Shown here one piece after another: positions 1-64,000 of a stretch of 64,000 nucleotides of DNA. Origin of the DNA: Sneathiella sp. HT1-7 (lineage in GTDB: Bacteria; Pseudomonadota; Alphaproteobacteria; Sneathiellales; Sneathiellaceae). How positions within the stretch are numbered: the first letter of the stretch is position 1; each line of letters begins with the position of its first letter. A program made the position numbers and the translations under genes. The notes beneath the pieces were generated by a model. That model searched no databases. It was not told where the DNA came from and saw nothing but the letters and a program-made list of their open reading frames with translations. The DNA lies in assembly GCF_020731145.1 (NCBI RefSeq), contig NZ_JAJFZN010000006.1, positions 1 to 64,000 on the forward strand, written 5' to 3'.

Positions 1-41
1 ACCGGAAGGACATCAAACCCCTTCCAGAAAAACAAAATTAC

Positions 42-121
<80 letters not shown>

Positions 122-227
122 AAAACGCCGCTATATCAATCAGTTAGGTGGGTTTTTGCGTTAACGGAGAAAGCAAATAAATCATTAACGGAAGCTATTT
201 GGAAGCAGGGGAAAGCTGAAAAAGTAG

Positions 228-416
228 CGTACAGGTGTAGCGCGTGAAGCCTTCAAAGAGGCCCCATATTACATCATAAAATCTGTTCAACAGAACGTAC
301 TTGCACTGAATATCCGCAATGAGCTAGAAAGAAATGGCAAATTTATAGATTTTGAAACCTTAAATGTAGCGCCACCAAGTGGCGCGGGATACATCACTGA
401 TGCTGGTTTGGGTTGA
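228..416 (+). pseudogene. Possible 5'-truncated gene remnant
   Basis: An open frame without an ATG runs 62 codons from just after a stop at 225-227 to TGA. It encodes a protein-like stretch (PYYIIKSVQQNVLALNIRNE near its middle), then a tail that overlaps the 3' end of the opposing nuclease gene. I do not recognise the family. It may be the end of a gene cut when the element was assembled, or chance; support is weak. Confidence 0.2.
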
Positions 417-1472
417 TCCTGTAAGCATCCCCTCCTCGAGACTCTTCTTAATCAGATTTCCTTTTGAACTTCCGTTATCGTGGACTTCGTAAATCACGCC
501 AGTGGGAGTCTTCTCAAATCGTGCATAGGGGTCATCGAAGTCCTTCAGCTCAGGTATTTCTAGTTTGATTGTATTCTTATTTCCGTGAGCTTGAGCCGGA
601 TTAAGGCCATGAATGGCTCCAGATTGTACGCTCACAACGTTATCAATACCTTTGAAGAACTTCTCCGACACGCGAAACGGAATTTGTGTTTGGGTACCTC
701 TGGCCTTACGCAGCCGCATCAAGATAGCTGTTCCGGTTGGATCGGCCTCTACGCTATCAGCAGCCATTGAATCAGAGGACGCCGGTAGTTTGCCGGATTC
801 GTCGGCTTTTTTCTTTCGCCCAGGTGGTGAATAGGTCCGTGTCCCAAAAAGCTTCTCAGATTCTGATCCGTCCGACCGTTTTTTTGATTTTCTATGTGGT
901 ATTCTAACTTCTGCTTCTTCCTTAATGTATCCATTATCGTGAAGCTTATCTAAGGTAGTCTCATCGAGACGAATAACCAATTTGCTGGATGTATCGCACC
1001 ATGATGTAATCGCATCCGCCGCGCTCTCGATAACGTCATTGGTTAGCTCGGTATCAAGTTGTAAGCCAGCTTCAACATTAGAGAAAAGTCCTGACTCCGT
1101 TAAATTATTTGAGCCTACAATCAATCTAGCCTCTTCGACGTTTCGAAATAAGTAAATCTTGGGATGGAATATGCTTCCCCCCTCATTGTGATAGACATAT
1201 GTTGCACAAGTTCCATGCTTCTCGAGATCAAGGAGCGCCTGAAGACCTTCTTTCGTAGTGTTAAGGAGGTCTATGCCAACGATAAATGACAGTTGGCCTC
1301 CATGGGCAAGGAAGCGAGTAAAGCTGTCTTCCAGATAGTTGACGCCGGAAGCACGCACCCAAGCGACAGCTATGTCAAGAAAATCCCAGAATGGTTCAAT
1401 GCCTTTTCTTTCGTCGATATGCTTCAGCAATTCTGTGCCAAAACGGATCGAAAGTGGCTGATTGTAAAACAT
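360..1472 (-). CDS. PLD-fold restriction endonuclease, BfiI-like
   Basis: The 370-aa protein has one phospholipase-D half-site: HPK at residues 103-105, GSNN at 120-123, then Glu134 in a GLFSNVE segment. BfiI, a metal-independent type IIS enzyme of about 358 aa, uses His105, Lys107, Asn125 and Glu136, so the spacing is the same. As in BfiI, the active site would form across a homodimer. Residues about 245-370 are a separate basic/beta-rich domain, possibly a B3-like DNA-binding domain (inference). A Lys/Arg/Ser-rich linker lies at about 185-240. It starts 24 bp after the SPPY methylase gene on the same strand, with GAGGGG just upstream of the ATG. It could also be an NgoFVII-type nuclease. 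The PLD assignment is firm; the restriction role comes from context. Confidence 0.8.
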   Translation of the reverse strand: MFYNQPLSIRFGTELLKHIDERKGIEPFWDFLDIAVAWVRASGVNYLEDSFTRFLAHGGQLSFIVGIDLLNTTKEGLQALLDLEKHGTCATYVYHNEGGSIFHPKIYLFRNVEEARLIVGSNNLTESGLFSNVEAGLQLDTELTNDVIESAADAITSWCDTSSKLVIRLDETTLDKLHDNGYIKEEAEVRIPHRKSKKRSDGSESEKLFGTRTYSPPGRKKKADESGKLPASSDSMAADSVEADPTGTAILMRLRKARGTQTQIPFRVSEKFFKGIDNVVSVQSGAIHGLNPAQAHGNKNTIKLEIPELKDFDDPYARFEKTPTGVIYEVHDNGSSKGNLIKKSLEEGMLTGSTQTSISDVSRATWWRYI

Positions 1473-1496
1473 TTTCCCCTCGATTTTTGCACAAAA

Positions 1497-2420
1497 TTAG
1501 ACTAATGGCAGATTTTTGTCGTCTGCTTCTTCTATCGGCAAGTAGGGCACCACGTTCTCAATTCCATCCATCAACTCGCTGTATGGCTTCACCTTAGCAC
1601 CAGTCGTCTTCTTATGGCTCGGCTTGGAAAATATTAGAATATATTCATGGACGTTCTTGAATAAGAAATTAGGCGGGTATGGATAGCTGCCAAAAATTGG
1701 TCTTTGTGCCCCAAAAGATCCCCATTTCCCACCGGTTCCATCTTTCGACCAAATGATTTCATTGATCATAACAAATCCTAGGCTCCGTAAAAGTACAGCA
1801 AAGTCTGTCGCCAAAGGGAAAGTAAGAAGACCATGATTAGTTTGTTGGTTTACGTTTGCAGTAACGACACACATTTTACGTCCGGGTGCTAATACACGAT
1901 AGCATTCTTCAAATACCGGCCGGATTCCATTTAGAAATTCTCTATAGTTTGGTATATTACCGAGGTTGCTTTCGCCGTCACCGTAGTCGGCTTTGTCCCA
2001 ATAAGGTGGGCTAGTTATCACGAGACCAACGCTGTCATTGGCTACTGAATTCATATTCCTGCTGTCGCCTTCAATGGTAGTCAGTGGTACAAAATTATCA
2101 GCATGCCCATTACGCAGGTGTTTGCATTCCCTCTCTATGATTTTGACATATTCAGGATTTTGTTCGATGCAGATAGTACTTCGACCAAGCGGTATAGCTG
2201 CCTTTGCAGTTGTCCCTGCACCAGCGAACGGATCAAGTACTGTTTCACCATAGAAGCTGAAGAGTTTAGTAAGTCGATGCGGTATCTCAATCGGAAAAGC
2301 AGCAGGGTGGCCCTTGTGAGCCTTATTCGCTATTGCCCAAACGGTTTTTGTATATTCACGCCATTCCTCTTTCGTAAGCTTGCTCTTCTCCTTTATCTCC
2401 GGCGAGATTTTTTTGGTCAT
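1497..2420 (-). CDS. SPPY-type DNA methyltransferase (m4C or m6A)
   Basis: The 307-aa protein carries SAM-binding motif I DPFAGAGT (residues 63-70) and catalytic motif IV SPPY (137-140). Motif X-like sequence lies before motif I and the probable target-recognition region follows motif IV. This order differs from the common beta-class order, in which SPPY comes first. SPPY enzymes methylate the exocyclic amine of cytosine or adenine; the base cannot be told from sequence. The 5' end overlaps the upstream NPPY methylase by 65 bp and the nuclease follows 24 bp downstream, so the three genes form one operon. It probably protects one strand of the nuclease's site. Confidence 0.88.
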   Translation of the reverse strand: MTKKISPEIKEKSKLTKEEWREYTKTVWAIANKAHKGHPAAFPIEIPHRLTKLFSFYGETVLDPFAGAGTTAKAAIPLGRSTICIEQNPEYVKIIERECKHLRNGHADNFVPLTTIEGDSRNMNSVANDSVGLVITSPPYWDKADYGDGESNLGNIPNYREFLNGIRPVFEECYRVLAPGRKMCVVTANVNQQTNHGLLTFPLATDFAVLLRSLGFVMINEIIWSKDGTGGKWGSFGAQRPIFGSYPYPPNFLFKNVHEYILIFSKPSHKKTTGAKVKPYSELMDGIENVVPYLPIEEADDKNLPLV

Positions 2421-4563
2421 TCTGGATTCTTTCCTCTTGAATTTCTTGGTTCGGCATAAATAGTTCAGCGGACGTTATTGTTTTGGTGAAGCGTTCGAGC
2501 TCGTTTGAAAGCAACCTCGGCTGGTTTAGCGAGGCAAGTACAATGTTGTCAACTCTGCGTCTTAGATCGGGTGCCGCAGCTGCCGAAAAAGTATAAGAAA
2601 CCCGCCCCCGGTTCAGGCTTCGAACGGGGTTCTTGACTGCTAAATTCCATATTTCACGGCCAAGTCTCGCGAGTTGGTCAATATTTGTTTCCGACATTGT
2701 TAGGCGCCCGATCGGTAAATTGACCAGCGTGGCACGATTTACATGGAAACCATCGCCCCAAACGTGCCACCACCAATAAGCAAAATTTCCGGAAAGGATA
2801 GCGAAAGCCGCATCCGCATCTTTGCTCGATCCACAAGTTAGACGTATTAGAGGATTGGTTGACAGAGCTTCATTCTCGTTGGTCGTCAATACACAGACCC
2901 TCCCAATCCCCAAGAAATTGTATGCAGTGGGTGATACAAATACATTGGTCATACTACCGAACGGCACTGTATCCAAGGTCGTTCTGTCCCATTGTGGTAC
3001 TAAGTGACCCAATCGAACGGGTTCGTTCGATACTTGCTCGAAGAGCTCAGCATGGATAGTACCGTGAATTTTTGGGATGCCTGCTCGAATATCTCCCCGG
3101 ATACGCGTATAGCAAATGTTCTGGAGCATTTTTTGCCGATCATATCCTCTCCATTTGCGAAGTGGGCCCGAAAATATCTTTTTCGATTGCCTTTGATTTT
3201 GCCAAAGCAGAATAGCGTTTCTTGTTTTTACATCCTCACCGAAGAGAGCATGAGGCTGTCGATCAAAAAATGAGAATTTCCATGTCCCGCTTTTTTCCTG
3301 AATAAAGGCTCTACATGCAGCGAATTGAGTACCAGAATTATATGCAATCGAAAGAGGTACGACCATCGCCCCAACCCCTTCTGAAGCACACAGTCTAACC
3401 ATTTGTTCTATAAATACTGGATATAAATCGGCAGTCGGTTTCGGTTTCGCAGCGATTGAGCGAAACCGATTAGCCAACTCGGTTACGTCATCCCGAATAC
3501 CTATGCCAGCATAAGGAGGATTCCCAATAACTAAATCAAAACCGTCTTTTGCAGCAGGAAAAATATCATTTAAGAGGATCCGACCTTCCTGCTCTCCAAA
3601 CTCAGCTTCTTTGTCGATTAATAGCGCATCACAATTTTTGAGGTTGCGACGGAGCATTGTCCAAGCCGCCATTGGTGATGGCATTACCTCTACGGCACTC
3701 TCTATAGTATCGAGTAATAGAACGCTCGCGGCCCCATCCAGCGCCAAAGGATCAATATCACAGCCAAAAAGTGTTTCGGATGCAAGTTTAAAAGCATTTA
3801 TGCTTGGGTTGTTTTTTTTCTGTACTGCGAGCACAGCTCGTAAAAAGACACCAGTTCCGACTGCGGGATCGAGCACCTTTGGGTGTTGAAAGCCTTCAAA
3901 TCTCTCCATGGCCGATCTTGCCATAAAGTTTGCTACATCCAGTGGCGTGTAAAACACTCCTTCATTTTTCTTTTTGGTTCGTGATTTCTGGGTGCTTGGG
4001 TTTCGTTTAACACTTAATCGGGACCCCGGTCCGTGCGATTCCAATATATAAGGTAAAAGCTCCCTAATACCGGAACATCGAGAAATTGCTTCAAGTTCTT
4101 GACTCAGAGTATTGTCCATTAAACACCAAAAGGAGTATTCTGCAGAGCTTAATGGCCTGCCCAAGGACCATGCCTCAGAATGGGATAGTCGATCTTTCGC
4201 CTTTATGCACTTCCCTGCAAGAGCAACAAGCCAAATGGAGAAAGATAACCACGCTACTCTCTTGTATTCATGCTTCATTTGAACTGGAATGCCGCGATTT
4301 ATCATAGTGGGATGAGCTGCAAAAGCCTCGCTCAGCGACGTGACTATACGGCGCCCATTTTTAGCAACTTCTTCGACAGCTGTCGAAAGGACGTACCCAC
4401 GCCGAGGCTCGCCATGGAAGCATTGCTTGCCTGCGGCTGCCGACTCCATTCTGGCAACTAACTCAATTTGTTGAAGGGGTTGTTTTTCCATACTCAACAG
4501 CTTTTTCTCCTGAGAGGTTAAGCCAATACTGCAGCACGAATTGCTCATGCCAAAGACACCCAT
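2356..4563 (-). CDS. Eco57I-like N6-adenine DNA methyltransferase
   Basis: The 735-aa protein has a helical N-terminal region (about 1-195), then FYTP (204-207), motif I LDPAVGTG (231-238) and motif IV NPPY (348-351), typical of N6-adenine methylases of the Eco57I/HsdM type. A long C-terminal region (about 450-735) with FGSMTNVFVSPTAYNF would be the target-recognition part. I see no PD-(D/E)XK nuclease motif at the N-terminus, so it is probably methylase only. It is the first gene of the three-gene operon. The start is uncertain: Met1, Met6 and Met25 are all possible and none has a strong ribosome-binding site. Confidence 0.85.
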   Translation of the reverse strand: MGVFGMSNSCCSIGLTSQEKKLLSMEKQPLQQIELVARMESAAAGKQCFHGEPRRGYVLSTAVEEVAKNGRRIVTSLSEAFAAHPTMINRGIPVQMKHEYKRVAWLSFSIWLVALAGKCIKAKDRLSHSEAWSLGRPLSSAEYSFWCLMDNTLSQELEAISRCSGIRELLPYILESHGPGSRLSVKRNPSTQKSRTKKKNEGVFYTPLDVANFMARSAMERFEGFQHPKVLDPAVGTGVFLRAVLAVQKKNNPSINAFKLASETLFGCDIDPLALDGAASVLLLDTIESAVEVMPSPMAAWTMLRRNLKNCDALLIDKEAEFGEQEGRILLNDIFPAAKDGFDLVIGNPPYAGIGIRDDVTELANRFRSIAAKPKPTADLYPVFIEQMVRLCASEGVGAMVVPLSIAYNSGTQFAACRAFIQEKSGTWKFSFFDRQPHALFGEDVKTRNAILLWQNQRQSKKIFSGPLRKWRGYDRQKMLQNICYTRIRGDIRAGIPKIHGTIHAELFEQVSNEPVRLGHLVPQWDRTTLDTVPFGSMTNVFVSPTAYNFLGIGRVCVLTTNENEALSTNPLIRLTCGSSKDADAAFAILSGNFAYWWWHVWGDGFHVNRATLVNLPIGRLTMSETNIDQLARLGREIWNLAVKNPVRSLNRGRVSYTFSAAAAPDLRRRVDNIVLASLNQPRLLSNELERFTKTITSAELFMPNQEIQEERIQNDQKNLAGDKGEEQAYERGMA

Positions 4564-5083
4564 TGGTTCATTAAGATTGATTCGGGTTCCGATATTTCTC
4601 GTCTTTCTAACATCACAATTGTACGACGTTTGTATTTAGCGCTTCCTCATTTTTGGTATAATTTGCATGATATGAATCATGGCTGACTTTGCTTCAGATC
4701 GATGCAAATCGCAACAACATTTTGTATCAAAAATGAGATGGCCTACCAAATAAGGGCTATATTCTGGGAGAAACGTACTTTGACTAGGCTGCTAAAATGA
4801 TCCTGTAAGTCGGGCAGAGTAACAAGTTGTGTCTCGATATGGAGTTTGGACACGCAAACGATGAAGAGACGTAGATTCTCAGGCAAGTTCAAATCCACTG
4901 TCGTTCTTGTGGCAAGAATGCATAAGAGAAAGTTGCCAGCCCAACGCTACATCACTTAGAGTAGTCGGCCGCCAAAGCCCATGTCGCCATTTTTTAGAAA
5001 TATTATTTTATAGCTTCAGCGAATGTATGCTTTAGATCAAAAAAGGGAAGTCACTAATTTAAACACGACTGATTCATTATCAT
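4564..5083. other. 520-bp AT-rich spacer in the element
   Basis: No full gene is seen. It must hold the promoter of the leftward methylase-nuclease operon near 4564-4680, which is very AT-rich, and it contains a decayed IS3 orfA fragment at 4861-4959. The remainder shows no recognisable structure. Confidence 0.6.
4861..4959 (+). pseudogene. Remnant of IS3-family transposase OrfA
   Basis: An ATG opens a 32-codon frame beginning MKRRRFSGKFKSTVVLVA. This resembles the conserved N-terminus of IS3/IS911-group OrfA (KRRRFSxEFKxxVxLxA), a helix-turn-helix protein. The following codons do not match and a stop comes soon after. In the next frame, EKVAS at about 4928-4942 may be the remains of the downstream segment, suggesting a frameshift or small deletion. 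No OrfB and no terminal inverted repeats were found. Confidence 0.45.
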
Positions 5084-6322
5084 TTAGAGCCGCACTCTTT
5101 CTCTTCCCGGAATAGGTTTTGGATGAGCTTTCCTTGGAGGAATGTCTGATTTGACCCGGTTACCCGTTTGGTGTTGAGTTTTAAAAATTAGCCTATTTTG
5201 CGCCCTATCTCTGCTTTCAAAGAAGCGAGTATCAGGGGTGTTGATTATATTCGATATGGTTTGCCCAATATCCCTGCCCAATGTTTCCCTAATTTCTTCC
5301 TCTTCTAGTTCCAGCACAACCGCTAGCCCAGCGGCATTGCCGGTAATCTGTTGCATGTAAGTTTCGGCCTGCTGTTCCCGGAATACTTCCCGGACTTGTC
5401 CGGGAACAAGCCCTGAGCGATAATCGGTGAGCTTCTTTGAAAGACATTCCATTGCGGATAACCATAATGGATGCATACGCTGCCGCGTGACATTGCCGTC
5501 TGTCTGGAAGTCATCGAGATAACGCACTTTCTCAACGGCATCATTGAACACATCTCCAATCGAGTTTTCGAGATCGGTAAAGGTCCGGATGTTCCATTTG
5601 TCCTTGAGCTCCTTCTTTCCGGCTCTCAGTTCAACCCGCCAGATATTTTTCGTCGTATCCTTGGGGTCTATTTCCCAAACCTTGAACCAGTAGTAGGTTC
5701 GCTGCTCAATGGCGGCTTTTCGCTTGTTATAAACGATCGCCTGCCGCCCCGGCATCTTGCCAACGGTCACAGCCCCGATACGTCGCCCCTGAAAGACGAG
5801 CGACGGGGTATTGGGGTCCGGTTCTTCTTTCGGGTCAAAATAAGGCTTGACCTTGGAGCGATGATGCGTGACGAATTGCATATGATTGAGTTCGAAGGTT
5901 TCCGGCATGAGAAAATCCATGGCGAAATCCACACGCCGGATACTCTCTATCCCAAACCGGCATCCCATATCTTTTAGTGTGTGTAAAAACCGTTCCTTGG
6001 TTTCCTGATAGCTATAGCAGGCGAGGGCGCTTGCATGGGGTTTGACGGCAATATTCCATTTGCTAGGATCAGCAGTGTCCTTGAAGTTCCATATATCCCC
6101 CGTAGGTCCAGTATCGAACAGGAACGCATAACCGCCGGTCAGGCCGTGGGACGCAATATGTCCTGCGACGTTACCGGGGCCGATTGTCACCAATTGCCGC
6201 TCCTGCTGTTTCGCCGCTTCCTGCTTGGCTTCGCGAAAGACTTCCAAAACCTCAATTGGCAAGGCTCCCAGAAAGGCGACTTCGATGGTGTCGAAACCTG
6301 CATAGAGTTGTTTGATCTTCAT
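5084..6322 (-). CDS. Rep_trans-like replication initiation protein
   Basis: The 412-aa protein starts with GFDTIEVAF, contains RRVDFAMDF (about 135-143) and a YNKRKAAIE ... WRVELRAGK block (about 203-238). This pattern of an acidic beta strand, Tyr-Asn-Lys and WRVELR resembles the Rep_trans/MobT rolling-circle initiator superfamily. These nick one strand at a double-strand origin through a tyrosine and start replication or transfer of plasmids and integrative elements. AGGAG lies 7 nt before the ATG. The 200 bp upstream contains four stem-loops, a likely target. Relaxase versus replicase cannot be decided. Confidence 0.6.
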   Translation of the reverse strand: MKIKQLYAGFDTIEVAFLGALPIEVLEVFREAKQEAAKQQERQLVTIGPGNVAGHIASHGLTGGYAFLFDTGPTGDIWNFKDTADPSKWNIAVKPHASALACYSYQETKERFLHTLKDMGCRFGIESIRRVDFAMDFLMPETFELNHMQFVTHHRSKVKPYFDPKEEPDPNTPSLVFQGRRIGAVTVGKMPGRQAIVYNKRKAAIEQRTYYWFKVWEIDPKDTTKNIWRVELRAGKKELKDKWNIRTFTDLENSIGDVFNDAVEKVRYLDDFQTDGNVTRQRMHPLWLSAMECLSKKLTDYRSGLVPGQVREVFREQQAETYMQQITGNAAGLAVVLELEEEEIRETLGRDIGQTISNIINTPDTRFFESRDRAQNRLIFKTQHQTGNRVKSDIPPRKAHPKPIPGRERVRL

Positions 6323-6354
6323 GGTTACGCTCCTTTACGTTTAAGTAATTCTAG

Positions 6355-6501
6355 AGGGGGGTGTTACAAAGACCCCCCTTTAACGGAACTGTTCCGTTGG
6401 TTTGTGATTATCTGTTTAGTGGTTTGGCGCGCTCCGCGCCGGGGAAGCTTTTAGGGGTTTTGGGGCGGGGCGAGGGGGTGCTGCTTGCGCCGCAGCCCCT
6501 C
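6355..6501. repeat. Cluster of four stem-loops, candidate origin
   Basis: Four inverted repeats lie within 150 bp upstream of the Rep-like gene. AGGGGGGT pairs with ACCCCCCT (6355-6379). AACGGAAC and GTTCCGTT form a perfect 8-1-8 palindrome (6382-6398). GGCGCG pairs with CGCGCC (6426-6440). A bulged G-rich stem spans 6472-6501. Such density next to an initiator gene is typical of a rolling-circle origin or oriT. Function is inferred from position. Confidence 0.5.
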
Positions 6502-6537
6502 ACAGCCTCAACTTACCAAGTCTGCGGATAAAGCGGG

Positions 6538-6786
6538 TTAGCTCCCGGCAAACTGTGACGTGTTGGCGACCAGCAAAGACTCTGCCCAGGAAATGAGATC
6601 GCGGCGGCGGTAGCGGATGGAACGGGAGGAGACTTTGACAAAATCCGGGCCGCCCCCGCGTACCCGCCAGTTCTGCAAAGCCCGGACGGTGTAGCCCAGA
6701 AACTTCGCGGCTTCGGTTTCATTAATCAGGCTGTCGTAATAAGCCTGACTTTCGGGACGATCATTCGGGATAGTATTAACGTTCAT
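6538..6786 (-). CDS. AlpA/excisionase-like HTH protein
   Basis: A small protein of 82 aa, taking the start at MNVNTIPN with AAGGA upstream (a start 21 bp earlier is possible). The core INETEAAKFLGYTVRALQNW followed by RRRDLISW is a MerR-superfamily winged helix of the AlpA/Xis type (helix-turn-helix, then a beta wing with RYRR). In integrated elements such proteins act as excisionase or as activator of the integrase and rep genes. It lies upstream of rep on the same strand, consistent with that role. Confidence 0.75.
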   Translation of the reverse strand: MNVNTIPNDRPESQAYYDSLINETEAAKFLGYTVRALQNWRVRGGGPDFVKVSSRSIRYRRRDLISWAESLLVANTSQFAGS

Positions 6787-6871
6787 GGTATCAAATCCTT
6801 CGTACATGTTATCGAATGACCTGAATATCGCTAACGCCGTCTTTTGATAAAACTCCCCAACTGTTTTAAAT

Positions 6872-6898
6872 AAACCCTAGGCTTTGAGCCTTGGGTTT
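6872..6898 (-). terminator. Strong hairpin, possible terminator
   Basis: AAACCCTAGGC and GCCTTGGGTTT form an 11-bp stem with one mismatch and a 5-nt loop. It is flanked by A/T-rich sequence on both sides, so it could act in either direction between the HTH gene and the coiled-coil protein gene. Confidence 0.45.
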
Positions 6899-6935
6899 AA
6901 TTTCTTTTAAAAACAAGGGCTTGAGATTCAAGAAA

Positions 6936-6978
6936 ATTAAACCCCAGACTATGAAAAGGTAAAAGTCCGGGGTTTAAT
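6936..6978 (-). terminator. Rho-independent terminator after the coiled-coil gene
   Basis: ATTAAACCCCAGACT (6936-6950) and AGTCCGGGGTTTAAT (6964-6978) pair over 15 bp with one mismatch and a 13-nt loop. Read leftward, the stem overlaps the stop codon of the gene ending at 6974 and is followed by TTTTC. It repeats the motif GGGTTTAATTTC seen in the neighbouring hairpin. Confidence 0.65.
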
Positions 6979-7873
6979 TTCCCGGCCGCCCCTGTTTCTT
7001 CCAATGGGAAGGTGCATGATCTTTCCAGACGTCATCGAACATATTGCGAGTGAGATCAGGAATTTCGGTATTCATTGCCTGCCAGCAATCATCCTTTTTT
7101 ATTCTCTTATGTGTTTCCGTTAGCTTCGTAATAAGTCGGATGGCCTGTTCCTTTATTGTCAGGATTTCCGGCTCACTTTCAACAAGAGGCTGAAGCGTTA
7201 TCAGCCATTGCTCAAAGGATGTTTTCGAAACAAAGACAGGAGCATCCCCGCGCGTGCTGTATTCGGGCGGTGCGGTGGCAAGGGAAAGAGATACGGAAGT
7301 TTCAAAACTCTCATAGCCGCGCCAGAGCTTCCAGTCGATGATCTGGTCCAGCCCGAACAGCGCCTTTATCTTTTTATCGGCAAAGCCAGAGAACAGAATT
7401 TCCCGGGTCTGCTGCCCGCGCTGATATTGCTCATAATCGGCAATCAGGGTTTCCCGGTAGGAGGGCAGGGCGCTTTTGCGGTTGAAAAGCTCCTGCTCCT
7501 GTTTTTGGAGCTCGAACAGTCGCTGGTCAATCTGCTGTTTCTCCGGTCCCCTTTCCAGTCTGCCGCCCTTCTGAAAAAGCGCCGTCTTTTCAAGCCCTAT
7601 CGTATCGAGCTGGTCATCCAGTTCGCTATGCCGGGTTTTCAGAAAGTCCGGATCATCGGACGGCGAAGCGAAAGCTTCCATGCCCGTCCAATCGTTTCGA
7701 TACAAATGACGCCCGAGCCGATCGAATGCCTGCAAGAGGAAATAATGGTTATCGAGATCGAATTTGAGCGGCATGGGATTAAACCCTTCTGGATAAACAA
7801 CGTAATTGAGAGGGAATAACCCATAAGGGAAAGAGGCGGAAAAATAAACCACTGGCGCATCCCAGCGTGTCAA
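6974..7873 (-). CDS. Coiled-coil protein of unknown function
   Basis: The 299-aa protein is not one I recognise. Residues about 85-150 are rich in Glu, Gln, Leu and Lys (a KQQIDQRLFELQKQEQELF stretch), predicting a coiled coil. The C-terminal third (about 240-295) is basic and helical. There is no signal peptide, membrane segment or known motif. The reading frame opens with TTG at 7873 and AAGGGAA directly before it; Met33 is an alternative start. It sits between the mer cassette and the rep/xis genes, so it may be an element housekeeping gene. Confidence 0.6.
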   Translation of the reverse strand: MTRWDAPVVYFSASFPYGLFPLNYVVYPEGFNPMPLKFDLDNHYFLLQAFDRLGRHLYRNDWTGMEAFASPSDDPDFLKTRHSELDDQLDTIGLEKTALFQKGGRLERGPEKQQIDQRLFELQKQEQELFNRKSALPSYRETLIADYEQYQRGQQTREILFSGFADKKIKALFGLDQIIDWKLWRGYESFETSVSLSLATAPPEYSTRGDAPVFVSKTSFEQWLITLQPLVESEPEILTIKEQAIRLITKLTETHKRIKKDDCWQAMNTEIPDLTRNMFDDVWKDHAPSHWKKQGRPGN

Positions 7874-8003
7874 TTCCCTTACGGGATAATGTGAAACGTT
7901 CCCATACGAGTTTGAGTCAAGGAGCGCATAGATTGGGAGATAATTCCTTGGAAACGGTTCGTATCGTTACGTAGAGGGGCATCTATCTATTTCATGGGCA
8001 TGA

Positions 8004-8408
8004 TCAGGCATTCTCGTAAAGAATATCGATAACCGGGCAGTCCGTCGCGATTCCGCCCGCGCATTTATCGGCGGCGCTTTCAAGCACGGAGCGCAGCCGG
8101 ATCAACTCTTCAATCTTCCTGTTGATTTCTTTCAGATGCCTGACGGTGACGGACTGCACTTGTTCGCATGTTTTATCATTGCCGATCAAGGATAAGAGCT
8201 GGCGTATTTCGCTGATTGAAAACCCGAGTGCCCGTGACCGCATGATAAAGGCCAGCTGCCTCAAATGATCATGCGAATAGCTCCGATGCCCGCCATTGCT
8301 TCGCGGCGGCTCCGGGATCAGTCCAATACGTTCGTAATATCGTATCGTTTCGATATTGCAGCCGGTTTCCCGGGACAGAGCGCCGATGCCAAAGTTTTTT
8401 ATGCTCAT
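8004..8408 (-). CDS. merR: MerR-family mercury-responsive regulator
   Basis: The 134-aa protein has the MerR winged helix (FGIGALSRETGCNIETIRYY, then GGHRSY), a long dimerisation helix and three cysteines, C81, C116 and C124. Their positions match the Hg(II) ligands of Tn501 MerR (82, 117 and 126) with a slightly shorter final loop. It is divergent from merF, and the shared promoter has the 19-bp spacer and central dyad that MerR proteins untwist. Binding of another thiophilic metal is possible, but the merF neighbour supports mercury. Confidence 0.87.
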   Translation of the reverse strand: MSIKNFGIGALSRETGCNIETIRYYERIGLIPEPPRSNGGHRSYSHDHLRQLAFIMRSRALGFSISEIRQLLSLIGNDKTCEQVQSVTVRHLKEINRKIEELIRLRSVLESAADKCAGGIATDCPVIDILYENA

Positions 8409-8421
8409 TGTCAGAATTCCC

Positions 8422-8452
8422 TTGTACCTGTAGCGACTACAGATTGTAGCAT
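8422..8452 (+). promoter_or_regulatory. MerR-type promoter/operator of merF
   Basis: A -35 TTGTAC (8422-8427) and -10 TAGCAT (8447-8452) are 19 bp apart, too long for sigma70 alone. A perfect dyad CTGTAG-CGA-CTACAG (8428-8442) fills the spacer. This is the classic MerR layout. The -10 ends only 6 bp before the merF ATG, so the transcript should start at or next to the ATG. Confidence 0.85.
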
Positions 8453-8458
8453 ACGGGG

Positions 8459-8671
8459 ATGCAAGATAAGAACCTGCTTAAAATCGGGATAGTTGGGACG
8501 ATAATAGCGGCGCTCTGTTGCTTTACGCCGCTGCTCGTCATTCTTGCCAGTGCCGTTGGCCTTTCGGCAATTTTGGGAGTGCTTGACATTGTGTTACTGC
8601 CCGCGCTCGCGATATTTATAGGAATTACGGGTTACGCCCTATGGAAACTCAAGTACAAAACATCGAATTGA
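8459..8671 (+). CDS. merF: MerF-like mercuric ion transporter, short form
   Basis: The 70-aa protein has two membrane helices (about 8-28 and 38-62), with vicinal cysteines C20-C21 in the first inside LCCFTPLLV and the family signature VLLPALAIFIGITGYA in the second. MerF carries Hg(II) across the inner membrane. Known MerF proteins have a second Cys pair near the C-terminus; this one ends at KLKYKTSN without it. The 3' end overlaps the next gene by 31 bp. With the -10 box so close, the message is probably leaderless. Confidence 0.85.
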   Translation: MQDKNLLKIGIVGTIIAALCCFTPLLVILASAVGLSAILGVLDIVLLPALAIFIGITGYALWKLKYKTSN

Positions 8672-8886
8672 CCTCGACCCTTACCTGTCCGGAATGCGGG
8701 CACAGCGAAACGGAAACCATGCCGACGGATGCCTGTCAGTGGTTTTATGAATGCAAGGGCTGCGGCCTTCTTCTGAAGCCCAAGGCAGGGGATTGCTGTG
8801 TCTATTGCTCCTATGGGACGGTTCCTTGTCCACCGATACAACAGGGCGGTAACTGTTGCGGAGCCGATGGGGGTGACGCGGATTAA
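8641..8886 (+). CDS. GDCCVxC-domain Cys-rich protein
   Basis: This 81-aa protein holds 11 cysteines: CPEC near the N-terminus, CKGC at mid-length, the signature GDCCVYCSYG, and a terminal NCCG. Members of this family often follow mer transport genes and some homologues are selenoproteins; here all positions are Cys codons. There is no membrane segment, so it is probably a cytoplasmic metal-binding protein. It starts inside the end of merF, implying coupled translation, and could accept Hg(II) from the short MerF (inference). Confidence 0.75.
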   Translation: METQVQNIELTSTLTCPECGHSETETMPTDACQWFYECKGCGLLLKPKAGDCCVYCSYGTVPCPPIQQGGNCCGADGGDAD

Positions 8887-8943
8887 AGCTGACGTTCAGT
8901 CCGGCCATTAGGCACCGGTTTAATCCCTGCCAAAGCAGTTATT

Positions 8944-8960
8944 GGGAAAATCATTTTCCC
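8944..8960. repeat. 17-bp perfect palindrome
   Basis: GGGAAAAT-C-ATTTTCCC lies between the mer cassette and the 3' end of the integrase gene. It has no T-run on either side, so it is more likely a protein-binding site than a terminator. ACGTTACGATACGTAT-type repeats follow directly. Confidence 0.4.
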
Positions 8961-9017
8961 TATACGTTACGATACGTATCTTTTCGATTCCGCGCCATAC
9001 CAAACAATACGTAAAAA

Positions 9018-10181
9018 TTATGCGATTGCGCCGCCCTTCAGGAGCCTCGCCAGCTCACTCGATACCCGTTCGGCGGCATTCTGCATGGGATCATCGGCGA
9101 GATGGGCATAGCGGGCGGTGGTCTGCACTTGGTTGTGCCCGAGCAGCTTGCCAATCATCGGCAGGCTCTCGCCCGTGCCGACGGCTGTTGACGCAAAGGA
9201 ATGGCGAAGATCATGGAGCCGCACATCTTCCAGCTTGGCGGCTTTACGTATCCGCTGCCATGGCTTCTGCATATCGGTGATATGGGAGCCGGGCAGCTTG
9301 CCGGTGATCACATAGGGGTTATTCTCGATACGCTCGATCCCGGAAAGAACCTCTAAGGCCGCCGGTCCAAGATAAACCCGTTTCGCGCCGGTCTTTGATT
9401 CCGGCAGAAAGGCGGAACTGGCCTTGATGAATTCCCATTTAAGGGTTTGTATCTCGCCAAGGCGGCAACCGGTCAGGATCAACAGGCGAATGCAGTTAAT
9501 CGCCGATTGTGATTCAATGCCTTCTTTTTCCAGATCAATCAGCGTCTGGCCCAGCCGGGAAAGCTCTTCGCCGCTCAAATACCGTTCGCGCTTCTTTTCT
9601 TCATATTTCTTGACATGGCGGCAGGGGTTCGAGTTATCGGGACGCAAGCCCCAGACTTCCGCTTGATTGAACATGACAGAGAGAACGCCCAAGGTCCGGT
9701 TCGCCTGATAGGGCGTGTCCCGGTGCTTGTGATGCAGATCGGCGATATCGCTTCGCTGCACGTCCTCCACCTGCACCACGCCAAAGGCGGGCTTGATAAA
9801 GAGGTCCATGCAGCGCCGGTATTCCTTCGCCGTGCTTTCCCGGCAGTGAGACGGCACATAATCCGACATAAACCGCTCGCAAAGTTCTGACACCAGAGCC
9901 GCCCCGCGCTTGCGCTTGGCCTCCTCGGCAGGGTTTGACCCATGGGCAACGCCCCCAAGCAGCTCACGGGCCTTGTCCTTGGCTTTCTCGGCGGTTACCG
10001 TGCCAAACCGGCCCAGCCCTTTCCGCCGGGTGCGTCCGCCGCCGTCGCGATACTGAATGAGGAAAGTCTTTCGCCCGGACGGCAATACCCGCAGCCCATA
10101 TCCGGGCAGGGTTTCATCCCAGACAAAATAGTCTTTCTCTTTCACCAAAAGGCCGTCAATGGTACGCTTGTTCAGTCTCAT
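9018..10181 (-). CDS. int: Tyrosine integrase of the element
   Basis: A P4-type integrase with an N-terminal DUF4102-like arm-binding domain (DETLPGYGLRVLPSGRKTF), a core-binding SAM-like domain and the catalytic domain. Counting from the upstream Met at 10211, the catalytic residues are R250, H333/R336 (HDLRH), H359 (LLGHN) and Y368. I prefer the start at MRLNKRTIDG (10181), which has GGAAG 6 nt upstream and matches the usual N-terminus. It lies about 170 bp from attR and must recombine the tRNA-fMet site. All catalytic residues are intact, so the element may still be mobile. Confidence 0.95.
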   Translation of the reverse strand: MRLNKRTIDGLLVKEKDYFVWDETLPGYGLRVLPSGRKTFLIQYRDGGGRTRRKGLGRFGTVTAEKAKDKARELLGGVAHGSNPAEEAKRKRGAALVSELCERFMSDYVPSHCRESTAKEYRRCMDLFIKPAFGVVQVEDVQRSDIADLHHKHRDTPYQANRTLGVLSVMFNQAEVWGLRPDNSNPCRHVKKYEEKKRERYLSGEELSRLGQTLIDLEKEGIESQSAINCIRLLILTGCRLGEIQTLKWEFIKASSAFLPESKTGAKRVYLGPAALEVLSGIERIENNPYVITGKLPGSHITDMQKPWQRIRKAAKLEDVRLHDLRHSFASTAVGTGESLPMIGKLLGHNQVQTTARYAHLADDPMQNAAERVSSELARLLKGGAIA

Positions 10182-10295
10182 ATTCGCTTCCATCTCCCAA
10201 TCTGGAAGCATAATGGAAGCAAGTGACAGCGATAATCAAGATATTTATGAGAAGGCAAGAGTAACAGTTACGTAGAATATCATAATTTTAACAAC

Positions 10296-10322
10296 GCTAT
10301 ATGTCTAACCATGCGGCTATAT
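10296..10322. repeat. GCTATAT direct repeats near attR
   Basis: GCTATAT occurs at 10296-10302 and 10316-10322, spaced 20 bp, and again at 130-136 just inside attL. In a circularised element all three lie within about 60 bp of the attachment core, the place for integrase or excisionase arm sites. The motif is short, so this is tentative. Confidence 0.3.
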
Positions 10323-10351
10323 GGTAATCTATGATAACCCACATAAACTAA

Positions 10352-10399
10352 CTCATAACCTGAAGGTCGTAGGTTCAAATCCTACCCCCGCAACCAAAT
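10352..10399 (+). repeat. attR, 48-bp direct repeat
   Basis: This is an exact copy of the tRNA 3' half at 74-121, without the 5' half of the gene. The bases before 10352 belong to the element; those after 10399 are the original chromosome, starting with the displaced tRNA terminator. Confidence 0.93.
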
Positions 10400-10400
10400 T

Positions 10401-10429
10401 AAAAAGGGTCCCTTCAGGGACCCTTTTTT
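10401..10429 (+). terminator. Original tRNA-fMet terminator
   Basis: AAAAAGGGTCCC-TTCA-GGGACCCTTTTTT is a 12-bp perfect stem with a 4-nt loop and a T6 tail, starting two bases after attR. Before integration it would have directly followed the tRNA-fMet gene. Confidence 0.9.
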
Positions 10430-10593
10430 GTTCGGTGGCAAGGGCCAGGATGAAAAGCTTAGGGCGGCTTGAATTTACATACTGACTTCAAGATAGTATT
10501 CAATGGGGCTAAAAGTGCCAGTATGATAGTGCGTTGGTCAATATTCCAGCGCCCGTTCCTCTAGCACCCTGTTACTGCCCAAGGAGAATAATA

Positions 10594-10986
10594 ATGAAAA
10601 CACGTCGTGAGATCGGGCTGAAAGTGCTTGGGGAATTGACGGACTCTGATGGGACCGGGATTTTGAGACGGCTAAAGGAATTTCCGGTTCTAGCTGAGGG
10701 GGTTGTTGATTTTGCCTATGGTGAGGTCCTCTCGAGAGATGTCCTTGATCCTAAAATACGTCAATTGGCCACTGTGTCGTCCTTAGCGTCGCAAGGCATG
10801 CTCGCTCCCCAATTAAAGATTCATTTTGCTGGTGCGCTCAATATCGGTGTGAAGCCTGAAGAACTGGTGGAGATCGTCTATATTACAGCCATTTATGCAG
10901 GCATGCCGAAAGCCCTGAATGCGGCCGCGATCCTGCAGGAAGTGTTCAGAGAAAAGGGAATAAACATCAAGGTGATGGAAGAGTAA
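10594..10986 (+). CDS. Carboxymuconolactone decarboxylase-family protein
   Basis: A 130-aa all-helical protein of the CMD/AhpD superfamily, with the typical order LDPKIRQLATVSSLASQG then LKIHFAGALNIGVKPEELVEIV and a closing helix. It lacks the AhpD CxxC pair, so it is closer to 4-carboxymuconolactone decarboxylase or the uncharacterised CMD proteins than to a peroxidase. The start is set by AAGGAG 7 nt upstream of the ATG; an upstream in-frame ATG at 10534 lacks such a site. No catabolic neighbours are present, so the substrate is unknown. Confidence 0.85.
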   Translation: MKTRREIGLKVLGELTDSDGTGILRRLKEFPVLAEGVVDFAYGEVLSRDVLDPKIRQLATVSSLASQGMLAPQLKIHFAGALNIGVKPEELVEIVYITAIYAGMPKALNAAAILQEVFREKGINIKVMEE

Positions 10987-11017
10987 GCAGGAAAACGACT
11001 GTGGAAGAAGGGCAACG

Positions 11018-11752
11018 TTACTCAATTTTCGGTCGGCCATCGTTTGAGGTATCGGCAATTTCAAGAATAAGCTTCTTTCGAACGGCATTGGCGAATGTAT
11101 CAGTATTATCCGCGGTGATAACAAAGGCCCCATTGCCACCGATGATTTGTTCTTTGAATGCGAGTTCAAGGTCATAGTTGTTGGGTCGACCGGAACAATA
11201 GCGGCAAAGAATCGCAAGACCATTGATTGTGATACCAGCAGCAATAACTTCCTGCCGTGCCAGTTCAATTGGTAGCCCATCCCAATTATTGGCGCTATCT
11301 GCGGAAATATCGATAACGCGCCGAAAACCCCAGAAACTATTATTCTCTATAAGGTTTTTTCCGAACAGTAGCGCCGTCCCAATAGCGTTAAAGCCTTGAG
11401 CCTTTCTGGGCTGTCGTAGTAATTCCTTCGCAAATTGTTGGGCGCTTTCCAAGCTGTGGATAATTTGCCATCCCACCACTATATCCTGCGAGTTAGAATC
11501 TCCCCATTCTACGTAAGTGACAGCAATTCTTTCATAAATTGTTGTTTGAATAGCGGAAATTACACTTGGATCGGTAATGGCCTTGGCATAGCCTTCCCGC
11601 TGAAACAAGATTTCAGCATCGTCAATGGAGCCGGTTGCGTCAGCCAGCAGTACGAGTTCAAGTCCAACTTTCGTTTCTTCCTGTGCCACACTTGACAAGC
11701 TCCAGAAGGTCATCAGTAGGAACAGGCTTGCACCTAGTTTATGGTGGAACAT
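11018..11752 (-). CDS. DUF1194 (von Willebrand A-like) exported protein
   Basis: The start at MFHHKLGASLFLLM gives a signal peptide ending near SVAQEE, with GGGAG 6 nt before the ATG; a longer frame to 11806 is less likely. The mature part begins LELVLLADATGSIDD, a MIDAS-like DxTxS motif of a VWA fold, and contains SADSANNWDG and CRYCSGRP, typical of DUF1194 in alphaproteobacteria. Probably periplasmic; function unknown. It is convergent with the preceding CMD gene. Confidence 0.85.
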   Translation of the reverse strand: MFHHKLGASLFLLMTFWSLSSVAQEETKVGLELVLLADATGSIDDAEILFQREGYAKAITDPSVISAIQTTIYERIAVTYVEWGDSNSQDIVVGWQIIHSLESAQQFAKELLRQPRKAQGFNAIGTALLFGKNLIENNSFWGFRRVIDISADSANNWDGLPIELARQEVIAAGITINGLAILCRYCSGRPNNYDLELAFKEQIIGGNGAFVITADNTDTFANAVRKKLILEIADTSNDGRPKIE

Positions 11753-11909
11753 TTCTCGCTCCCACGCCGATAATATAAGAAAAGTATAATTTGGTAATTT
11801 TGGCAAAGGGTCAAGTAGTCAAAGTCAGCACATTTTATTGGTGCCTACGCTTTGCCATTGCAAGCGGTCTATAGAAAACGATCTGGAAATAAAAATAATT
11901 TGCAGAACC

Positions 11910-11938
11910 TTGACATTGTTTAGAATAATTCTAACTTA
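11910..11938 (+). promoter_or_regulatory. katA promoter with Irr/PerR-type box
   Basis: A -35 TTGACA (11910-11915) is followed by TTTAGAATAATTCTAAC (11919-11935), holding the perfect 7-1-7 palindrome TTAGAAT-A-ATTCTAA, and an AACTTA-like -10 at 11933-11938. The palindrome fits the Irr (ICE) motif of alphaproteobacteria and also resembles PerR boxes. It fills the spacer and the edge of the -10, so a bound Fur-family repressor would block polymerase. Confidence 0.7.
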
Positions 11939-11989
11939 CTTTGTACCTTGTAAACTTCACGCAAAAGAATTCTTTGGAGAGAGAAACCC

Positions 11990-13459
11990 ATGTCAAAGCG
12001 CAAAACTATGACGACAACGGCCGGAGCGCCGATCAGTGACAATCAAAACTCCCTTACAGCAGGGCCGCGTGGACCTCTCCTGATGCAGGACTATCAACTG
12101 CTTGAAAAACTCGCCCATCAGAACCGGGAACGTATCGCCGAACGTGTAGTGCATGCTAAGGGCTGGGGGGCACATGGTACATTCACGGTCACCCACGATA
12201 TCAGCAAATATACGCGTGCAAATATTTTTTCCGAAGTGGGTAAGAAGACGCCAATGATTGCCAGATTCTCAACCGTTGCCGGTGAGAAGGGTGCCGCAGA
12301 TGCCGAACGGGATGTGCGCGGCTTCGCCCTCAAATTTTACACGGAAGAAGGTAACTGGGATCTGGTTGGCAATAATACGCCAGTCTTCTTCGTGCGGGAT
12401 GCACTGAAATTCCCGGATTTTATTCATACACAAAAACGCCATCCGCGTACTAACCTGCGATCCCCAACTGCAATGTGGGACTTCTGGTCCCTGTCGCCTG
12501 AAAGCCTGCATCAGGTAACCATCCTGATGTCAGATCGCGGTCTGCCCGTGGCACCGATGTATATGAATGGGTATGGATCACATACATATAGCTTCTGGAA
12601 TGAAGATGGAGAGCGTTTCTGGATCAAGTTCCATTTCAAGACGAAACAAGGGCATAAACATTATACTAATGAAGAGGCCACAAAAATTGTTGGCGAATCC
12701 CGTGAATCCTATCAAGAAGAGCTGTTCGGCACTATCGAGCGTGGTGAGTTTCCGAAATGGTCGGTAAATGTTCAGGTGATGCCTGAAATGGATGCTGAGA
12801 ATACTCCCTACAACCCCTTCGATCTGACCAAGGTCTGGCCACATGGTGACTATCCTTTGATTGAGGTTGGTGAAATGGAACTTAATCGTAATGCGGATAA
12901 CTATTTCGCGGAAATAGAGCAGGCCGCTTTCAGTCCGTCCAATGTTGTGCCGGGAATAGGTTTCAGCCCTGACAAAATGCTGCAGGCCCGTATTTTCTCT
13001 TATGCGGATGCGCATCGTCATCGTCTGGGTACACATTATGAAGCATTGCCGATCAATGCGCCGAAATCCGAAGTGCATCATTATCACAAGGACGGTGCGA
13101 TGCGGTTTTTCCGGAATGATACTGGTAATCCCGATGCCTATTATGAACCAAACTCAATGAATGGGCCGGTAGAAGATGAGAGCTATCGCGAACCACCATA
13201 TCGAATTTCAGGTGATGCGGATCGGTATAATCACAGGGAAGGTAATGATGATTATGCCCAACCGCGGGCGCTCTTTAACCTGTTTGATGCGGGGGAGAAA
13301 GATCGGCTCTTCTCCAATATTGCCGCCGCAATGCAAGGGGTGCCAGAGGAAATAGTTCAGCGACAGCTCGGCCATTTTTATAAAGCTGATCCTGCCTATG
13401 CGGAAGGCGTCGCCGCTAAGCTTGGAACGACTATCTCAGAGAGTATTAAAGCCGTCTAA
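11990..13459 (+). CDS. katA: Monofunctional haem catalase
   Basis: At 489 aa this is a small-subunit (clade 3) catalase, which breaks down H2O2 in the cytoplasm. His55 in [13 protein letters not shown] is the distal catalytic residue, the GNNTPVFF segment carries the catalytic Asn, and Tyr338 in [14 protein letters not shown] is the proximal haem ligand. GGAGAG lies upstream of the ATG. It is a single gene, ended by a terminator 15 bp after the stop, with a Fur-family box over its promoter linking expression to iron/haem or peroxide. Confidence 0.97.
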
Positions 13460-13474
13460 TTGAATCCCAAGCGG

Positions 13475-13509
13475 AAAGCCCCTTGAATGTTTCTTTCAGG
13501 GGGCTTTTC
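13475..13509 (+). terminator. katA terminator
   Basis: AAAGCCCC and GGGGCTTT pair across an inner TTGAA/TTTCA stem, followed by TTC. The nearly symmetric A/T ends may also serve the convergent monooxygenase gene. Confidence 0.85.
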
Positions 13510-13536
13510 TTATGTCTGAATACCGAACACATAAAC

Positions 13537-14679
13537 TCAGGATAGAAACAGTCGATCCGTCGCGATCTTTTTCCAGGCATTGACATCCGGTGGCCCCGCG
13601 GCCCTGATCTTCAGATCGCGCAGACCCCTGCCAAGCCAACTTTGCATATTTTGCAAATGACTGAGCGGGGCGTCGGCAAAATGGATGGTTCGCTCGACTT
13701 TTCGCTCTCTTTTTTCCTGATAGGTTATCAGCGCTTGATCGACATTTTGCATCGCCAGTGCATCAGCGAGGCAGCGACTGTCGGCAAGCGCCATCGCGAC
13801 GCCTTGCTGTATCAAAGGGGAGCATCCGTTGGCGGCGTCACCGACAAAAACAACACGTCGGTCAAAGAAACAGGGTTTAACAACAGATTTTAGCCGGTTC
13901 GTCAGAATTTCGATGTCATCAATCTGTGACAAAATATATGGGACAGGGCCGCCGTAACCTGAGAAAATCTTTTTAATATTTTCATGTGCATTTTCGCCCA
14001 GAACGATGTCATTCAGATCCTCATATACATGACCATAGCAATAAAGCATGTCGTCACTGATGGGGTAGACCGTGAAGAGGTCCGTCTGTCCGACCATATG
14101 TAGCGGTTGCAAGCTATGTTCGGGGAAGGGGCTGACAAATCGCCATCCGATGACGTTGTGATCAAGGAGCATTTCCTGTCCCTCGAAATTTTTCTGCCGC
14201 ACAAGAGAGCTAATTCCATCCGCCGCGATCAGTAGGTCGTAAGAACCATTAAGAAGTTCGTTGGTGCAGGTGATGTTGACCGCATCGTCACCATGCTCAA
14301 CGGTCAGTATTTCCGTGTTGTAGCGGACTTTTCTTTCAAGCCCCTCCAGCATGGCAGTATCAAGATCTTCTCGATTGAGCGCTATGAACTGGTCATTCTC
14401 GAATGGTGGCTCCGTCAAGCTTGCTGTCTTGATAACTTTGCCGGTTACTTTGCTGTAAGTTATTGTCGAGGCTTCGAAGTATCTGCCTTCCAGACGTTCC
14501 AATACATCAAGGGCTTTAAGCTCTCTGACGGCATTAAAAGGAAGAACCAAGCCAGTATGTGTGATTGCTTCCGATGACCGTTTTTCAACAATCTCGAAGT
14601 CAATCCCAAACCTTGTAAGCCATTGAGCAACGGACAAGCCTGCAATCCCGGCACCTACGATCAGAATTTTCGATGTCAA
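13537..14679 (-). CDS. FAD-dependent aromatic-type monooxygenase
   Basis: A 380-aa class A flavoprotein monooxygenase (PHBH/UbiH/salicylate-hydroxylase family). The N-terminal Rossmann GAGIAG (8-13) binds FAD, ADGISSLVR is the DG motif, and VVFVGDAANGCSPLIQQG is the GD motif that contacts FAD and NAD(P)H. It would hydroxylate an aromatic or enol substrate with O2 and NAD(P)H. It stands alone, convergent with katA, and its substrate cannot be told. Confidence 0.88.
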   Translation of the reverse strand: MTSKILIVGAGIAGLSVAQWLTRFGIDFEIVEKRSSEAITHTGLVLPFNAVRELKALDVLERLEGRYFEASTITYSKVTGKVIKTASLTEPPFENDQFIALNREDLDTAMLEGLERKVRYNTEILTVEHGDDAVNITCTNELLNGSYDLLIAADGISSLVRQKNFEGQEMLLDHNVIGWRFVSPFPEHSLQPLHMVGQTDLFTVYPISDDMLYCYGHVYEDLNDIVLGENAHENIKKIFSGYGGPVPYILSQIDDIEILTNRLKSVVKPCFFDRRVVFVGDAANGCSPLIQQGVAMALADSRCLADALAMQNVDQALITYQEKRERKVERTIHFADAPLSHLQNMQSWLGRGLRDLKIRAAGPPDVNAWKKIATDRLFLS

Positions 14680-14922
14680 ACCGGTATGTTCCTTATAGTC
14701 GTCACGCCATTATACAATACAGCCGGATCATATAATTATTCTCGGCTAAATCAAAGACGGTTGTTAGGGCAGTCTGTCAGAACTCCTATTCCGCTAGTTG
14801 GTTAACGGATGGTCAACACTTTCGGGTTAATACTAAATAAATCCGAATTGTTCCAACCGGGAAAATTATTTGGCTAAATTTCGCAATAGCTTGCGTACCA
14901 AACAGCGCAGGGGGTATGGCTC

Positions 14923-16845
14923 ATGTTAAGTGAATTAGCCATTCTCATCTGCTTGACTGTTATGCTCGCCGTGTTTTGGCGGCGAAAAAATCGGCTCACT
15001 CACGTCAAATTAGGACGAGATCTGATAAGCTACGGCTTGCTGATAGTGGTCTTCTCGTCTCTCATTGATGTATTGTTTGTTGGTGATGGCTCCGCGTACG
15101 ACATTGGCTTTAGTAATGAAAGCTCGTTGGAAATCTGGCGAGTTGTTGCTTATCTGCCGGGTCTCGTGCTTGTTGCCGTGGGCATGATGCGCATGTTTCC
15201 AGCTATCGAGCGTCTAAACGAGGAAATTAAGGCCAGAATAGTTTCTGAAGAAAAACAGCGGGAACAAAATAAACGTCTGCAGCAGACCATCATCCGGGCT
15301 GAGATGGCGGAAAATACACTTCTTGACGCCATTGAATCGATGCCTGAAGCCGTGGCAATCTTTGATACGAATGACAGACTATATGTATGCAACAATCCCT
15401 ACCGGGAACGATATAAAGACATACTGGACGAGGTTAAGCCCGGCATACATTTTAATGACCTTGTCCAAAAGATGGTCGCACTTGGCCGCGTGGCGGAGGC
15501 CGTCGGACGAGAAGAGGAATATATCGCTGCACGGATCAAGGAACATCAGAATCCTGGCGATCCGGTAGAGCAGGAGTTCCACGATGGGCGGGTTTACCGG
15601 TTGTCCGAGACTAAGACAAAAGCCGGAGGCACCGTTTCCATTCGAACGGATATTTCGGATATCCGCATCCGTGAGCAGGCCCTAAAAGAAAACCGCGCAA
15701 AACTTGAGGAAGCCCAGTCCATTGCACAAATCGGAAGCTGGAATCATGATGCTGTCGCCAAAAAGCATGAATGGTCTGATGAAGTTTTCCGCATTCTCGG
15801 GTATGAAGTCGGCGAAGTTGAACAATGCTATGCCAATTTCATACCGCGAGTTCATAAAAACGATGTTGAGCGGCTTCGTTCAACTTTTGAAAGCAGCATT
15901 AAAAATTGTCATCCATTCGAAACGGAATTCCGAGTGGTGCATGATGACGGCAAGATAGTTTATCTCCGGCTACTAGGGCGTTTGACTGCTGATGAGAACG
16001 GCACCCTCACCGGTGCCACTGGAACGGTGCAAGATATTACTGCGCAGCATCAATTCGAGCGCGAATTGATACAGGCGAAACTGGAAGCAGAAGAGGGAAC
16101 GCGTTCGAAATCCCTGTTTCTTGCGAATATGAGCCATGAACTCAGAACACCGCTAAACGCCGTAATCGGCTTTTCCGAAGTCCTGGCAAAGGAAATTTTT
16201 GGACCTTTGGCAAATGACCGCTATCGTGAATACGCAGATAATATCCAATCCTCCGGCAGGCATCTGCTGTCGCTAATCGATGATATTCTTGAATACTCGC
16301 GATTGGAATCTGATTCAATCGAGCTTCAGGAAACAGAATTCAATCTCCTGAAGGTCATAGAATCAACAAAAACAATGCTGGCAGCCAAGGCAGCGGAAAA
16401 ATCGATTGGCTTCTCTATTTCAGGAAGCCTTGATATTGCAATACGTGCTGATGAAAGAAAATTTAAGCAAGTACTTATTAATCTTGTTAATAATGCCATA
16501 AAATTCACGCCAGAAAATGGACATATTGAGTTGGACTTGTCCGCGGATTCGGATGACTTCATATCTTTATATGTCATTGATAACGGCTATGGCATCAGCA
16601 AAGAGGAAATCAAAAATGTGATGCGCCCGTTTGGTCGCACGCATCATTCTATTTCTAAATCGATTGAAGGAACCGGCCTTGGTTTACCGCTTGCAAAATC
16701 CATCATTGAATTGCATGGCGGCATATTGAAAATTAGCAGTAATGGTAATACTCAGGGCACCACAATCGAGATACGTCTTCCGAAATCTCGGATCGGTGGC
16801 CTGCAGCAGGATGCTCCTCCCCTGAACCTGATTGCCCGGCCTTGA
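14923..16845 (+). CDS. Membrane PAS-PAS sensor histidine kinase
   Basis: The 640-aa protein has three N-terminal membrane helices (about 2-19, 33-52, 70-88), a coiled coil (95-135), a PAS domain (about 132-245), a second PAS_3-type domain (about 265-385), a HisKA box with phospho-acceptor His405 in MSHELRTPLNAVIGF, and an HATPase domain (NLVNNAIKFTPENG; DNGYGISKEE; GTGLGLPLAKSI). No response regulator is adjacent, so it is an orphan kinase. CAGGGGG precedes the ATG. The ligand is unknown. Confidence 0.95.
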   Translation: MLSELAILICLTVMLAVFWRRKNRLTHVKLGRDLISYGLLIVVFSSLIDVLFVGDGSAYDIGFSNESSLEIWRVVAYLPGLVLVAVGMMRMFPAIERLNEEIKARIVSEEKQREQNKRLQQTIIRAEMAENTLLDAIESMPEAVAIFDTNDRLYVCNNPYRERYKDILDEVKPGIHFNDLVQKMVALGRVAEAVGREEEYIAARIKEHQNPGDPVEQEFHDGRVYRLSETKTKAGGTVSIRTDISDIRIREQALKENRAKLEEAQSIAQIGSWNHDAVAKKHEWSDEVFRILGYEVGEVEQCYANFIPRVHKNDVERLRSTFESSIKNCHPFETEFRVVHDDGKIVYLRLLGRLTADENGTLTGATGTVQDITAQHQFERELIQAKLEAEEGTRSKSLFLANMSHELRTPLNAVIGFSEVLAKEIFGPLANDRYREYADNIQSSGRHLLSLIDDILEYSRLESDSIELQETEFNLLKVIESTKTMLAAKAAEKSIGFSISGSLDIAIRADERKFKQVLINLVNNAIKFTPENGHIELDLSADSDDFISLYVIDNGYGISKEEIKNVMRPFGRTHHSISKSIEGTGLGLPLAKSIIELHGGILKISSNGNTQGTTIEIRLPKSRIGGLQQDAPPLNLIARP

Positions 16846-16964
16846 ACGGGGCCCAAATCCTTCGCTTGCATGTGAATCTTTATGTAGCGTAGTCGTATTT
16901 TATCTGCTAATGAGCTTCACCGAAAAAATTGGATTTCAACAACTAAACAGGTGGAACATTAGAA

Positions 16965-18161
16965 TTGCAACTGCTCCAGGATTGTGAGGGCTATGTCGCT
17001 GATCGCGAGCAAGCCCTAGCCGGTTTGCGGCGATATGAAAACGAAGCGACAGCTCTTGAAATCGAGCAGTCAAACGATGCTGTCCACTTTCTGTATATCG
17101 ACAAGATTGCAGAGGCGGCCAACACCTTTCTTTCCGGATTTCCAGGTACATGTCTTTATGCGGCGAAAGCTAATCCGCATCCGGCGCTTCTGCGTCTGCT
17201 GTGGGCGGCGGGTATTCGTCACTTTGAAGTCGCGTCGATCCGGGAGATTGAGAATCTGCGGCGGGACTTTCCGCTTGCGCAGCTCTATTTTATGCATCCG
17301 GTCAAAAGTCGGCAGGCGATCGCCCGCGCCTATGCGCTTGGCGTACGTCACTTTGCTTTTGACAGCCTGGAGGAACTTCGCAAGATAAAGCAGGAAACCG
17401 GCCATGCCGAAGACCTCTCTCTGATGCTACGGCTCAGCGTCTCGCAGGTTGGGGCTGCCTATCCGTTGGACAATAAATTTGGCGCGACATTGATGGAAGC
17501 ACCACTTCTGTTAACGCATGCCCGCCAGATCGCGGAGAAAGTCGGCGTGACGTTCCATGTCGGATCGCAATGTCTTGAGGTCGAAGCCTACGTCAATGCC
17601 ATCTACAATATCGCCAATATGCTCGAAGGTTGCGGCGTCAAGATCGATATGATTGATGTCGGCGGTGGGTTTCCGATTTCATATCCGGATATGGAGCCAG
17701 TACCTTTGCAGGATTACTTCGATGCCATCGCCAAGGCTCTTATGGAATGCGGCTTTGAAGATCTCGAGATTTTCTGTGAGCCTGGTAGGGCCATGGTTGC
17801 GGCAGGCGGTTCGGTTGCGGTGCGTGTGGAGCTTCGCCGTGGGCAGTCGCTCTACCTGAATGATGGGACCTATGGATCGCTTTTTGATGCGGGTCAGCTA
17901 GGCTGGTCATACCCGATCGAGATTTACCGCGCCGGAAGGCTGGAAGTTCCGTCGGAAATGTCTCTTTTCCAACTCTATGGGCCGACCTGCGATAGCATCG
18001 ACAAGATGCAGGACAGATTGTCGATTCCCGACGATGTTTGCGAAGGGGATTGGCTTATATTCCATCATTTGGGGGCCTATGGTTATGCCATGCAAACCAA
18101 GTTTAATGGATTCTATTCCGAAACCGTCGTAGCGATAGAAAACGCCGCCGGGTTCGTGTAA
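16965..18161 (+). CDS. Ornithine/arginine decarboxylase-like PLP enzyme
   Basis: A 398-aa fold-III (alanine-racemase-like) decarboxylase. Lys68 in YAAKANPH binds PLP, HVGSQ stacks on the cofactor, GGGFP and EPGRAMVA bind its phosphate, GPTCDSID supplies catalytic Cys342 and Asp343, and the family C-terminal FNGF follows. It would make a diamine from a basic amino acid; ornithine is most common, but the agmatinase-like neighbour leaves arginine possible. The start is TTG at 16965 with AGGTGG upstream. First gene of a three-gene polyamine operon (36-bp gap to the next). Confidence 0.9.
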   Translation: MQLLQDCEGYVADREQALAGLRRYENEATALEIEQSNDAVHFLYIDKIAEAANTFLSGFPGTCLYAAKANPHPALLRLLWAAGIRHFEVASIREIENLRRDFPLAQLYFMHPVKSRQAIARAYALGVRHFAFDSLEELRKIKQETGHAEDLSLMLRLSVSQVGAAYPLDNKFGATLMEAPLLLTHARQIAEKVGVTFHVGSQCLEVEAYVNAIYNIANMLEGCGVKIDMIDVGGGFPISYPDMEPVPLQDYFDAIAKALMECGFEDLEIFCEPGRAMVAAGGSVAVRVELRRGQSLYLNDGTYGSLFDAGQLGWSYPIEIYRAGRLEVPSEMSLFQLYGPTCDSIDKMQDRLSIPDDVCEGDWLIFHHLGAYGYAMQTKFNGFYSETVVAIENAAGFV

Positions 18162-18197
18162 CGCAACAATTCAATATAAGGTATTGAGGTAACAATT

Positions 18198-19232
18198 ATG
18201 AAAACCTCTCAAAGTAACGATAAGGCGGCTCTCCTTTCGAAGACCGTCGAACATATCGATATAAAAAGTTTTGATGCCCGTCCGATCATTGATGCCATGG
18301 GGAAGATGTCTTTCACCTCGCGCGATCTCGCACGGGCGACGGAAATTTTCAACATGGCCGTGGAAGATCCGGATTGCGCCGTTATCCTGACCTTGGCGGG
18401 TTCAACCTCCGCCGGTGGCTGCATGCATGTCTACCGGGATTTAGTGGAACTGGGCATGGTGGACGCGATCGTATCCACTGGGGCGTCTATCGTTGATATG
18501 GATTTTTTCGAGGCACTCGGCTTCCGCCATTATCAGGCTGACAGCGCAGTCGATGATAATGATCTGCGGGCGCTCTATATAGATCGTATTTACGATACCT
18601 ATATCGACGAGGAAGAGCTGCAGAATTGCGATGAAACGATCAAGATGATCGCAGATGGTTTGGAGCGGCGCGCTTATTCCTCCCGTGAATTTATTCAAGA
18701 AATGGGCCGTTGGCTTAAGACCAATGCGGTTAAGAAAAATTCTCTGATTGAAACCTGCTACGATCACGATGTACCAATTTTTGTGCCAGCTTTTTCCGAT
18801 TGCTCGGCCGGGTTTGGTTTGGTCAAGCATCAAGTGGAAAATCCGGATGCACACCTCAGCATCGACAGCGTGAAGGATTTCCGCGAACTCACAGAAATCA
18901 AGATAGCTGCGGGGACCACCGGTCTGCTGATGGTGGGGGGGGGTGTTCCGAAAAACTTTGTGCAGGACACAGTTGTTTGTGCAGAAATCCTTGGCAAAGA
19001 AGTTGATGTGCATAAATACGCCGTGCAAATTTCGGTCGCTGATGTGCGTGATGGTGCCTGCTCCTCCTCAACCCTGAAAGAAGCGGCGAGCTGGGGAAAA
19101 GTCAGCACAAGTCTGGAACAGATGGTTTTTGCGGAAGCCTCTTCCGTGATTCCTCTTCTGGCGTCAGACGCCTATCACCGTGGTGGATGGAAGGACCGTA
19201 AGTCCAAAAGATTCTCAAAACTGTTTCAGTAG
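18198..19232 (+). CDS. Deoxyhypusine synthase-like protein
   Basis: The 344-aa protein matches the deoxyhypusine synthase family: LTLAGSTSAGG and VSTGAS near the N-terminus, FVPAFSDCSAGFGL, GGGVPKNF, and the active-site lysine Lys301 in SWGKVS. Eukaryotic and archaeal enzymes move the aminobutyl group of spermidine to eIF5A lysine; bacteria lack eIF5A. Such bacterial proteins are thought to make homospermidine or related polyamines (family knowledge; the reaction here is inferred). It lies between the decarboxylase and the ureohydrolase, 20 bp before the latter. Confidence 0.88.
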   Translation: MKTSQSNDKAALLSKTVEHIDIKSFDARPIIDAMGKMSFTSRDLARATEIFNMAVEDPDCAVILTLAGSTSAGGCMHVYRDLVELGMVDAIVSTGASIVDMDFFEALGFRHYQADSAVDDNDLRALYIDRIYDTYIDEEELQNCDETIKMIADGLERRAYSSREFIQEMGRWLKTNAVKKNSLIETCYDHDVPIFVPAFSDCSAGFGLVKHQVENPDAHLSIDSVKDFRELTEIKIAAGTTGLLMVGGGVPKNFVQDTVVCAEILGKEVDVHKYAVQISVADVRDGACSSSTLKEAASWGKVSTSLEQMVFAEASSVIPLLASDAYHRGGWKDRKSKRFSKLFQ

Positions 19233-19252
19233 CAGATTGTTGGATTAACGCC

Positions 19253-20152
19253 ATGAAGGCACCATTTGATATTTTTCCCTCGGAAGAGGGATTTCTGGGA
19301 TTGCCGGCCGAAGAGGCCGTTGATTACGCAGCGGCCAAAGCGGTAATCATCCCTTTTGGTCTTGAAGGTTCCGTCAGCTATGGAGGCGGGACCGCTAAGG
19401 GGCCTGCGGCGATGATCGAGGCGAGCCATCAGGTGGAGCTTTTCGATGAAGATCTGTGGTGCGAACCGTTTCGCGACTTTGGCGTCGTTACTATGCGGGA
19501 GATTCCTGTCGACGGCAGCGACATCAAGAAGGCGGTTGAAAATCTGGCGGGATTGACGGGTTCTGTATTATCGGATCAAAAATTCCCTCTCGTATTCGGC
19601 GGGGAACATTCCATTACACCCGGCGCGATACGGCCGTTCCTTGAAAAATATGATGATCTGATCATCCTGCATTTCGACGCCCACGCCGATTTGAGGGATG
19701 GTTATGAGGGGGAGCATTACTCCCACGCTGCGGCCATACGACGTGTGCTCGATCATCCCACGGTGCCGATCGTCTCGATCGGGATACGAAATATTTCGGC
19801 AGAGGAAATTCCTTTTCTGGAGGCAAACCGGCATCGCATTACGATCCATTGGGGAAAAGACCGTGAAATCTGGCGGATTGAAGACATCGTTGCACCGCTG
19901 AAAGATCGTCCCATTTACCTGACATTCGATCTCGATGGATTTGATGGCTCTGTTATGCCTGCGACCGGGACCCCTGAACCGGGTGGCCTCTTCTGGAATG
20001 ATGCGATTAACATCATCAAGGCTGCGTCAAAAGCCGGGAAAATTGTGGGGGCCGATATCAATGAACTGGCGCCAATTAGTGGTTTTCACGCACCAAATTT
20101 TCTGGCGGCAAAGTTAGCCTATAAAATCCTTTCCTATTCTTTTTCGCGCTGA
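19253..20152 (+). CDS. speB: Agmatinase-family ureohydrolase
   Basis: The 299-aa protein carries all the Mn ligands of the ureohydrolase fold: GGEHSIT, DAHADLRD and TFDLDGFD, followed by the agmatinase-like GTGTPEPGG. It splits urea from a guanidino compound, most likely agmatine, giving putrescine. The operon context opens the option of an N-substituted agmatine produced by the deoxyhypusine-synthase-like protein. A short hairpin with a T-run follows the stop. Confidence 0.9.
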   Translation: MKAPFDIFPSEEGFLGLPAEEAVDYAAAKAVIIPFGLEGSVSYGGGTAKGPAAMIEASHQVELFDEDLWCEPFRDFGVVTMREIPVDGSDIKKAVENLAGLTGSVLSDQKFPLVFGGEHSITPGAIRPFLEKYDDLIILHFDAHADLRDGYEGEHYSHAAAIRRVLDHPTVPIVSIGIRNISAEEIPFLEANRHRITIHWGKDREIWRIEDIVAPLKDRPIYLTFDLDGFDGSVMPATGTPEPGGLFWNDAINIIKAASKAGKIVGADINELAPISGFHAPNFLAAKLAYKILSYSFSR

Positions 20153-20155
20153 CCG

Positions 20156-20177
20156 CCTTGAAAACAGCAAGGTTTTT
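20156..20177 (+). terminator. Terminator of the polyamine operon
   Basis: CCTTG-AAAACAG-CAAGG is followed by TTTTT directly after the agmatinase stop codon. The stem is only 5 bp but the position fits. Confidence 0.55.
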
Positions 20178-20244
20178 CCTCTTTTTTGGATAAAATTTGC
20201 CTTATTTCCCGGCCATATTGCTAGTTCTAGCAGGAGGGCAGGAA

Positions 20245-20472
20245 ATGAGGAATACGCATTCTATGGGTAATCGGAGCAATGTGATCACCCGACTAAGTTC
20301 GGTGGCTAAATCTTATCGGTCGCAAATCAGCCTTGTTACCGTCACAGCGTTTTTGGGGCTGGCGATTGTTATGAACATCGCTATGGCGTCCGAAACAACC
20401 ACGGAAAAGGCGCAGGCTCAGGTGGCATACCTCAAAAAGATTCCTTCTGAGACAAGCTCATCCGTCCATTAG
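20245..20472 (+). CDS. Small single-span membrane protein
   Basis: A 75-aa protein with one hydrophobic helix (ISLVTVTAFLGLAIVMNIAMA, residues about 28-49) between a basic N-terminus and a short polar tail. It could be anchored or exported. I do not recognise it. Support for a real gene is the strong AGGAGGG about 7 nt before the ATG. It is convergent with the isomerase gene, whose 3' end is 8 bp away. Confidence 0.55.
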   Translation: MRNTHSMGNRSNVITRLSSVAKSYRSQISLVTVTAFLGLAIVMNIAMASETTTEKAQAQVAYLKKIPSETSSSVH

Positions 20473-20480
20473 GGAAACCA

Positions 20481-21131
20481 CTACCGTGCGGCCAACCCAT
20501 CCTGTTTCATGCGCCAAAGACATGCTTCCACCCTATCCTGCCCGAAGAAAGCTTCGTTCTTGTAGGCAAGGGTAGGGACGCCCCAATGACCCGATTTTTC
20601 GAGGGCAACCTGATTGTCCTCGACCTTGGCAGCATAACCGTCGAAATCCTTCTCGACGAGGTTATCAAGATATGCAAGGTCAAATCCGGCATTTTTTGCC
20701 GCATTGGCAAGGTGATCACCTTCATGCCAGCCGCGCACCTCACCATTCCACAAAAGACGGGAAATATTATCGATAAAATCAAGCCCGTCACCTGTTTCCG
20801 CCGCAGCAATACCGAGATGCGTTAGCCGATGAATGAAAGGTTGTTCCGCCGGAACTTCTTTTGTCTGCCTGTTCATTTTAACGGGGTCGGGCCTCGGCCA
20901 GGAAATGGGGATGCCGTTCATATCACCCACCCTCTGAATGTCAGTCAGGAGGTAGTCGATCCAGAGTGGATGCACATCCTTGAAGAATTCGGGCGTACGA
21001 ATTGCGATGGGATAAACCGGACGGACATTGACCTGAAGTGCATACTCCTTTCTCATTTCTACGATCCGGCGCGTAGCCAGATATGAGTAGGGACTTCTGA
21101 ACGACCAGAAAAGATCAACGCTATGGGGCAT
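20481..21131 (-). CDS. 2-hydroxychromene-2-carboxylate isomerase-like protein
   Basis: A DsbA-fold (kappa-class GST-like) protein of about 216 aa. It opens with DLFWSFRSPYSYLA, where a serine replaces the thioredoxin CxxC, as in HCCA isomerases that bind glutathione. GHWGVPTLAYKNEAFFGQDR near the end is the conserved cis-Pro and C-terminal signature. The family acts in glutathione-dependent isomerisation in aromatic degradation; no pathway genes adjoin. The start MPHSVDLF is chosen because GGAG lies 6 nt upstream; an ATG 12 bp earlier is possible. Confidence 0.85.
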   Translation of the reverse strand: MPHSVDLFWSFRSPYSYLATRRIVEMRKEYALQVNVRPVYPIAIRTPEFFKDVHPLWIDYLLTDIQRVGDMNGIPISWPRPDPVKMNRQTKEVPAEQPFIHRLTHLGIAAAETGDGLDFIDNISRLLWNGEVRGWHEGDHLANAAKNAGFDLAYLDNLVEKDFDGYAAKVEDNQVALEKSGHWGVPTLAYKNEAFFGQDRVEACLWRMKQDGLAAR

Positions 21132-21300
21132 GGTTTTCTCCATTGTTATTTGTTACTTTTTGTTCACAATAAATGGTTATAGTGCCCGCAGCCAAGTAGT
21201 TTTCTATGTCGCTATAGCGGGTTATGTGAAGTTCGACGGTTTTCTATGAAAACTATGGCCAGTTTAGTGTCGCACCCTGAAGTACAGTTTAAGAGATAAC

Positions 21301-22101
21301 ATGCCATTTTTTCATATTTTAGTGCTTGCGGCTATTCAGGGAATTACAGAGTTTCTGCCAATTTCGTCCAGCGGACATCTTCTGGTAATCCCGACGATTA
21401 CAGGCTGGGCGGATCAGGGGCAAACGATTGATATTGCCGTCCATGTCGGGACACTTGTGGCCGTGGTAGCTTACTTCAGAAAAGATGTTCAGGAAATAGT
21501 ATTGGCGTTCCTGCGCCCGACGGATAGTTCCCGTGTAGAGGGTCGGCGACTTGGTTGGCATATCCTCATCGCCAGCATTCCCGTCGTGATCGCGGGGGGG
21601 GCTATGTACTACTTTATTCAGGGTGAACTCCGGTCTATCCTGCTGGTCGCAGGGACGACCATTATCTTTGGATTGTTCCTTGGTTGGGCAGACAAAAATT
21701 TTCCGGTGACGAAGAAGATAGGCACGATATCTGTATTGGATTCCTTTGTGATTGGGCTTTTTCAGGTTCTCTCACTTCTACCGGGGACCAGCCGATCAGG
21801 AATAACAATGTCCGCCGCCCGCATGCGCGGACTAAGCCGGAGCGATGGCGCACATTTCTCTATGTTGCTCTCTATTCCGACAATTCTCGGCGCGGGGACA
21901 CTTGCGGCTTATCATCTGATTAAGATGGGAGATACTGATGTCGGTTTGGACGCCGTTCTTGCCGGGGTTATCTCCTGTCTCGTGGCCTTCCTTGTTATCA
22001 GCCTTCTGATGCGCTGGATCGAGAAAATTGGCTTTACGCCCTTTATCATCTACCGGCTAATCTTGGGTGTGTTGCTTCTCGCTCTTTATTTTGCGACGTA
22101 G
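21301..22101 (+). CDS. uppP: Undecaprenyl-diphosphatase
   Basis: A 266-aa integral membrane protein with the two BacA/UppP signatures: EFLPISSSGHLLV (residues about 17-29) and LPGTSRSGITMSAA (about 158-171), plus about eight hydrophobic helices. It dephosphorylates undecaprenyl pyrophosphate to recycle the lipid carrier used by MraY and MurG, which are encoded later in this window. Single gene. Confidence 0.96.
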   Translation: MPFFHILVLAAIQGITEFLPISSSGHLLVIPTITGWADQGQTIDIAVHVGTLVAVVAYFRKDVQEIVLAFLRPTDSSRVEGRRLGWHILIASIPVVIAGGAMYYFIQGELRSILLVAGTTIIFGLFLGWADKNFPVTKKIGTISVLDSFVIGLFQVLSLLPGTSRSGITMSAARMRGLSRSDGAHFSMLLSIPTILGAGTLAAYHLIKMGDTDVGLDAVLAGVISCLVAFLVISLLMRWIEKIGFTPFIIYRLILGVLLLALYFAT

Positions 22102-22198
22102 GTTGCCTTTCTACTCCAGAGTGGTGCGCAATCAAAATGCTTGATTATTCCTGCCTGACACACCATTTCTTCTAAAAGGTGAACGGGGCAGACTGCGC

Positions 22199-23053
22199 AT
22201 GATTACACTGCGAAAAAAAGACTTGAGTACCTTGCCGCTTATCGGAGTGGGGATTTTCTTTGCCCTGTTTCTTCTCTCATCACCTGTTTCCGCATCGGAG
22301 AATGAAACGGATTTACACTATTCCGTGTATCTGGGCGGATTATATCTTGGCAGTATCGAGACAGAGGTCCGGCAAGGTAAAAGCAACTACAAGATTCAAA
22401 GTGCTGCCCGCACCAATGCGACGTTTAAGTGGGTCCTGAACTGGTTTGCGAAGGGTGAAACCGAGGGCCTAGTCAGCCTCGACAAATTTTTTCCGCAACA
22501 GCATCAACACAAAAGCACCTGGAACGACAACGTCCGTGTAGTTTCGATGGATTATACCAATGCAGGCGAGGTTCAAGTGCAGAAAACGGATACGCGTGAA
22601 GGTCCGTCAAGCAAACTGACACCAATTGATCCTGCGAGCCTGACGAATACACTTGATCCGATGACCGCCATTTTGACGATGACTAACCGTTTGGAAAAGG
22701 GCGAGGGCTGCAAAGCTGAACTCCCGATTTTCGATGGGCATCGTCGATATGACATAATGCTTTCGGAAAAGCCGGCACGTTATTTTAAGCCCTCTCGCTA
22801 CTCCGTTTTCGAGGGAAATGCGATTGGATGCAAAATCGATATCGTCAGAAAAGGTGGCTTCCCAGTAAAGCGGAACTATGACCGCGACCCCAATGCCAAT
22901 CAGGAGGTAATCGTGTGGGTCGGCGCACCCATCGAGAATGGTCATGTTGTCCCGGTCCGCCTGCGAATGGAAACTCAGTTTGGCATGATGGAAATGCATC
23001 TCGACCGATATCGAGAAGGTCCCATGCAGCTGGTGAGTAACAATTCGAAATAG
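22199..23053 (+). CDS. DUF3108 exported protein
   Basis: The 284-aa protein has an N-terminal hydrophobic segment (LPLIGVGIFFALFLLSSPVSAS), most likely a signal peptide. The mature part is beta-rich with YSVYLGGLYLGSIETEV, a ...LDPMTAILTM... segment and FDGHRRYDI, as in DUF3108. Such proteins are periplasmic or outer-membrane-linked with a lipocalin-like barrel; function unknown. It lies 97 bp after uppP and may share its transcript. Confidence 0.85.
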   Translation: MITLRKKDLSTLPLIGVGIFFALFLLSSPVSASENETDLHYSVYLGGLYLGSIETEVRQGKSNYKIQSAARTNATFKWVLNWFAKGETEGLVSLDKFFPQQHQHKSTWNDNVRVVSMDYTNAGEVQVQKTDTREGPSSKLTPIDPASLTNTLDPMTAILTMTNRLEKGEGCKAELPIFDGHRRYDIMLSEKPARYFKPSRYSVFEGNAIGCKIDIVRKGGFPVKRNYDRDPNANQEVIVWVGAPIENGHVVPVRLRMETQFGMMEMHLDRYREGPMQLVSNNSK

Positions 23054-23192
23054 GCACCAGTTTGCATATGGGAAGTATGGCAATAGTTCCGCGAATAGAC
23101 TAAAGAAGGTTGGTCTATGACTAATTATTCTTCTATAGGTAGCCTGGGTCGTTCATAAGAAGCGAATTAATCCGTGTCGAGGGGAAAACGCA

Positions 23193-24587
23193 ATGGCAGG
23201 GTCAGGTTTGATTAGCGGGTTACGTCAGAGGCGGCGCAGGGACGATCTTCCGGATATCGAGAATAACAAATATCTTTATGAGGCGTTGGACCAAAATAAG
23301 CGCGAGGGACTGATGCTGGCGGTTCGGGCCCGAACTATTTCCCTTGCAATCATTGGTGTTTTTCTGATTTACCTCAATCCGGACTGGTCGGTCATTTATT
23401 ACGAAGTGCTGATTGCCGGTTTTTTGTTGATCGGCTGGTTGCAAGTTAAAGTCGGCCGGGTAGAACGATCGCGCGCGGAGTTGTTCCTGATCCTTCTGGA
23501 TCTCGCGCTGATGACAATTGTCCTGATCGTTCCTAATCCTTGGGATCAACGCCCCTGGTCTGCGGCCATGCAATTCAAATTCGGGAATTTTCCCTATTTC
23601 TATATTCTATTGGCGGGCGCGGCCCTTGCATATTCCTGGCGGACCTTGCTGCCGGTCGCTGCCTTTACGACTGTTCTTTGGATGGGGGGCTATTTTTGGG
23701 CGGTCGCTCAACCATCGGACATCGCGGATCTGTCTGAGAAGGTGAAGTTGGCGCTTGCCGGATATCCACATGTTCTTGAATTCGTTGACCCGGATTTTAT
23801 TTCGTTAGAGCAACGCATTCAGGAGGTTCTGGTCTTCTGTATTGTTGCCGGATTGCTCGGACTTAACGGTTGGCGGTCCCGTCGGTTGTTGGTCAGGCAG
23901 GCCGGTGTCGCGCGTGAACGCGCAAATCTTTCCCGGCATTTTCCGCCTAATATCGTCGATACCCTTGCTGAAAGTGATCAACCGCTTGGTGATGTCAGGT
24001 CCCAGAAGGTGGCGGTGCTATTTGCAGATATTGTTGGTTTTACGAAAATGGCGGAAGCGGAAACACCAGAACGAATTGTTGCGGTGCTGAGGCAGTTTCA
24101 CACCCGGATGGAAGCTTGCGTATTTGACAATCACGGGACATTGGACAAGTTCCTCGGTGACGGCCTGATGGCAACTTTTGGTACGCCGGAGATAACAGAG
24201 GAAGATGCGAAGAATGCCCTGCGATGCGCGGCGGCCATGCACCGGGAAATGAATATCTGGAACGAGAAACGGGCCAAAGAAGGATTGTCTCCTATTCGAT
24301 TATCCGTCGGCATTCATTACGGCACGGTAGTCCTTGGAGATATCGGGTCTGAACGCAGGCTTGAATATGCGGTGCTTGGCGATGTCGTTAATGTCGCCAG
24401 CCGGCTGGAGGCATTAACCCGTGAACTGAATGCACACACGGTCGTCAGCGACAAACTTATAGAGGCCGCAGGCGGGGCGGCAATCGCCAAGGATTTGAAT
24501 TTCATCGAAAATGGTACTCAGGCAATTCGCGGTCGCGATGAAACGGTGAAGACCTGGCTTCAGCCCTTGGCACTCACTCCGACTTAA
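23193..24587 (+). CDS. Membrane class III adenylate/guanylate cyclase
   Basis: The 464-aa protein has about six N-terminal membrane helices (residues 45-225), a short linker with RHFPPNIVD, and a class III cyclase domain. Metal-binding aspartates lie in LFADIVGFT and LGDGLMATFG, and the catalytic Asn/Arg region in LGDVVNVASRLEAL. It makes cAMP or cGMP; the base cannot be assigned with confidence. The 3' end overlaps the convergent dctM gene by 4 bp. Confidence 0.93.
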   Translation: MAGSGLISGLRQRRRRDDLPDIENNKYLYEALDQNKREGLMLAVRARTISLAIIGVFLIYLNPDWSVIYYEVLIAGFLLIGWLQVKVGRVERSRAELFLILLDLALMTIVLIVPNPWDQRPWSAAMQFKFGNFPYFYILLAGAALAYSWRTLLPVAAFTTVLWMGGYFWAVAQPSDIADLSEKVKLALAGYPHVLEFVDPDFISLEQRIQEVLVFCIVAGLLGLNGWRSRRLLVRQAGVARERANLSRHFPPNIVDTLAESDQPLGDVRSQKVAVLFADIVGFTKMAEAETPERIVAVLRQFHTRMEACVFDNHGTLDKFLGDGLMATFGTPEITEEDAKNALRCAAAMHREMNIWNEKRAKEGLSPIRLSVGIHYGTVVLGDIGSERRLEYAVLGDVVNVASRLEALTRELNAHTVVSDKLIEAAGGAAIAKDLNFIENGTQAIRGRDETVKTWLQPLALTPT

Positions 24588-25969
24588 CCGGAGAGAAGGC
24601 GTGGGATGAACAGGGCGATTGCCGGGAAGAGGAGGATCAGCGCAATGCGCACTATTTCAATCCCGAAAAAAGGCATGCCCCCTTTGAAAGTGTCCGCCAT
24701 TTTAACATCCCCTGCAAGGGCGCTGATGATAAAGACATTGAGGCCCACAGGTGGCGTTATCAGCCCAAGCTCAATAACAATGAGCGCAAGGATGCCAAAC
24801 CAGATTTTCAGTTCATTCGCGTCCATACCGAAAGCGGCGGATTCCGCAGTCGCGTAGTCACCGCCATTGATCTCAACAAGGACGGGCCATAAAAAGGGAA
24901 CGACAACGAGGATCATGGAAAGAGAATCCATAAAACAGCCGAGAATGATCAACGCAATCAACATGACGACGATGATCGACAGCGGATCAAGGCTACTTGC
25001 GCCTGCCCAGCTCGCCAAGGCTTCCGGGAGTCCAGCACGGGTGAAGAAGCCTTTCAATACCTCTGCCCCGAACAGGATGAAATAAATCATCCCGCTTGTA
25101 ACGGCGGTGGCCAAAAGGGCCTCCTTGATACCTGCCAGGCTCAATCCTTCTCCAAAACGGCGAAGATAAAGACCATATACAAGAATTAGAAAGACGCCGA
25201 TCCCGGCCGCAGGTGTGGGCGTGAAGAGACCAAGGCCAAGACCTAAGATGATGGCGCCAAAGATAACCACAACTGGGATAAGGCGGCGGATGGCAACGCG
25301 CCGTTCATCTTTGGCCATCGGGCGTGCCTCCGGCGCGAGGGAAGGCTTGATCCGCACCATTACAGCGATTGCGAAGATGAAGAAGAGCACCGCGATGAGG
25401 CCGGGAATGATCGCCGCCTGGAACATCTCGAGGATGGAGGCTTCGACGATAATCGCATAAATCACGAGGGCCACAGACGGGGGGATGAGAATCCCGAGTG
25501 TGCCGCCAGCCGCCAGTACGCCGGTTGCAAAGCCCGGTGCGTAATTGAGCCGCCTAAGCTCAGGCAGGGCGACCCGCCCCATTGTTGAGGCTGTGGCGAG
25601 AGAGGAGCCGCACACTGCGCCAAATCCTGCGCAGGCTCCGATTGCAGACATCGCGACACCGCCCCGGTATTTCCCGGCGAAGGCGTTGACGCCTTGAAAA
25701 AGATCGCGGCTTAGATTGGCATTGGAGGCGAGATACCCCATCAGGATAAACAGTGGAACAACGGAAAGATCGTAATTGGCGACTGAGTTCCATAGCAGGC
25801 TCTTGAATTGGTATAGATAGGGTTCAAACCGGATGTAGGGCAGGGCAAGGCTTAATGCGAAATTGCCGCCGATCCCCACCAGAACCATAGCCAGGCCCAC
25901 CGGAATCCGAAGCGCCAGAAGAATAAAAAGGACACTGAGACCGAAGATGCCAATAAATTCACCGCTCAC
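24584..25969 (-). CDS. dctM: TRAP transporter large permease
   Basis: A 461-aa protein with about 12 helices and DctM features: IPVGLAMVLVG near the N-terminus, VVPLFILMGYLA, GACAGFGAVCGSSLATASTMG, and the closing GLITPPVGLNVFIISA. It imports a carboxylate-type solute using the Na+ gradient together with the small permease and binding protein upstream. Its start overlaps the dctQ stop by 4 bp. Confidence 0.96.
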   Translation of the reverse strand: MSGEFIGIFGLSVLFILLALRIPVGLAMVLVGIGGNFALSLALPYIRFEPYLYQFKSLLWNSVANYDLSVVPLFILMGYLASNANLSRDLFQGVNAFAGKYRGGVAMSAIGACAGFGAVCGSSLATASTMGRVALPELRRLNYAPGFATGVLAAGGTLGILIPPSVALVIYAIIVEASILEMFQAAIIPGLIAVLFFIFAIAVMVRIKPSLAPEARPMAKDERRVAIRRLIPVVVIFGAIILGLGLGLFTPTPAAGIGVFLILVYGLYLRRFGEGLSLAGIKEALLATAVTSGMIYFILFGAEVLKGFFTRAGLPEALASWAGASSLDPLSIIVVMLIALIILGCFMDSLSMILVVVPFLWPVLVEINGGDYATAESAAFGMDANELKIWFGILALIVIELGLITPPVGLNVFIISALAGDVKMADTFKGGMPFFGIEIVRIALILLFPAIALFIPRLLSG

Positions 25970-26463
25970 CCGTTTGTCCTTTTTTCGTTAAGCTGCATTG
26001 CCGCAACCAGAGCCCAGAGGATCAAGGACAGGATTCCCGGAACATAGAACGGCCAATTCGGCCAACCGAGTATAGGAGAGGACGCAAAATCCTCAAATGC
26101 GGAAAACATCCCCAGACTCATCCAATAGGCCAGAAACAAGGCCAGAATGATCGTAAGGGTCAGGGTTATTTTTTCTAGAATTAGCTGGGTTCGAATGGAA
26201 AAATGTTCCGCAAACAGATCAACCGCGACATGCCCTTTCTGCTTCTGACAATAGGGGAAAAACATCAGAGCGGCGGCACTGATTGCCAGCCGGACAAAAT
26301 CTTCATATCCCGCCAGACCAGCGATATTTAGGTCAAAGAGTCGCGCAACCTTGTCCGCCCCGAAGGCGGCTGTATTTATTGTCGTGACGATAACAATCAG
26401 AAGGGTAAGGATGCCCGCCAACAAGGCCCAGCCGGATACTATCCAGTCCAGTTTTCTAGGCAT
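25966..26463 (-). CDS. dctQ: TRAP transporter small permease
   Basis: A 165-aa, four-helix DctQ protein. The KGHVAVDLFAEHF segment between helices 2 and 3 is the family signature. It lies between the binding protein (34 bp upstream) and the large permease (4-bp overlap), in the usual PQM order. Confidence 0.93.
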   Translation of the reverse strand: MPRKLDWIVSGWALLAGILTLLIVIVTTINTAAFGADKVARLFDLNIAGLAGYEDFVRLAISAAALMFFPYCQKQKGHVAVDLFAEHFSIRTQLILEKITLTLTIILALFLAYWMSLGMFSAFEDFASSPILGWPNWPFYVPGILSLILWALVAAMQLNEKRTNG

Positions 26464-26496
26464 ACTTACCTCTTCAATCTGTCAGTTTACGTTTCG

Positions 26497-27525
26497 TTAG
26501 TTGGAATGCTTGGCGATAGCTTTACGCGCTTCATCGACAAGTTTCTGGCCGTCGATGCCACGGCCGTTTACTTCACTGACCCATCGCGCCACAACTTTGT
26601 CGCCAACTTCATCGAAGGTGCCTTTGGCAGCCGCATCAAGCTCAACAATCTGGCCTCCTGACTTTTCCTGCATGCCCATTCCGGGCTTTTCGACATTGTT
26701 CCAGACAACGCCCATTTCCTCTGAAAAAGCGGGTCCGATGTTATCATCGATCACTTTTTTAAGGTCATCCGGCAAGTTGTTATAGCTGTCCTTGTTCATC
26801 GCGAAGAGGAAAGTCGCCGTGCCGAACCGCTCATTATCTCCACCAACCAATGAGTAATTGGTGAGTTCTGCCAGCTTGAACGGCGGGAAAATCTCGAAGG
26901 GAACGAGACCGCCTTCAACAACGCCTTTGGAAAGGGACTGCGGCAAGTCGGGGAGTGGCATGCCAACCGGATCGGCACCCCAGGCTTCGATCATCCAGCC
27001 GCCACTCCGGGATGGTGTGCGGATTTTCATACCTTTCACGTCATCAAGCGATGTGACCTTTTTTGATGTCGTGTGCAAGGCATTGCCCGCATGCACATGG
27101 ACGAGAAGGGGTTTCACATCCGAAAAATCGTCGGCAATCATCGGAAAAATTTCCTGAATGGCGGCATTTGTCGCCTTGGCATCTCCCTTATGAACCGTTG
27201 GCAATTCAAATACTTCTATGCGCGGGAAAACACCGGGAGTGTAGCCGGGCACAGTCCAGACCATATCTACAACACCATCGCGGACTTGCTGATAAAGCTC
27301 CGGCGGCTTACCGCCGAGTGCCATTGACGGAAAAATCTTGATTTCGATCCTGCCGTTTGAGTCTTTCGCAATTTTATCAGCCCAAGGCTGCAGCATTTTT
27401 GTATGCGCTGGCGCTTTCGGACTCAGAAAATGATGCAGAGTTAAAGTGATCTCGGCTGCATGTGCCGAAATCGCACCGGTAACCGCCATTGCAGTTGCCA
27501 AAGTTAAACCTAATAGCTTTTTCAT
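26497..27525 (-). CDS. dctP: TRAP substrate-binding protein
   Basis: A 342-aa periplasmic protein with signal peptide MKKLLGLTLATAMAVTGAISAHAAE. The start is fixed by GGGAGG 6-7 nt upstream; an in-frame codon at 27564 would bury the signal. DctP features include LTLHHFLSPKAP, a GGKPPELYQQVRDGVVDMVW segment, and MKIRTPSRSGGWMIEAWGADPVGMP, where the arginine binds the ligand carboxylate. The ligand is probably the substrate of the divergent dehydrogenase and enolase-superfamily pair. Confidence 0.95.
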   Translation of the reverse strand: MKKLLGLTLATAMAVTGAISAHAAEITLTLHHFLSPKAPAHTKMLQPWADKIAKDSNGRIEIKIFPSMALGGKPPELYQQVRDGVVDMVWTVPGYTPGVFPRIEVFELPTVHKGDAKATNAAIQEIFPMIADDFSDVKPLLVHVHAGNALHTTSKKVTSLDDVKGMKIRTPSRSGGWMIEAWGADPVGMPLPDLPQSLSKGVVEGGLVPFEIFPPFKLAELTNYSLVGGDNERFGTATFLFAMNKDSYNNLPDDLKKVIDDNIGPAFSEEMGVVWNNVEKPGMGMQEKSGGQIVELDAAAKGTFDEVGDKVVARWVSEVNGRGIDGQKLVDEARKAIAKHSN

Positions 27526-27634
27526 ATGTAACCTCCCAGTTTCGCCACACTTGTTCTTTGACAATCGATATGCGGCGATGATGTTGACATTAGCGATAAT
27601 AGATCGGGCGTAAAATAAGTTTATGCTTCGTGCT

Positions 27635-27649
27635 ATTCGTAAAACGAAT
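27635..27649. promoter_or_regulatory. Palindromic operator between dctP and adh
   Basis: ATTCGT-AAA-ACGAAT is a perfect 6-3-6 palindrome in the 247-bp divergent region. Its size and centre fit an IclR- or GntR-type repressor. No such regulator gene is adjacent, so the protein is unknown. Confidence 0.5.
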
Positions 27650-27772
27650 GGATTGTAATTTTGTAACCGTCAACAAACTGGCGAAAAAATATCCAATGCG
27701 AAAAGGCTATGATTGACTTTCCGACCGGGGTTCATGAAGAGTTGTAATTAACAGGAAATCAGGGAGAGATAC

Positions 27773-28855
27773 ATGAAAGCTGCTGTCTGCCGGGAGTTTA
27801 ACAAGCCGCTACAAATCGAGAATATCAGAATCGCACCGCCACAAGAGGGGGAAGTGCGAGTCAAGCTGGCGGCCTGTGCTATATGCCATTCGGACATTAC
27901 CTATATGGATGGCGGCTGGGGCGGGACGCTGCCCATGGTGCTGGGCCATGAAGCCGCTGGGATCGTCATGGAAACTGGTGCGAGGGTTCGGAATATTCAG
28001 GTGGGTGACCCTGTTCTCGTCACACTAATTCGATCCTGTGGTCACTGCGCGGATTGCGAAAATGGGCAGCCATATATTTGCGCCACTCCCTTTCCGATCG
28101 ACGAGGACAGTCGCCTAACGTCGGAAAAAGGTGAAAAGGTAGGGCCGGGACTCCATACCGGTGCCTTTGCCGAAGAGGTTGTTGTCGATCAATCACAGTT
28201 GGTAGTCCTTCCCAAGGACTTCCCGTTGGATGCGGCATCTCTTCTTTCCTGCGGGGTTATCACAGGACTTGGTGCGGTCGTCAATACGGCCGAGGTGGAA
28301 TATGGCTCTTCCGTTGTAGTGATCGGATGTGGTGGCGTCGGCCTTAACGCAGTCCAGGGGGCGGCGCTGGTGAATGCGGCGCCGATTATTGCTCTTGATC
28401 TGGTGGAAGAGAAACTAGTTGCGGCGCGTGTCTTTGGGGCAACGCATACGATAAACCCCCTTGCGAATGATACGGCGAAGCAGGTCCGTGCGCTAACCCA
28501 CGGACGCGGAGCCGATTATGTTTTTGTCGCGGCGGGTAGCCCCAAGGCATTCGAGCAGGGGCTGGACCTTCTCGCGCCGTCCGGGACGCTGGTGATTGTT
28601 GGGATGCCGCCAACAGGACAGAAAATAGAGGTGGAGGCCGGTAACATCGCCGGGTCAGGTCAGAAAATTCTTGGCAGCAAAATGGGGTCGACCCGGTTGC
28701 GTATCGATATCCCGAAACTGGTCGCGCTGTATGAGGCAGGTAACTTGAAACTGGACGAGTTGATTACAGGGCGATATCCGCTTGACCAGATCAACGAGGC
28801 AATTGATGAAGTTCGGGCGGACAAGGCCCTCAGAAACGTAATAATATTTGAGTAG
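27773..28855 (+). CDS. Zinc-dependent alcohol dehydrogenase
   Basis: A 360-aa medium-chain dehydrogenase. Catalytic-zinc ligands are Cys37 in CAICHSDITY and the GHEAAG histidine. The structural zinc uses a four-cysteine lobe, GHCADCENGQPYIC. The nucleotide-binding GCGGVG motif is followed by ALDLVEEK, whose aspartate indicates NAD. It would oxidise an alcohol or sugar-acid hydroxyl. The gene is divergent from the TRAP operon and lies 5 bp before the enolase-superfamily gene, implying one catabolic unit. Confidence 0.92.
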   Translation: MKAAVCREFNKPLQIENIRIAPPQEGEVRVKLAACAICHSDITYMDGGWGGTLPMVLGHEAAGIVMETGARVRNIQVGDPVLVTLIRSCGHCADCENGQPYICATPFPIDEDSRLTSEKGEKVGPGLHTGAFAEEVVVDQSQLVVLPKDFPLDAASLLSCGVITGLGAVVNTAEVEYGSSVVVIGCGGVGLNAVQGAALVNAAPIIALDLVEEKLVAARVFGATHTINPLANDTAKQVRALTHGRGADYVFVAAGSPKAFEQGLDLLAPSGTLVIVGMPPTGQKIEVEAGNIAGSGQKILGSKMGSTRLRIDIPKLVALYEAGNLKLDELITGRYPLDQINEAIDEVRADKALRNVIIFE

Positions 28856-28860
28856 ATGCC

Positions 28861-30054
28861 ATGAAACTAACCGATCTTGAAACCTTCGTTGTCGGTACGC
28901 CTCCCCCTCATTGGGGCGGGCAGTTCTGGGTTTTCGTCAAGCTGACAACCGACAGCGGCGTGACTGGAATAGGGGAAGCCTATGCTGCGCCGTTTCATCC
29001 CGATGTGACGGTCAAGATGATTGAGGATGTATTTGAGCGGCGTCTGCTCGGGATGGATCCCTTTCATATCGAGCGGATCTGGCGGCGGGTTTATTCCAGC
29101 GGATACACACAGCGGCCAGACTCGACCATGATGGCGGTGCTGAGTGCGCTTGAAATGGCATGCTGGGATATTAACGGGAAAGAAACAAATAAACCGGTTT
29201 ATGAGTTGTTAGGAGGTAAGGTTCGTGAAAAGCTCCGGACCTACACCTATCTCTACCCAAAAGAGGGGGACACGACTGATGTTTATAGTGACCCCGACCT
29301 AGCGGCGGAGCGGGCAGCGGAAAATGTCGCGCTCGGATTTACTGGCGTAAAGTTCGATCCGGTGGGGCCGTACTCGGCTTTCGATCCGCGCCAACCATCG
29401 CTTGGCCGAATGGATCTGTCGGAAAAGCTAGTCGACCGGGTACGCGAAGCCGTCGGAGATAAAGCGGACTTGCTGTTTGGCACCCACGGCCAGTTGACAA
29501 CCTCGGGCGCCATTCGTCTTGCGCGCCGCCTGGAGAAATATGATCCGCTCTGGTTTGAGGAGCCGACACCGCCGGAAAATGCAAATGAAATGGGCAAGCT
29601 CTCGCGCCAGACAACGATCCCGATCGCGACCGGGGAGCGACTTTGTACGAAATATGAGTTTCATCGCGTGCTGGAAAGTGGCGCGGCCTCAATCCTGCAA
29701 ATGGCGCTCGGCCGTGTCGGCGGAATATTGGAGGGCAAGAAGATCGCCAGCATGGCGGAGGTTTATTACGCCCAGATCGCACCGCATATGTATTGCGGTC
29801 CCGTGTCAGCGATGGCGGATATTCAGCTCAGCACCTGCACGCCGAACTTTCTCATTCAGGAAAGCATCAACACCATGGGTGATTTCCATGCGGAAATTCT
29901 GAAGGAGCCGATCCAGTGGGAAGAGGGGTATATTATTCCGCCGACGAAACCGGGGCTCGGGATTGAGCTGGATGAAGAAGTCATCGCCAGCCATCCCTTC
30001 ACAGGCGATCAGCTTCATCTGGAAATGGTCGATGATCCGGTGGTCTTTGAATAA
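28861..30054 (+). CDS. Mandelate racemase/enolase-superfamily enzyme
   Basis: The 397-aa protein has the capping domain, then a beta-barrel with GFTGVKFDPVGPYSAFD, LLFGTHGQLTTSGAI, WFEEPTPPEN, IPIATGERLCTKYEF and APHMYCGP. The glutamates of the last blocks are metal ligands and general acid/base candidates. At the first metal-ligand position, where galactonate dehydratases have DFHGR, this protein has GTHGQ: the histidine is kept but the aspartate is Gly. It probably dehydrates or cycloisomerises a sugar acid brought in by the TRAP system. Confidence 0.88.
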   Translation: MKLTDLETFVVGTPPPHWGGQFWVFVKLTTDSGVTGIGEAYAAPFHPDVTVKMIEDVFERRLLGMDPFHIERIWRRVYSSGYTQRPDSTMMAVLSALEMACWDINGKETNKPVYELLGGKVREKLRTYTYLYPKEGDTTDVYSDPDLAAERAAENVALGFTGVKFDPVGPYSAFDPRQPSLGRMDLSEKLVDRVREAVGDKADLLFGTHGQLTTSGAIRLARRLEKYDPLWFEEPTPPENANEMGKLSRQTTIPIATGERLCTKYEFHRVLESGAASILQMALGRVGGILEGKKIASMAEVYYAQIAPHMYCGPVSAMADIQLSTCTPNFLIQESINTMGDFHAEILKEPIQWEEGYIIPPTKPGLGIELDEEVIASHPFTGDQLHLEMVDDPVVFE

Positions 30055-30055
30055 C

Positions 30056-30700
30056 TCAGCCGAAGTTCATATCGGCCACAAAGGGATTAGTTTCCCGCTC
30101 CTGACCGAAGGTGGAGAGGTTTCCATGCCCTGGAATGAAAGTAATGTCATCACCGAGCGGCCAGAGTTTTTCACGAATGGAATGGATCAGGTCTTCATGG
30201 TTGCCACGCGGAAAATCTGTCCGACCGATGGACCCCTGAAATAACACATCGCCGACAATGGCGACCCGTTCTTTCAGATTGACGAAGACAACATGGCCTG
30301 GTGTATGGCCGGGGCAATGCACGACGGTGAATTCTTCATTCCCGACGGTGACTTTGTCACCATCTTCCAGCCAGCGATCCGGCGTGAAAGCAAAAGATTC
30401 CGGAAAGCCGTATCTTGCGCATTGCGCTGGAAGTTGATCAATCCAGAATTTGTCATCCTTGTGGGGGCCTTCAATCGGAACGCCAAGTTTTTCGTGAAGT
30501 TCTTTCGTGCCGCCCGCATGATCGAGATGGCCATGGGTGATCAGGATTTTCTCGATTGTCACCCCCTGCTTTTCAGCAGCTTCAAGAATTTGGTCCAGAT
30601 CGCCACCTGGGTCGACAACGGCGCCTTTCATGGTTTCCTCACACCAGATCAGGCTGCAGTTCTGGGCGAAAGGGGTAACGGGAATGATGACGGCTTTCAT
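30056..30700 (-). CDS. Glyoxalase II-like metallo-beta-lactamase-fold hydrolase
   Basis: A 214-aa MBL-fold protein with the zinc motif THGHLDHAGG, HCPGHTPGH, GDVLFQGSIGRTDFPRG and the final PGHG histidine. Its size and motifs match YcbL-type short glyoxalase II proteins, which hydrolyse S-lactoylglutathione or related thioesters. It is convergent with the enolase-superfamily gene and follows the HerA-like gene. Confidence 0.93.
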   Translation of the reverse strand: MKAVIIPVTPFAQNCSLIWCEETMKGAVVDPGGDLDQILEAAEKQGVTIEKILITHGHLDHAGGTKELHEKLGVPIEGPHKDDKFWIDQLPAQCARYGFPESFAFTPDRWLEDGDKVTVGNEEFTVVHCPGHTPGHVVFVNLKERVAIVGDVLFQGSIGRTDFPRGNHEDLIHSIREKLWPLGDDITFIPGHGNLSTFGQERETNPFVADMNFG

Positions 30701-30748
30701 ACAATACCGGAGCGTGAAATGCTCCGTCCTTTGTTAGTTAGTATTAGT

Positions 30749-32248
30749 TTATCTTTTAAGGGCGCCGAGAATACCACGAAGGAGGGCCTTGGCAATGCTG
30801 CGCCCAAACGAGGAACTGACGGCGCGGGTGAGAGACTTGATTGCAGCCTCCCCAACACTTTGCCGGTTTGACCGGCGCGCAGGCGCCTTTTTTGTCTCAA
30901 CTGTTTCCGCTTCGGCTTTTGCTTTTTCCGCAGCCTTTGCTGCCTTCTCGGCTCGCTCCTGCAAAATTTCATAGGCCGATTCATTGTCAACCGTCTCATC
31001 ATATTTGTCGGCAAGCGTGCTGTCGTTCAACACATGTTTACGTTCTGCCCGACTCACCGGCCCAAGTTTGGAGGAAGGGGGGCGGATCAACGTCCGCTCA
31101 ACAATCGACGGTTCGCCTTTATTCTCCAATGTGGAAACCAGAGCCTCTCCCACACCGAGAGTAGTGATCACGTCCTCAACCTCGAAAGCGGGGTTGGGGC
31201 GATAGGTCTGGGCGGCGAGGCGAATTGCTTTTTGCTGCTTCGGGGTAAAGGCGCGCAGCGCATGCTGCACTCTGTTGCCCAACTGTCCCAGCACAGAATC
31301 CGGAATATCGTCCGGGCTTTGCGTGACGAAAAATACGCCAACGCCTTTTGACCGGATCAGGCGAACCACCTGCTCCACCTTTTCAAGCAGAGCCTTTGGA
31401 GCATCATTAAATAGCAGATGTGCTTCATCGAAAAAGAAAACCAATTTGGGCCGGTCAGAATCGCCAGCTTCGGGCAGCTCCTCGAACAGCTCGGACAGCA
31501 TCCACAATAGAAACGTGCCATAAAGCCGCGGTGAATTCATCAGCTTGTCGGCGGCGAGAATATTGACCATGCCGCGTCCTTCGTGATCGGTGCGCATGAA
31601 GTCGCGAAGATCAAGCGCTGGCTCCCCAAAGAATTTGTCCGCTCCCTGATCCTCAAGGCGCAGCAATGCGCGCTGTATGGCGCCGATCGATTGCGGCGAG
31701 ACGTTTCCGTATATCGCGGAAATTTCTTTTCTCTGCTCATTCACGACACCGAGAAGAGCGCGCAGGTCTTTCAGGTCCAGTAACAGCAGACCCTGCTCAT
31801 CCGCGACCCGGAAGGTAATATTCATGACGCCTTCCTGCGTGTCGTTAAGCTCCAGCATACGAGAAAGCAAGAGAGGGCCGATTTCGGAAATCGTCGTCCG
31901 GACAGGATGGCCCTGCTTGCCGAACAAATCCCAGAAAACAGCGGGATAGGCCGCGCCTTTATACTCTTCCGAAAATCCGATCTTGTCGGCCCGCTTTGTC
32001 AGGAAACCCTGCATATCCGAAGTGTGGCACAGACCAGAGAGGTCGCCTTTTGCATCGGCGAGAAATACCGGGACGCCTGCGCTGGAAAACCCTTCCGTGA
32101 GAACTTGCAGGGTGACTGTCTTCCCGGTCCCGGTCGCCCCCGCAATCAAGCCGTGCCGGTTTCCCCATTTAAGCGGAAGATATTGATTGCTGCCGGCTCC
32201 ATCATCGCTCTTGCCAATAAATATGCCGTCACTTTGTAAACAGGTCAT
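30749..32248 (-). CDS. HerA-like ATPase (DUF853)
   Basis: A protein of about 499 aa with Walker A GATGTGKT (about 36-43), Walker B KLVFFFDEAHLLF, and the DUF853 blocks FLADAKGDLSGL and KGVGVFFVTQSPDDIPDSV. The C-terminal region has a charged, Ala/Lys/Glu-rich coiled coil followed by a short basic tail. Family members resemble HerA/FtsK pumps; the bacterial role is unclear. Start: ATG at 32248, or TTG 6 bp earlier, which sits better behind GAGGAAA. No NurA-type nuclease is adjacent, so a defence role is not supported. Confidence 0.88.
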   Translation of the reverse strand: MTCLQSDGIFIGKSDDGAGSNQYLPLKWGNRHGLIAGATGTGKTVTLQVLTEGFSSAGVPVFLADAKGDLSGLCHTSDMQGFLTKRADKIGFSEEYKGAAYPAVFWDLFGKQGHPVRTTISEIGPLLLSRMLELNDTQEGVMNITFRVADEQGLLLLDLKDLRALLGVVNEQRKEISAIYGNVSPQSIGAIQRALLRLEDQGADKFFGEPALDLRDFMRTDHEGRGMVNILAADKLMNSPRLYGTFLLWMLSELFEELPEAGDSDRPKLVFFFDEAHLLFNDAPKALLEKVEQVVRLIRSKGVGVFFVTQSPDDIPDSVLGQLGNRVQHALRAFTPKQQKAIRLAAQTYRPNPAFEVEDVITTLGVGEALVSTLENKGEPSIVERTLIRPPSSKLGPVSRAERKHVLNDSTLADKYDETVDNESAYEILQERAEKAAKAAEKAKAEAETVETKKAPARRSNRQSVGEAAIKSLTRAVSSSFGRSIAKALLRGILGALKR

Positions 32249-32310
32249 GGTCAATAATTTCCTCAAACTTAAGATCGGGTCGGCTAACATAAAAAACGTT
32301 AGCCTTGAAT

Positions 32311-33198
32311 TTATACAGGTTGTCCGGCGGCCTCAAGCATCCATTCGCGTACAGCGGCAAGCTTCGGTCGAGTGGCTTTGCGCGCCGACGACACAAGATG
32401 AAAGGAGTGGTTGGATCGACGCTCTATGTTGAACAACCTCACCAGTCTTCCCGATGCGACGGATTCCTGAACCAGCGCATCTATGCCGATGGTAACGCCG
32501 AGCCCATTTTCTGCGGCATGCAGCGCCATATTTGTGCTTTCAAAATGCAGCCCCTTGTTAGTGTTGACGTTGTGAACGTCGGCCTCTTCAAGCCAGCGGA
32601 GCCAGTCTGTCGGGCGCGGACTGTCATGGAGGAAAACCGCGTCGCGTAAATCCTCCGGCCGGGAGAATTTTTTGGCCATCTCCGGACTGCAAACTGGATA
32701 GGTGACCACTTCGAGTAGCTTGTCGATCCTCATGCCCGTAAGACCAGTTCCATCGGGTAGAACCTGAATGGAGAGATCAAAGTCGTCCCGTTCAAAATCC
32801 GCGGGATTGAGAGAAGTGATCAATTGTACATCTATATCCGAATGGCGTTCATAAAGGTCCGCCCATCTTGGGATCAACCAGCGTAGTGCAAAAGTCGGAT
32901 AGGCACATATGGAAACGGCATTTCGTCGTGTCTCGCTGCGCAGGCGTGCCGATGCTGCCGCGATCTTCTCTAATGGCAAGGTGATTTCAGCTAGATATTG
33001 TCGGCCGACTGCGGTCAGTTCTATGCGCTTGTGGTGACGATGAAAGAGTGTTTTTCCCAGATATTGCTCTAATGTCTGAATCTGTCTGCTGACCGCCCCC
33101 GGGGTGACGCCTAACTCCTCCGCAGCTTGATTGAAGCTCAAATAGCGGCAGGCAGCTTCGAATGCCCGAAGCCCAGACGTAGAGGGAATATGAAGCAT
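32311..33198 (-). CDS. LysR-family regulator (GcvA-like)
   Basis: A 295-aa LTTR. The N-terminal winged HTH reads LRAFEAACRYLSFNQAAEELGVTPGAVSRQI, the pattern of the GcvA/AmpR subgroup, and a co-inducer-binding domain follows. It is divergent from the tandem acyl-CoA dehydrogenase genes with 134 bp between, so it most likely regulates them and itself. Confidence 0.94.
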   Translation of the reverse strand: MLHIPSTSGLRAFEAACRYLSFNQAAEELGVTPGAVSRQIQTLEQYLGKTLFHRHHKRIELTAVGRQYLAEITLPLEKIAAASARLRSETRRNAVSICAYPTFALRWLIPRWADLYERHSDIDVQLITSLNPADFERDDFDLSIQVLPDGTGLTGMRIDKLLEVVTYPVCSPEMAKKFSRPEDLRDAVFLHDSPRPTDWLRWLEEADVHNVNTNKGLHFESTNMALHAAENGLGVTIGIDALVQESVASGRLVRLFNIERRSNHSFHLVSSARKATRPKLAAVREWMLEAAGQPV

Positions 33199-33244
33199 AT
33201 AGGGACATCCCTTGCGTGAGTTTTTTTCAATTATACTATGCTGA

Positions 33245-33271
33245 ATTATCGATTGTCCATGATTATCGATT
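33245..33271. promoter_or_regulatory. Twin ATTATCGATT repeats, putative LysR site
   Basis: ATTATCGATT occurs at 33245-33254 and 33262-33271, one and a half helical turns apart (17 bp start to start), in the divergent LysR/acyl-CoA dehydrogenase region. Each copy contains the small palindrome ATCGAT. Position suggests the LysR protein's operator; unproven. Confidence 0.45.
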
Positions 33272-33332
33272 TACCCATTATATGCCCTGAAATATGAACC
33301 ATCGACGGCCAACTAAAAAAACGGGATAGATT

Positions 33333-35120
33333 ATGACTTTTTTACATAAAAAACAGGAATTTAGCCCTCAGGAACTTTCTGACTATATCGCACCGGATTG
33401 CCATGGCCTTAACTTCTTTGAAGTTGATAACGGTCTGCGCGACTTGCTGCATATTTATATGCCGGACGATTTGCGCCAGCATATGGAGCCGCATTTTAAT
33501 CGCCTTGGTGAAATATCTGGCAACCAGCTTGACGATTGGTCACGGGACGCAGACAAGCGCGGCCCCATTCTCCATGCCCGTGACGCCCGCGGCCGGAACG
33601 AGGACTGGATCGAGTTTCACCCGTCCTATCGCAAAATGGAAGATGTCGCCTTCAAGGATTTCGGCTTCCACCGGATGTCCCACCGGGCAGGTGTGCTGGG
33701 CTGGCAGGAAAAAGTCCCGCCCATTGGAAAATATGTTTTCCAGTATCTCTTCGGTCAGTCCGAATTCGGCCAGCTCTGCCCGATTTCGGCGACCGACACG
33801 TCGGCGATGTTGATTGAGCGTTATGCGGATGAGGCAACCAAAGAGAAGCTTCTCGATCGTATGTATAGCCAGGATATGGACAAGATCCTGAAAGGTGCCC
33901 AGTTCATGACAGAGAAGACGGGCGGATCGGATGTTTCTCAGATCGCGCTTGAGGCGCGCCTCGAAGATGGGGAATGGAAGCTTTACGGTGAAAAATGGTT
34001 CTGTTCCTGTGCAGACGGTGACATTGCGTTGTTGCTGGCCCGCCCCGAAGGTGCACCCAAAGGAAACAGCGGCCTCGCACTTTTTGCCATGCCGCGCCAC
34101 CGCGAAGACGGCAGTCGCAATCCGTATCGAATTGTCCGGCTGAAGGATAAACTCGGCACCAAGTCCATGGCCTCCGGCGAGATTATCTTTGAAGGGGCAT
34201 CGGCCTATCCGCTCGGTGAGGTTGGCGCGCATCCGAACAAAGGCCTTAAAATGATGATGGATCAGGTGAATTTCTCCCGTCTGTCGCATGGTGTGCGCGG
34301 CGCGGCGATGATGCGCCGTTGCCTGAACGAGGCGTTGACGGTGGCCAATTATCGCAAGGCATTTGGGGAGACGATTATCGACAAACCGTTGTTGCGCCGT
34401 CAGCTTATGAAGCTGATGGTCCCTACAGAGCAGGCGCTGTCCATGTTTATGTATGTTGCCGTTAATCTTGAGCAGGGTGAAAAGGGTGACGAGGCCGCCG
34501 CGAGACGGACCCGTATTCTGACCCCGCTGCTTAAGTATCGGACTGCGCGGGATAATATCCGTGTTGCGACCGGTGCCATGGAAGTGCGCGGCGGTAACGG
34601 TTATATCGAGGACTGGGTCAATCCACGCCTCGTGCGGGATGCGCATCTTGGTGTGTTGTGGGAAGGGACATCCAATATCAACTCTCTTGACGTGACAACA
34701 CGGGCGATTGCCCGGATGGGCGCGCAGGAGGATCTGGCCGAGGATCTTACCAAGCAAATCGATGCCAATACCGCGATGCCTGGACAGTATGCCGGTCAAC
34801 TTAAGGGCCTGGTGGATCAGTCTGTGAAATTTGCTGAAGACGTTGCGCGGCAGGGGAAGGAAACGCATGCTCGCAAAGCTGCGAGTGCGCTCTATCATGT
34901 TACGACGGCAACCTTGATGGCGAACGAAGGCGCGGAACTGGGCGCCGCTGGCAAAGACGCCCGTCGGCTGCTTCTGTCGCGCATGGTAATCGATCACAAG
35001 CTTGGCGCGGCTAACCCATTATCAATCGAGGCGGATGCCTTCGATGCCGCCGCGACGGATGCGCTTCTTAACGATACACCGCTCAATCTTGAAGAAGTAA
35101 GCCGTATCCTTACACTATAA
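33333..35120 (+). CDS. AidB-like acyl-CoA dehydrogenase, copy 1
   Basis: A 595-aa flavoprotein of the long acyl-CoA dehydrogenase group nearest to AidB: FMTEKTGGSDVSQ, EWKLYGEKWFCS, RIVRLKDKLGTKSMASGEI, AMEVRGGNGYIEDWVNPRLVRDA and LWEGTSNI, where the Glu is at the catalytic-base position. The N-terminal extension and about 100 helical residues after the core match this group. It would oxidise an acyl-CoA using FAD; substrate unknown. First of a tandem pair 46 bp apart. Confidence 0.92.
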   Translation: MTFLHKKQEFSPQELSDYIAPDCHGLNFFEVDNGLRDLLHIYMPDDLRQHMEPHFNRLGEISGNQLDDWSRDADKRGPILHARDARGRNEDWIEFHPSYRKMEDVAFKDFGFHRMSHRAGVLGWQEKVPPIGKYVFQYLFGQSEFGQLCPISATDTSAMLIERYADEATKEKLLDRMYSQDMDKILKGAQFMTEKTGGSDVSQIALEARLEDGEWKLYGEKWFCSCADGDIALLLARPEGAPKGNSGLALFAMPRHREDGSRNPYRIVRLKDKLGTKSMASGEIIFEGASAYPLGEVGAHPNKGLKMMMDQVNFSRLSHGVRGAAMMRRCLNEALTVANYRKAFGETIIDKPLLRRQLMKLMVPTEQALSMFMYVAVNLEQGEKGDEAAARRTRILTPLLKYRTARDNIRVATGAMEVRGGNGYIEDWVNPRLVRDAHLGVLWEGTSNINSLDVTTRAIARMGAQEDLAEDLTKQIDANTAMPGQYAGQLKGLVDQSVKFAEDVARQGKETHARKAASALYHVTTATLMANEGAELGAAGKDARRLLLSRMVIDHKLGAANPLSIEADAFDAAATDALLNDTPLNLEEVSRILTL

Positions 35121-35166
35121 GGAACGGCATTAACCGACCAAAAAAGGATGATCAGGAAGAGATATC

Positions 35167-36954
35167 ATGAATATGGAAGTTAAAATCAAAAACCGTGACG
35201 AGCGGGAGCTTGAAGACTGGGTTGCTGCGGATTGTCACGGTCTCAATTTCTTCGAGATTGATAAAAGCCTTCAGGATCTGCTGACGATTTATCTGCCGGA
35301 TGATCTTAGAGAACATATGACTCCCATTTACCGTCAACTCGGCGAAGTCGCGGGGAACCGTCTCGATGAGCTGGCGCGGATTTGCGAAACTCACATGCCA
35401 GTTCTTCACCCGCGCGATGCTCGGGGTCGCAATCGTGACTGGATCGAATATCATCCCGCTTTCCGCGAAATGGAAAAGATTGGATATGGTGACTTCGGTA
35501 TTCATTGTATGTCGAGAAAAGAGGGCGTGCATGGCTGGCCGACAAAAGTTCCGCCGATGGCCAAATATGTGTTCCAGTATCTGTTTACGCAATCTGAATT
35601 CGGGTTGATGTGCCCGATTTCCCTGACAGATACGTCTTCTATGCTGCTGGAGCGTTACGGCCCGGACGATGCCAAGGACAAATTCCTCGACAAGATGCGC
35701 AGTCAGGATATGGATGAGTTATTCCGCGGCGCACAATTCATGACCGAGAAAATAGGTGGCTCTGAGGTTGCCAATCTCGCAGTGACGGCGCGTCAGGAAA
35801 ATGGCGAATGGCGGCTCTATGGCGATAAATGGTTCTGCTCCAGTGCCGATGCGGAAGTAAGTCTTGTCCTTGCCCGTCCTGAAGGTGCGCCTGAGGGGAA
35901 TTCCGGTCTTGCGATTTTTGCGGTGCCGCGCACATTGGATAACGGGGAGCGAAACGGCTACCGGATTGTCCGCCTGAAGGACAAGATGGGGACGAAATCC
36001 ATGGCGTCGGGTGAAATTATTTTCAATGGCGCTGTCGGATATGCATTCGGCGACGTCGGTGCGAAACCCAATCCGGGTCTGCGCCAGATGATGGATCAGG
36101 TCAGCATGTCTCGCCTCTCCCATGGCGTAAGGGCCGCCGGTATGATGCGCCGTTGTCTGAATGAGGCAATGGTGACGGCCCAAACCAGAGATGTGTTTGG
36201 CGAGCCGATTATCAACAAGCCGCTTTTGCGGCGACAATTATTGAAATTGATGGTTCCGACGGAGCAGGTTCTATCGATGATTATGCATGTTTCATCCATA
36301 TTGCATAAAGCCGAAGGTGGGGATGAGTCCGCGGCGCGTCTAAATCGAATTCTGACGCCACTCGTTAAGTTCAGGGCTTGCCGTGATAATGTGCCGGTGG
36401 CAACTGGCGCGCTTGAAATTCGGGGTGGAAATGGTCTGATAGAGGATTGGGTTAATTCCCGTCTTGTCCGCGATGCGCATACGGGGTTGCTGTGGGAGGG
36501 GACCTCGAATATTAATGCGCTGGATATTACAACCCGCGCAGTGGCCAAAACCGGCGCGCATGAAGATCTTGCAGATGATTTGAAAGGCCGGTTGCAAGGC
36601 GCGAATGGTCTACCTGGGCAATTTGCCGGCGAGCTTTCCGGCCTCGTTGATCGAGCCAAGAAATTTGCAGAAGATATTGCGAAATCCGGAAATGAAACAC
36701 AGGCCCGGCAAGCTTCAGATGCGCTTTATCACGTTACGACCGCAACCTTGCTTGCAACAGAAGGGGCGACCCTTGGCAAGGCTGGCGGCGATGCGCGCCG
36801 GATGCTTCTTTCCCGGTTAGTGATGGATACGCGATTGCGTCCTCATGACCCACTTAGTAATGGAGATAATCAGTTCGAAATTGAGGCAGGAAATTACTTG
36901 CTCCAAGATGCGGCGGTCCCGCTTGATGTCGCGGCTGATCTGCTGCGCATTTAA
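35167..36954 (+). CDS. AidB-like acyl-CoA dehydrogenase, copy 2
   Basis: Exactly as long as its upstream neighbour (595 aa) and plainly its paralogue: CHGLNFFEIDKSLQDLL versus CHGLNFFEVDNGLRDLL, FMTEKIGGSEVAN, WRLYGDKWFCSS, and LLWEGTSNINALDITTRAVAK. All family motifs and the catalytic Glu are kept. Differences are spread along the length, so the duplication is old, and the two may prefer different acyl chains or form a heteromer. A terminator follows 50 bp after the stop. Confidence 0.92.
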   Translation: MNMEVKIKNRDERELEDWVAADCHGLNFFEIDKSLQDLLTIYLPDDLREHMTPIYRQLGEVAGNRLDELARICETHMPVLHPRDARGRNRDWIEYHPAFREMEKIGYGDFGIHCMSRKEGVHGWPTKVPPMAKYVFQYLFTQSEFGLMCPISLTDTSSMLLERYGPDDAKDKFLDKMRSQDMDELFRGAQFMTEKIGGSEVANLAVTARQENGEWRLYGDKWFCSSADAEVSLVLARPEGAPEGNSGLAIFAVPRTLDNGERNGYRIVRLKDKMGTKSMASGEIIFNGAVGYAFGDVGAKPNPGLRQMMDQVSMSRLSHGVRAAGMMRRCLNEAMVTAQTRDVFGEPIINKPLLRRQLLKLMVPTEQVLSMIMHVSSILHKAEGGDESAARLNRILTPLVKFRACRDNVPVATGALEIRGGNGLIEDWVNSRLVRDAHTGLLWEGTSNINALDITTRAVAKTGAHEDLADDLKGRLQGANGLPGQFAGELSGLVDRAKKFAEDIAKSGNETQARQASDALYHVTTATLLATEGATLGKAGGDARRMLLSRLVMDTRLRPHDPLSNGDNQFEIEAGNYLLQDAAVPLDVAADLLRI

Positions 36955-37004
36955 GTCGATTAGCAAAAAATAATAATAAAAACGGACGCGAAATCGACAA
37001 AGCT

Positions 37005-37043
37005 CCCCGGCTGTGGCATTATGTCGCTGTCGGGGATTTTTTT
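37005..37043 (+). terminator. Terminator after the acyl-CoA dehydrogenase pair
   Basis: CCCCGGC pairs with GTCGGGG across a 17-nt loop, then A and T7. It separates the tandem dehydrogenases from the FNR-type regulator gene. Confidence 0.75.
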
Positions 37044-37229
37044 GCCTAAGCCTCATTAAAACTGCGAAAAAATCTCGCTCGTAACGTCTATTTTACCGAT
37101 TTCTTGTGTGAATTTTAAACCTGCGTCATCTCACCACATGGAAGGATACGAGAAAAGTTTAAAATATAGGCTTTAGAGACAGTTTCATAATTGATTGGCA
37201 TTCAAACTGGATAGGGGAGAATACGTGAT

Positions 37230-38027
37230 ATGTTAAAAACCTTGGACACGCGTATTTCGTCATTGGCTAAGTCGGAGGTAGATATTCGCCTTGAACCGTT
37301 AGAGAAAAATCCGAAAGCAAAGCCAAAAAGCATCTCGGAGGGGCCATGTGCTACTTGTAGTGCCCATAATCAGGCAATCTGTTCCGGCCTGAAAGATCAT
37401 GAAATGGCCGAGTTTGCCCGCAATATCAGGACAAGGCTGGTGAAGACAGGCCAATCCGTCTATCGGGAGTTTGAAGAAGCGAAGTATGTCTACAGTGTCG
37501 TCTCGGGCGAGATCCGGCTTGCCAACTTGCTGGATGATGGGCGTCGCCAGATAACTTCCTTCAAGTCCGCTGGCGAAGTCATCGGTGAGCAGAAAAAGGG
37601 GTATTACCAGTCAGATGCAGAGGCCGTCTGCGATACGGTAGTCTGCCAGATCCCGATCAAAGCTCTCGATAAATATCATAAGGAAATGCCATCCATCCAG
37701 TCGGCTTTGTCGGAAAAGGTTCTGGATGAACTCCACGAGCTTCGTCATCACGCTATTCTATTGGGCCGTAAAACACCGATTGAGAAAATTGCGACATTTC
37801 TAGTCGATCGGGCTAGAAAAATTGGCGATGATACAGGAAATAAAGTTGAAGTTAAGCTGACAATGGGCCGGAATGATATTGCGGATTTTCTTGGGCTTAC
37901 AATAGAGACTGTCAGCCGGACAATTACGAAACTCAGGAAAATGGGCGTTTTGGACGTGCCATCGAACCACTTAATCCTGATCAAAGATCTGGAGTGGCTC
38001 GAAAATCTGGCGGAAGGTGAGAAATGA
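37230..38027 (+). CDS. fnrL: FNR-type oxygen-sensing regulator
   Basis: A 265-aa CRP/FNR protein with the N-terminal cluster motif C40-x2-C43-x7-C51 and a fourth cysteine, C134, as in [4Fe-4S] FNR proteins. The C-terminal HTH contains the recognition helix LTIETVSRTITKLRK, where E-xx-S-R reads TTGAT half-sites. It activates anaerobic and microaerobic genes when its cluster is intact. It overlaps hemN by 4 bp (ATGA), and a perfect FNR box precedes the cbb3 operon, so it likely controls it. Confidence 0.92.
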   Translation: MLKTLDTRISSLAKSEVDIRLEPLEKNPKAKPKSISEGPCATCSAHNQAICSGLKDHEMAEFARNIRTRLVKTGQSVYREFEEAKYVYSVVSGEIRLANLLDDGRRQITSFKSAGEVIGEQKKGYYQSDAEAVCDTVVCQIPIKALDKYHKEMPSIQSALSEKVLDELHELRHHAILLGRKTPIEKIATFLVDRARKIGDDTGNKVEVKLTMGRNDIADFLGLTIETVSRTITKLRKMGVLDVPSNHLILIKDLEWLENLAEGEK

Positions 38028-39373
38028 CGACAACACTGGGGAAGTTAATCAGTAAGTCCGTCCCCCGTTACACCAGTTATCCGACCGCGCCGCATTTCAG
38101 TCCCAACGTAACCGGGCATGTATATACAAGCTGGCTAAAGGAGTTAGATCCGCAAAAGCCGCTATCGCTTTATCTCCATGTGCCCTTTTGCCAAAAGATG
38201 TGTTGGTATTGCGGCTGTCATACCAAGATTGTTGCCCGATATGATCCGGTCCGCAAATATGCAATGGCGTTGCGTGCGGAGCTAAAGATGCTTGCGGATG
38301 CGCTGCCGGGTAAGTTTAAGGTATCGCATATCCATTGGGGCGGCGGGACGCCGACAATGCTTTCTGCTGAAGATTTTTTAGAAACCATGGATCTTATAAG
38401 GGATCTCTTTCTGATTACAGAGGGAGCTGAACTTGCGGTGGAAATTGATCCGAGAACGGTCGATAAACAAAAAACTGAGGCGCTTGCCGCCTCCGGCATT
38501 AACCGTGCCAGCTTTGGAATTCAGGACTTTAATCCGAAAGTTCAGGCGGCGATTAACCGGATTCAGTCTTATGATCTTACAAAGGAAGTAACGGAAAATT
38601 TCCGCAATGCTGGTATTGAGAATATCAATTTCGACCTGATGTATGGCCTTCCGCAACAAACAGTGGACGATGTCCTAAATACCGTCGATCTTTCACATAG
38701 GCTGCGGCCGGCCCGGATTGCTCTCTTTGGGTATGCGCATGTTCCCTGGATGAAAAACCATATGAAGATGATCCGGGATGAAGAACTGCCAGATAGTGAC
38801 GCGCGGTTAGAGCAGACGGTTGCCGCGTCGGACCGCTTGCTTGAGCTTGGTTATCATCAGATCGGCCTTGATCATTTCGCGAAGACCGATGATACGATGG
38901 CCATCGCCCTCACAGAGGGGACGCTGAACCGGAACTTTCAAGGTTATACCACGGATAATGCCGACGTGTTGCTAGGGGTTGGCGCGTCATCTATTGGCCG
39001 ACTGCCACAAGGTTATCTTCAGAATGTTGTGGCAATGAAAACCTATGAAGATGAAGTGCTTAAAGGGCACTTTCCCATCGCTAAGGGTGTTCGTGTAAGT
39101 GATGATGATCGATTGCGCGGATATGTAATTGAGCGTCTTATGTGTAACCTGGAAGTTGATCTGGATGCGGCCGTTCGGAAATTTGGAGTGGATATTTCCT
39201 ATTTTTCAGATGAGATAAATAATCTGCGACACTTTGCAAATGAAGGGATTATATCAATTAACGGCAGCCAGATTATCATTCAACCTGCGGGTCGCTTGTT
39301 GGTGCGCGCCGTCTGTGCAATTTTTGATATTTATTTTAACCAAGGCTTGGCGCGGCATTCAAAAGCTGTTTAA
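38024..39373 (+). CDS. hemN: Oxygen-independent coproporphyrinogen III oxidase
   Basis: A 449-aa radical-SAM enzyme. Cluster cysteines C56, C60 and C63 lie in FCQKMCWYCGCHTK, whose extra Cys after the triad is typical of true HemN. YTSYPTAPHF at the N-terminus and HIHWGGGTPT also match. It makes protoporphyrinogen without O2, supplying haem for the cbb3 oxidase encoded next. Translationally coupled to the FNR gene. Confidence 0.96.
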   Translation: MTTTLGKLISKSVPRYTSYPTAPHFSPNVTGHVYTSWLKELDPQKPLSLYLHVPFCQKMCWYCGCHTKIVARYDPVRKYAMALRAELKMLADALPGKFKVSHIHWGGGTPTMLSAEDFLETMDLIRDLFLITEGAELAVEIDPRTVDKQKTEALAASGINRASFGIQDFNPKVQAAINRIQSYDLTKEVTENFRNAGIENINFDLMYGLPQQTVDDVLNTVDLSHRLRPARIALFGYAHVPWMKNHMKMIRDEELPDSDARLEQTVAASDRLLELGYHQIGLDHFAKTDDTMAIALTEGTLNRNFQGYTTDNADVLLGVGASSIGRLPQGYLQNVVAMKTYEDEVLKGHFPIAKGVRVSDDDRLRGYVIERLMCNLEVDLDAAVRKFGVDISYFSDEINNLRHFANEGIISINGSQIIIQPAGRLLVRAVCAIFDIYFNQGLARHSKAV

Positions 39374-39426
39374 CTATTCCAATTGATACATAAATTGACG
39401 CATCAAGGCAGGAAGTTTTTTCTAAG

Positions 39427-39440
39427 TTGATTTAGATCAA
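39427..39440 (+). promoter_or_regulatory. FNR/FixK box upstream of ccoN
   Basis: TTGAT-TTAG-ATCAA is a perfect 14-bp FNR-type palindrome, centred about 78 bp before the ccoN start. It is the expected target of the FNR protein encoded upstream (or of a FixK). Confidence 0.92.
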
Positions 39441-39510
39441 TGAAGAAAAATCGACTTGTCCTAGTTTGCAGATTGAGGGGGAGTGTTGGTTGTTGCCATA
39501 CTGAAGAGTT

Positions 39511-41193
39511 TTGCAAGGCTCTTCAAATACTCCCGTAGATAATAGCAACAGACGGAACTTGGGTATGAATCTGTTATGGCTCGCTTTTACGATCGTCGGC
39601 GTCCTGTTAGGCGTTATATTGTCCGCAAAGGCGGTCGACCCCACAATGATGCTGCACGGCATGGTATTTTCAATTGCCGCCGTGCTGAGCGCCTTTGCTC
39701 TTATTGCGAGGAATTATCGTAATATCAGCACCCCCAGCCTGGCGGATGCCAATGGCAGTGTTAATTACAATACAGAGATCATTAAGGCGGGGATTATTGC
39801 CTCGACTTTCTGGGGCGTGGTAGGATTTTCTGTCGGCCTTGTAATTGCTTTGCAGCTTGCCTTCCCGGTTCTGAATTTCGATCTTCCCTGGACAAATTTC
39901 GGTCGTCTTCGTCCTCTTCATACCTCTGCGGTTATTTTCGCCTTCGGCGGCAATATCCTGATTATGACATCATTTCATGTGGTGCAGCGGACCTGCCGTG
40001 CCCGGCTAGCAGGCGATATCGCGCCCTGGTTTGTCTTCTGGGGCTATCAGCTCTTTATCGTACTTGCGGCGACGGGGTATGTGCTGGGCGTTACTCAGTC
40101 CAAGGAATATGCTGAGCCTGAATGGTATGTGGATATCTGGTTGACGTTGGTTTGGGTAGTTTATCTGCTGGTTTTCCTTGCAACGATCTGGAAGCGGCAG
40201 GAAAAGCATATCTATGTTGCTAACTGGTTCTATCTCGCCTTTATTGTAACAATCGCAATGCTGCATATTGTGAATAATCTCTCCGTCCCGGTCAGTCTTA
40301 CGGGCGTGAAGAGCTATTCCTTGTTTGCCGGTGTACAGAGTGCGCTGACCCAATGGTGGTACGGACACAATGCCGTTGGCTTCTTCCTGACAGCGGGCTT
40401 CCTCGGGATTATGTATTATTTCATACCCAAAAGGGTGAACCGGCCGGTTTACTCCTATCGCCTGTCGATCATTCATTTCTGGTCGCTGATTTTCCTCTAT
40501 ATCTGGGCCGGACCACATCATCTGCACTACACGGCTTTGCCGGACTGGGCGCAGACTCTCGGCATGACCTTTTCCATCATGCTCTGGATGCCCTCATGGG
40601 GTGGCATGATCAACGGCTTGATGACGCTCTCTGGGGCGTGGGACAAACTCCGGACAGACCCGGTTGTTCGCTTTTTGGTGACGTCGGTTGCTTTTTACGG
40701 GATGAGCACCTTTGAAGGTCCGCTTATGTCGATTAAGGCCGTGAACGCGCTGAGCCATTACACGGATTGGACTATCGGTCATGTTCATTCTGGCGCGCTT
40801 GGATGGGTAGCCTATATCAGCTTCGGCGCGCTTTACTTCCTGACGCCTGTCGTTTGGAAACGCAAATCGCTTTATTCAGATGCGCTCGTTAATCTGCATT
40901 TCTGGATATCGACGGTGGGTATTCTGCTCTATATCACCGCGATGTGGGTTTCCGGTATCCTTCAGGGGCTGATGTGGCGTGCTTATGATGCCTTTGGTTT
41001 CTTGGAATATTCTTTCAGTGAGACAGTTGAGGCGATGCATCCGTTCTATGTGATCCGGGCTGGCGGCGGTGCCCTCTTCCTGATCGGCGCCCTTATCATG
41101 GTATATAATCTCTGGCGAACGGTTCGGGGGGATGTGCGTGCGAAGGAAGCAGGCTCACTTGTACCGAATATGGAATTTGCAGGAGCGAGGTAA
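39511..41193 (+). CDS. ccoN: cbb3 cytochrome c oxidase subunit I
   Basis: A protein of up to 560 aa with about 13-14 membrane helices. [16 protein letters not shown] holds a haem-ligand His, and [18 protein letters not shown] and the [11 protein letters not shown] block hold the CuB and haem histidines. As catalytic subunit it reduces O2 with high affinity. The frame opens at TTG (39511) behind GAAGAG; an ATG at 39565 is an alternative with a poorer ribosome-binding site. It leads the ccoNOQP operon, 6 bp before ccoO. Confidence 0.96.
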
Positions 41194-41198
41194 GTAAC

Positions 41199-41924
41199 AT
41201 GTTCAGTCACAAGAAAATTGAAAAAAACTCGATCCTGATGCTAGTCCTTGTCCTGATCGTGGTTTCCATCGGTGGACTTATCGAGATTGCCCCGCTTTTT
41301 TATCTGGAAAGCACGATTGAGAAAGTGAAAGGGATGCGCCCCTATAGTCCGCTGGAGCTAGCGGGACGGGACATCTATATCCGTGAAGGTTGCTACAACT
41401 GTCACAGTCAGATGGTGCGGCCGCTCCGGGATGAGGCGGAACGTTACGGCCATTACTCCCTGGCGGCGGAAAGCATGTATGACCATCCTTTTCAGTGGGG
41501 CTCCAAACGGACTGGGCCGGACCTCGCGCGGGTCGGGGGACGCTATTCTGATGAATGGCATGTCACCCATTTGAATAACCCCCGCGATGTGGTGCCGGAA
41601 TCTGTGATGCCGGGGTATCCGTTCCTTGGGAAAACGTCACTCCAAGTGCCGAATATTGCGGATAATCTGAAAACCAACAAGATTGTCGGCGTGCCCTATA
41701 CGGACGACATGATCGAAAATGCGAAACTGGATCTGGCGATACAGACAAATCCGGATGCGGATGAGATTGATGCCTTTATGGAACGCTATCCTAAGGCCCA
41801 GGTTCGGGACTTCGATGGTAATCCAGCGATGTTGTCAGAGTTGGATGCGTTGATTGCCTATCTTCAGATGATGGGAACCCTGGTTGACTTCACGTCCTAT
41901 GACGTGGATGCCAATAAACGGTAG
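41199..41924 (+). CDS. ccoO: cbb3 oxidase subunit II, monohaem cytochrome c
   Basis: A 241-aa protein with one N-terminal membrane anchor ([20 protein letters not shown]) and a single haem-c motif, C65-x2-C68-H69 (CYNCHS), followed by the CcoO-specific [14 protein letters not shown] and [18 protein letters not shown]. It passes electrons to CcoN. Confidence 0.97.
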
Positions 41925-41934
41925 GAGGGGAATA

Positions 41935-42084
41935 ATGGATTATCATAGCGTTTCTACCTTCGCACAGAGTTACGGACTGCTTTACCTGTTTGGCCTGTTT
42001 ATTGCGGTGCTGGCGTATGCGCTGTGGCCACGAAATAAGGAAAAGTTCGACAAGGCAGCCCATATCCCGCTTGAGGAAGATTAA
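41935..42084 (+). CDS. ccoQ: cbb3 oxidase subunit CcoQ
   Basis: A 49-aa protein with one helix (YGLLYLFGLFIAVLAYALWP) and a charged tail, between ccoO and ccoP as in other cco operons. GTAGGAGGGG precedes the ATG. CcoQ stabilises the assembled oxidase. Confidence 0.92.
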   Translation: MDYHSVSTFAQSYGLLYLFGLFIAVLAYALWPRNKEKFDKAAHIPLEED

Positions 42085-42085
42085 A

Positions 42086-42955
42086 ATGTCCAACAAGGTT
42101 GAAAAAGACGAATTTTCAGGCACCGATACAACGGGGCATGAATGGGATGGTATCAAGGAACTGGATACGCCCATGCCGCGGTGGTGGCTATGGACGATGT
42201 ACGCCTCCATTATCTGGGCGATTGGTTATTGGATTGTCATGCCTGCCTGGCCCCTGATTAGTAGCCATACTGCCGGTTTTCTCGGTTATTCCTCTCGCGG
42301 ATCGCTGGAACAGGAACTGGCAGATGCGACAGCAGCCCATGCAGAGGATCGGAATGCGCTAGTCACGATGGAGCTTAGCGCCGTCAAGAACAATAGCCAG
42401 CTTTATCAATTCGCGTTGCGAGGCGGTAAATCGGCCTTTGCGGTGAATTGTTCCCAGTGCCATGGATCTGGAGCGCAAGGGGCGCCCGGATTTCCGAATC
42501 TGAATGACGATGATTGGCTCTGGGGCGGTGACGTGGACGCGATTTACGAAACCATTAAATATGGCATTCGCTCTGATCATGACGATACGCGGATTGGTGA
42601 AATGCCGGCCTTCCTCACCGATGAAATGCTCACTAAGGAGCAAATCAACGATGTGGCGGAGTATGTTCTTTCCCTTTCGGCAGAGAGAGAGGATACAGCC
42701 GCTGTTGATCGTGGTCAGGAAGTGTTTATGGAAAACTGTGCATCATGTCATGGGGATAAGGCGAAAGGTGGCCGGGACTTCGGCGCGCCAAACCTGACCG
42801 ATGCAATCTGGTTCTACGGGAAAGACAAAGATATCATTCTCAGAACTATCTCCCGCGGGCGTAATAATGTGATGCCAGCTTGGGTAGACCGGCTGGATGA
42901 CGCAACCATTCGCCAGTTGGCTCTGTATGTGCACTCCCTAGGGGGCGGGGAGTAA
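42086..42955 (+). CDS. ccoP: cbb3 oxidase subunit III, dihaem cytochrome c
   Basis: A 289-aa protein with one membrane helix (about 32-55), the WDGIKELDTPMPRWW lead typical of CcoP, and two haem-c motifs: C122SQC125H126 and C218ASC221H222. It takes electrons from the bc1 complex or soluble cytochromes and hands them to CcoO. It starts 1 bp after ccoQ. Confidence 0.97.
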   Translation: MSNKVEKDEFSGTDTTGHEWDGIKELDTPMPRWWLWTMYASIIWAIGYWIVMPAWPLISSHTAGFLGYSSRGSLEQELADATAAHAEDRNALVTMELSAVKNNSQLYQFALRGGKSAFAVNCSQCHGSGAQGAPGFPNLNDDDWLWGGDVDAIYETIKYGIRSDHDDTRIGEMPAFLTDEMLTKEQINDVAEYVLSLSAEREDTAAVDRGQEVFMENCASCHGDKAKGGRDFGAPNLTDAIWFYGKDKDIILRTISRGRNNVMPAWVDRLDDATIRQLALYVHSLGGGE

Positions 42956-42987
42956 TCGTTTAACCTTTCCATTTTGGAGTAAGGGTT

Positions 42988-44448
42988 GTGGCTAACAGCT
43001 CCGTAGAGAACATCGATGTCCGTCCGGTTAACAAGAAAGAAAACCGGGCGCTTTTCAAAAAACGCGAGAAAATCCAGCCGAAGAAAGCGCGCGGAAACTT
43101 CCGTCGTTTGAAATGGATTATCATGGGCGTAACCTTGGCGATCTATTACATCACGCCTTGGATTCGCTGGGATCGCGGAGACAGCGGGCCGGATCAAGCA
43201 GTGCTAATCGATCTCGCACGGGAGCGGTTCTATTTCTTTTTTATCGAGCTTTGGCCACAGGAAGTCTACTACATCACCGGACTGCTCATTCTGGCGGCAA
43301 TTTCCCTGTTTCTCGTGACGTCTCTTTTTGGGCGCGCCTGGTGTGGCTATTCCTGCCCTCAAACAGTCTGGACAGATCTTTTTATCTTTGTCGAAAGGAT
43401 GATAGAGGGGGATCGGAATGCCCGCCTAAGGCTGGATAAGGCGCCGATGTCGGTCTCCAAGCTGGTTAAGCGGATAGCGAAGCATTCAATCTGGATTATC
43501 ATTGGAGTGCTGACCGGTGGCGCGTGGATTTTCTACTTTGCCGATGCCCCCACGTTACTCCGGGATCTGTTCACATTTGAGGCACCTATTATCGCTTATT
43601 CAAGTGTGGCCGTCCTGACAGCGACGACCTATGTGTTCGGCGGTTTGATGCGGGAACAGGTTTGCACTTATATGTGCCCATGGCCCCGAATACAGGGCGC
43701 AATGGTGGATGAAGATACGCTGACCGTCACTTACCATAGTGGCAGAGGGGAGCCGCGCGGCCCGCATAAAAAGGGGGAGCCCTGGACAGATCGCGGGCAT
43801 TGCATCGACTGCAACCAATGCGTTGCGGTTTGCCCGATGGGTATTGATATTCGGGATGGACTCCAGCTTGAATGTATTACCTGCGCGCTGTGTATCGATG
43901 CCTGCAATGACGTGATGGACAAGGTCGACTTGCCGCGCGGTCTCATCGGGTATGATACGCATGCCGGACAGTTCGACAGCAACCCGGAGCGCAAGCTCGA
44001 TATTCGCTTTATTCGGTCACGGACGATTGCTTATGGGTTGATCCTGGCGCTTGTTGGCGCGGTGATGCTCTTTACTTTGCTCAACCGGTCGGTTCTCGAT
44101 GTAAATGTCATCCGTGATCGTAACCCGCTGTTTGTGACTTTGTCGGATGGATCCATCCGAAATGGCTACACGGTCAAAATTCTTAATAAAATTCATGAGA
44201 CCCGCCAGTTTCAGATTGAGGTGGAGGGGCTGAAAAATGCTCAGGCCTGGATTGAAAGCGGTCCACCGGTTGGGTTGCCGATGATCGTGACAGTTCCGGC
44301 AGATGCCCTTTCCAGTTATAAGCTGTTTATATCTGCGCCTGCTGAAAACCTGCCGAGTAAGACGTTGGATATCGATGTTGTCGTCACTGACTTTAAGAGT
44401 AATGAACGTGATATTCAGGAAACCAGCTTCAAGGGGCCGGAGAAATGA
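42988..44448 (+). CDS. ccoG: CcoG/FixG/RdxA polyferredoxin-like assembly protein
   Basis: A 486-aa membrane protein with helices near residues 45-60, 90-110, 160-180, 195-215 and 345-365, the CGYSCPQTVW and CTYMCPWPRIQ motifs, and a two-cluster ferredoxin region (CIDCNQCVAVCP; CITCALCIDAC). A C-terminal Ig-like periplasmic domain follows. It aids copper handling and assembly of cbb3 oxidase. GTG start at 42988. Confidence 0.95.
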   Translation: MANSSVENIDVRPVNKKENRALFKKREKIQPKKARGNFRRLKWIIMGVTLAIYYITPWIRWDRGDSGPDQAVLIDLARERFYFFFIELWPQEVYYITGLLILAAISLFLVTSLFGRAWCGYSCPQTVWTDLFIFVERMIEGDRNARLRLDKAPMSVSKLVKRIAKHSIWIIIGVLTGGAWIFYFADAPTLLRDLFTFEAPIIAYSSVAVLTATTYVFGGLMREQVCTYMCPWPRIQGAMVDEDTLTVTYHSGRGEPRGPHKKGEPWTDRGHCIDCNQCVAVCPMGIDIRDGLQLECITCALCIDACNDVMDKVDLPRGLIGYDTHAGQFDSNPERKLDIRFIRSRTIAYGLILALVGAVMLFTLLNRSVLDVNVIRDRNPLFVTLSDGSIRNGYTVKILNKIHETRQFQIEVEGLKNAQAWIESGPPVGLPMIVTVPADALSSYKLFISAPAENLPSKTLDIDVVVTDFKSNERDIQETSFKGPEK

Positions 44449-44942
44449 GTGCTAGCATTAACGGCAAACCCCTCACTGGACGGCATGTTGCACTCATGCT
44501 GGCGGCATTTTTTGGATTGATGTTCGCTGTCAATGGTGCCTTCGTGTATTTTGCACTCGGTAGTTTTTCGGGGCTTAGTGAAAATGATGCCTATAAACGG
44601 GGACTTAGTTATAACGAGGAAATTGATCACCGTGCACGGCAGCTTGCGCGCGGGTGGCAGCCCGCCTTGTCATTCGAGCAGACAGCTGCGGCAGAAGGTA
44701 CGATAGCCCTCAGTATACTGGACCCTGATGGTAGAAATATTGAGGACCTTGACGTCGTTGCGACCATTCGTCGCCCGGTAATTGATGGGACTGATCAAAG
44801 CGTCCCGTTGATATATAATGAGGAAAATTACACGGCGGGTATTACACTTATGGGGTCTGGCCAGTGGGATGTTTCCATTCTTGCGCATGGCGGCGGTTAT
44901 GAGGAGCCTTACCGGCTGGATAAGAGGATATGGGTCAAATAG
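44445..44942 (+). CDS. ccoH: FixH-family cbb3 assembly protein
   Basis: A 165-aa protein with one N-terminal helix (VALMLAAFFGLMFAVNGAFVYFALG) and a periplasmic beta domain ending in a GQWDVSILA strand, as in FixH. It overlaps ccoG by 4 bp and ccoI by 13 bp. It is needed for assembly of cbb3 oxidase, probably working with the copper ATPase. Confidence 0.92.
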   Translation: MSASINGKPLTGRHVALMLAAFFGLMFAVNGAFVYFALGSFSGLSENDAYKRGLSYNEEIDHRARQLARGWQPALSFEQTAAAEGTIALSILDPDGRNIEDLDVVATIRRPVIDGTDQSVPLIYNEENYTAGITLMGSGQWDVSILAHGGGYEEPYRLDKRIWVK

Positions 44943-47251
44943 CCCTTAAAAACCAGGAAAACCTTACCGCTGGACGTTCGTACGATCTGGGTGGTGATTG
45001 TTGTTCCAGCGGAGCCATTGCTCTTAAAGATGCGACATCGCCGGCAGCTGATTTTGATGACTTTGTGAGTGCCGACCCTACAGCTTTTGTTGAAACTGAT
45101 CAGGACGGCAATGCCATACTGCATACCCTTGTTGAAAATATGCATTGCGCCAATTGCATTAAGACAATTGAGCAGACGTTAAAATCCAATCCGGCAGTAT
45201 TGGATGCGCGGGTCAATTTTTCAACTCGGCGTCTCTTTCTGCGTTGGCTCCCTGACGACGTAGATGTCGGTGAACTTGTGAAACCGATTATCGCACTTGG
45301 CTATCCTCTCACACCCTATAACCCTGCGATGATAGTATCGGCCGCTGCGGAGGAAAATGCGCGACTCCTTCGGGCGCTGGCCGTTGCGGGATTTGCTGCG
45401 GCGAATGTGATGCTGCTCTCTGTTTCAGTTTGGGCAGGATTATTTTCTGAGGATATGGGCCCCGCGACCCGAGATTTTCTGCACTGGATTTCTGCTATGG
45501 TCGCGCTCCCGGCTGTCGCTTACGCGGGTCAGCCTTTCTTCAAATCTGCGTTGGCCGCCCTTCGTGCGGGACGTCTCAATATGGATGTTCCCATATCACT
45601 TGCGGTTATTTTAGCGGCGGGAATGAGTCTTGCCGAAACTGTTCAGGGCGGAAATCATGTCTATTTTGATGCTTCGGTAACCTTGCTCTTCTTCCTTTTG
45701 ATCGGGCGTTACCTTGATAATGCCGCCCGCAGCAAGGCGCGCTCCGCGGCGGAGCGTTTGTTGCTTCTGAAGGCGGTGGCCGCGACGATCGTTCTCCCCG
45801 ACGGAAGTTGTAAAACAGTATCGGTCGAAACCGTCACGCCGGGAACCCATGTCAAAATTATGGTCGGGGACAGACTGCCCGTCGATGGGGTGGTCGCTAA
45901 AGGCCGGTCGGACCTCGATGTAAGTTTGATAACCGGAGAAAGTCTGCCAAGCGTTGTTAGTGCCGGCGATAATGTGTTTGCCGGGACGCTGAATTTGAGC
46001 GCGCCGCTTGAGATTGAGGCCACAAAGACAGGGGACAATACCTTGCTCGGTGACATTGTCCGGTTGATGGAGGCGGCAGAGCAGGGTCGTGCGAAATATG
46101 TTCGCCTTGCCGACCGGATTGCAGGGTTCTATGCGCCCGCAGTTCATATTTTGGCGGCGGTGACATTCATAGGCTGGTGGATTTTGGCTGGTAGCTGGCA
46201 AAATGCACTCATGCAGGCCGTGGCCGTATTGATAATTACCTGTCCTTGCGCGCTCGGCCTTGCTGTACCTGTTGTCCAGGTGGTGGCGAGCGGACGGCTC
46301 CTGGTGAAGGGAATTCTGGTCAAGGCCGCAGATGGTCTTGAACGCCTCGCTGAGGTGGATACCATTGTTTTTGATAAAACGGGAACCCTGACTGAAGGCC
46401 GTCTTGATCTCGTTAATCGTGAAGAAATTACATCCGCACATCTTGATCTTGCCGCCCGGATTGCCCGCAATAGTCGTCATCCGCTTGCTCGCGCTGTCGC
46501 CCGCGCGGGCAATGGCGCAGGGGAATATCTTGACGTTGAGGAATGCCCCGGCGAAGGCCTGAAAGCGGTGTTGAACGGAACAGCAATACGCCTTGGAAAT
46601 CGTACTTTCTGTCATGTGAGCGGTGATGCAGGCTCTAACGAGGCACCCGGTCCCGAACTATGGCTGAAAATTGAAAATGAGAAAGCTATACAGTTTCGTT
46701 TCCGGGATCGGTTGCGTCCCGGTGCCCGCGTTGTAATTGAAAATTTGAAGGCGCAAGGCTTCAAGATTGATCTTTTGTCGGGGGATCGGGAGGCTGTGGT
46801 AGAGGGTCTTGCCGACACGCTTGGTATTGAGAATTGGTATGCCCAGAAAAAGCCTGAGGATAAGGTTGCGCATCTTAAATCTTTGGAAGCGGCTGGGCAT
46901 AAAGTATTGATGGTCGGAGATGGCCTTAATGATGCGCCGGCACTGGCCTCTGCACATGTCTCTCTCTCCCCGGCGAGTGCAGCGGATATCAGCCAAACTG
47001 CGGCCGATTTTGTTTTTCAGGGTAGGGATCTATCAGCCGTTGCGGAAACGATCAAGGTTGCCCGTATGTCCAGGCGTTTGATCTTCCAGAATTTCTCTCT
47101 CGCCTTTCTTTATAATGCTATTGCCGTTCCGTTGGCCGTTGCCGGGATCGTGACCCCTCTGATTGCAGCAGTCGCCATGTCCGCATCATCTCTTGTTGTT
47201 TGCCTCAACTCCCTCCGACTGCGGATGGAAAGGAAGGGCGTGATGCAATGA
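44930..47251 (+). CDS. ccoI: Copper P1B-ATPase for cbb3 assembly
   Basis: A 773-aa P-type ATPase with an extra N-terminal Cys motif (GGDCCSSG), a heavy-metal domain C73ANC76, eight membrane helices with the ion-site C438PC440 in ITCPCALGLA, phosphorylation site D482KTGTLT and the hinge GDGLNDAPAL. It moves Cu+ out of the cytoplasm for insertion into CcoN. It overlaps ccoS by 4 bp. Confidence 0.96.
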   Translation: MGQIALKNQENLTAGRSYDLGGDCCSSGAIALKDATSPAADFDDFVSADPTAFVETDQDGNAILHTLVENMHCANCIKTIEQTLKSNPAVLDARVNFSTRRLFLRWLPDDVDVGELVKPIIALGYPLTPYNPAMIVSAAAEENARLLRALAVAGFAAANVMLLSVSVWAGLFSEDMGPATRDFLHWISAMVALPAVAYAGQPFFKSALAALRAGRLNMDVPISLAVILAAGMSLAETVQGGNHVYFDASVTLLFFLLIGRYLDNAARSKARSAAERLLLLKAVAATIVLPDGSCKTVSVETVTPGTHVKIMVGDRLPVDGVVAKGRSDLDVSLITGESLPSVVSAGDNVFAGTLNLSAPLEIEATKTGDNTLLGDIVRLMEAAEQGRAKYVRLADRIAGFYAPAVHILAAVTFIGWWILAGSWQNALMQAVAVLIITCPCALGLAVPVVQVVASGRLLVKGILVKAADGLERLAEVDTIVFDKTGTLTEGRLDLVNREEITSAHLDLAARIARNSRHPLARAVARAGNGAGEYLDVEECPGEGLKAVLNGTAIRLGNRTFCHVSGDAGSNEAPGPELWLKIENEKAIQFRFRDRLRPGARVVIENLKAQGFKIDLLSGDREAVVEGLADTLGIENWYAQKKPEDKVAHLKSLEAAGHKVLMVGDGLNDAPALASAHVSLSPASAADISQTAADFVFQGRDLSAVAETIKVARMSRRLIFQNFSLAFLYNAIAVPLAVAGIVTPLIAAVAMSASSLVVCLNSLRLRMERKGVMQ

Positions 47252-47403
47252 ATGTGCTTCTTTACCTTATTCCGGTGGCATTGTTTTTAGGGGGGCTCGG
47301 GCTTGCCGCCTTCCTCTGGAGCTTGAAAAGCGGCCAGTATGAAGATCTGGATGGTGCCGCAAATCGCATCCTTATCGATGACGAAAATGACGAAATCACC
47401 TGA
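47248..47403 (+). CDS. ccoS: CcoS cbb3 maturation protein
   Basis: A 51-aa single-helix protein (LIPVALFLGGLGLAAFLW) followed by SLKSGQYEDLDGAANRIL, the CcoS signature. It is the last gene of ccoGHIS and starts within the ccoI stop (ATGA). CcoS is needed for cofactor insertion in the oxidase. Confidence 0.95.
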   Translation: MNVLLYLIPVALFLGGLGLAAFLWSLKSGQYEDLDGAANRILIDDENDEIT

Positions 47404-47499
47404 CGCGTCAGGTATCTAATGCTGCACAAAGCTAGCAGTTTTGAAACTCTCCTGATATTGTACTCCTGATTTTACTAGTTTCTGGCGGCATAACTCATC

Positions 47500-48237
47500 A
47501 TGGCAATTTGGGGAAAAATTCTGGGCGGTGCGGCCGGGCTTCTTGTCGGAGGTCCTCTCGGCGCTCTTGTTGGCGGGCTTGCAGGCCATGCAGTCGATAA
47601 ATATCGCGAAACGACGTCGGGCGATGAAGAAATCGGTCAACATCATGTCAAGCAAGTCGCCTTTACGATTGCGGTCATCGCACTTGGTGCAAAAATGGCG
47701 AAGGCGGATGGCGTCGTTACTCGGGAGGAGATAGACGTCTTCAAACGGGTCTTTCGTATTCCGCCAAATGAAGAGAAAAATGTCGGCCGTGTCTTTAACA
47801 TGGCGCGTCAGGATACCGCAGGATATGAAGAATATGCGGCCCAGGTAGCGCGAATGTTTCACGATACGCCCCGGATGATGGAAGATCTACTTCACGGTCT
47901 GTTCGCCATCGCCATGGCAGATGGCGTTTTGCATCCGGATGAAGATATTTACCTTCAGAATGTCGCGGCGATCTTCGGGTTTAATGAGGCTGCGTATGCC
48001 CGTATACGCAGCTATCATGCAAAGGACGGGGAGGGTGATCCATATCAGATTCTTGGTGTTTCTGCCGATATTTCCGATCAGGATTTGAAAAAAGCATATC
48101 GACAACTCATACGTGAGAACCATCCGGACAAGGTTATCGCCGATGGCTTACCGCAGGAATTTGTGGATGTAGCCAATGCCAAGCTTGCCAAAATTAATGC
48201 CGCCTACGATCAGATTGAAAAAATCCGCAGCCTGTAG
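47500..48237 (+). CDS. DjlA-like TerB/DnaJ co-chaperone
   Basis: A 245-aa protein: an N-terminal Gly-rich hydrophobic hairpin (LGGAAGLLVGGPLGALVGGLAG) that may insert in the membrane, a TerB domain (about 50-160, with KADGVVTREEID and MADGVLHPDE acidic motifs), and a C-terminal J domain with the HPD signature (ENHPDK). It should stimulate DnaK near the membrane. It follows the cco genes but is probably separate. Confidence 0.93.
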   Translation: MAIWGKILGGAAGLLVGGPLGALVGGLAGHAVDKYRETTSGDEEIGQHHVKQVAFTIAVIALGAKMAKADGVVTREEIDVFKRVFRIPPNEEKNVGRVFNMARQDTAGYEEYAAQVARMFHDTPRMMEDLLHGLFAIAMADGVLHPDEDIYLQNVAAIFGFNEAAYARIRSYHAKDGEGDPYQILGVSADISDQDLKKAYRQLIRENHPDKVIADGLPQEFVDVANAKLAKINAAYDQIEKIRSL

Positions 48238-48251
48238 AATCGGAATAAAAA

Positions 48252-49124
48252 TTGAAAAACAGAGATCTAGCCCTGTTGCTGCTGGTCAACATGCTGTGGG
48301 CGTCAAATTTCCTGGCGGCGAAGATCGGCATGGAAGTGTTCACGCCACTTCTCTTCACGGCGCTTCGTTTCTCGCTCGTCATTGTCGTGATGCTGCCCTT
48401 TGTTTCACTTCCACATGGCAATTGGCGCAAGATTCTGATCATCGGCATTTTGATGGGCGTTTTACATTTCTCCCTGATGTTTTGGGGTTTGTCGCTTTCG
48501 CCTGATATCTCGTCCGTGGCGATTATCAATCAAACCTTCGTGCCTTTTTCCGCTCTGCTTGCCATGATTTTCTTGAAAGAAAAGATCGGCTGGCGGCGTT
48601 GGGGCGCGATCATTATGGCATTCGCCGGGGTTATGGTGATCGGGTTTGATCCGGTAATCTTTGCGAACTGGCTGTCGCCGACGCTTGTCATCATCGCCTC
48701 CTTTCTGGTCTCCCTTAATATGGTGATTGTTCGGACAATGCCGGGGGTTAGCGCCCTCAACCTGACCTTCTGGACAGCGGCGATCGGGACGCTTCCGCTC
48801 TATTTTTTCTCTTACCTGTTTGAGGATGGCCAATGGGCTGCGATACAAGCCGCCAATTGGGAAGAGTGGAGCGCGGTTGCCTTCTCTGCCTTGGGGGCGA
48901 CAGTTGTCGGTCACGGCCTTGGCAATTATCTGGTCAAGCATTATCCTGTCAGTACAATTGCACCATATTATCTTCTGGTGCCCGTCTTCGCCGTTGCGCT
49001 TGGTATTATTTTCTGGGGCGACGTTATTACGGTGGAGCTGATGATCGGTGGTGCGATGGTGATGAGCGGGGTTACGATCATTACTTTCCGGTCGGCAAAA
49101 AAGAAGCCAGCAAAACATGTCTAA
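48252..49124 (+). CDS. EamA-family (DMT) permease
   Basis: A 290-aa protein with ten hydrophobic helices in two EamA repeats. The first starts LLLVNMLWASNFLAAKIG, and the second contains a GHGLGNYLVKHYPVSTIAPYYLLVPV block, as in the drug/metabolite exporter family. The start is TTG at 48252; an ATG at residue 14 is less likely because it cuts helix 1. It overlaps the amidase gene by 8 bp. The transported solute is unknown. Confidence 0.9.
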   Translation: MKNRDLALLLLVNMLWASNFLAAKIGMEVFTPLLFTALRFSLVIVVMLPFVSLPHGNWRKILIIGILMGVLHFSLMFWGLSLSPDISSVAIINQTFVPFSALLAMIFLKEKIGWRRWGAIIMAFAGVMVIGFDPVIFANWLSPTLVIIASFLVSLNMVIVRTMPGVSALNLTFWTAAIGTLPLYFFSYLFEDGQWAAIQAANWEEWSAVAFSALGATVVGHGLGNYLVKHYPVSTIAPYYLLVPVFAVALGIIFWGDVITVELMIGGAMVMSGVTIITFRSAKKKPAKHV

Positions 49125-49875
49125 AGCGATTGAAAATATCATTTGGCATCCGTCGCCAAATTTTGATGAGCGTGATACTGATACACCGGTTGATATGCTT
49201 ATCCTGCACTATACAGGAATGAAAACGGGCGCTGAAGCCATTGAGCGTCTACGTGATCCGGATGCGAAGGTTAGTGCCCATTACGTTGTTGAGGAAGACG
49301 GCCGAATTTTTGCCTTGGTAAAAGAAGAAATGCGTGCCTGGCATGCGGGAGTGTCCAGTTGGCGCGGCTCGCAAAATATCAATGCCCGATCAATCGGGAT
49401 AGAGATTGTTAATCCCGGTCATGAATTCGGTTACCGCGCTTTTCCTAAGGTGCAAATGGATGCTGTCACAGCGCTGGCGGCCCATATTGTGGCGCGTCAC
49501 CCCATTCCGGCGCGAAATGTTGTCGGTCACTCCGACGTGGCACCGCATCGAAAGGAAGATCCAGGCGAACTCTTTGATTGGCAGGAACTTGCGCGATGTG
49601 GTGTTGGGCTTTGGGTGCGAGGAAAGTCATCTTCCCATCACAAAATTGCGCCACTGGCGTCTAATGATAAGGGGAGCGCTGTCTCCGACTTGCAGGGGGC
49701 GTTGAAGGAATTTGGCTATGACCTCCCGCAGGATGGGCATTACGGTGCGGAGTTGGCGGGCGTAATCTGCGCCTTTCAGCGTCATTGGCGTCCCTCAAAA
49801 GTGGACGGGGTAGCAGATGAACAGACGCAAGAAATCATTTACGCGTTGCTTGAAGAAGTTCGCCGCTTGACTTGA
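49117..49875 (+). CDS. AmpD-like N-acetylmuramoyl-L-alanine amidase
   Basis: A 252-aa protein with an Amidase_2 domain (LILHYTGM with a zinc His; SAHYVVEEDG; GHSDVAPHRKEDPGELFDW with the other ligands and catalytic Lys) followed by a C-terminal peptidoglycan-binding_1 domain (residues about 185-248, GSAVSDLQGALKEFGY). No signal peptide is seen, fitting the AmidD/AmpD-type recycling of cell-wall fragments, though export cannot be excluded. The rnpB promoter overlaps its last codons. Confidence 0.92.
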   Translation: MSKAIENIIWHPSPNFDERDTDTPVDMLILHYTGMKTGAEAIERLRDPDAKVSAHYVVEEDGRIFALVKEEMRAWHAGVSSWRGSQNINARSIGIEIVNPGHEFGYRAFPKVQMDAVTALAAHIVARHPIPARNVVGHSDVAPHRKEDPGELFDWQELARCGVGLWVRGKSSSHHKIAPLASNDKGSAVSDLQGALKEFGYDLPQDGHYGAELAGVICAFQRHWRPSKVDGVADEQTQEIIYALLEEVRRLT

Positions 49876-49895
49876 TGATTTTGCAAGCTTAGTTA
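49867..49895 (+). promoter_or_regulatory. rnpB promoter
   Basis: TTGACT (49867-49872) and TAGTTA (49890-49895) are 17 bp apart, and the expected start falls at the first base of the RNase P RNA. The -35 box overlaps the stop of the amidase gene. Confidence 0.6.
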
Positions 49896-49901
49896 CAAGC
49901 A

Positions 49902-50278
<377 letters not shown>

Positions 50279-50347
50279 TTATTTTCTACCGTGATCTGCG
50301 GTATAATGAGTTTTTGGCTAGGGCGTCTTTTCGCAGTAGGAAATAAT

Positions 50348-52204
50348 ATGGGGTTCTTGCGAACAACGGGTCTTGGAGCGGCGGCAGCTTTTCTCCCATT
50401 TTTTGCATCACCTGTTTATGCTGCGGCGACGGACATGCCATCGCTCGTCTATGATATCGGTATTAGTTTATTTGTCGCCAGTATCCTTGCAATTGTTTTC
50501 GTGCGGATCAAAATCCCGAGCATTGCAGCCTTTCTCGTTTGTGGCATCCTGATAGGGCCGGTCGGGGTCAAGCTTATTACTCAACCCGAAAATATTGAGA
50601 CGATTTCGGAGCTGGGCTTCATTCTGCTTCTATTTATGATCGGGATGGAAATTGATCTGCGTCGGATGCTCCGCAGCGGCAAGATGATCATCGTATCCGG
50701 TTTGCTGCAATACCCATTGACTGTTTTGTTTGGCATTTTGGCGGCTAAAGGGCTGGCATGGATCGGACTGTCAACAGTTGGCGGCAACTATGACGCCTTG
50801 TACTTTGGTCTGTTTATTGCCGGTTCCTCCACACTTTTGGTCATCAAGCTTTTCCAGGAAAAGTATGAACTGGATACAGAGCCCGGGCGTATAGCGCTTG
50901 GTCTTCTGGTGTTTCAGGATTTCTGGGCCATTATCGTGATCATCCTGCAGCCCTCCTTTGCAGCGCCGAAAATTATGCCGGTGCTATATACCATGCTGGG
51001 GATCGGGCTTTTGGCTATTGTATCCTATTCTCTGGCCAAGAGTTTGGTGCCGGTGGTGTTCCGCTGGCTATCCAAGGAGCCGCAGATGATGCTGGTCGGC
51101 GCGCTTGGCTGGTGTTTCGCCATTGTTTTTATCGGTTATGGTTTCGAATATGTGGGCGATTTTGTTTTCGGTGAAGGCTCCCATATGTCTGTAGCCACCG
51201 GAATGAGCGCCCTGATCGCCGGTTTGACAATCGCAACGCTTCCCTACAGCAGGGAAATTGTTGCCAAGGTCGGGATTGTCCGTGATTTCTTTATTACCTT
51301 GTTTTTTGTCGGCCTCGGAATGAGCGTGCCACCGATTGACGGGATAGGCGTTATGCTGATTGCAGTCGCACTCGCTTTCTTTGCTCTGCTGAGTCGCCAG
51401 CTGATTTTCTTTCCGTTACTCTATTTTACTGGTGGTGATCAGCGTCATGCGGAAGTCGCCTCTATCCGGCTTGCGCAGATTTCGGAATTCGGCCTCGTTA
51501 TCTCTTATCTGGGAACCCAGTACGGCCATATCTCCGGAGAGTTTGCGAGTGCGATCATCTTCGCGTTTATTATTACAGCGCTTCTGACCCCGGCGCTTTA
51601 CAAGCATGCGTATAATATTCATCGCTGGATGGCGCCGTTACTTCAGGCAATGAGGTTTCGGGAGCCTGATGAGGGAGCCCTCGATACGGAGCAGGAATAT
51701 GACCTGGTCCTTCTCGGGTTTCATCGTGTCGCGTCATCGCTGCTGCATGATATTGCCAAGAACAAGCCGGAGCTGTTGCCGCGTATCCTGGTGATTGATT
51801 TCAACGTTCAGCTTCACCCCGCAATCCGCAAGCTGGGTGCGGCGGTCCGCTATGGCGATTTGTCGAATGATGAAATTCTTCTTCATGCGGGCGTTGGGAA
51901 AGCGAAAGTTGTGGTTGCCACCATTCCTGATGACATCTTGCGGGGTACCAATAACAAGGAATTGGTAAAGGTGGTTCGGCGGATAAACGAGAAAGCAATT
52001 GTAATCGCTAATGCAGAGGAACTCGCGTCCGCGCAGGAAGTTTATGCGTGCGGTGCCGATTATGTCTATATGGGGCGGATCAATACAGCACGCGCATTGG
52101 AAGACATTATCACCCGAACTATGGAAGGCTCGCTTGAGGACTTCCGTCGGGACGAAGAAGAGTTGCATGGTCGGCACCACGAACGGGCGGAAATCCTTAA
52201 ATAG
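50348..52204 (+). CDS. CPA2 cation/proton antiporter with TrkA-N domain
   Basis: A protein of about 618 aa. A hydrophobic, possibly cleaved N-terminus (FLPFFASPVYAAA) is followed by about 12 helices of the Na+/H+ exchanger type (LVCGILIGPVGVKLI; ELGFILLLFMIGMEID) and a cytoplasmic RCK/TrkA-N domain from about residue 460 (YDLVLLGFHRVASSLL). In the nucleotide loop the usual GxGxxG is degenerate (GFHRVA). It is related to KefB/C, YbaL and RosB, probably exchanging K+ for H+. AGGA lies 8 nt before this ATG; upstream in-frame starts at 50291 and 50306 exist. Confidence 0.88.
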   Translation: MGFLRTTGLGAAAAFLPFFASPVYAAATDMPSLVYDIGISLFVASILAIVFVRIKIPSIAAFLVCGILIGPVGVKLITQPENIETISELGFILLLFMIGMEIDLRRMLRSGKMIIVSGLLQYPLTVLFGILAAKGLAWIGLSTVGGNYDALYFGLFIAGSSTLLVIKLFQEKYELDTEPGRIALGLLVFQDFWAIIVIILQPSFAAPKIMPVLYTMLGIGLLAIVSYSLAKSLVPVVFRWLSKEPQMMLVGALGWCFAIVFIGYGFEYVGDFVFGEGSHMSVATGMSALIAGLTIATLPYSREIVAKVGIVRDFFITLFFVGLGMSVPPIDGIGVMLIAVALAFFALLSRQLIFFPLLYFTGGDQRHAEVASIRLAQISEFGLVISYLGTQYGHISGEFASAIIFAFIITALLTPALYKHAYNIHRWMAPLLQAMRFREPDEGALDTEQEYDLVLLGFHRVASSLLHDIAKNKPELLPRILVIDFNVQLHPAIRKLGAAVRYGDLSNDEILLHAGVGKAKVVVATIPDDILRGTNNKELVKVVRRINEKAIVIANAEELASAQEVYACGADYVYMGRINTARALEDIITRTMEGSLEDFRRDEEELHGRHHERAEILK

Positions 52205-52539
52205 GAGCCGATTTTAGGCGCAAAATTTGCCATAGTTCCGGCTTATATCAGAAAAATACGAATCACTTTTTCCAGGCTCCTGAATTCAGGCAGTATTATT
52301 CCCGGACATCAAATTTTTATTTTCTCAGCTATAGCATAAAAGTGATGCTTTTCCGTCTTTATGCAGCCTGTTTGCGTTGCATCACTGCCGATTAATGGCA
52401 ACAAATAAATAAGAACAAAAAAAGAACGTATAAAAAATTCCTCATTACTTTCAATAAATCCATAAGCAGATTTTGTTGTCGAGTAACACTCTAATATCGG
52501 TCAAAATTTTACTTAAATTCGTCTGAGTTTTCTCCTGTA

Positions 52540-52565
52540 ACCCCCAGTATTTGGGGGTGTTTTCC
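52540..52565 (+). terminator. Hairpin with short T-run before mraZ
   Basis: ACCCCCA-GTATT-TGGGGGT is a perfect 7-bp stem followed by GTTTTCC. It may end transcripts from the antiporter gene or act as an attenuator in a long mraZ leader. Confidence 0.45.
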
Positions 52566-52581
52566 GTTGACTTCCAGAAAA

Positions 52582-52616
52582 TCCCATGATATCCCGAATT
52601 TATCCGTTTTATCCCA
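52582..52616 (-). promoter_or_regulatory. MraZ operator array
   Basis: On the minus strand, TGGGA, CGGAT, CGGGA and TGGGA occur with a spacing of exactly 10 bp (plus-strand positions 52582, 52592, 52602 and 52612). MraZ binds TGGGN-type direct repeats with 5-nt spacers in front of its own operon, so this is a good candidate for autoregulation of the dcw cluster. Confidence 0.7.
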
Positions 52617-52707
52617 GAAGTTCTCGTCTTTATCGGTCTGTGTCTGACTTTCATGCGAAATTATCTGGGCTCTCGGGGAATGGAAAAGTAGGGGGATTTT
52701 TGGCTGT

Positions 52708-53172
52708 ATGGCCCTGTTTCTGTCCACATATGTCAACAAAGTCGACAAGAAGGGGCGCGTGTCGGTCCCGGCGCGTTTCCGCGCAGTTCTTGCGGCCAAG
52801 GGCTTCGACAGCGTTGTATTGCTGCCGACAATCAATGGTGACGCCATTGATGCCTGTGGCATGGATGTAATGGAAGGCCTGCTTGAAAAGATCGGCGGCT
52901 TTGACCCTTTATCAGAAGATCGGGAAAGCTTTGCCGATGCATTGATGAGTGACGCTATTGAGCTCCCGGTTGATGGCGATGGGCGCATTATGGTGCCTCT
53001 AAATATGTTGGAGGCTGCTGGTATTGACGGGCAATGCGCCTTTGTCGGACGGGGGGATAGTTTCCAGATTTGGCAGCCGGAGGCCTTTGAGGTACGCAAG
53101 AAACAGGCTCGCGCTCGCGCTGCAAAGAAACGTGCCGCCAGTTCGGAAAGTGACGGGGGCGCTGATGTCTAG
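52708..53172 (+). CDS. mraZ: Transcriptional regulator MraZ
   Basis: A 154-aa double SpoVT/AbrB-fold protein: repeat 1 has VNKVDKKGRVSVPARFRAVL and repeat 2 IELPVDGDGRIMVPLNMLEAAGI, each with the DxxGR motif. The tail is Lys/Ala-rich. MraZ forms a ring and represses the dcw promoter. First gene of the cluster; it overlaps rsmH by 8 bp. Confidence 0.96.
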   Translation: MALFLSTYVNKVDKKGRVSVPARFRAVLAAKGFDSVVLLPTINGDAIDACGMDVMEGLLEKIGGFDPLSEDRESFADALMSDAIELPVDGDGRIMVPLNMLEAAGIDGQCAFVGRGDSFQIWQPEAFEVRKKQARARAAKKRAASSESDGGADV

Positions 53173-54124
53173 GCAAGATGCACCACATATTTCTGTTCTG
53201 CTTCGCGAGGTTCTGGAAATTCTCAGCCCTAAGGATGGCGGTATTTATGTCGACGGAACCTTTGGGGCCGGTGGTTACTCTCGTGCCATTCTAGAGGCTG
53301 CGGACTGTCATGTATATGGGATTGATCGCGATCCATCGGCAATTGCGATGGGTCGTAAGATGGCCGAAGAGTTCCATGGTCGCCTGGTTATGGTTGAGGG
53401 ATGCTTTGCGGATATGGAGGAGGGACTCTCGGGATTGGGAGTAGACGCGGTCGACGGGATCGCACTCGATATCGGTGTTTCCTCCATGCAGATCGATGAA
53501 GCGGAGCGCGGTTTTTCCTTCATGAGGGAAGGTCCACTCGATATGCGCATGTCCGGCAAGGGCCGGACAGCGGCAGAAGTTGTTAATGAAGAATCTGAAG
53601 CAGAACTCGCCAGGATTATTTTTGTGTATGGCGAGGAGCGAAGATCACGTGCAATTGCGCGTGCAGTAGCCGAAAGACGCGAGTTGGCGCCTTTCAAGAG
53701 TACAGTTGAGTTAGCGGAAGTGGTTGCGTCGGTTGTTCGTCCAACAGGAAAGGGCATTCATCCGGCGACGCGTACCTTCCAAGCGTTGCGTATAGTAGTA
53801 AATGATGAACTTGGGCAGCTGGTCAAGGGCTTGGCCGCATCCGAGCGACTGCTTACTCCCGGTGGTCGTCTTGCGGTTGTGTCTTTCCATAGTCTTGAAG
53901 ACCGACGCGTGAAAAACTTCCTGTCAGCAAGGTCTGAAGGGCGCGCCAAGCCGTCTCGTCATGTTCCTGTCTCGGACGAGGGGCCAGCTCCCACTTTCAA
54001 GCTCATCAAACGGGGAACTTTTAAGGCCCGCCCCGACGAATTGGCCATTAATCCGCGATCTCGTTCTGCTCGTCTGCGTGGAGCGATCAGGACTGGCGCC
54101 CCCGCCTGGACGGAGGCAGCATGA
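53165..54124 (+). CDS. rsmH: 16S rRNA m4C1402 methyltransferase
   Basis: A 319-aa RsmH (MraW). The SAM site is YVDGTFGAGGYS, with GIDRDPSA as the next strand. DGIALDIGVSSMQIDEAERGFSF and HPATRTFQALRIVVN are family signatures. It methylates N4 of C1402 in the ribosomal P site. The start at 53165 is inside the mraZ 3' end; a longer in-frame extension upstream is not credible. Confidence 0.96.
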   Translation: MSRQDAPHISVLLREVLEILSPKDGGIYVDGTFGAGGYSRAILEAADCHVYGIDRDPSAIAMGRKMAEEFHGRLVMVEGCFADMEEGLSGLGVDAVDGIALDIGVSSMQIDEAERGFSFMREGPLDMRMSGKGRTAAEVVNEESEAELARIIFVYGEERRSRAIARAVAERRELAPFKSTVELAEVVASVVRPTGKGIHPATRTFQALRIVVNDELGQLVKGLAASERLLTPGGRLAVVSFHSLEDRRVKNFLSARSEGRAKPSRHVPVSDEGPAPTFKLIKRGTFKARPDELAINPRSRSARLRGAIRTGAPAWTEAA

Positions 54125-54525
54125 AGTTAAATCTAACAGTTATTTCCCTGGTTCTTGTTGCTGCCGTATCCTTCGGTCTCTACCAACTTTCTTATGAAGT
54201 GCAGGAACTGGAAAAAGACCTGAAGGGCCTCAATAAAGGCATATCCGAGAATAAGGAGAGTGTTCGCATCCTGAAAGCGGAATGGACTTATCAGAACCGT
54301 CCGGATGTCTTGCAGGCGCTTTCAAGTAAGCATCTGCCTCTGCTCCTGATTGCTCCCTATCAAGTGGCATCGGTTGGCGAAGTGCCGTATCCGCAAGTCG
54401 ATCCTGAGCAGTATTCTGTTCCTGTGCCGCGCCATAATCCGCGCCGGGACTATTCGCCTGCGACGCCATTGCCGAAAGGGCCGATCCAACTTGCTACCTT
54501 CACATATGAAGGAAATATGCAATGA
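54121..54525 (+). CDS. ftsL: Cell division protein FtsL
   Basis: A 134-aa bitopic protein: one N-terminal helix (LTVISLVLVAAVSFGLYQLSY), then a coiled coil (EVQELEKDLKGLNKGISENK) and the ILKAEWTYQNRPDVLQALS motif shared by alphaproteobacterial FtsL. A Pro-rich C-terminal tail follows. It bridges FtsB/FtsQ and activates FtsWI. It overlaps both neighbours by 4 bp. Confidence 0.92.
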   Translation: MKLNLTVISLVLVAAVSFGLYQLSYEVQELEKDLKGLNKGISENKESVRILKAEWTYQNRPDVLQALSSKHLPLLLIAPYQVASVGEVPYPQVDPEQYSVPVPRHNPRRDYSPATPLPKGPIQLATFTYEGNMQ

Positions 54526-56318
54526 GCGAACTGACTTGGTCCACTAAGTCACCTCGCCCACGCATCACGCTGACGCCGTCACTTGCCCAAAATCTTCCGG
54601 ATGATAACCATATGGCGTTGAGGCTCGAAGGCAGCGCAAAAGAAACGCTGGAGCAGGGCCGCAATCGGCTCGTCATGGCGGGCGTTATCTTCGCCATTTG
54701 CTTTATTGCTCTTGCCAGTCGGCTCATCGGGCTTGCAATAAGCGGGATCGGAGACGAAGAGGTAATCGCGTCGGAAGCCGATGCACCGCCACCAGTCGCT
54801 ACAACTGAAAGCAAACGCGCAGAAATCAGGGATCGAAACGGGGTTCTGCTCGCGACCACATTGACCACAGCGTCGTTGTTTGCTGATCCAAAGAAAGTGT
54901 TGGACCCCAAGGAAGCCGCGGCGAAGCTGACAACCGTCCTTGGTGATTTGAATGAAGCAACGATTTTGAGTAAGCTGGCCTCGGCCAAGAACTTTATCTG
55001 GCTCAAGCGGAATTTAACGCCGTCCCAGCAGTATCAGGTGAATTCACTGGGTATTCCGGGCCTTTATTTTCGGGAAGAAGAGAAACGGTTCTATCCGATG
55101 GGGCCGCTCGTCTCTCACGTGATGGGCTTTACCGATGTGGACAACCACGGTATCGCCGGAGTCGAAAAGCATTTTGATGAGCAACTCAATGGTTCCGGGG
55201 AAAGAGCTTCTCAGGAATTAATCCTTTCTCTCGATGTGCGCATACAGCATGCTTTACGGGATGAGCTGTCGCGCCACATGTCAATTTTCCGTGCCATCGG
55301 GGCGGCGGGAATGGTTATGGATATCAAAACCGGTGAAATATTGGGAATGGTTTCCTTGCCGGATTTTGATCCGAACCGCCCGGGCGATTTCTCCGGCGAC
55401 GCCAAATTTAACCGAATATCCCTCGGCGTTTATGAAATGGGCTCGACTTTCAAGACTTTCACAACAGCCATGGGTCTTGATACGGGTACAGTTGGGCTGA
55501 ACGGTGGTTATGATGCAACGGAACCGATCCGCAAGGGAGGGTTTCGCATTCGGGATGACCATCCGAAGAAGCGCTGGCTGTCTGTTCCTGAAATATATAT
55601 GTACTCATCCAACATTGGCGCTGCAAAAATGGCAGATGAGGTGGGCCCTAAGAGGCACAAGGCGTTTCTGGCAAAACTCGGTCTTCTTGAGAAGCCGTCT
55701 CTCGAAATTCCCGAGATCGGCGCCCCAATTTTGCCGCCAAGATGGAATAGCCTTGAAACCATGACAATTTCATTTGGCCATGGACTGTCTGTCAGCCCCC
55801 TTCAGCTCAGCACGGGAATAGCGGCGATTGTCAATGGCGGCAACTATATCAAACCGACAGTGGTCCGGCGGGACTCTGAAAAAAGAACTGCGGTTCGTCA
55901 AGTGATCTCGGCCAAGACCTCCGACATTATGCGGCGGCTCATGCGGCTTGTGGTCGAAAAAGGGACGGGCGGTAAGGCGGCGGCACCAGGTTATCTGGTC
56001 GGCGGGAAAACCGGAACTGCTGAAAAGGCGGTTGGTGGCCGGTATAAACGCGATGCCTTGATTGCATCTTTCGTCAGCGCCTTTCCGATGAACGACCCGC
56101 GTTATGTTGTCTTTGCAATGCTGGACGAACCAAAAGGCAATGCCCAGACACACGGCTTCAGGAGTGCAGGCTGGACAGCTGCTCCGATCGTCGGACGGCT
56201 GATTTCCCGGATAGGCCCTATCCTGTCGATCCAGCCGCTAGACGAAGAAAGCGAGGCTATCCAGAAAGCTATGTTTATCCCCATTAATTCAAGGGAGAAG
56301 AAGCTTGCGTCTTTCTGA
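54522..56318 (+). CDS. ftsI: Septal transpeptidase FtsI (PBP3)
   Basis: A 598-aa class B penicillin-binding protein with one helix (about 48-70), a PBP dimerisation domain and a transpeptidase domain: S308TFK holds the acylated Ser, SSN follows at about residue 363, and K496TG closes the active site. It cross-links septal peptidoglycan together with FtsW, encoded downstream. Confidence 0.97.
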   Translation: MSELTWSTKSPRPRITLTPSLAQNLPDDNHMALRLEGSAKETLEQGRNRLVMAGVIFAICFIALASRLIGLAISGIGDEEVIASEADAPPPVATTESKRAEIRDRNGVLLATTLTTASLFADPKKVLDPKEAAAKLTTVLGDLNEATILSKLASAKNFIWLKRNLTPSQQYQVNSLGIPGLYFREEEKRFYPMGPLVSHVMGFTDVDNHGIAGVEKHFDEQLNGSGERASQELILSLDVRIQHALRDELSRHMSIFRAIGAAGMVMDIKTGEILGMVSLPDFDPNRPGDFSGDAKFNRISLGVYEMGSTFKTFTTAMGLDTGTVGLNGGYDATEPIRKGGFRIRDDHPKKRWLSVPEIYMYSSNIGAAKMADEVGPKRHKAFLAKLGLLEKPSLEIPEIGAPILPPRWNSLETMTISFGHGLSVSPLQLSTGIAAIVNGGNYIKPTVVRRDSEKRTAVRQVISAKTSDIMRRLMRLVVEKGTGGKAAAPGYLVGGKTGTAEKAVGGRYKRDALIASFVSAFPMNDPRYVVFAMLDEPKGNAQTHGFRSAGWTAAPIVGRLISRIGPILSIQPLDEESEAIQKAMFIPINSREKKLASF

Positions 56319-57762
56319 ATTGATGAAAGGCCGGAACGTTTCGGCCATGCATGATACTCATATCAAGGGGTTAACTGCCGATAGCCGTCATGTTGAGCCA
56401 GGGTTCCTGTTTGCTGCGCTGTCCGGGACCGCGGCAGATGGCAGAGAATATATAGTTGATGCCGTAAAGCGGGGTGCTTCTGCTATCCTGACGGATACAT
56501 CATATGAGCCCGCCGACTGCGACCTGCCCTGCTTTAGGGAAGAAAATCCGCGTCTTGTTCTGGCACGCCTCGCATCTCGCTTCTATGGGGCGGAGCCTGA
56601 AACGATTACGGCTGTCACCGGAACAAACGGCAAGACGTCAGTCGCTTATTTTACGCGTGCTATCTGGCAGGCGATGGGATTACCCGCAGCAAGTATTGGC
56701 ACTCTTGGGGTAATGATGCCCGACCAGACACTGCCCCTCGGCTACACGACTCCTGAGCCTGTCCTCCTGCATAAAACGCTTACCTATCTCGTCGGTCACG
56801 GAATGCAGCACGCGGTTATCGAGGCGTCTAGTCATGGGCTTGATCAGTATCGCCTTGATGGTGCGCGTATAAAATCGGCCGCGTTTACCAATCTGACGCG
56901 TGACCATCTTGATTATCACTCGTCATCTGAAGACTATCTGAATGCAAAGCTTGGCTTGATCTCTCGTGTTCTCGACAAGGCGGGAACAGCGGTTCTCAAT
57001 GCGGATTCGGGAGTATATCCAGCCTTTCTACGGGCGGCCAAGGACCGCGGTGTGAAGATAATCTCCTATGGTCGGATGGCGGATGAACTCAGGCTTATCA
57101 ATCTCGCACCGGAAAGTGCAGGGCAGATGGTTACTTTGGAAATTTTCGGTAATCGTCAGGAAGTTATGCTGCCGCTGGCCGGTGAGTTTCAGGTCATGAA
57201 CGCCCTCTGCGCCCTCGGTCTCGTGATCGGTGCGGGCGGTGACGCCGCGGCGGCAAGCAAAGCTCTCTCCAAGGTGACCAATGTTCCAGGTCGGCTTGAG
57301 TTGGTTTCTAAACTCACGAATAACGCCGCGATTTATGTCGATTACGCTCACTCGCCTGACGCGCTGGAAACCGTGCTTGAGGCCGTTAGAGGCCATGCAA
57401 AGGGCAAAATTCACGTGGTTTTCGGATGTGGCGGTGACAGGGATAAGGGCAAGCGCGCGGAAATGGGGCGGATTGCAGGTCTTTATGCGGATCGGGCGAT
57501 TGTGACAGACGATAACCCGCGCACGGAGGACCCTGTTCAAATTCGTTCTGAAATCATTGTTGCCTGTCCTGATGCCCTGAATATCGGGGATCGTTTTTCC
57601 GCGATTGAGACGGCGATCAAGGCGCTTGAACCAGAAGATATTCTGGTTGTGGCTGGAAAAGGGCATGAGGAAGGTCAGGTTGTTGGTACGGAAACTATCT
57701 CCTTCAATGACAAAATGGCCGTTCAGCAGATCGTCTCGGCGTTAGGGGGCGAAAATGTCTGA
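56305..57762 (+). CDS. murE: UDP-MurNAc-tripeptide synthetase
   Basis: A 485-aa Mur ligase with ATP loop GTNGKTS (residues about 108-114), IEASSHGLDQYR and the DNPRTEDP motif that marks meso-diaminopimelate-adding MurE. It adds the third residue of the stem peptide. TTG start at 56305 behind AAGGGAG, overlapping ftsI by 14 bp. Confidence 0.96.
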   Translation: MRLSELMKGRNVSAMHDTHIKGLTADSRHVEPGFLFAALSGTAADGREYIVDAVKRGASAILTDTSYEPADCDLPCFREENPRLVLARLASRFYGAEPETITAVTGTNGKTSVAYFTRAIWQAMGLPAASIGTLGVMMPDQTLPLGYTTPEPVLLHKTLTYLVGHGMQHAVIEASSHGLDQYRLDGARIKSAAFTNLTRDHLDYHSSSEDYLNAKLGLISRVLDKAGTAVLNADSGVYPAFLRAAKDRGVKIISYGRMADELRLINLAPESAGQMVTLEIFGNRQEVMLPLAGEFQVMNALCALGLVIGAGGDAAAASKALSKVTNVPGRLELVSKLTNNAAIYVDYAHSPDALETVLEAVRGHAKGKIHVVFGCGGDRDKGKRAEMGRIAGLYADRAIVTDDNPRTEDPVQIRSEIIVACPDALNIGDRFSAIETAIKALEPEDILVVAGKGHEEGQVVGTETISFNDKMAVQQIVSALGGENV

Positions 57763-59191
57763 CACACCGCTCTGGAAGGGAGCCGCCATTATCGCAGCCG
57801 TTGGCGGAAAGGCCGATCGGGAAGATTGGGTCGCGACGGGTGTCTCGATCGACAGTCGGTCTCTTGAAAAGGATGACCTGTTCGTCGCGATTGTCGGGCC
57901 GGTGCATGACGGTCATGACTTCGCTCGTGTTGCGTTTGAAAATGGTGCATCGGCGTTGCTGTTGAGCCGACGCCCCGAAGATCTGCCGGCAGACGCGAAT
58001 GTTATACTTGTCGACGATACCCTGAAGGCGCTGGAAGATCTTGGTTGCGCTGCCCGGGCGCGGACAAATGCGCAAGTGGTTGCGGTCACCGGAAGTGTTG
58101 GCAAAACAGGCTCCAAGGAGTCGTTGTTGCACATGTTGTCGCGGCAAGGAAAAACCCATGCCAGTATCGGTAGCTTCAATAATCACTGGGGCGTGCCGTT
58201 GTCGCTTTCACGGATGCCTGAAGATACGAAGTTCGCGATATTCGAGCTTGGCATGAACCATCCGGGGGAGCTTGGTCCTCTATCGAAAATGGTGCGCCCG
58301 CATGTCGCGTTGATCACAACGATTGAAGCAGTACATCTGGAGTTTTTCTCTGATGTTGAAGCCATCGCCCGCGCGAAAGCGGAAATTTTTGAAGGGCTAA
58401 CGTCAAGCGGATCGGTTATCCTCAACGGTGATAACAGCTATGGCGGCTTACTTAAAAGCATAGCGGCAAACAACGGTATTACGCGCATCCTGACATTCGG
58501 TGAAAAGTCGGAAGCGGATATCCGTCTAACGGATTTTACGCTTTATCCCGATCATAGCGATGTAGCGGTTAAGATCTCCTCTCATGAAGTGTTTTTCCGT
58601 CTTGGTGTGCCGGGACGCCATTGGATCAGTAATATCCTTGGTGTCTTAGGCGCAGTAAGCGAGCTTGGTGCTGATATCGAAAAAGCAGCGGAAGCACTTG
58701 GTGACTTGCAATCTCCGAAGGGGCGGGGCGCACGTCATATGATACCCTGTATCGGCGGCAACTACATGGTTGTTGACGAAAGTTATAACGCGAGCCCGGC
58801 TTCCATGCGGGCGTCACTGGAAGTGCTCCAAAATCTTTACCCGGATGGCAAGGGGCGGCGCGTTGCTGTGCTTGGCGATATGCTGGAGTTGGGAGAGAAG
58901 TCTGCCGACATTCACCGGAGCCTGAAAGCGGATGTCTGTGCGGCGGACGTTGATCTGCTTTTCACCTGCGGGCCTAACATGGCGCAATTGGCAGCCTCCA
59001 TGCCAAGTAAAATTATTACTCATCATGAAGAGACATCGGAAAAGCTGATTGCGCCCCTGCTGGAGACGATCGGCGCTGGTGACATTGTTTTAATCAAAGG
59101 CTCGCTGGGCAGCAAAATGCGTATTCCGCTAGAAGCCTTGCTAGAGCGCCGACCGGCCGTTATGGCGGCCGCCGAACAGAGGGGGCGCTGA
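57755..59191 (+). CDS. murF: UDP-MurNAc-pentapeptide synthetase
   Basis: A 478-aa Mur ligase that adds D-Ala-D-Ala. The ATP loop is [10 protein letters not shown] (family G-x-x-GKT), then [16 protein letters not shown] and [11 protein letters not shown], all MurF hallmarks; [15 protein letters not shown] is in the C-terminal domain. It overlaps murE by 8 bp and meets mraY at a single shared base. Confidence 0.96.
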
Positions 59192-60279
59192 TGCTCTATA
59201 ATCTTTTATTCCCGCTTGCAGATGACTTCAGTCTGTTTAATTTGTTCCGTTACCTTACCTTCCGGACAGGTGGTGCGGTGATGACGGCGTTGCTGATCAG
59301 CTTCATATGCGGTCCTGCTGTTATTCGTTGGCTAAAAAGCAAACAGCATCGCGGGCAACCGATCCGTGACGACGGACCGCAATCGCATATTATCGCCAAG
59401 CAGGGCACGCCAACAATGGGGGGATTCCTGATCCTGCTCGCGCTTGGGGTCAGTACCTTGCTTTGGGCGGATTTGAAAAATATCTATGTTTGGGTGGTTC
59501 TGCTGGTCACGCTTGGATTCGGCGCTATTGGTTTTGCCGATGATTACCTCAAGGTTAGTCGCCATAACACCAAAGGACTTCCCGGCAAGCTTAAACTGTT
59601 GTTGGAGCTGTTGATCGCGGGATCTGCCGGCTATGTCATTATGGCAAGCTCGCCTGCGGATATTTCCGGGATGCTTACCATTCCCTTTTTCAAGAACGCT
59701 ATCATCAATCTCGGTTGGTTCTATATTCCCTTTGCCATTCTGGTAACAGTCGGGGCGGGGAACGCGGTCAATCTAACCGATGGACTTGATGGTCTTGCCA
59801 TTGTCCCGGTTATGATCGCGGCGGCCTCTTTCGCGTTGATAGCCTATCTGGTGGGGAATGCTGTCTTCTCTAATTATCTGCAGGTTCAGTACGTTCCGGG
59901 TTCAGGTGAGCTGACCGTCTTCTGTGGCGCGCTTATCGGTGCAAGCCTTGGCTTTCTCTGGTTCAATGCACCGCCGGCGATGGTATTTATGGGCGATACA
60001 GGTTCGCTTGCCATGGGCGGCGCGCTTGGCTCTGTCAGTCTCGTTGCGCGGCATGAGATTGTGCTGGCGATCATTGGTGGGCTCTTTGTGCTGGAAACCG
60101 TATCTGTTATTGTTCAGGTGGCATCGTTCAAACTTACGGGCAAGCGCGTGTTCCGTATGGCCCCCTTGCATCATCATTATGAACAAAAAGGCTGGGCGGA
60201 GCCGACAATCGTGATCCGGTTCTGGATTATTGCCGTCATTCTCGCCCTTGTTGGCCTTGCATCGTTGAAGTTGAGGTGA
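59191..60279 (+). CDS. mraY: Phospho-MurNAc-pentapeptide translocase
   Basis: A 362-aa integral membrane enzyme with ten helices. [21 protein letters not shown] (the Asp-Asp-Asp active-site region), [13 protein letters not shown] and [12 protein letters not shown], plus PLHHHYE, are MraY signatures. It makes lipid I on undecaprenyl phosphate. The gene starts at the last base of murF. Confidence 0.97.
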
Positions 60280-60283
60280 GGGA

Positions 60284-61672
60284 ATGATGCAGAGCCATTC
60301 ATATCAGCATAAGAACATCGCCGTCTTCGGTCTCGGCAAGAGCGGGATGGCAACGGCGCGACAGCTTCATCTCGGCGCGGCGCATGTTTTTGTCTGGGAT
60401 GATAATGAGGCTCGTCGCACCGCCGCACTCGAGGCGGGTTTGATTGTGCAGGATCTGACGGAAAATAGCTGGCCAGAAGCGGAGGCATTGGTCCTGAGCC
60501 CCGGCATACCGCTAACTCATCCCATGCCGCATCCGGTAGTGGATCTTGCCAAAAAAGCGGGCGCGGTGGTTATCGGTGATATTGAGGTTTTCCTGCAAGA
60601 GAAAGAAGCCGGGCGCGTTATCGGTGTTACGGGAACGAACGGGAAGTCGACAACCGCGGCGTTGATACATCACCTTTTGACGTCGGCCGGAAAATCCTCG
60701 GCGTTAGGCGGTAATATTGGCACGCCCGTTATGGATTTGCCTGAGCTTGAGTCTGACGGCAGTTATGTGCTTGAGCTTTCTTCTTACCAACTTGATTTAA
60801 CCCCTTCCTGGTGCGCGGATGTGGCCATCCTTCTAAATATCACACCCGATCACCTGGACCGTCATGGTGATATGGAAGGATATGCTGCGGTTAAGAAACG
60901 CATTTTCCAGAACCAGAATAAAACCGGTGTTGCAATCATCAATATAGATGATCCGTTCTGTGAGCATATCGCAACATGCCTAGCCATTTATGGTGACGGA
61001 AAGCTGATCCCCATCTCAACGACGACGCCAGTTGACGGCGGGGTGAGTGTTATTGATGGCCGCCTAGAGGACCGATCCGCTGACGATCAATCTTGGACGA
61101 TGGATATTTCAAAGATTGGTTCCTTGCGCGGCCGTCATAACTGGCAGAATGCTGCCGCCGCTGTTGCTGCGGTACGAAGTGTTGGATTGACGCCGGATGA
61201 AATTCGCGATGGGCTTAAATCCTTTGGTGGTCTTGCGCATCGCATGGAGGAAGTGGGGCGGTATGAAAATGTCCTATTCATAAATGATTCCAAAGCAACC
61301 AATGCGGAGGCCGCGGAAAAGGCGCTGACCAGCTTTGATAATATCTTCTGGATTGCCGGTGGGCGTCAAAAAGCCGGGGGAATAGCCTCACTTGCCACTC
61401 ATTTTAACAGAATTCAGGGGGCATTCCTGATCGGTGAGGCTGCAGATCAATTCGCAGCAACTCTAGACAAAAAAGCGGCACATCAAAAGTGTATAGACAT
61501 AAACGATGCCGTCAAAAAGGCAGCAGAGACCGCGTTGCAATCCGGTCATAAGCCGTCGGTTGTGCTGTTGTCGCCTGCTGCCGCGAGTTTTGACCAATTC
61601 GACAGCTTTGAAGCTCGCGGCGAGGCGTTTCGTGCTGCCGTCCGGCAATGGATTACGGAGAAAACGTTATGA
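60284..61672 (+). CDS. murD: UDP-MurNAc-Ala-D-Glu ligase
   Basis: A 462-aa Mur ligase. The N-terminal nucleotide-binding FGLGKSGMATARQL, ATP loop GVTGTNGKSTTAALI, LELSSYQLD and NDSKATNAEA are typical MurD. It adds D-glutamate to UDP-MurNAc-L-Ala. Two ATGs in a row (60284, 60287) can serve as start. It overlaps ftsW by 4 bp. Confidence 0.96.
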   Translation: MMQSHSYQHKNIAVFGLGKSGMATARQLHLGAAHVFVWDDNEARRTAALEAGLIVQDLTENSWPEAEALVLSPGIPLTHPMPHPVVDLAKKAGAVVIGDIEVFLQEKEAGRVIGVTGTNGKSTTAALIHHLLTSAGKSSALGGNIGTPVMDLPELESDGSYVLELSSYQLDLTPSWCADVAILLNITPDHLDRHGDMEGYAAVKKRIFQNQNKTGVAIINIDDPFCEHIATCLAIYGDGKLIPISTTTPVDGGVSVIDGRLEDRSADDQSWTMDISKIGSLRGRHNWQNAAAAVAAVRSVGLTPDEIRDGLKSFGGLAHRMEEVGRYENVLFINDSKATNAEAAEKALTSFDNIFWIAGGRQKAGGIASLATHFNRIQGAFLIGEAADQFAATLDKKAAHQKCIDINDAVKKAAETALQSGHKPSVVLLSPAAASFDQFDSFEARGEAFRAAVRQWITEKTL

Positions 61673-62793
61673 CAACTTTTACCCGTCTTGATCGATCTGT
61701 TGTAGGCAGTTGGTGGTGGACTGTTGATCGTTGGACTCTTGTCGCGGTTGGCCTGCTTGTCGCGATGGGTGGAGTAATGGTGCTGGCAGCAAGCCCGGCT
61801 ATTGCGGCGCGGCTTCATCTTGACAGCTTCCATTTCGTTCGGCGTCAGTTCATGTATCTGCCGATGGCCGTGATGGCAATTTTCGCCATTTCATTGCTCT
61901 CTCCTCTTTGGGTGAGGCGTCTCGCAGTGGTCAGTTTTGGATTTTTCTCCATTCTGACGATCGCTACCCTTCTGGTCGGGCCGGAAGTAAAAGGCGCGCA
62001 TAGATGGTTGCAGTTTGGCAGCTTTACGCTGCAGCCGACCGAATTCCTAAAGCCGTCCTTCGCGGTGGTTGCCGCATGGATGTTTGCTGAACAGCGCCGT
62101 AGTGATGAAATTCCGGGCAATTTGATCTCGATTGCATTGTTTGTTTTCGTAGTTTCCTTACTACTCTTACAGCCGGATGTCGGTATGACGCTGGTTGTCT
62201 CTGCCGTCTGGTTCGCCCAGTTTTTCCTGGCAGGCTTGCCGATTATCTGGGTTGTCATGTTCGTCGTCGTCGGCATTGTGAGCGCCGCCGCGGCCTATAG
62301 TCTGTTTCCCCATGTGGCGAGTCGTGTTGACCGCTTCATGGATCCGTCGGGCGGCGGAAACTATCAGATTGAACGTGCGATGGAGGCTTTTCAAACAGGT
62401 GGCTTCTTTGGAGTCGGGCCAGGAGATGGTTCAGTGAAACGCCAGCTTCCCGATGCGCATACGGATTTTATTTTCGCCGTACTTGGTGAGGAGTTTGGCG
62501 TCGTTATCTGCCTTTTCGTGGTTGCTCTTTTTGCATTCATTGTGCTGCGGGGTTTCAGCCGCCTATTGGAAGAAAAAAACTTCTTTGTCGTGCTGGCCGC
62601 CGCCGGGTTGCTCATTCAATTCGGTTTGCAGGCCGTGATTAATATCGGCGTTAACCTCCGGCTGATGCCGACTAAGGGAATGACGCTGCCCTTCATCTCC
62701 TATGGTGGTTCCTCTATGTTCGCGCTCGCGCTATTGATGGGCATGTTGCTCGCGCTTAGTCGCCGTCGCGCGGGAACAGGTGAATTGCGATGA
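61669..62793 (+). CDS. ftsW: Septal peptidoglycan polymerase FtsW
   Basis: A protein of 374 aa (start MTTFTRLD at 61669) with about ten helices of the SEDS family: GAHRWLQFGSFTLQPTEFLKPSF, PDVGMT, GVGPGDGSVKRQLPDAHTDFIFAVLGEE and TKGMTLPFISYGGSS. It polymerises lipid II at the septum with FtsI. It overlaps murD and murG by 4 bp each. Confidence 0.96.
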   Translation: MTTFTRLDRSVVGSWWWTVDRWTLVAVGLLVAMGGVMVLAASPAIAARLHLDSFHFVRRQFMYLPMAVMAIFAISLLSPLWVRRLAVVSFGFFSILTIATLLVGPEVKGAHRWLQFGSFTLQPTEFLKPSFAVVAAWMFAEQRRSDEIPGNLISIALFVFVVSLLLLQPDVGMTLVVSAVWFAQFFLAGLPIIWVVMFVVVGIVSAAAAYSLFPHVASRVDRFMDPSGGGNYQIERAMEAFQTGGFFGVGPGDGSVKRQLPDAHTDFIFAVLGEEFGVVICLFVVALFAFIVLRGFSRLLEEKNFFVVLAAAGLLIQFGLQAVINIGVNLRLMPTKGMTLPFISYGGSSMFALALLMGMLLALSRRRAGTGELR

Positions 62794-63929
62794 CAGCAGG
62801 GAAAAACCAGATTGTCTTGGCGAGTGGCGGCACAGGTGGGCATATTTTCCCCGCTCGCGCACTTGCGGAGGAACTGACAGCGCGAGGGTTTGAGGTAACG
62901 CTTATGACCGATATGCGCGGTGAGAAATATGATGAACTTTTCCCCGGTGTTACTATTCTGCAGGTCAAGTCCGGTTCTCCGTCTATCGGCGGGTTTATTG
63001 GAAAAGTAAAGGCTGTCGGCGCGCTTATCGCCGGCTTTTTGCAGTCACGCAAAATCCTGAGACGGATCAGTCCGCTAGCCGTTGTCGGGTTCGGGGGCTA
63101 CCCCTCCATGCCGCCTACGGCCGCGGCAGCGAGCCTTGGGATCCCTTTGGTGTTGCATGAGCAGAATGCCGTACTGGGTCGGGTGAACAAGTTGCTGGCG
63201 GGATATGCCAAAGTCATCGCGACCTCTTTCGACAACACGGAAAGCGCCGATAACGAGACGGCGAATAAGATGATCTACACAGGCAATCCGGTCCGCCGCG
63301 CAATTCTCCCCTTGTTTGGCAAGGGATACAAAAGCCCGGTGACAAATGGTCCTATCAACTTGCTTGTCCTCGGTGGAAGTCAAGGTGCGACAATCCTCTC
63401 TGAGGTCGTTCCAGTGGCGCTTTCTGCTCTTCCGGATGATCTGAAAACGCGCCTGCGTGTAACGCAGCAATGCCGCGCAGAGGATATCGAAAAGGTTCGG
63501 GCGATTTATCAGGAAAGCGAGGTAGAGGCAAATCTGGCCTGCTTTTTTGACAACGTGGCGGAACTGCTTGAGGCATGTCATCTGGCGATTACGCGCTCCG
63601 GTGCGTCTACCCTTTCAGAATTGACCGTGGCGGGACGGCCATCACTTCTCGTTCCTTACAAACATGCCATGGACGATCACCAGCGAAAAAACGGTGAAAA
63701 TGCGGTGGCTCGCGGCGCGGCGCGGCTCATTCTGCAGGATGATTTCACGGTAGAAGAAGTCAGCCGCCAATTGACGGACCTCTTGCGTCACCCGGACTGT
63801 CTGTCCGTTATGGCCAATGCCGCGACGAGCCTTGGTGAAATTCATGCGGCGGAAAAGCTCGCTGATTTGGTCGACCGGTTCAAGCGCAATAATAACGACA
63901 ACAAGAATAATGGAAAGGTAGCTGCATGA
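62790..63929 (+). CDS. murG: MurG GlcNAc transferase
   Basis: A 379-aa GT28 enzyme: [20 protein letters not shown] (membrane-side G-loop), [23 protein letters not shown] and GGSQGA, with [21 protein letters not shown] in the UDP-GlcNAc site. It turns lipid I into lipid II. An Asn-rich stretch (NNNDNKNNG) precedes the C-terminus. Confidence 0.97.
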
Positions 63930-64000
63930 GAAAGCTCCCTCTTGATATGGGTCTTGTTCATTTCGTCGGTATCGGCGGGATCGGGATGAGCGGTATCGCG
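63926..64000 (+). CDS. murC: MurC, 5' end only
   Basis: The first 25 codons are in the window: an ATGA overlap with murG, then the nucleotide-binding loop [15 protein letters not shown], which is the MurC N-terminus. It ligates L-alanine to UDP-MurNAc. The gene is cut by the window edge, not broken. Confidence 0.93.

What the first reader, a model, noticed from the sequence alone, without database searches (positions are those of the whole stretch)
360..4563. Three-gene restriction operon pairing a PLD-fold nuclease with two different methylase classes
Seen: the leftward order is Eco57I-like NPPY methylase, SPPY methylase, PLD nuclease, with 65-bp overlap and 24-bp gap. The nuclease has His103, Lys105, Asn123 and Glu134, the same spacing as the BfiI active site. 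Known: BfiI is a metal-independent type IIS enzyme that works with two methylases, both acting on cytosine. Inference: an asymmetric site is methylated on one strand by an N6-adenine enzyme and on the other by an SPPY enzyme (m4C or m6A), and is cut without metal by a homodimer. I know of no well-described system with exactly this mix.
Basis: partly seen in the sequence, partly recalled or inferred. Interest (0 to 1): 0.68.

Follow-up and report, generated by a model that had tools for sequence, protein, structure and literature searches.

The report
BfiI-like nuclease with two DNA methylases
A small mobile DNA element carries a three-gene restriction-modification system in which a nuclease built like the metal-independent enzyme BfiI travels with two different kinds of DNA methylase; it is a good new variant of a known kind of bacterial defence rather than a new kind.

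Summary
On the minus strand lie M1 (735 aa, gamma-order NPPY methylase), M2 (307 aa, SPPY methylase) and R (370 aa), with a 65-nt overlap and a 24-nt gap. R has the BfiI catalytic residues at identical spacing, and BfiI is its best PDB match by sequence and by Foldseek. Its C-terminal domain models as a B3 DNA-binding fold.

All 7 other loci found with a close R carry M1 and M2 directly upstream in the same order; in 2 of the 7, M1 and M2 are one fused ORF. This supports one functional unit.

Most likely it is a type II (IIS-like) system on an asymmetric site: M1 makes m6A on one strand, M2 probably m4C on the other, and R cuts nearby without metal. No chemistry was tested. Mixed m6A/m4C protection of a type IIS site is already known (HpyAII), so what is new is its pairing with a PLD-B3 nuclease.

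The trio is cargo of a 10.3-kb tRNA-Met element; a sibling element in the same genome holds IetAS in the same slot. New variant of a known kind, moderate interest.

The parts
360..1472 (-). R: PLD-B3 restriction endonuclease, 370 aa, ATG start, stop included
1071..1166 (-). R residues 103-134, catalytic stretch HxK...SxN...E, same spacing as BfiI
   Evidence: intact in 6 of the 7 other close R copies (broken reading frame in L042)
363..734 (-). R residues 247-370, predicted B3-like DNA-recognition domain
   Evidence: model pLDDT 89.2; 11 of the 13 entries listed by VIA-align are B3 folds, Z 4.8-8.8
1473..1496 (-). 24-nt gap between M2 stop and R start, with a GAGGGG ribosome-binding-like stretch
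1497..2420 (-). M2: SPPY amino-methyltransferase, 307 aa, probably N4-cytosine, motif I before motif IV
2001..2012 (-). M2 motif IV SPPY (residues 137-140)
2214..2234 (-). M2 motif I DPFAGAG (residues 63-69)
2356..2420 (-). 65-nt overlap of M1 end and M2 start; M2 has its own GAGGAAAG stretch upstream of its ATG
2356..4563 (-). M1: gamma-order N6-adenine-type methyltransferase, 735 aa, Eco57I/N6_Mtase families
3511..3522 (-). M1 motif IV NPPY (residues 348-351)
3943..3960 (-). M1 GVFYTP motif (residues 202-207), before motif I DPAVGTG (232-238)
42..118 (+). tRNA-Met (CAT), integration target of the carrier element
74..125 (+). 52-bp direct repeat, copy 1 (att site, 3' part of the tRNA)
   Evidence: 98%
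10352..10403 (+). 52-bp direct repeat, copy 2, 10,278 bp downstream
9018..10211 (-). tyrosine integrase of the carrier element, 397 aa
   Evidence: PHROG integrase E 9e-63
5084..6322 (-). 412-aa conserved element protein (called Rep-like here by inference; no Pfam family)
6538..6807 (-). 89-aa HTH_17 protein, excisionase-like

Best explanation
It is a mobile type II restriction-modification system of the BfiI architecture. R (shown by sequence and modelling: PLD domain with one HxK...N...E set, then a B3-like domain) is inferred to dimerise through its PLD domains into a single metal-independent active site and to use its B3 domains to find an unmethylated asymmetric sequence, cutting close to it. 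M1 (gamma order, NPPY) is inferred to put m6A on one strand of that sequence and M2 (SPPY) m4C, less likely m6A, on the other, so that both strands of every host site are marked after replication. By analogy with type I systems that need m4C because one half-site has no adenine (PMC4752239 passage), one strand of the site may lack a methylatable adenine. The trio moves as cargo of a small tRNA-Met integrative element and, elsewhere, on a conjugative plasmid or beside Tn3-family transposition genes.
For: Gene order M1-M2-R at 7 of 7 other loci with close R, M1-M2 fused in 2 (fused ORFs of 985-986 aa in Salipiger and Ruegeria). BfiI is the top PDB sequence match, E 0.0013 for R alone and 5.7e-5 for the profile, and the top Foldseek match, E 1.2e-9. 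The C-terminal domain alone models at pLDDT 89.2, and the 11 best of the 13 entries listed are B3 domains (LlaJI.R1 Z 8.8, BfiI 8.7, UbaLAI 8.3), then a drop to 2.9. Catalytic residues are intact in 7 of 8 copies including the window. M1 belongs to Eco57I/N6_Mtase; M2's nearest solved relative is TTHA0409, E 4.3e-44, called a putative beta-class N4-cytosine enzyme in PMC5173035 (passage). Purifying selection on all three. A sibling element holds IetAS in the matching slot.
Against: No cleavage, methylation or site data. R's full model is weak (pLDDT 69.8; residues 121-143, which hold N123 and E134, below 50), and Foldseek on the C-terminal domain alone gave no match with E <= 0.001. SauUSI, an ATP-dependent enzyme, outscores BfiI in the VIA ranking of the PLD domain (Z 15.1 against 13.8), and other defence PLD proteins (ZacB, MkoB, DrmC) match R about as weakly as type II REases do in PADLOC. 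An SPPY motif does not prove m4C. In Paenarthrobacter M1 and M2 homologues go with an unrelated 161-aa third gene, so the methylase pair can exist without this nuclease.
Confidence: 0.76

Rival explanations
1. An ATP-dependent PLD-B3 system like CglI/NgoAVII: R binds its site but cuts only with a helicase/ATPase partner encoded elsewhere.
For: R of NgoAVII (4rct) is among the structural matches (Z 10.1) and SauUSI is the best PLD-domain match (Z 15.1). R.CglI and R.NgoAVII alone do not cut (PMC4267653 passages).
Against: No helicase was recognised next to the trio: Pfam on the ORFs scanned in window 1-8408, the annotated neighbours in Salipiger and the ten neighbours scanned in five relatives. 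CglI and NgoAVII use C5-cytosine methylases, whereas M1 and M2 are amino-methyltransferase families.
Confidence: 0.1
2. M2 is an N6-adenine methylase despite SPPY, so both strands carry m6A.
For: M2's NCBIfam matches, all far below cut-off, include the adenine enzymes PRK11524 and CcrM, and its PDB matches include RsrI and CcrM beside N4-cytosine enzymes. MhoVII has two m6A methylases on one asymmetric site (PMC12898733 passages).
Against: Nearest structure TTHA0409 is described as a putative N4-cytosine enzyme. That SPPY goes mostly with m4C is recalled, not tested here.
Confidence: 0.2
3. The trio is not an asymmetric-site system: M1 and M2 modify unrelated sites, or one methylase is an orphan carried along.
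For: M1 is much less conserved than M2 (pN 0.34 against 0.13, window to Salipiger), so their specificities may drift apart. The pair is retained without R in Paenarthrobacter.
Against: M1-M2 fusion in two relatives and strict order with R at all 7 other close loci; fusion of the two methylases of one asymmetric site is known for GmeI and MhoVII.
Confidence: 0.1
4. R is a PLD effector of another defence type (DISARM DrmC-like or SauUSI-like) rather than a site-specific endonuclease.
For: Weak HMM similarity of the PLD stretch to DrmC, ZacB and MkoB.
Against: R is full length with its own B3-like domain; DrmC scores 18.8 bits against a cut-off of 133; no DISARM helicase or DrmB was recognised in the island ORFs scanned with Pfam.
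Confidence: 0.05

Closest known systems
BfiI / BmrI (type IIS, ACTGGG, PLD-B3 homodimer with two methylases)
   Same: N-terminal PLD with identical catalytic spacing, C-terminal B3-like domain, two methylases
   Different: R shares about 20% identity with BfiI only in the PLD part; BfiI's methylases are both m4C (recalled), here one is a gamma-order NPPY (m6A-type) enzyme
HpyAII (type IIS, GAAGA m6A / TCTTC m4C)
   Same: Two amino-methyltransferases, m6A on one strand and m4C on the other of an asymmetric site (PMC3936762 tables) - the pattern proposed here
   Different: Both HpyAII methylases are beta class; its nuclease was not examined here (not a PLD enzyme as far as I recall)
CglI / NgoAVII R-proteins
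   Same: PLD-B3 architecture, asymmetric GCCGC site for CglI
   Different: Need a helicase/ATPase partner and use a C5-cytosine methylase; neither was found here
GmeI and MhoVII fused methylases
   Same: Two methylases for the two strands of one non-palindromic site in one chain, as in the Salipiger and Ruegeria relatives
   Different: MhoVII marks are both m6A; no PLD nuclease is mentioned in the passages seen
LlaJI (R1 N-terminal domain)
   Same: Best structural match to the C-terminal domain of R (Z 8.8)
   Different: McrBC-like GTP-dependent nuclease and two C5 methylases (recalled)

Membership tests
PLD-B3 restriction endonuclease (BfiI architecture) | PLD domain with HxK, N and E at BfiI spacing | tested here: met
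PLD-B3 restriction endonuclease (BfiI architecture) | one HxK set per chain (composite site in a dimer) | tested here: met
   one HPK motif in R; dimerisation itself not testable here
PLD-B3 restriction endonuclease (BfiI architecture) | C-terminal B3 DNA-binding domain | tested here: met
   prediction only; Foldseek alone without significant match
PLD-B3 restriction endonuclease (BfiI architecture) | metal-independent cleavage | not testable with these tools
   needs purified R and EDTA
BfiI restriction-modification system | asymmetric site cut downstream | not testable with these tools
   site unknown
BfiI restriction-modification system | two methylases, one per strand | tested here: inconclusive
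   two different methylases present and conserved; strand use unknown
BfiI restriction-modification system | both methylases of m4C type (recalled) | tested here: not met
   M1 is in Eco57I/N6_Mtase with NPPY in gamma order; so filed as a variant, not as a BfiI isoschizomer
type IIS system with m6A plus m4C (HpyAII pattern) | one N6-adenine and one N4-cytosine methylase | tested here: inconclusive
   M1 clear by family; M2 SPPY and TTHA0409-like, chemistry untested
CglI/NgoAVII ATP-dependent system | helicase/ATPase partner encoded in the operon | tested here: not met
   none recognised in the window or the neighbours scanned
CglI/NgoAVII ATP-dependent system | C5-cytosine methylase | tested here: not met
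   M1 and M2 are N6/N4 families
DISARM | DrmC equivalog plus drmA/drmB genes | tested here: not met
   DrmC 18.8 bits against cut-off 133; no DISARM core gene among ORFs scanned

The most novel reading that the evidence does not exclude
A distinct mobile restriction family in which a metal-independent PLD nuclease is guided by a B3 domain to a site marked m6A on one strand and m4C on the other, and in which that B3 address module is exchangeable between effectors: in L039 a second, non-PLD protein with the same C-terminal domain sits convergent to R, and in Paenarthrobacter the conserved methylase pair is coupled to an unrelated 161-aa gene. The methylase pair would then be a shared self-mark used by different cutters or binders.
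Probability: 0.17. Interest if true: 0.55.

Novelty: new variant of a known kind. Interest (0 to 1): 0.38.

Why it matters
It adds a clean, widely moved example of the sparsely studied PLD-B3 restriction enzymes with a methylase pairing that I did not find described for them (searches, open-access papers only, mostly listings). Metal-independent enzymes that stay active in EDTA are rare and useful, and m6A/m4C on opposite strands of one site gives a signal readable directly by long-read sequencing. The fused M1-M2 relatives make the strand assignment testable in one construct.

Tried and rejected
Searches that gave little. R alone as query found no relatives in viral contigs or genome contigs and none in phage records; the profile-based scans found them. 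Back-translated patterns use only one or two short stretches, so relatives were surely missed and 7 is a lower bound. The C-terminal domain profile matched only the window's own genome among 385 genomes of the class, and R itself had no full-length relative among the other 397 of 398 genomes of the phylum sample: 14 hits, all partial. M2 hits in all 25 genomes of the order are, apart from the window's own, short matches to ordinary methylases. L044 has M1 and M2 but the contig ends inside M2, so it says nothing about R.

Considered and rejected: that the 161-aa third gene of Paenarthrobacter is a stand-alone copy of R's C-terminal domain (no similarity by BLASTP or hhalign; it is not excluded structurally, as it could not be folded here); that M2's motif order is itself new (it is permuted relative to TTHA0409, but other library families align to it in one piece); that the trio is a DISARM or CglI relative (see membership).

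Results against or dropped: of 15 plasmid records with an R match I looked at 5; of 14 partial genome hits I read wider regions for 6, the other 8 lie in open frames of 833 aa or more and were not followed. The motif search is crude and could miss methylases. L042's R has a broken frame across the catalytic stretch; L040 and L042 come from the same MAG and both R genes run off the contig. dN/dS for L040 against L042 is 0.28, 0.24 and 0.49; the R value is inflated by that frame break.
Full report
What is there. The left end of the window holds three leftward genes. M1 (2356-4563) is 735 aa, in Eco57I (E 1.6e-16) and N6_Mtase (4.4e-14); its motifs run GVFYTP (202), DPAVGTG (232), NPPY (348), the gamma order of N6-adenine enzymes (the class rule is recalled). 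M2 (1497-2420) is 307 aa, in N6_N4_Mtase (5.9e-40), with motif I (63) before SPPY (137). Against its nearest solved relative, TTHA0409, it aligns in two swapped pieces (M2 118-269 to 27-178; M2 4-96 to 181-274), i.e. it is circularly permuted. R (360-1472) is 370 aa. M1 and M2 overlap by 65 nt, and M2 and R are 24 nt apart. Purine-rich stretches precede the M2 and R starts.

The nuclease. R's PLD match is modest by sequence (PLDc_2 27.2 bits against a cut-off of 27), but BfiI is its best PDB match (E 0.0013; profile 5.7e-5), without gap through HxK...N...E, and the spacing equals that of BfiI H105/K107/N125/E136 (PMC4081073 section 39, read in full). The motif is intact in 7 of 8 copies including the window. 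An AlphaFold model from 6 sequences has pLDDT 69.8 and is poor over residues 121-143. Foldseek still puts BfiI first (E 1.2e-9; the two domains are packed differently, rmsd 15), and VIA-align gives SauUSI Z 15.1 (PLD domain only), BfiI 13.8 (both domains) and NgoAVII R 10.1. The last 127 residues modelled alone reach pLDDT 89.2. Foldseek finds nothing with E <= 0.001, but among its 1000 top chains VIA-align ranks LlaJI.R1 (8.8), BfiI (8.7), UbaLAI (8.3), the plant B3 factors FUS3, VAL1, LEC2, NGA1 and VRN1, and EcoRII: 11 of 13 listed entries, then a fall to 2.9 (that LlaJI.R1, EcoRII-N and VRN1 are B3 folds is partly recalled). So R is PLD plus B3, as in BfiI.

The unit. A close R was found at 7 further loci: Salipiger profundus plasmid pTPRO3 (67% identity), an IMG/VR contig (59%), Ruegeria atlantica, an uncultured Rhodobacteraceae, two contigs of one Hasllibacter MAG, and a Chloroflexi MAG. 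HMMs of the three proteins show M1, M2, R colinear at 7 of 7; in Salipiger and Ruegeria M1 and M2 are one ORF of 985-986 aa. M1, M2 and R are under purifying selection, M2 most conserved. Exceptions are told: Paenarthrobacter has M1 (32%) and M2 (64%) with an unrelated 161-aa gene after them, and distant PLD-domain relatives are often not beside methylases.

How it probably works. Two different amino-methyltransferases plus one PLD-B3 nuclease fit an asymmetric recognition sequence with one methylase per strand, as stated for BfiI (PMC4267653 passage) and type IIA enzymes (PMC4081073 passage). M1 as m6A is a family inference. M2 as m4C rests on SPPY (rule recalled) and on TTHA0409 being called a putative N4-cytosine enzyme (PMC5173035 passage). 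A use for the mix is suggested by type I systems, where m4C replaces m6A in a half-site without adenine (PMC4752239 passage). All chemistry is untested.

Against what is known. HpyAII is type IIS with GAAGA m6A and TCTTC m4C (PMC3936762 table passages), so the mixed marks are not new. BceSIII uses two m4C enzymes, and GmeI and MhoVII fuse their two methylases (passages). PLD-type enzymes are described as far from rare, with over 40 putative ones in REBASE. I did not find a description of a PLD-B3 nuclease with an N6-adenine and an SPPY methylase in the searches; these cover open-access papers only and most hits were seen as listings. REBASE could not be searched.

The carrier. A 52-bp repeat of the 3' part of tRNA-Met (74-125; 10352-10403; 98%) bounds 10.28 kb with a tyrosine integrase. 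The trio's GC is 44-46% against 47-56% in the 2-kb bins from 12 kb on. In the same genome contig C6 holds a sibling: integrase 91.5% identical, the 412-aa protein 32% identical, and IetA (E 3e-75) plus IetS (2e-37) in the slot between tRNA and that protein. Contig C4 starts with an uninterrupted copy of the tRNA and terminator. The 412-aa protein occurs in 12 of 25 genomes of the order. Of 8 further regions fetched, L067 carries a Tmn match and L072 Dsr1 matches, L073 has an RT of the III-A type nearby, L069 and L071 carry metal-related genes and L068 an MFS transporter; L070 resembles L069 and L074 was not scanned. This places the trio in a cargo slot often used for defence.

Verdict. It is a new variant of a known kind; the biochemistry remains to be done.

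Noticed in passing
window 1-10403; L052 (G000:C6:1-10000): Two sibling integrative elements at paralogous tRNA-Met genes of one genome share integrase (91.5% aa identity) and a 412/382-aa protein (32%) but carry different cargo in the same slot: the R-M trio and IetAS.
   Followed up: partly
L067, L068, L069, L070, L071, L072, L073, L074: Homologues of the 412-aa element protein occur in 12 of 25 genomes of the order; nearby cargo includes Tmn, Dsr1-like and RT III-A matches as well as cation efflux, multicopper oxidase and MFS genes.
   Followed up: partly
L039 10237-11343 (-): A 369-aa protein convergent to R shares R's C-terminal domain (E 4.8e-30, 41% identity) with a different N-terminal part that has no Pfam or PADLOC match; the N-terminal part resembles a hypothetical protein of Rhizobium sp. 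B230/85.
   Followed up: partly
L037 8824-9309 (+): In a Paenarthrobacter plasmid M1 and M2 homologues are followed by a 161-aa gene without recognisable family in place of the nuclease.
   Followed up: partly
L016 4725-13041; L038 3-3812: In Salipiger and Ruegeria a ribbon-helix-helix gene lies directly upstream of the fused methylase, with resolvase and Tn3-type transposase genes close by; a possible regulator and a transposon carrier.
   Followed up: no
L042 4854-5735: In one of two Hasllibacter MAG contigs the catalytic stretch of R is in another reading frame while the rest of R stays open; inactivation or assembly error.
   Followed up: no
window 1497-2420: M2 is circularly permuted relative to TTHA0409 and is the most conserved of the three genes (64% identity even to an actinobacterial copy).
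   Followed up: partly
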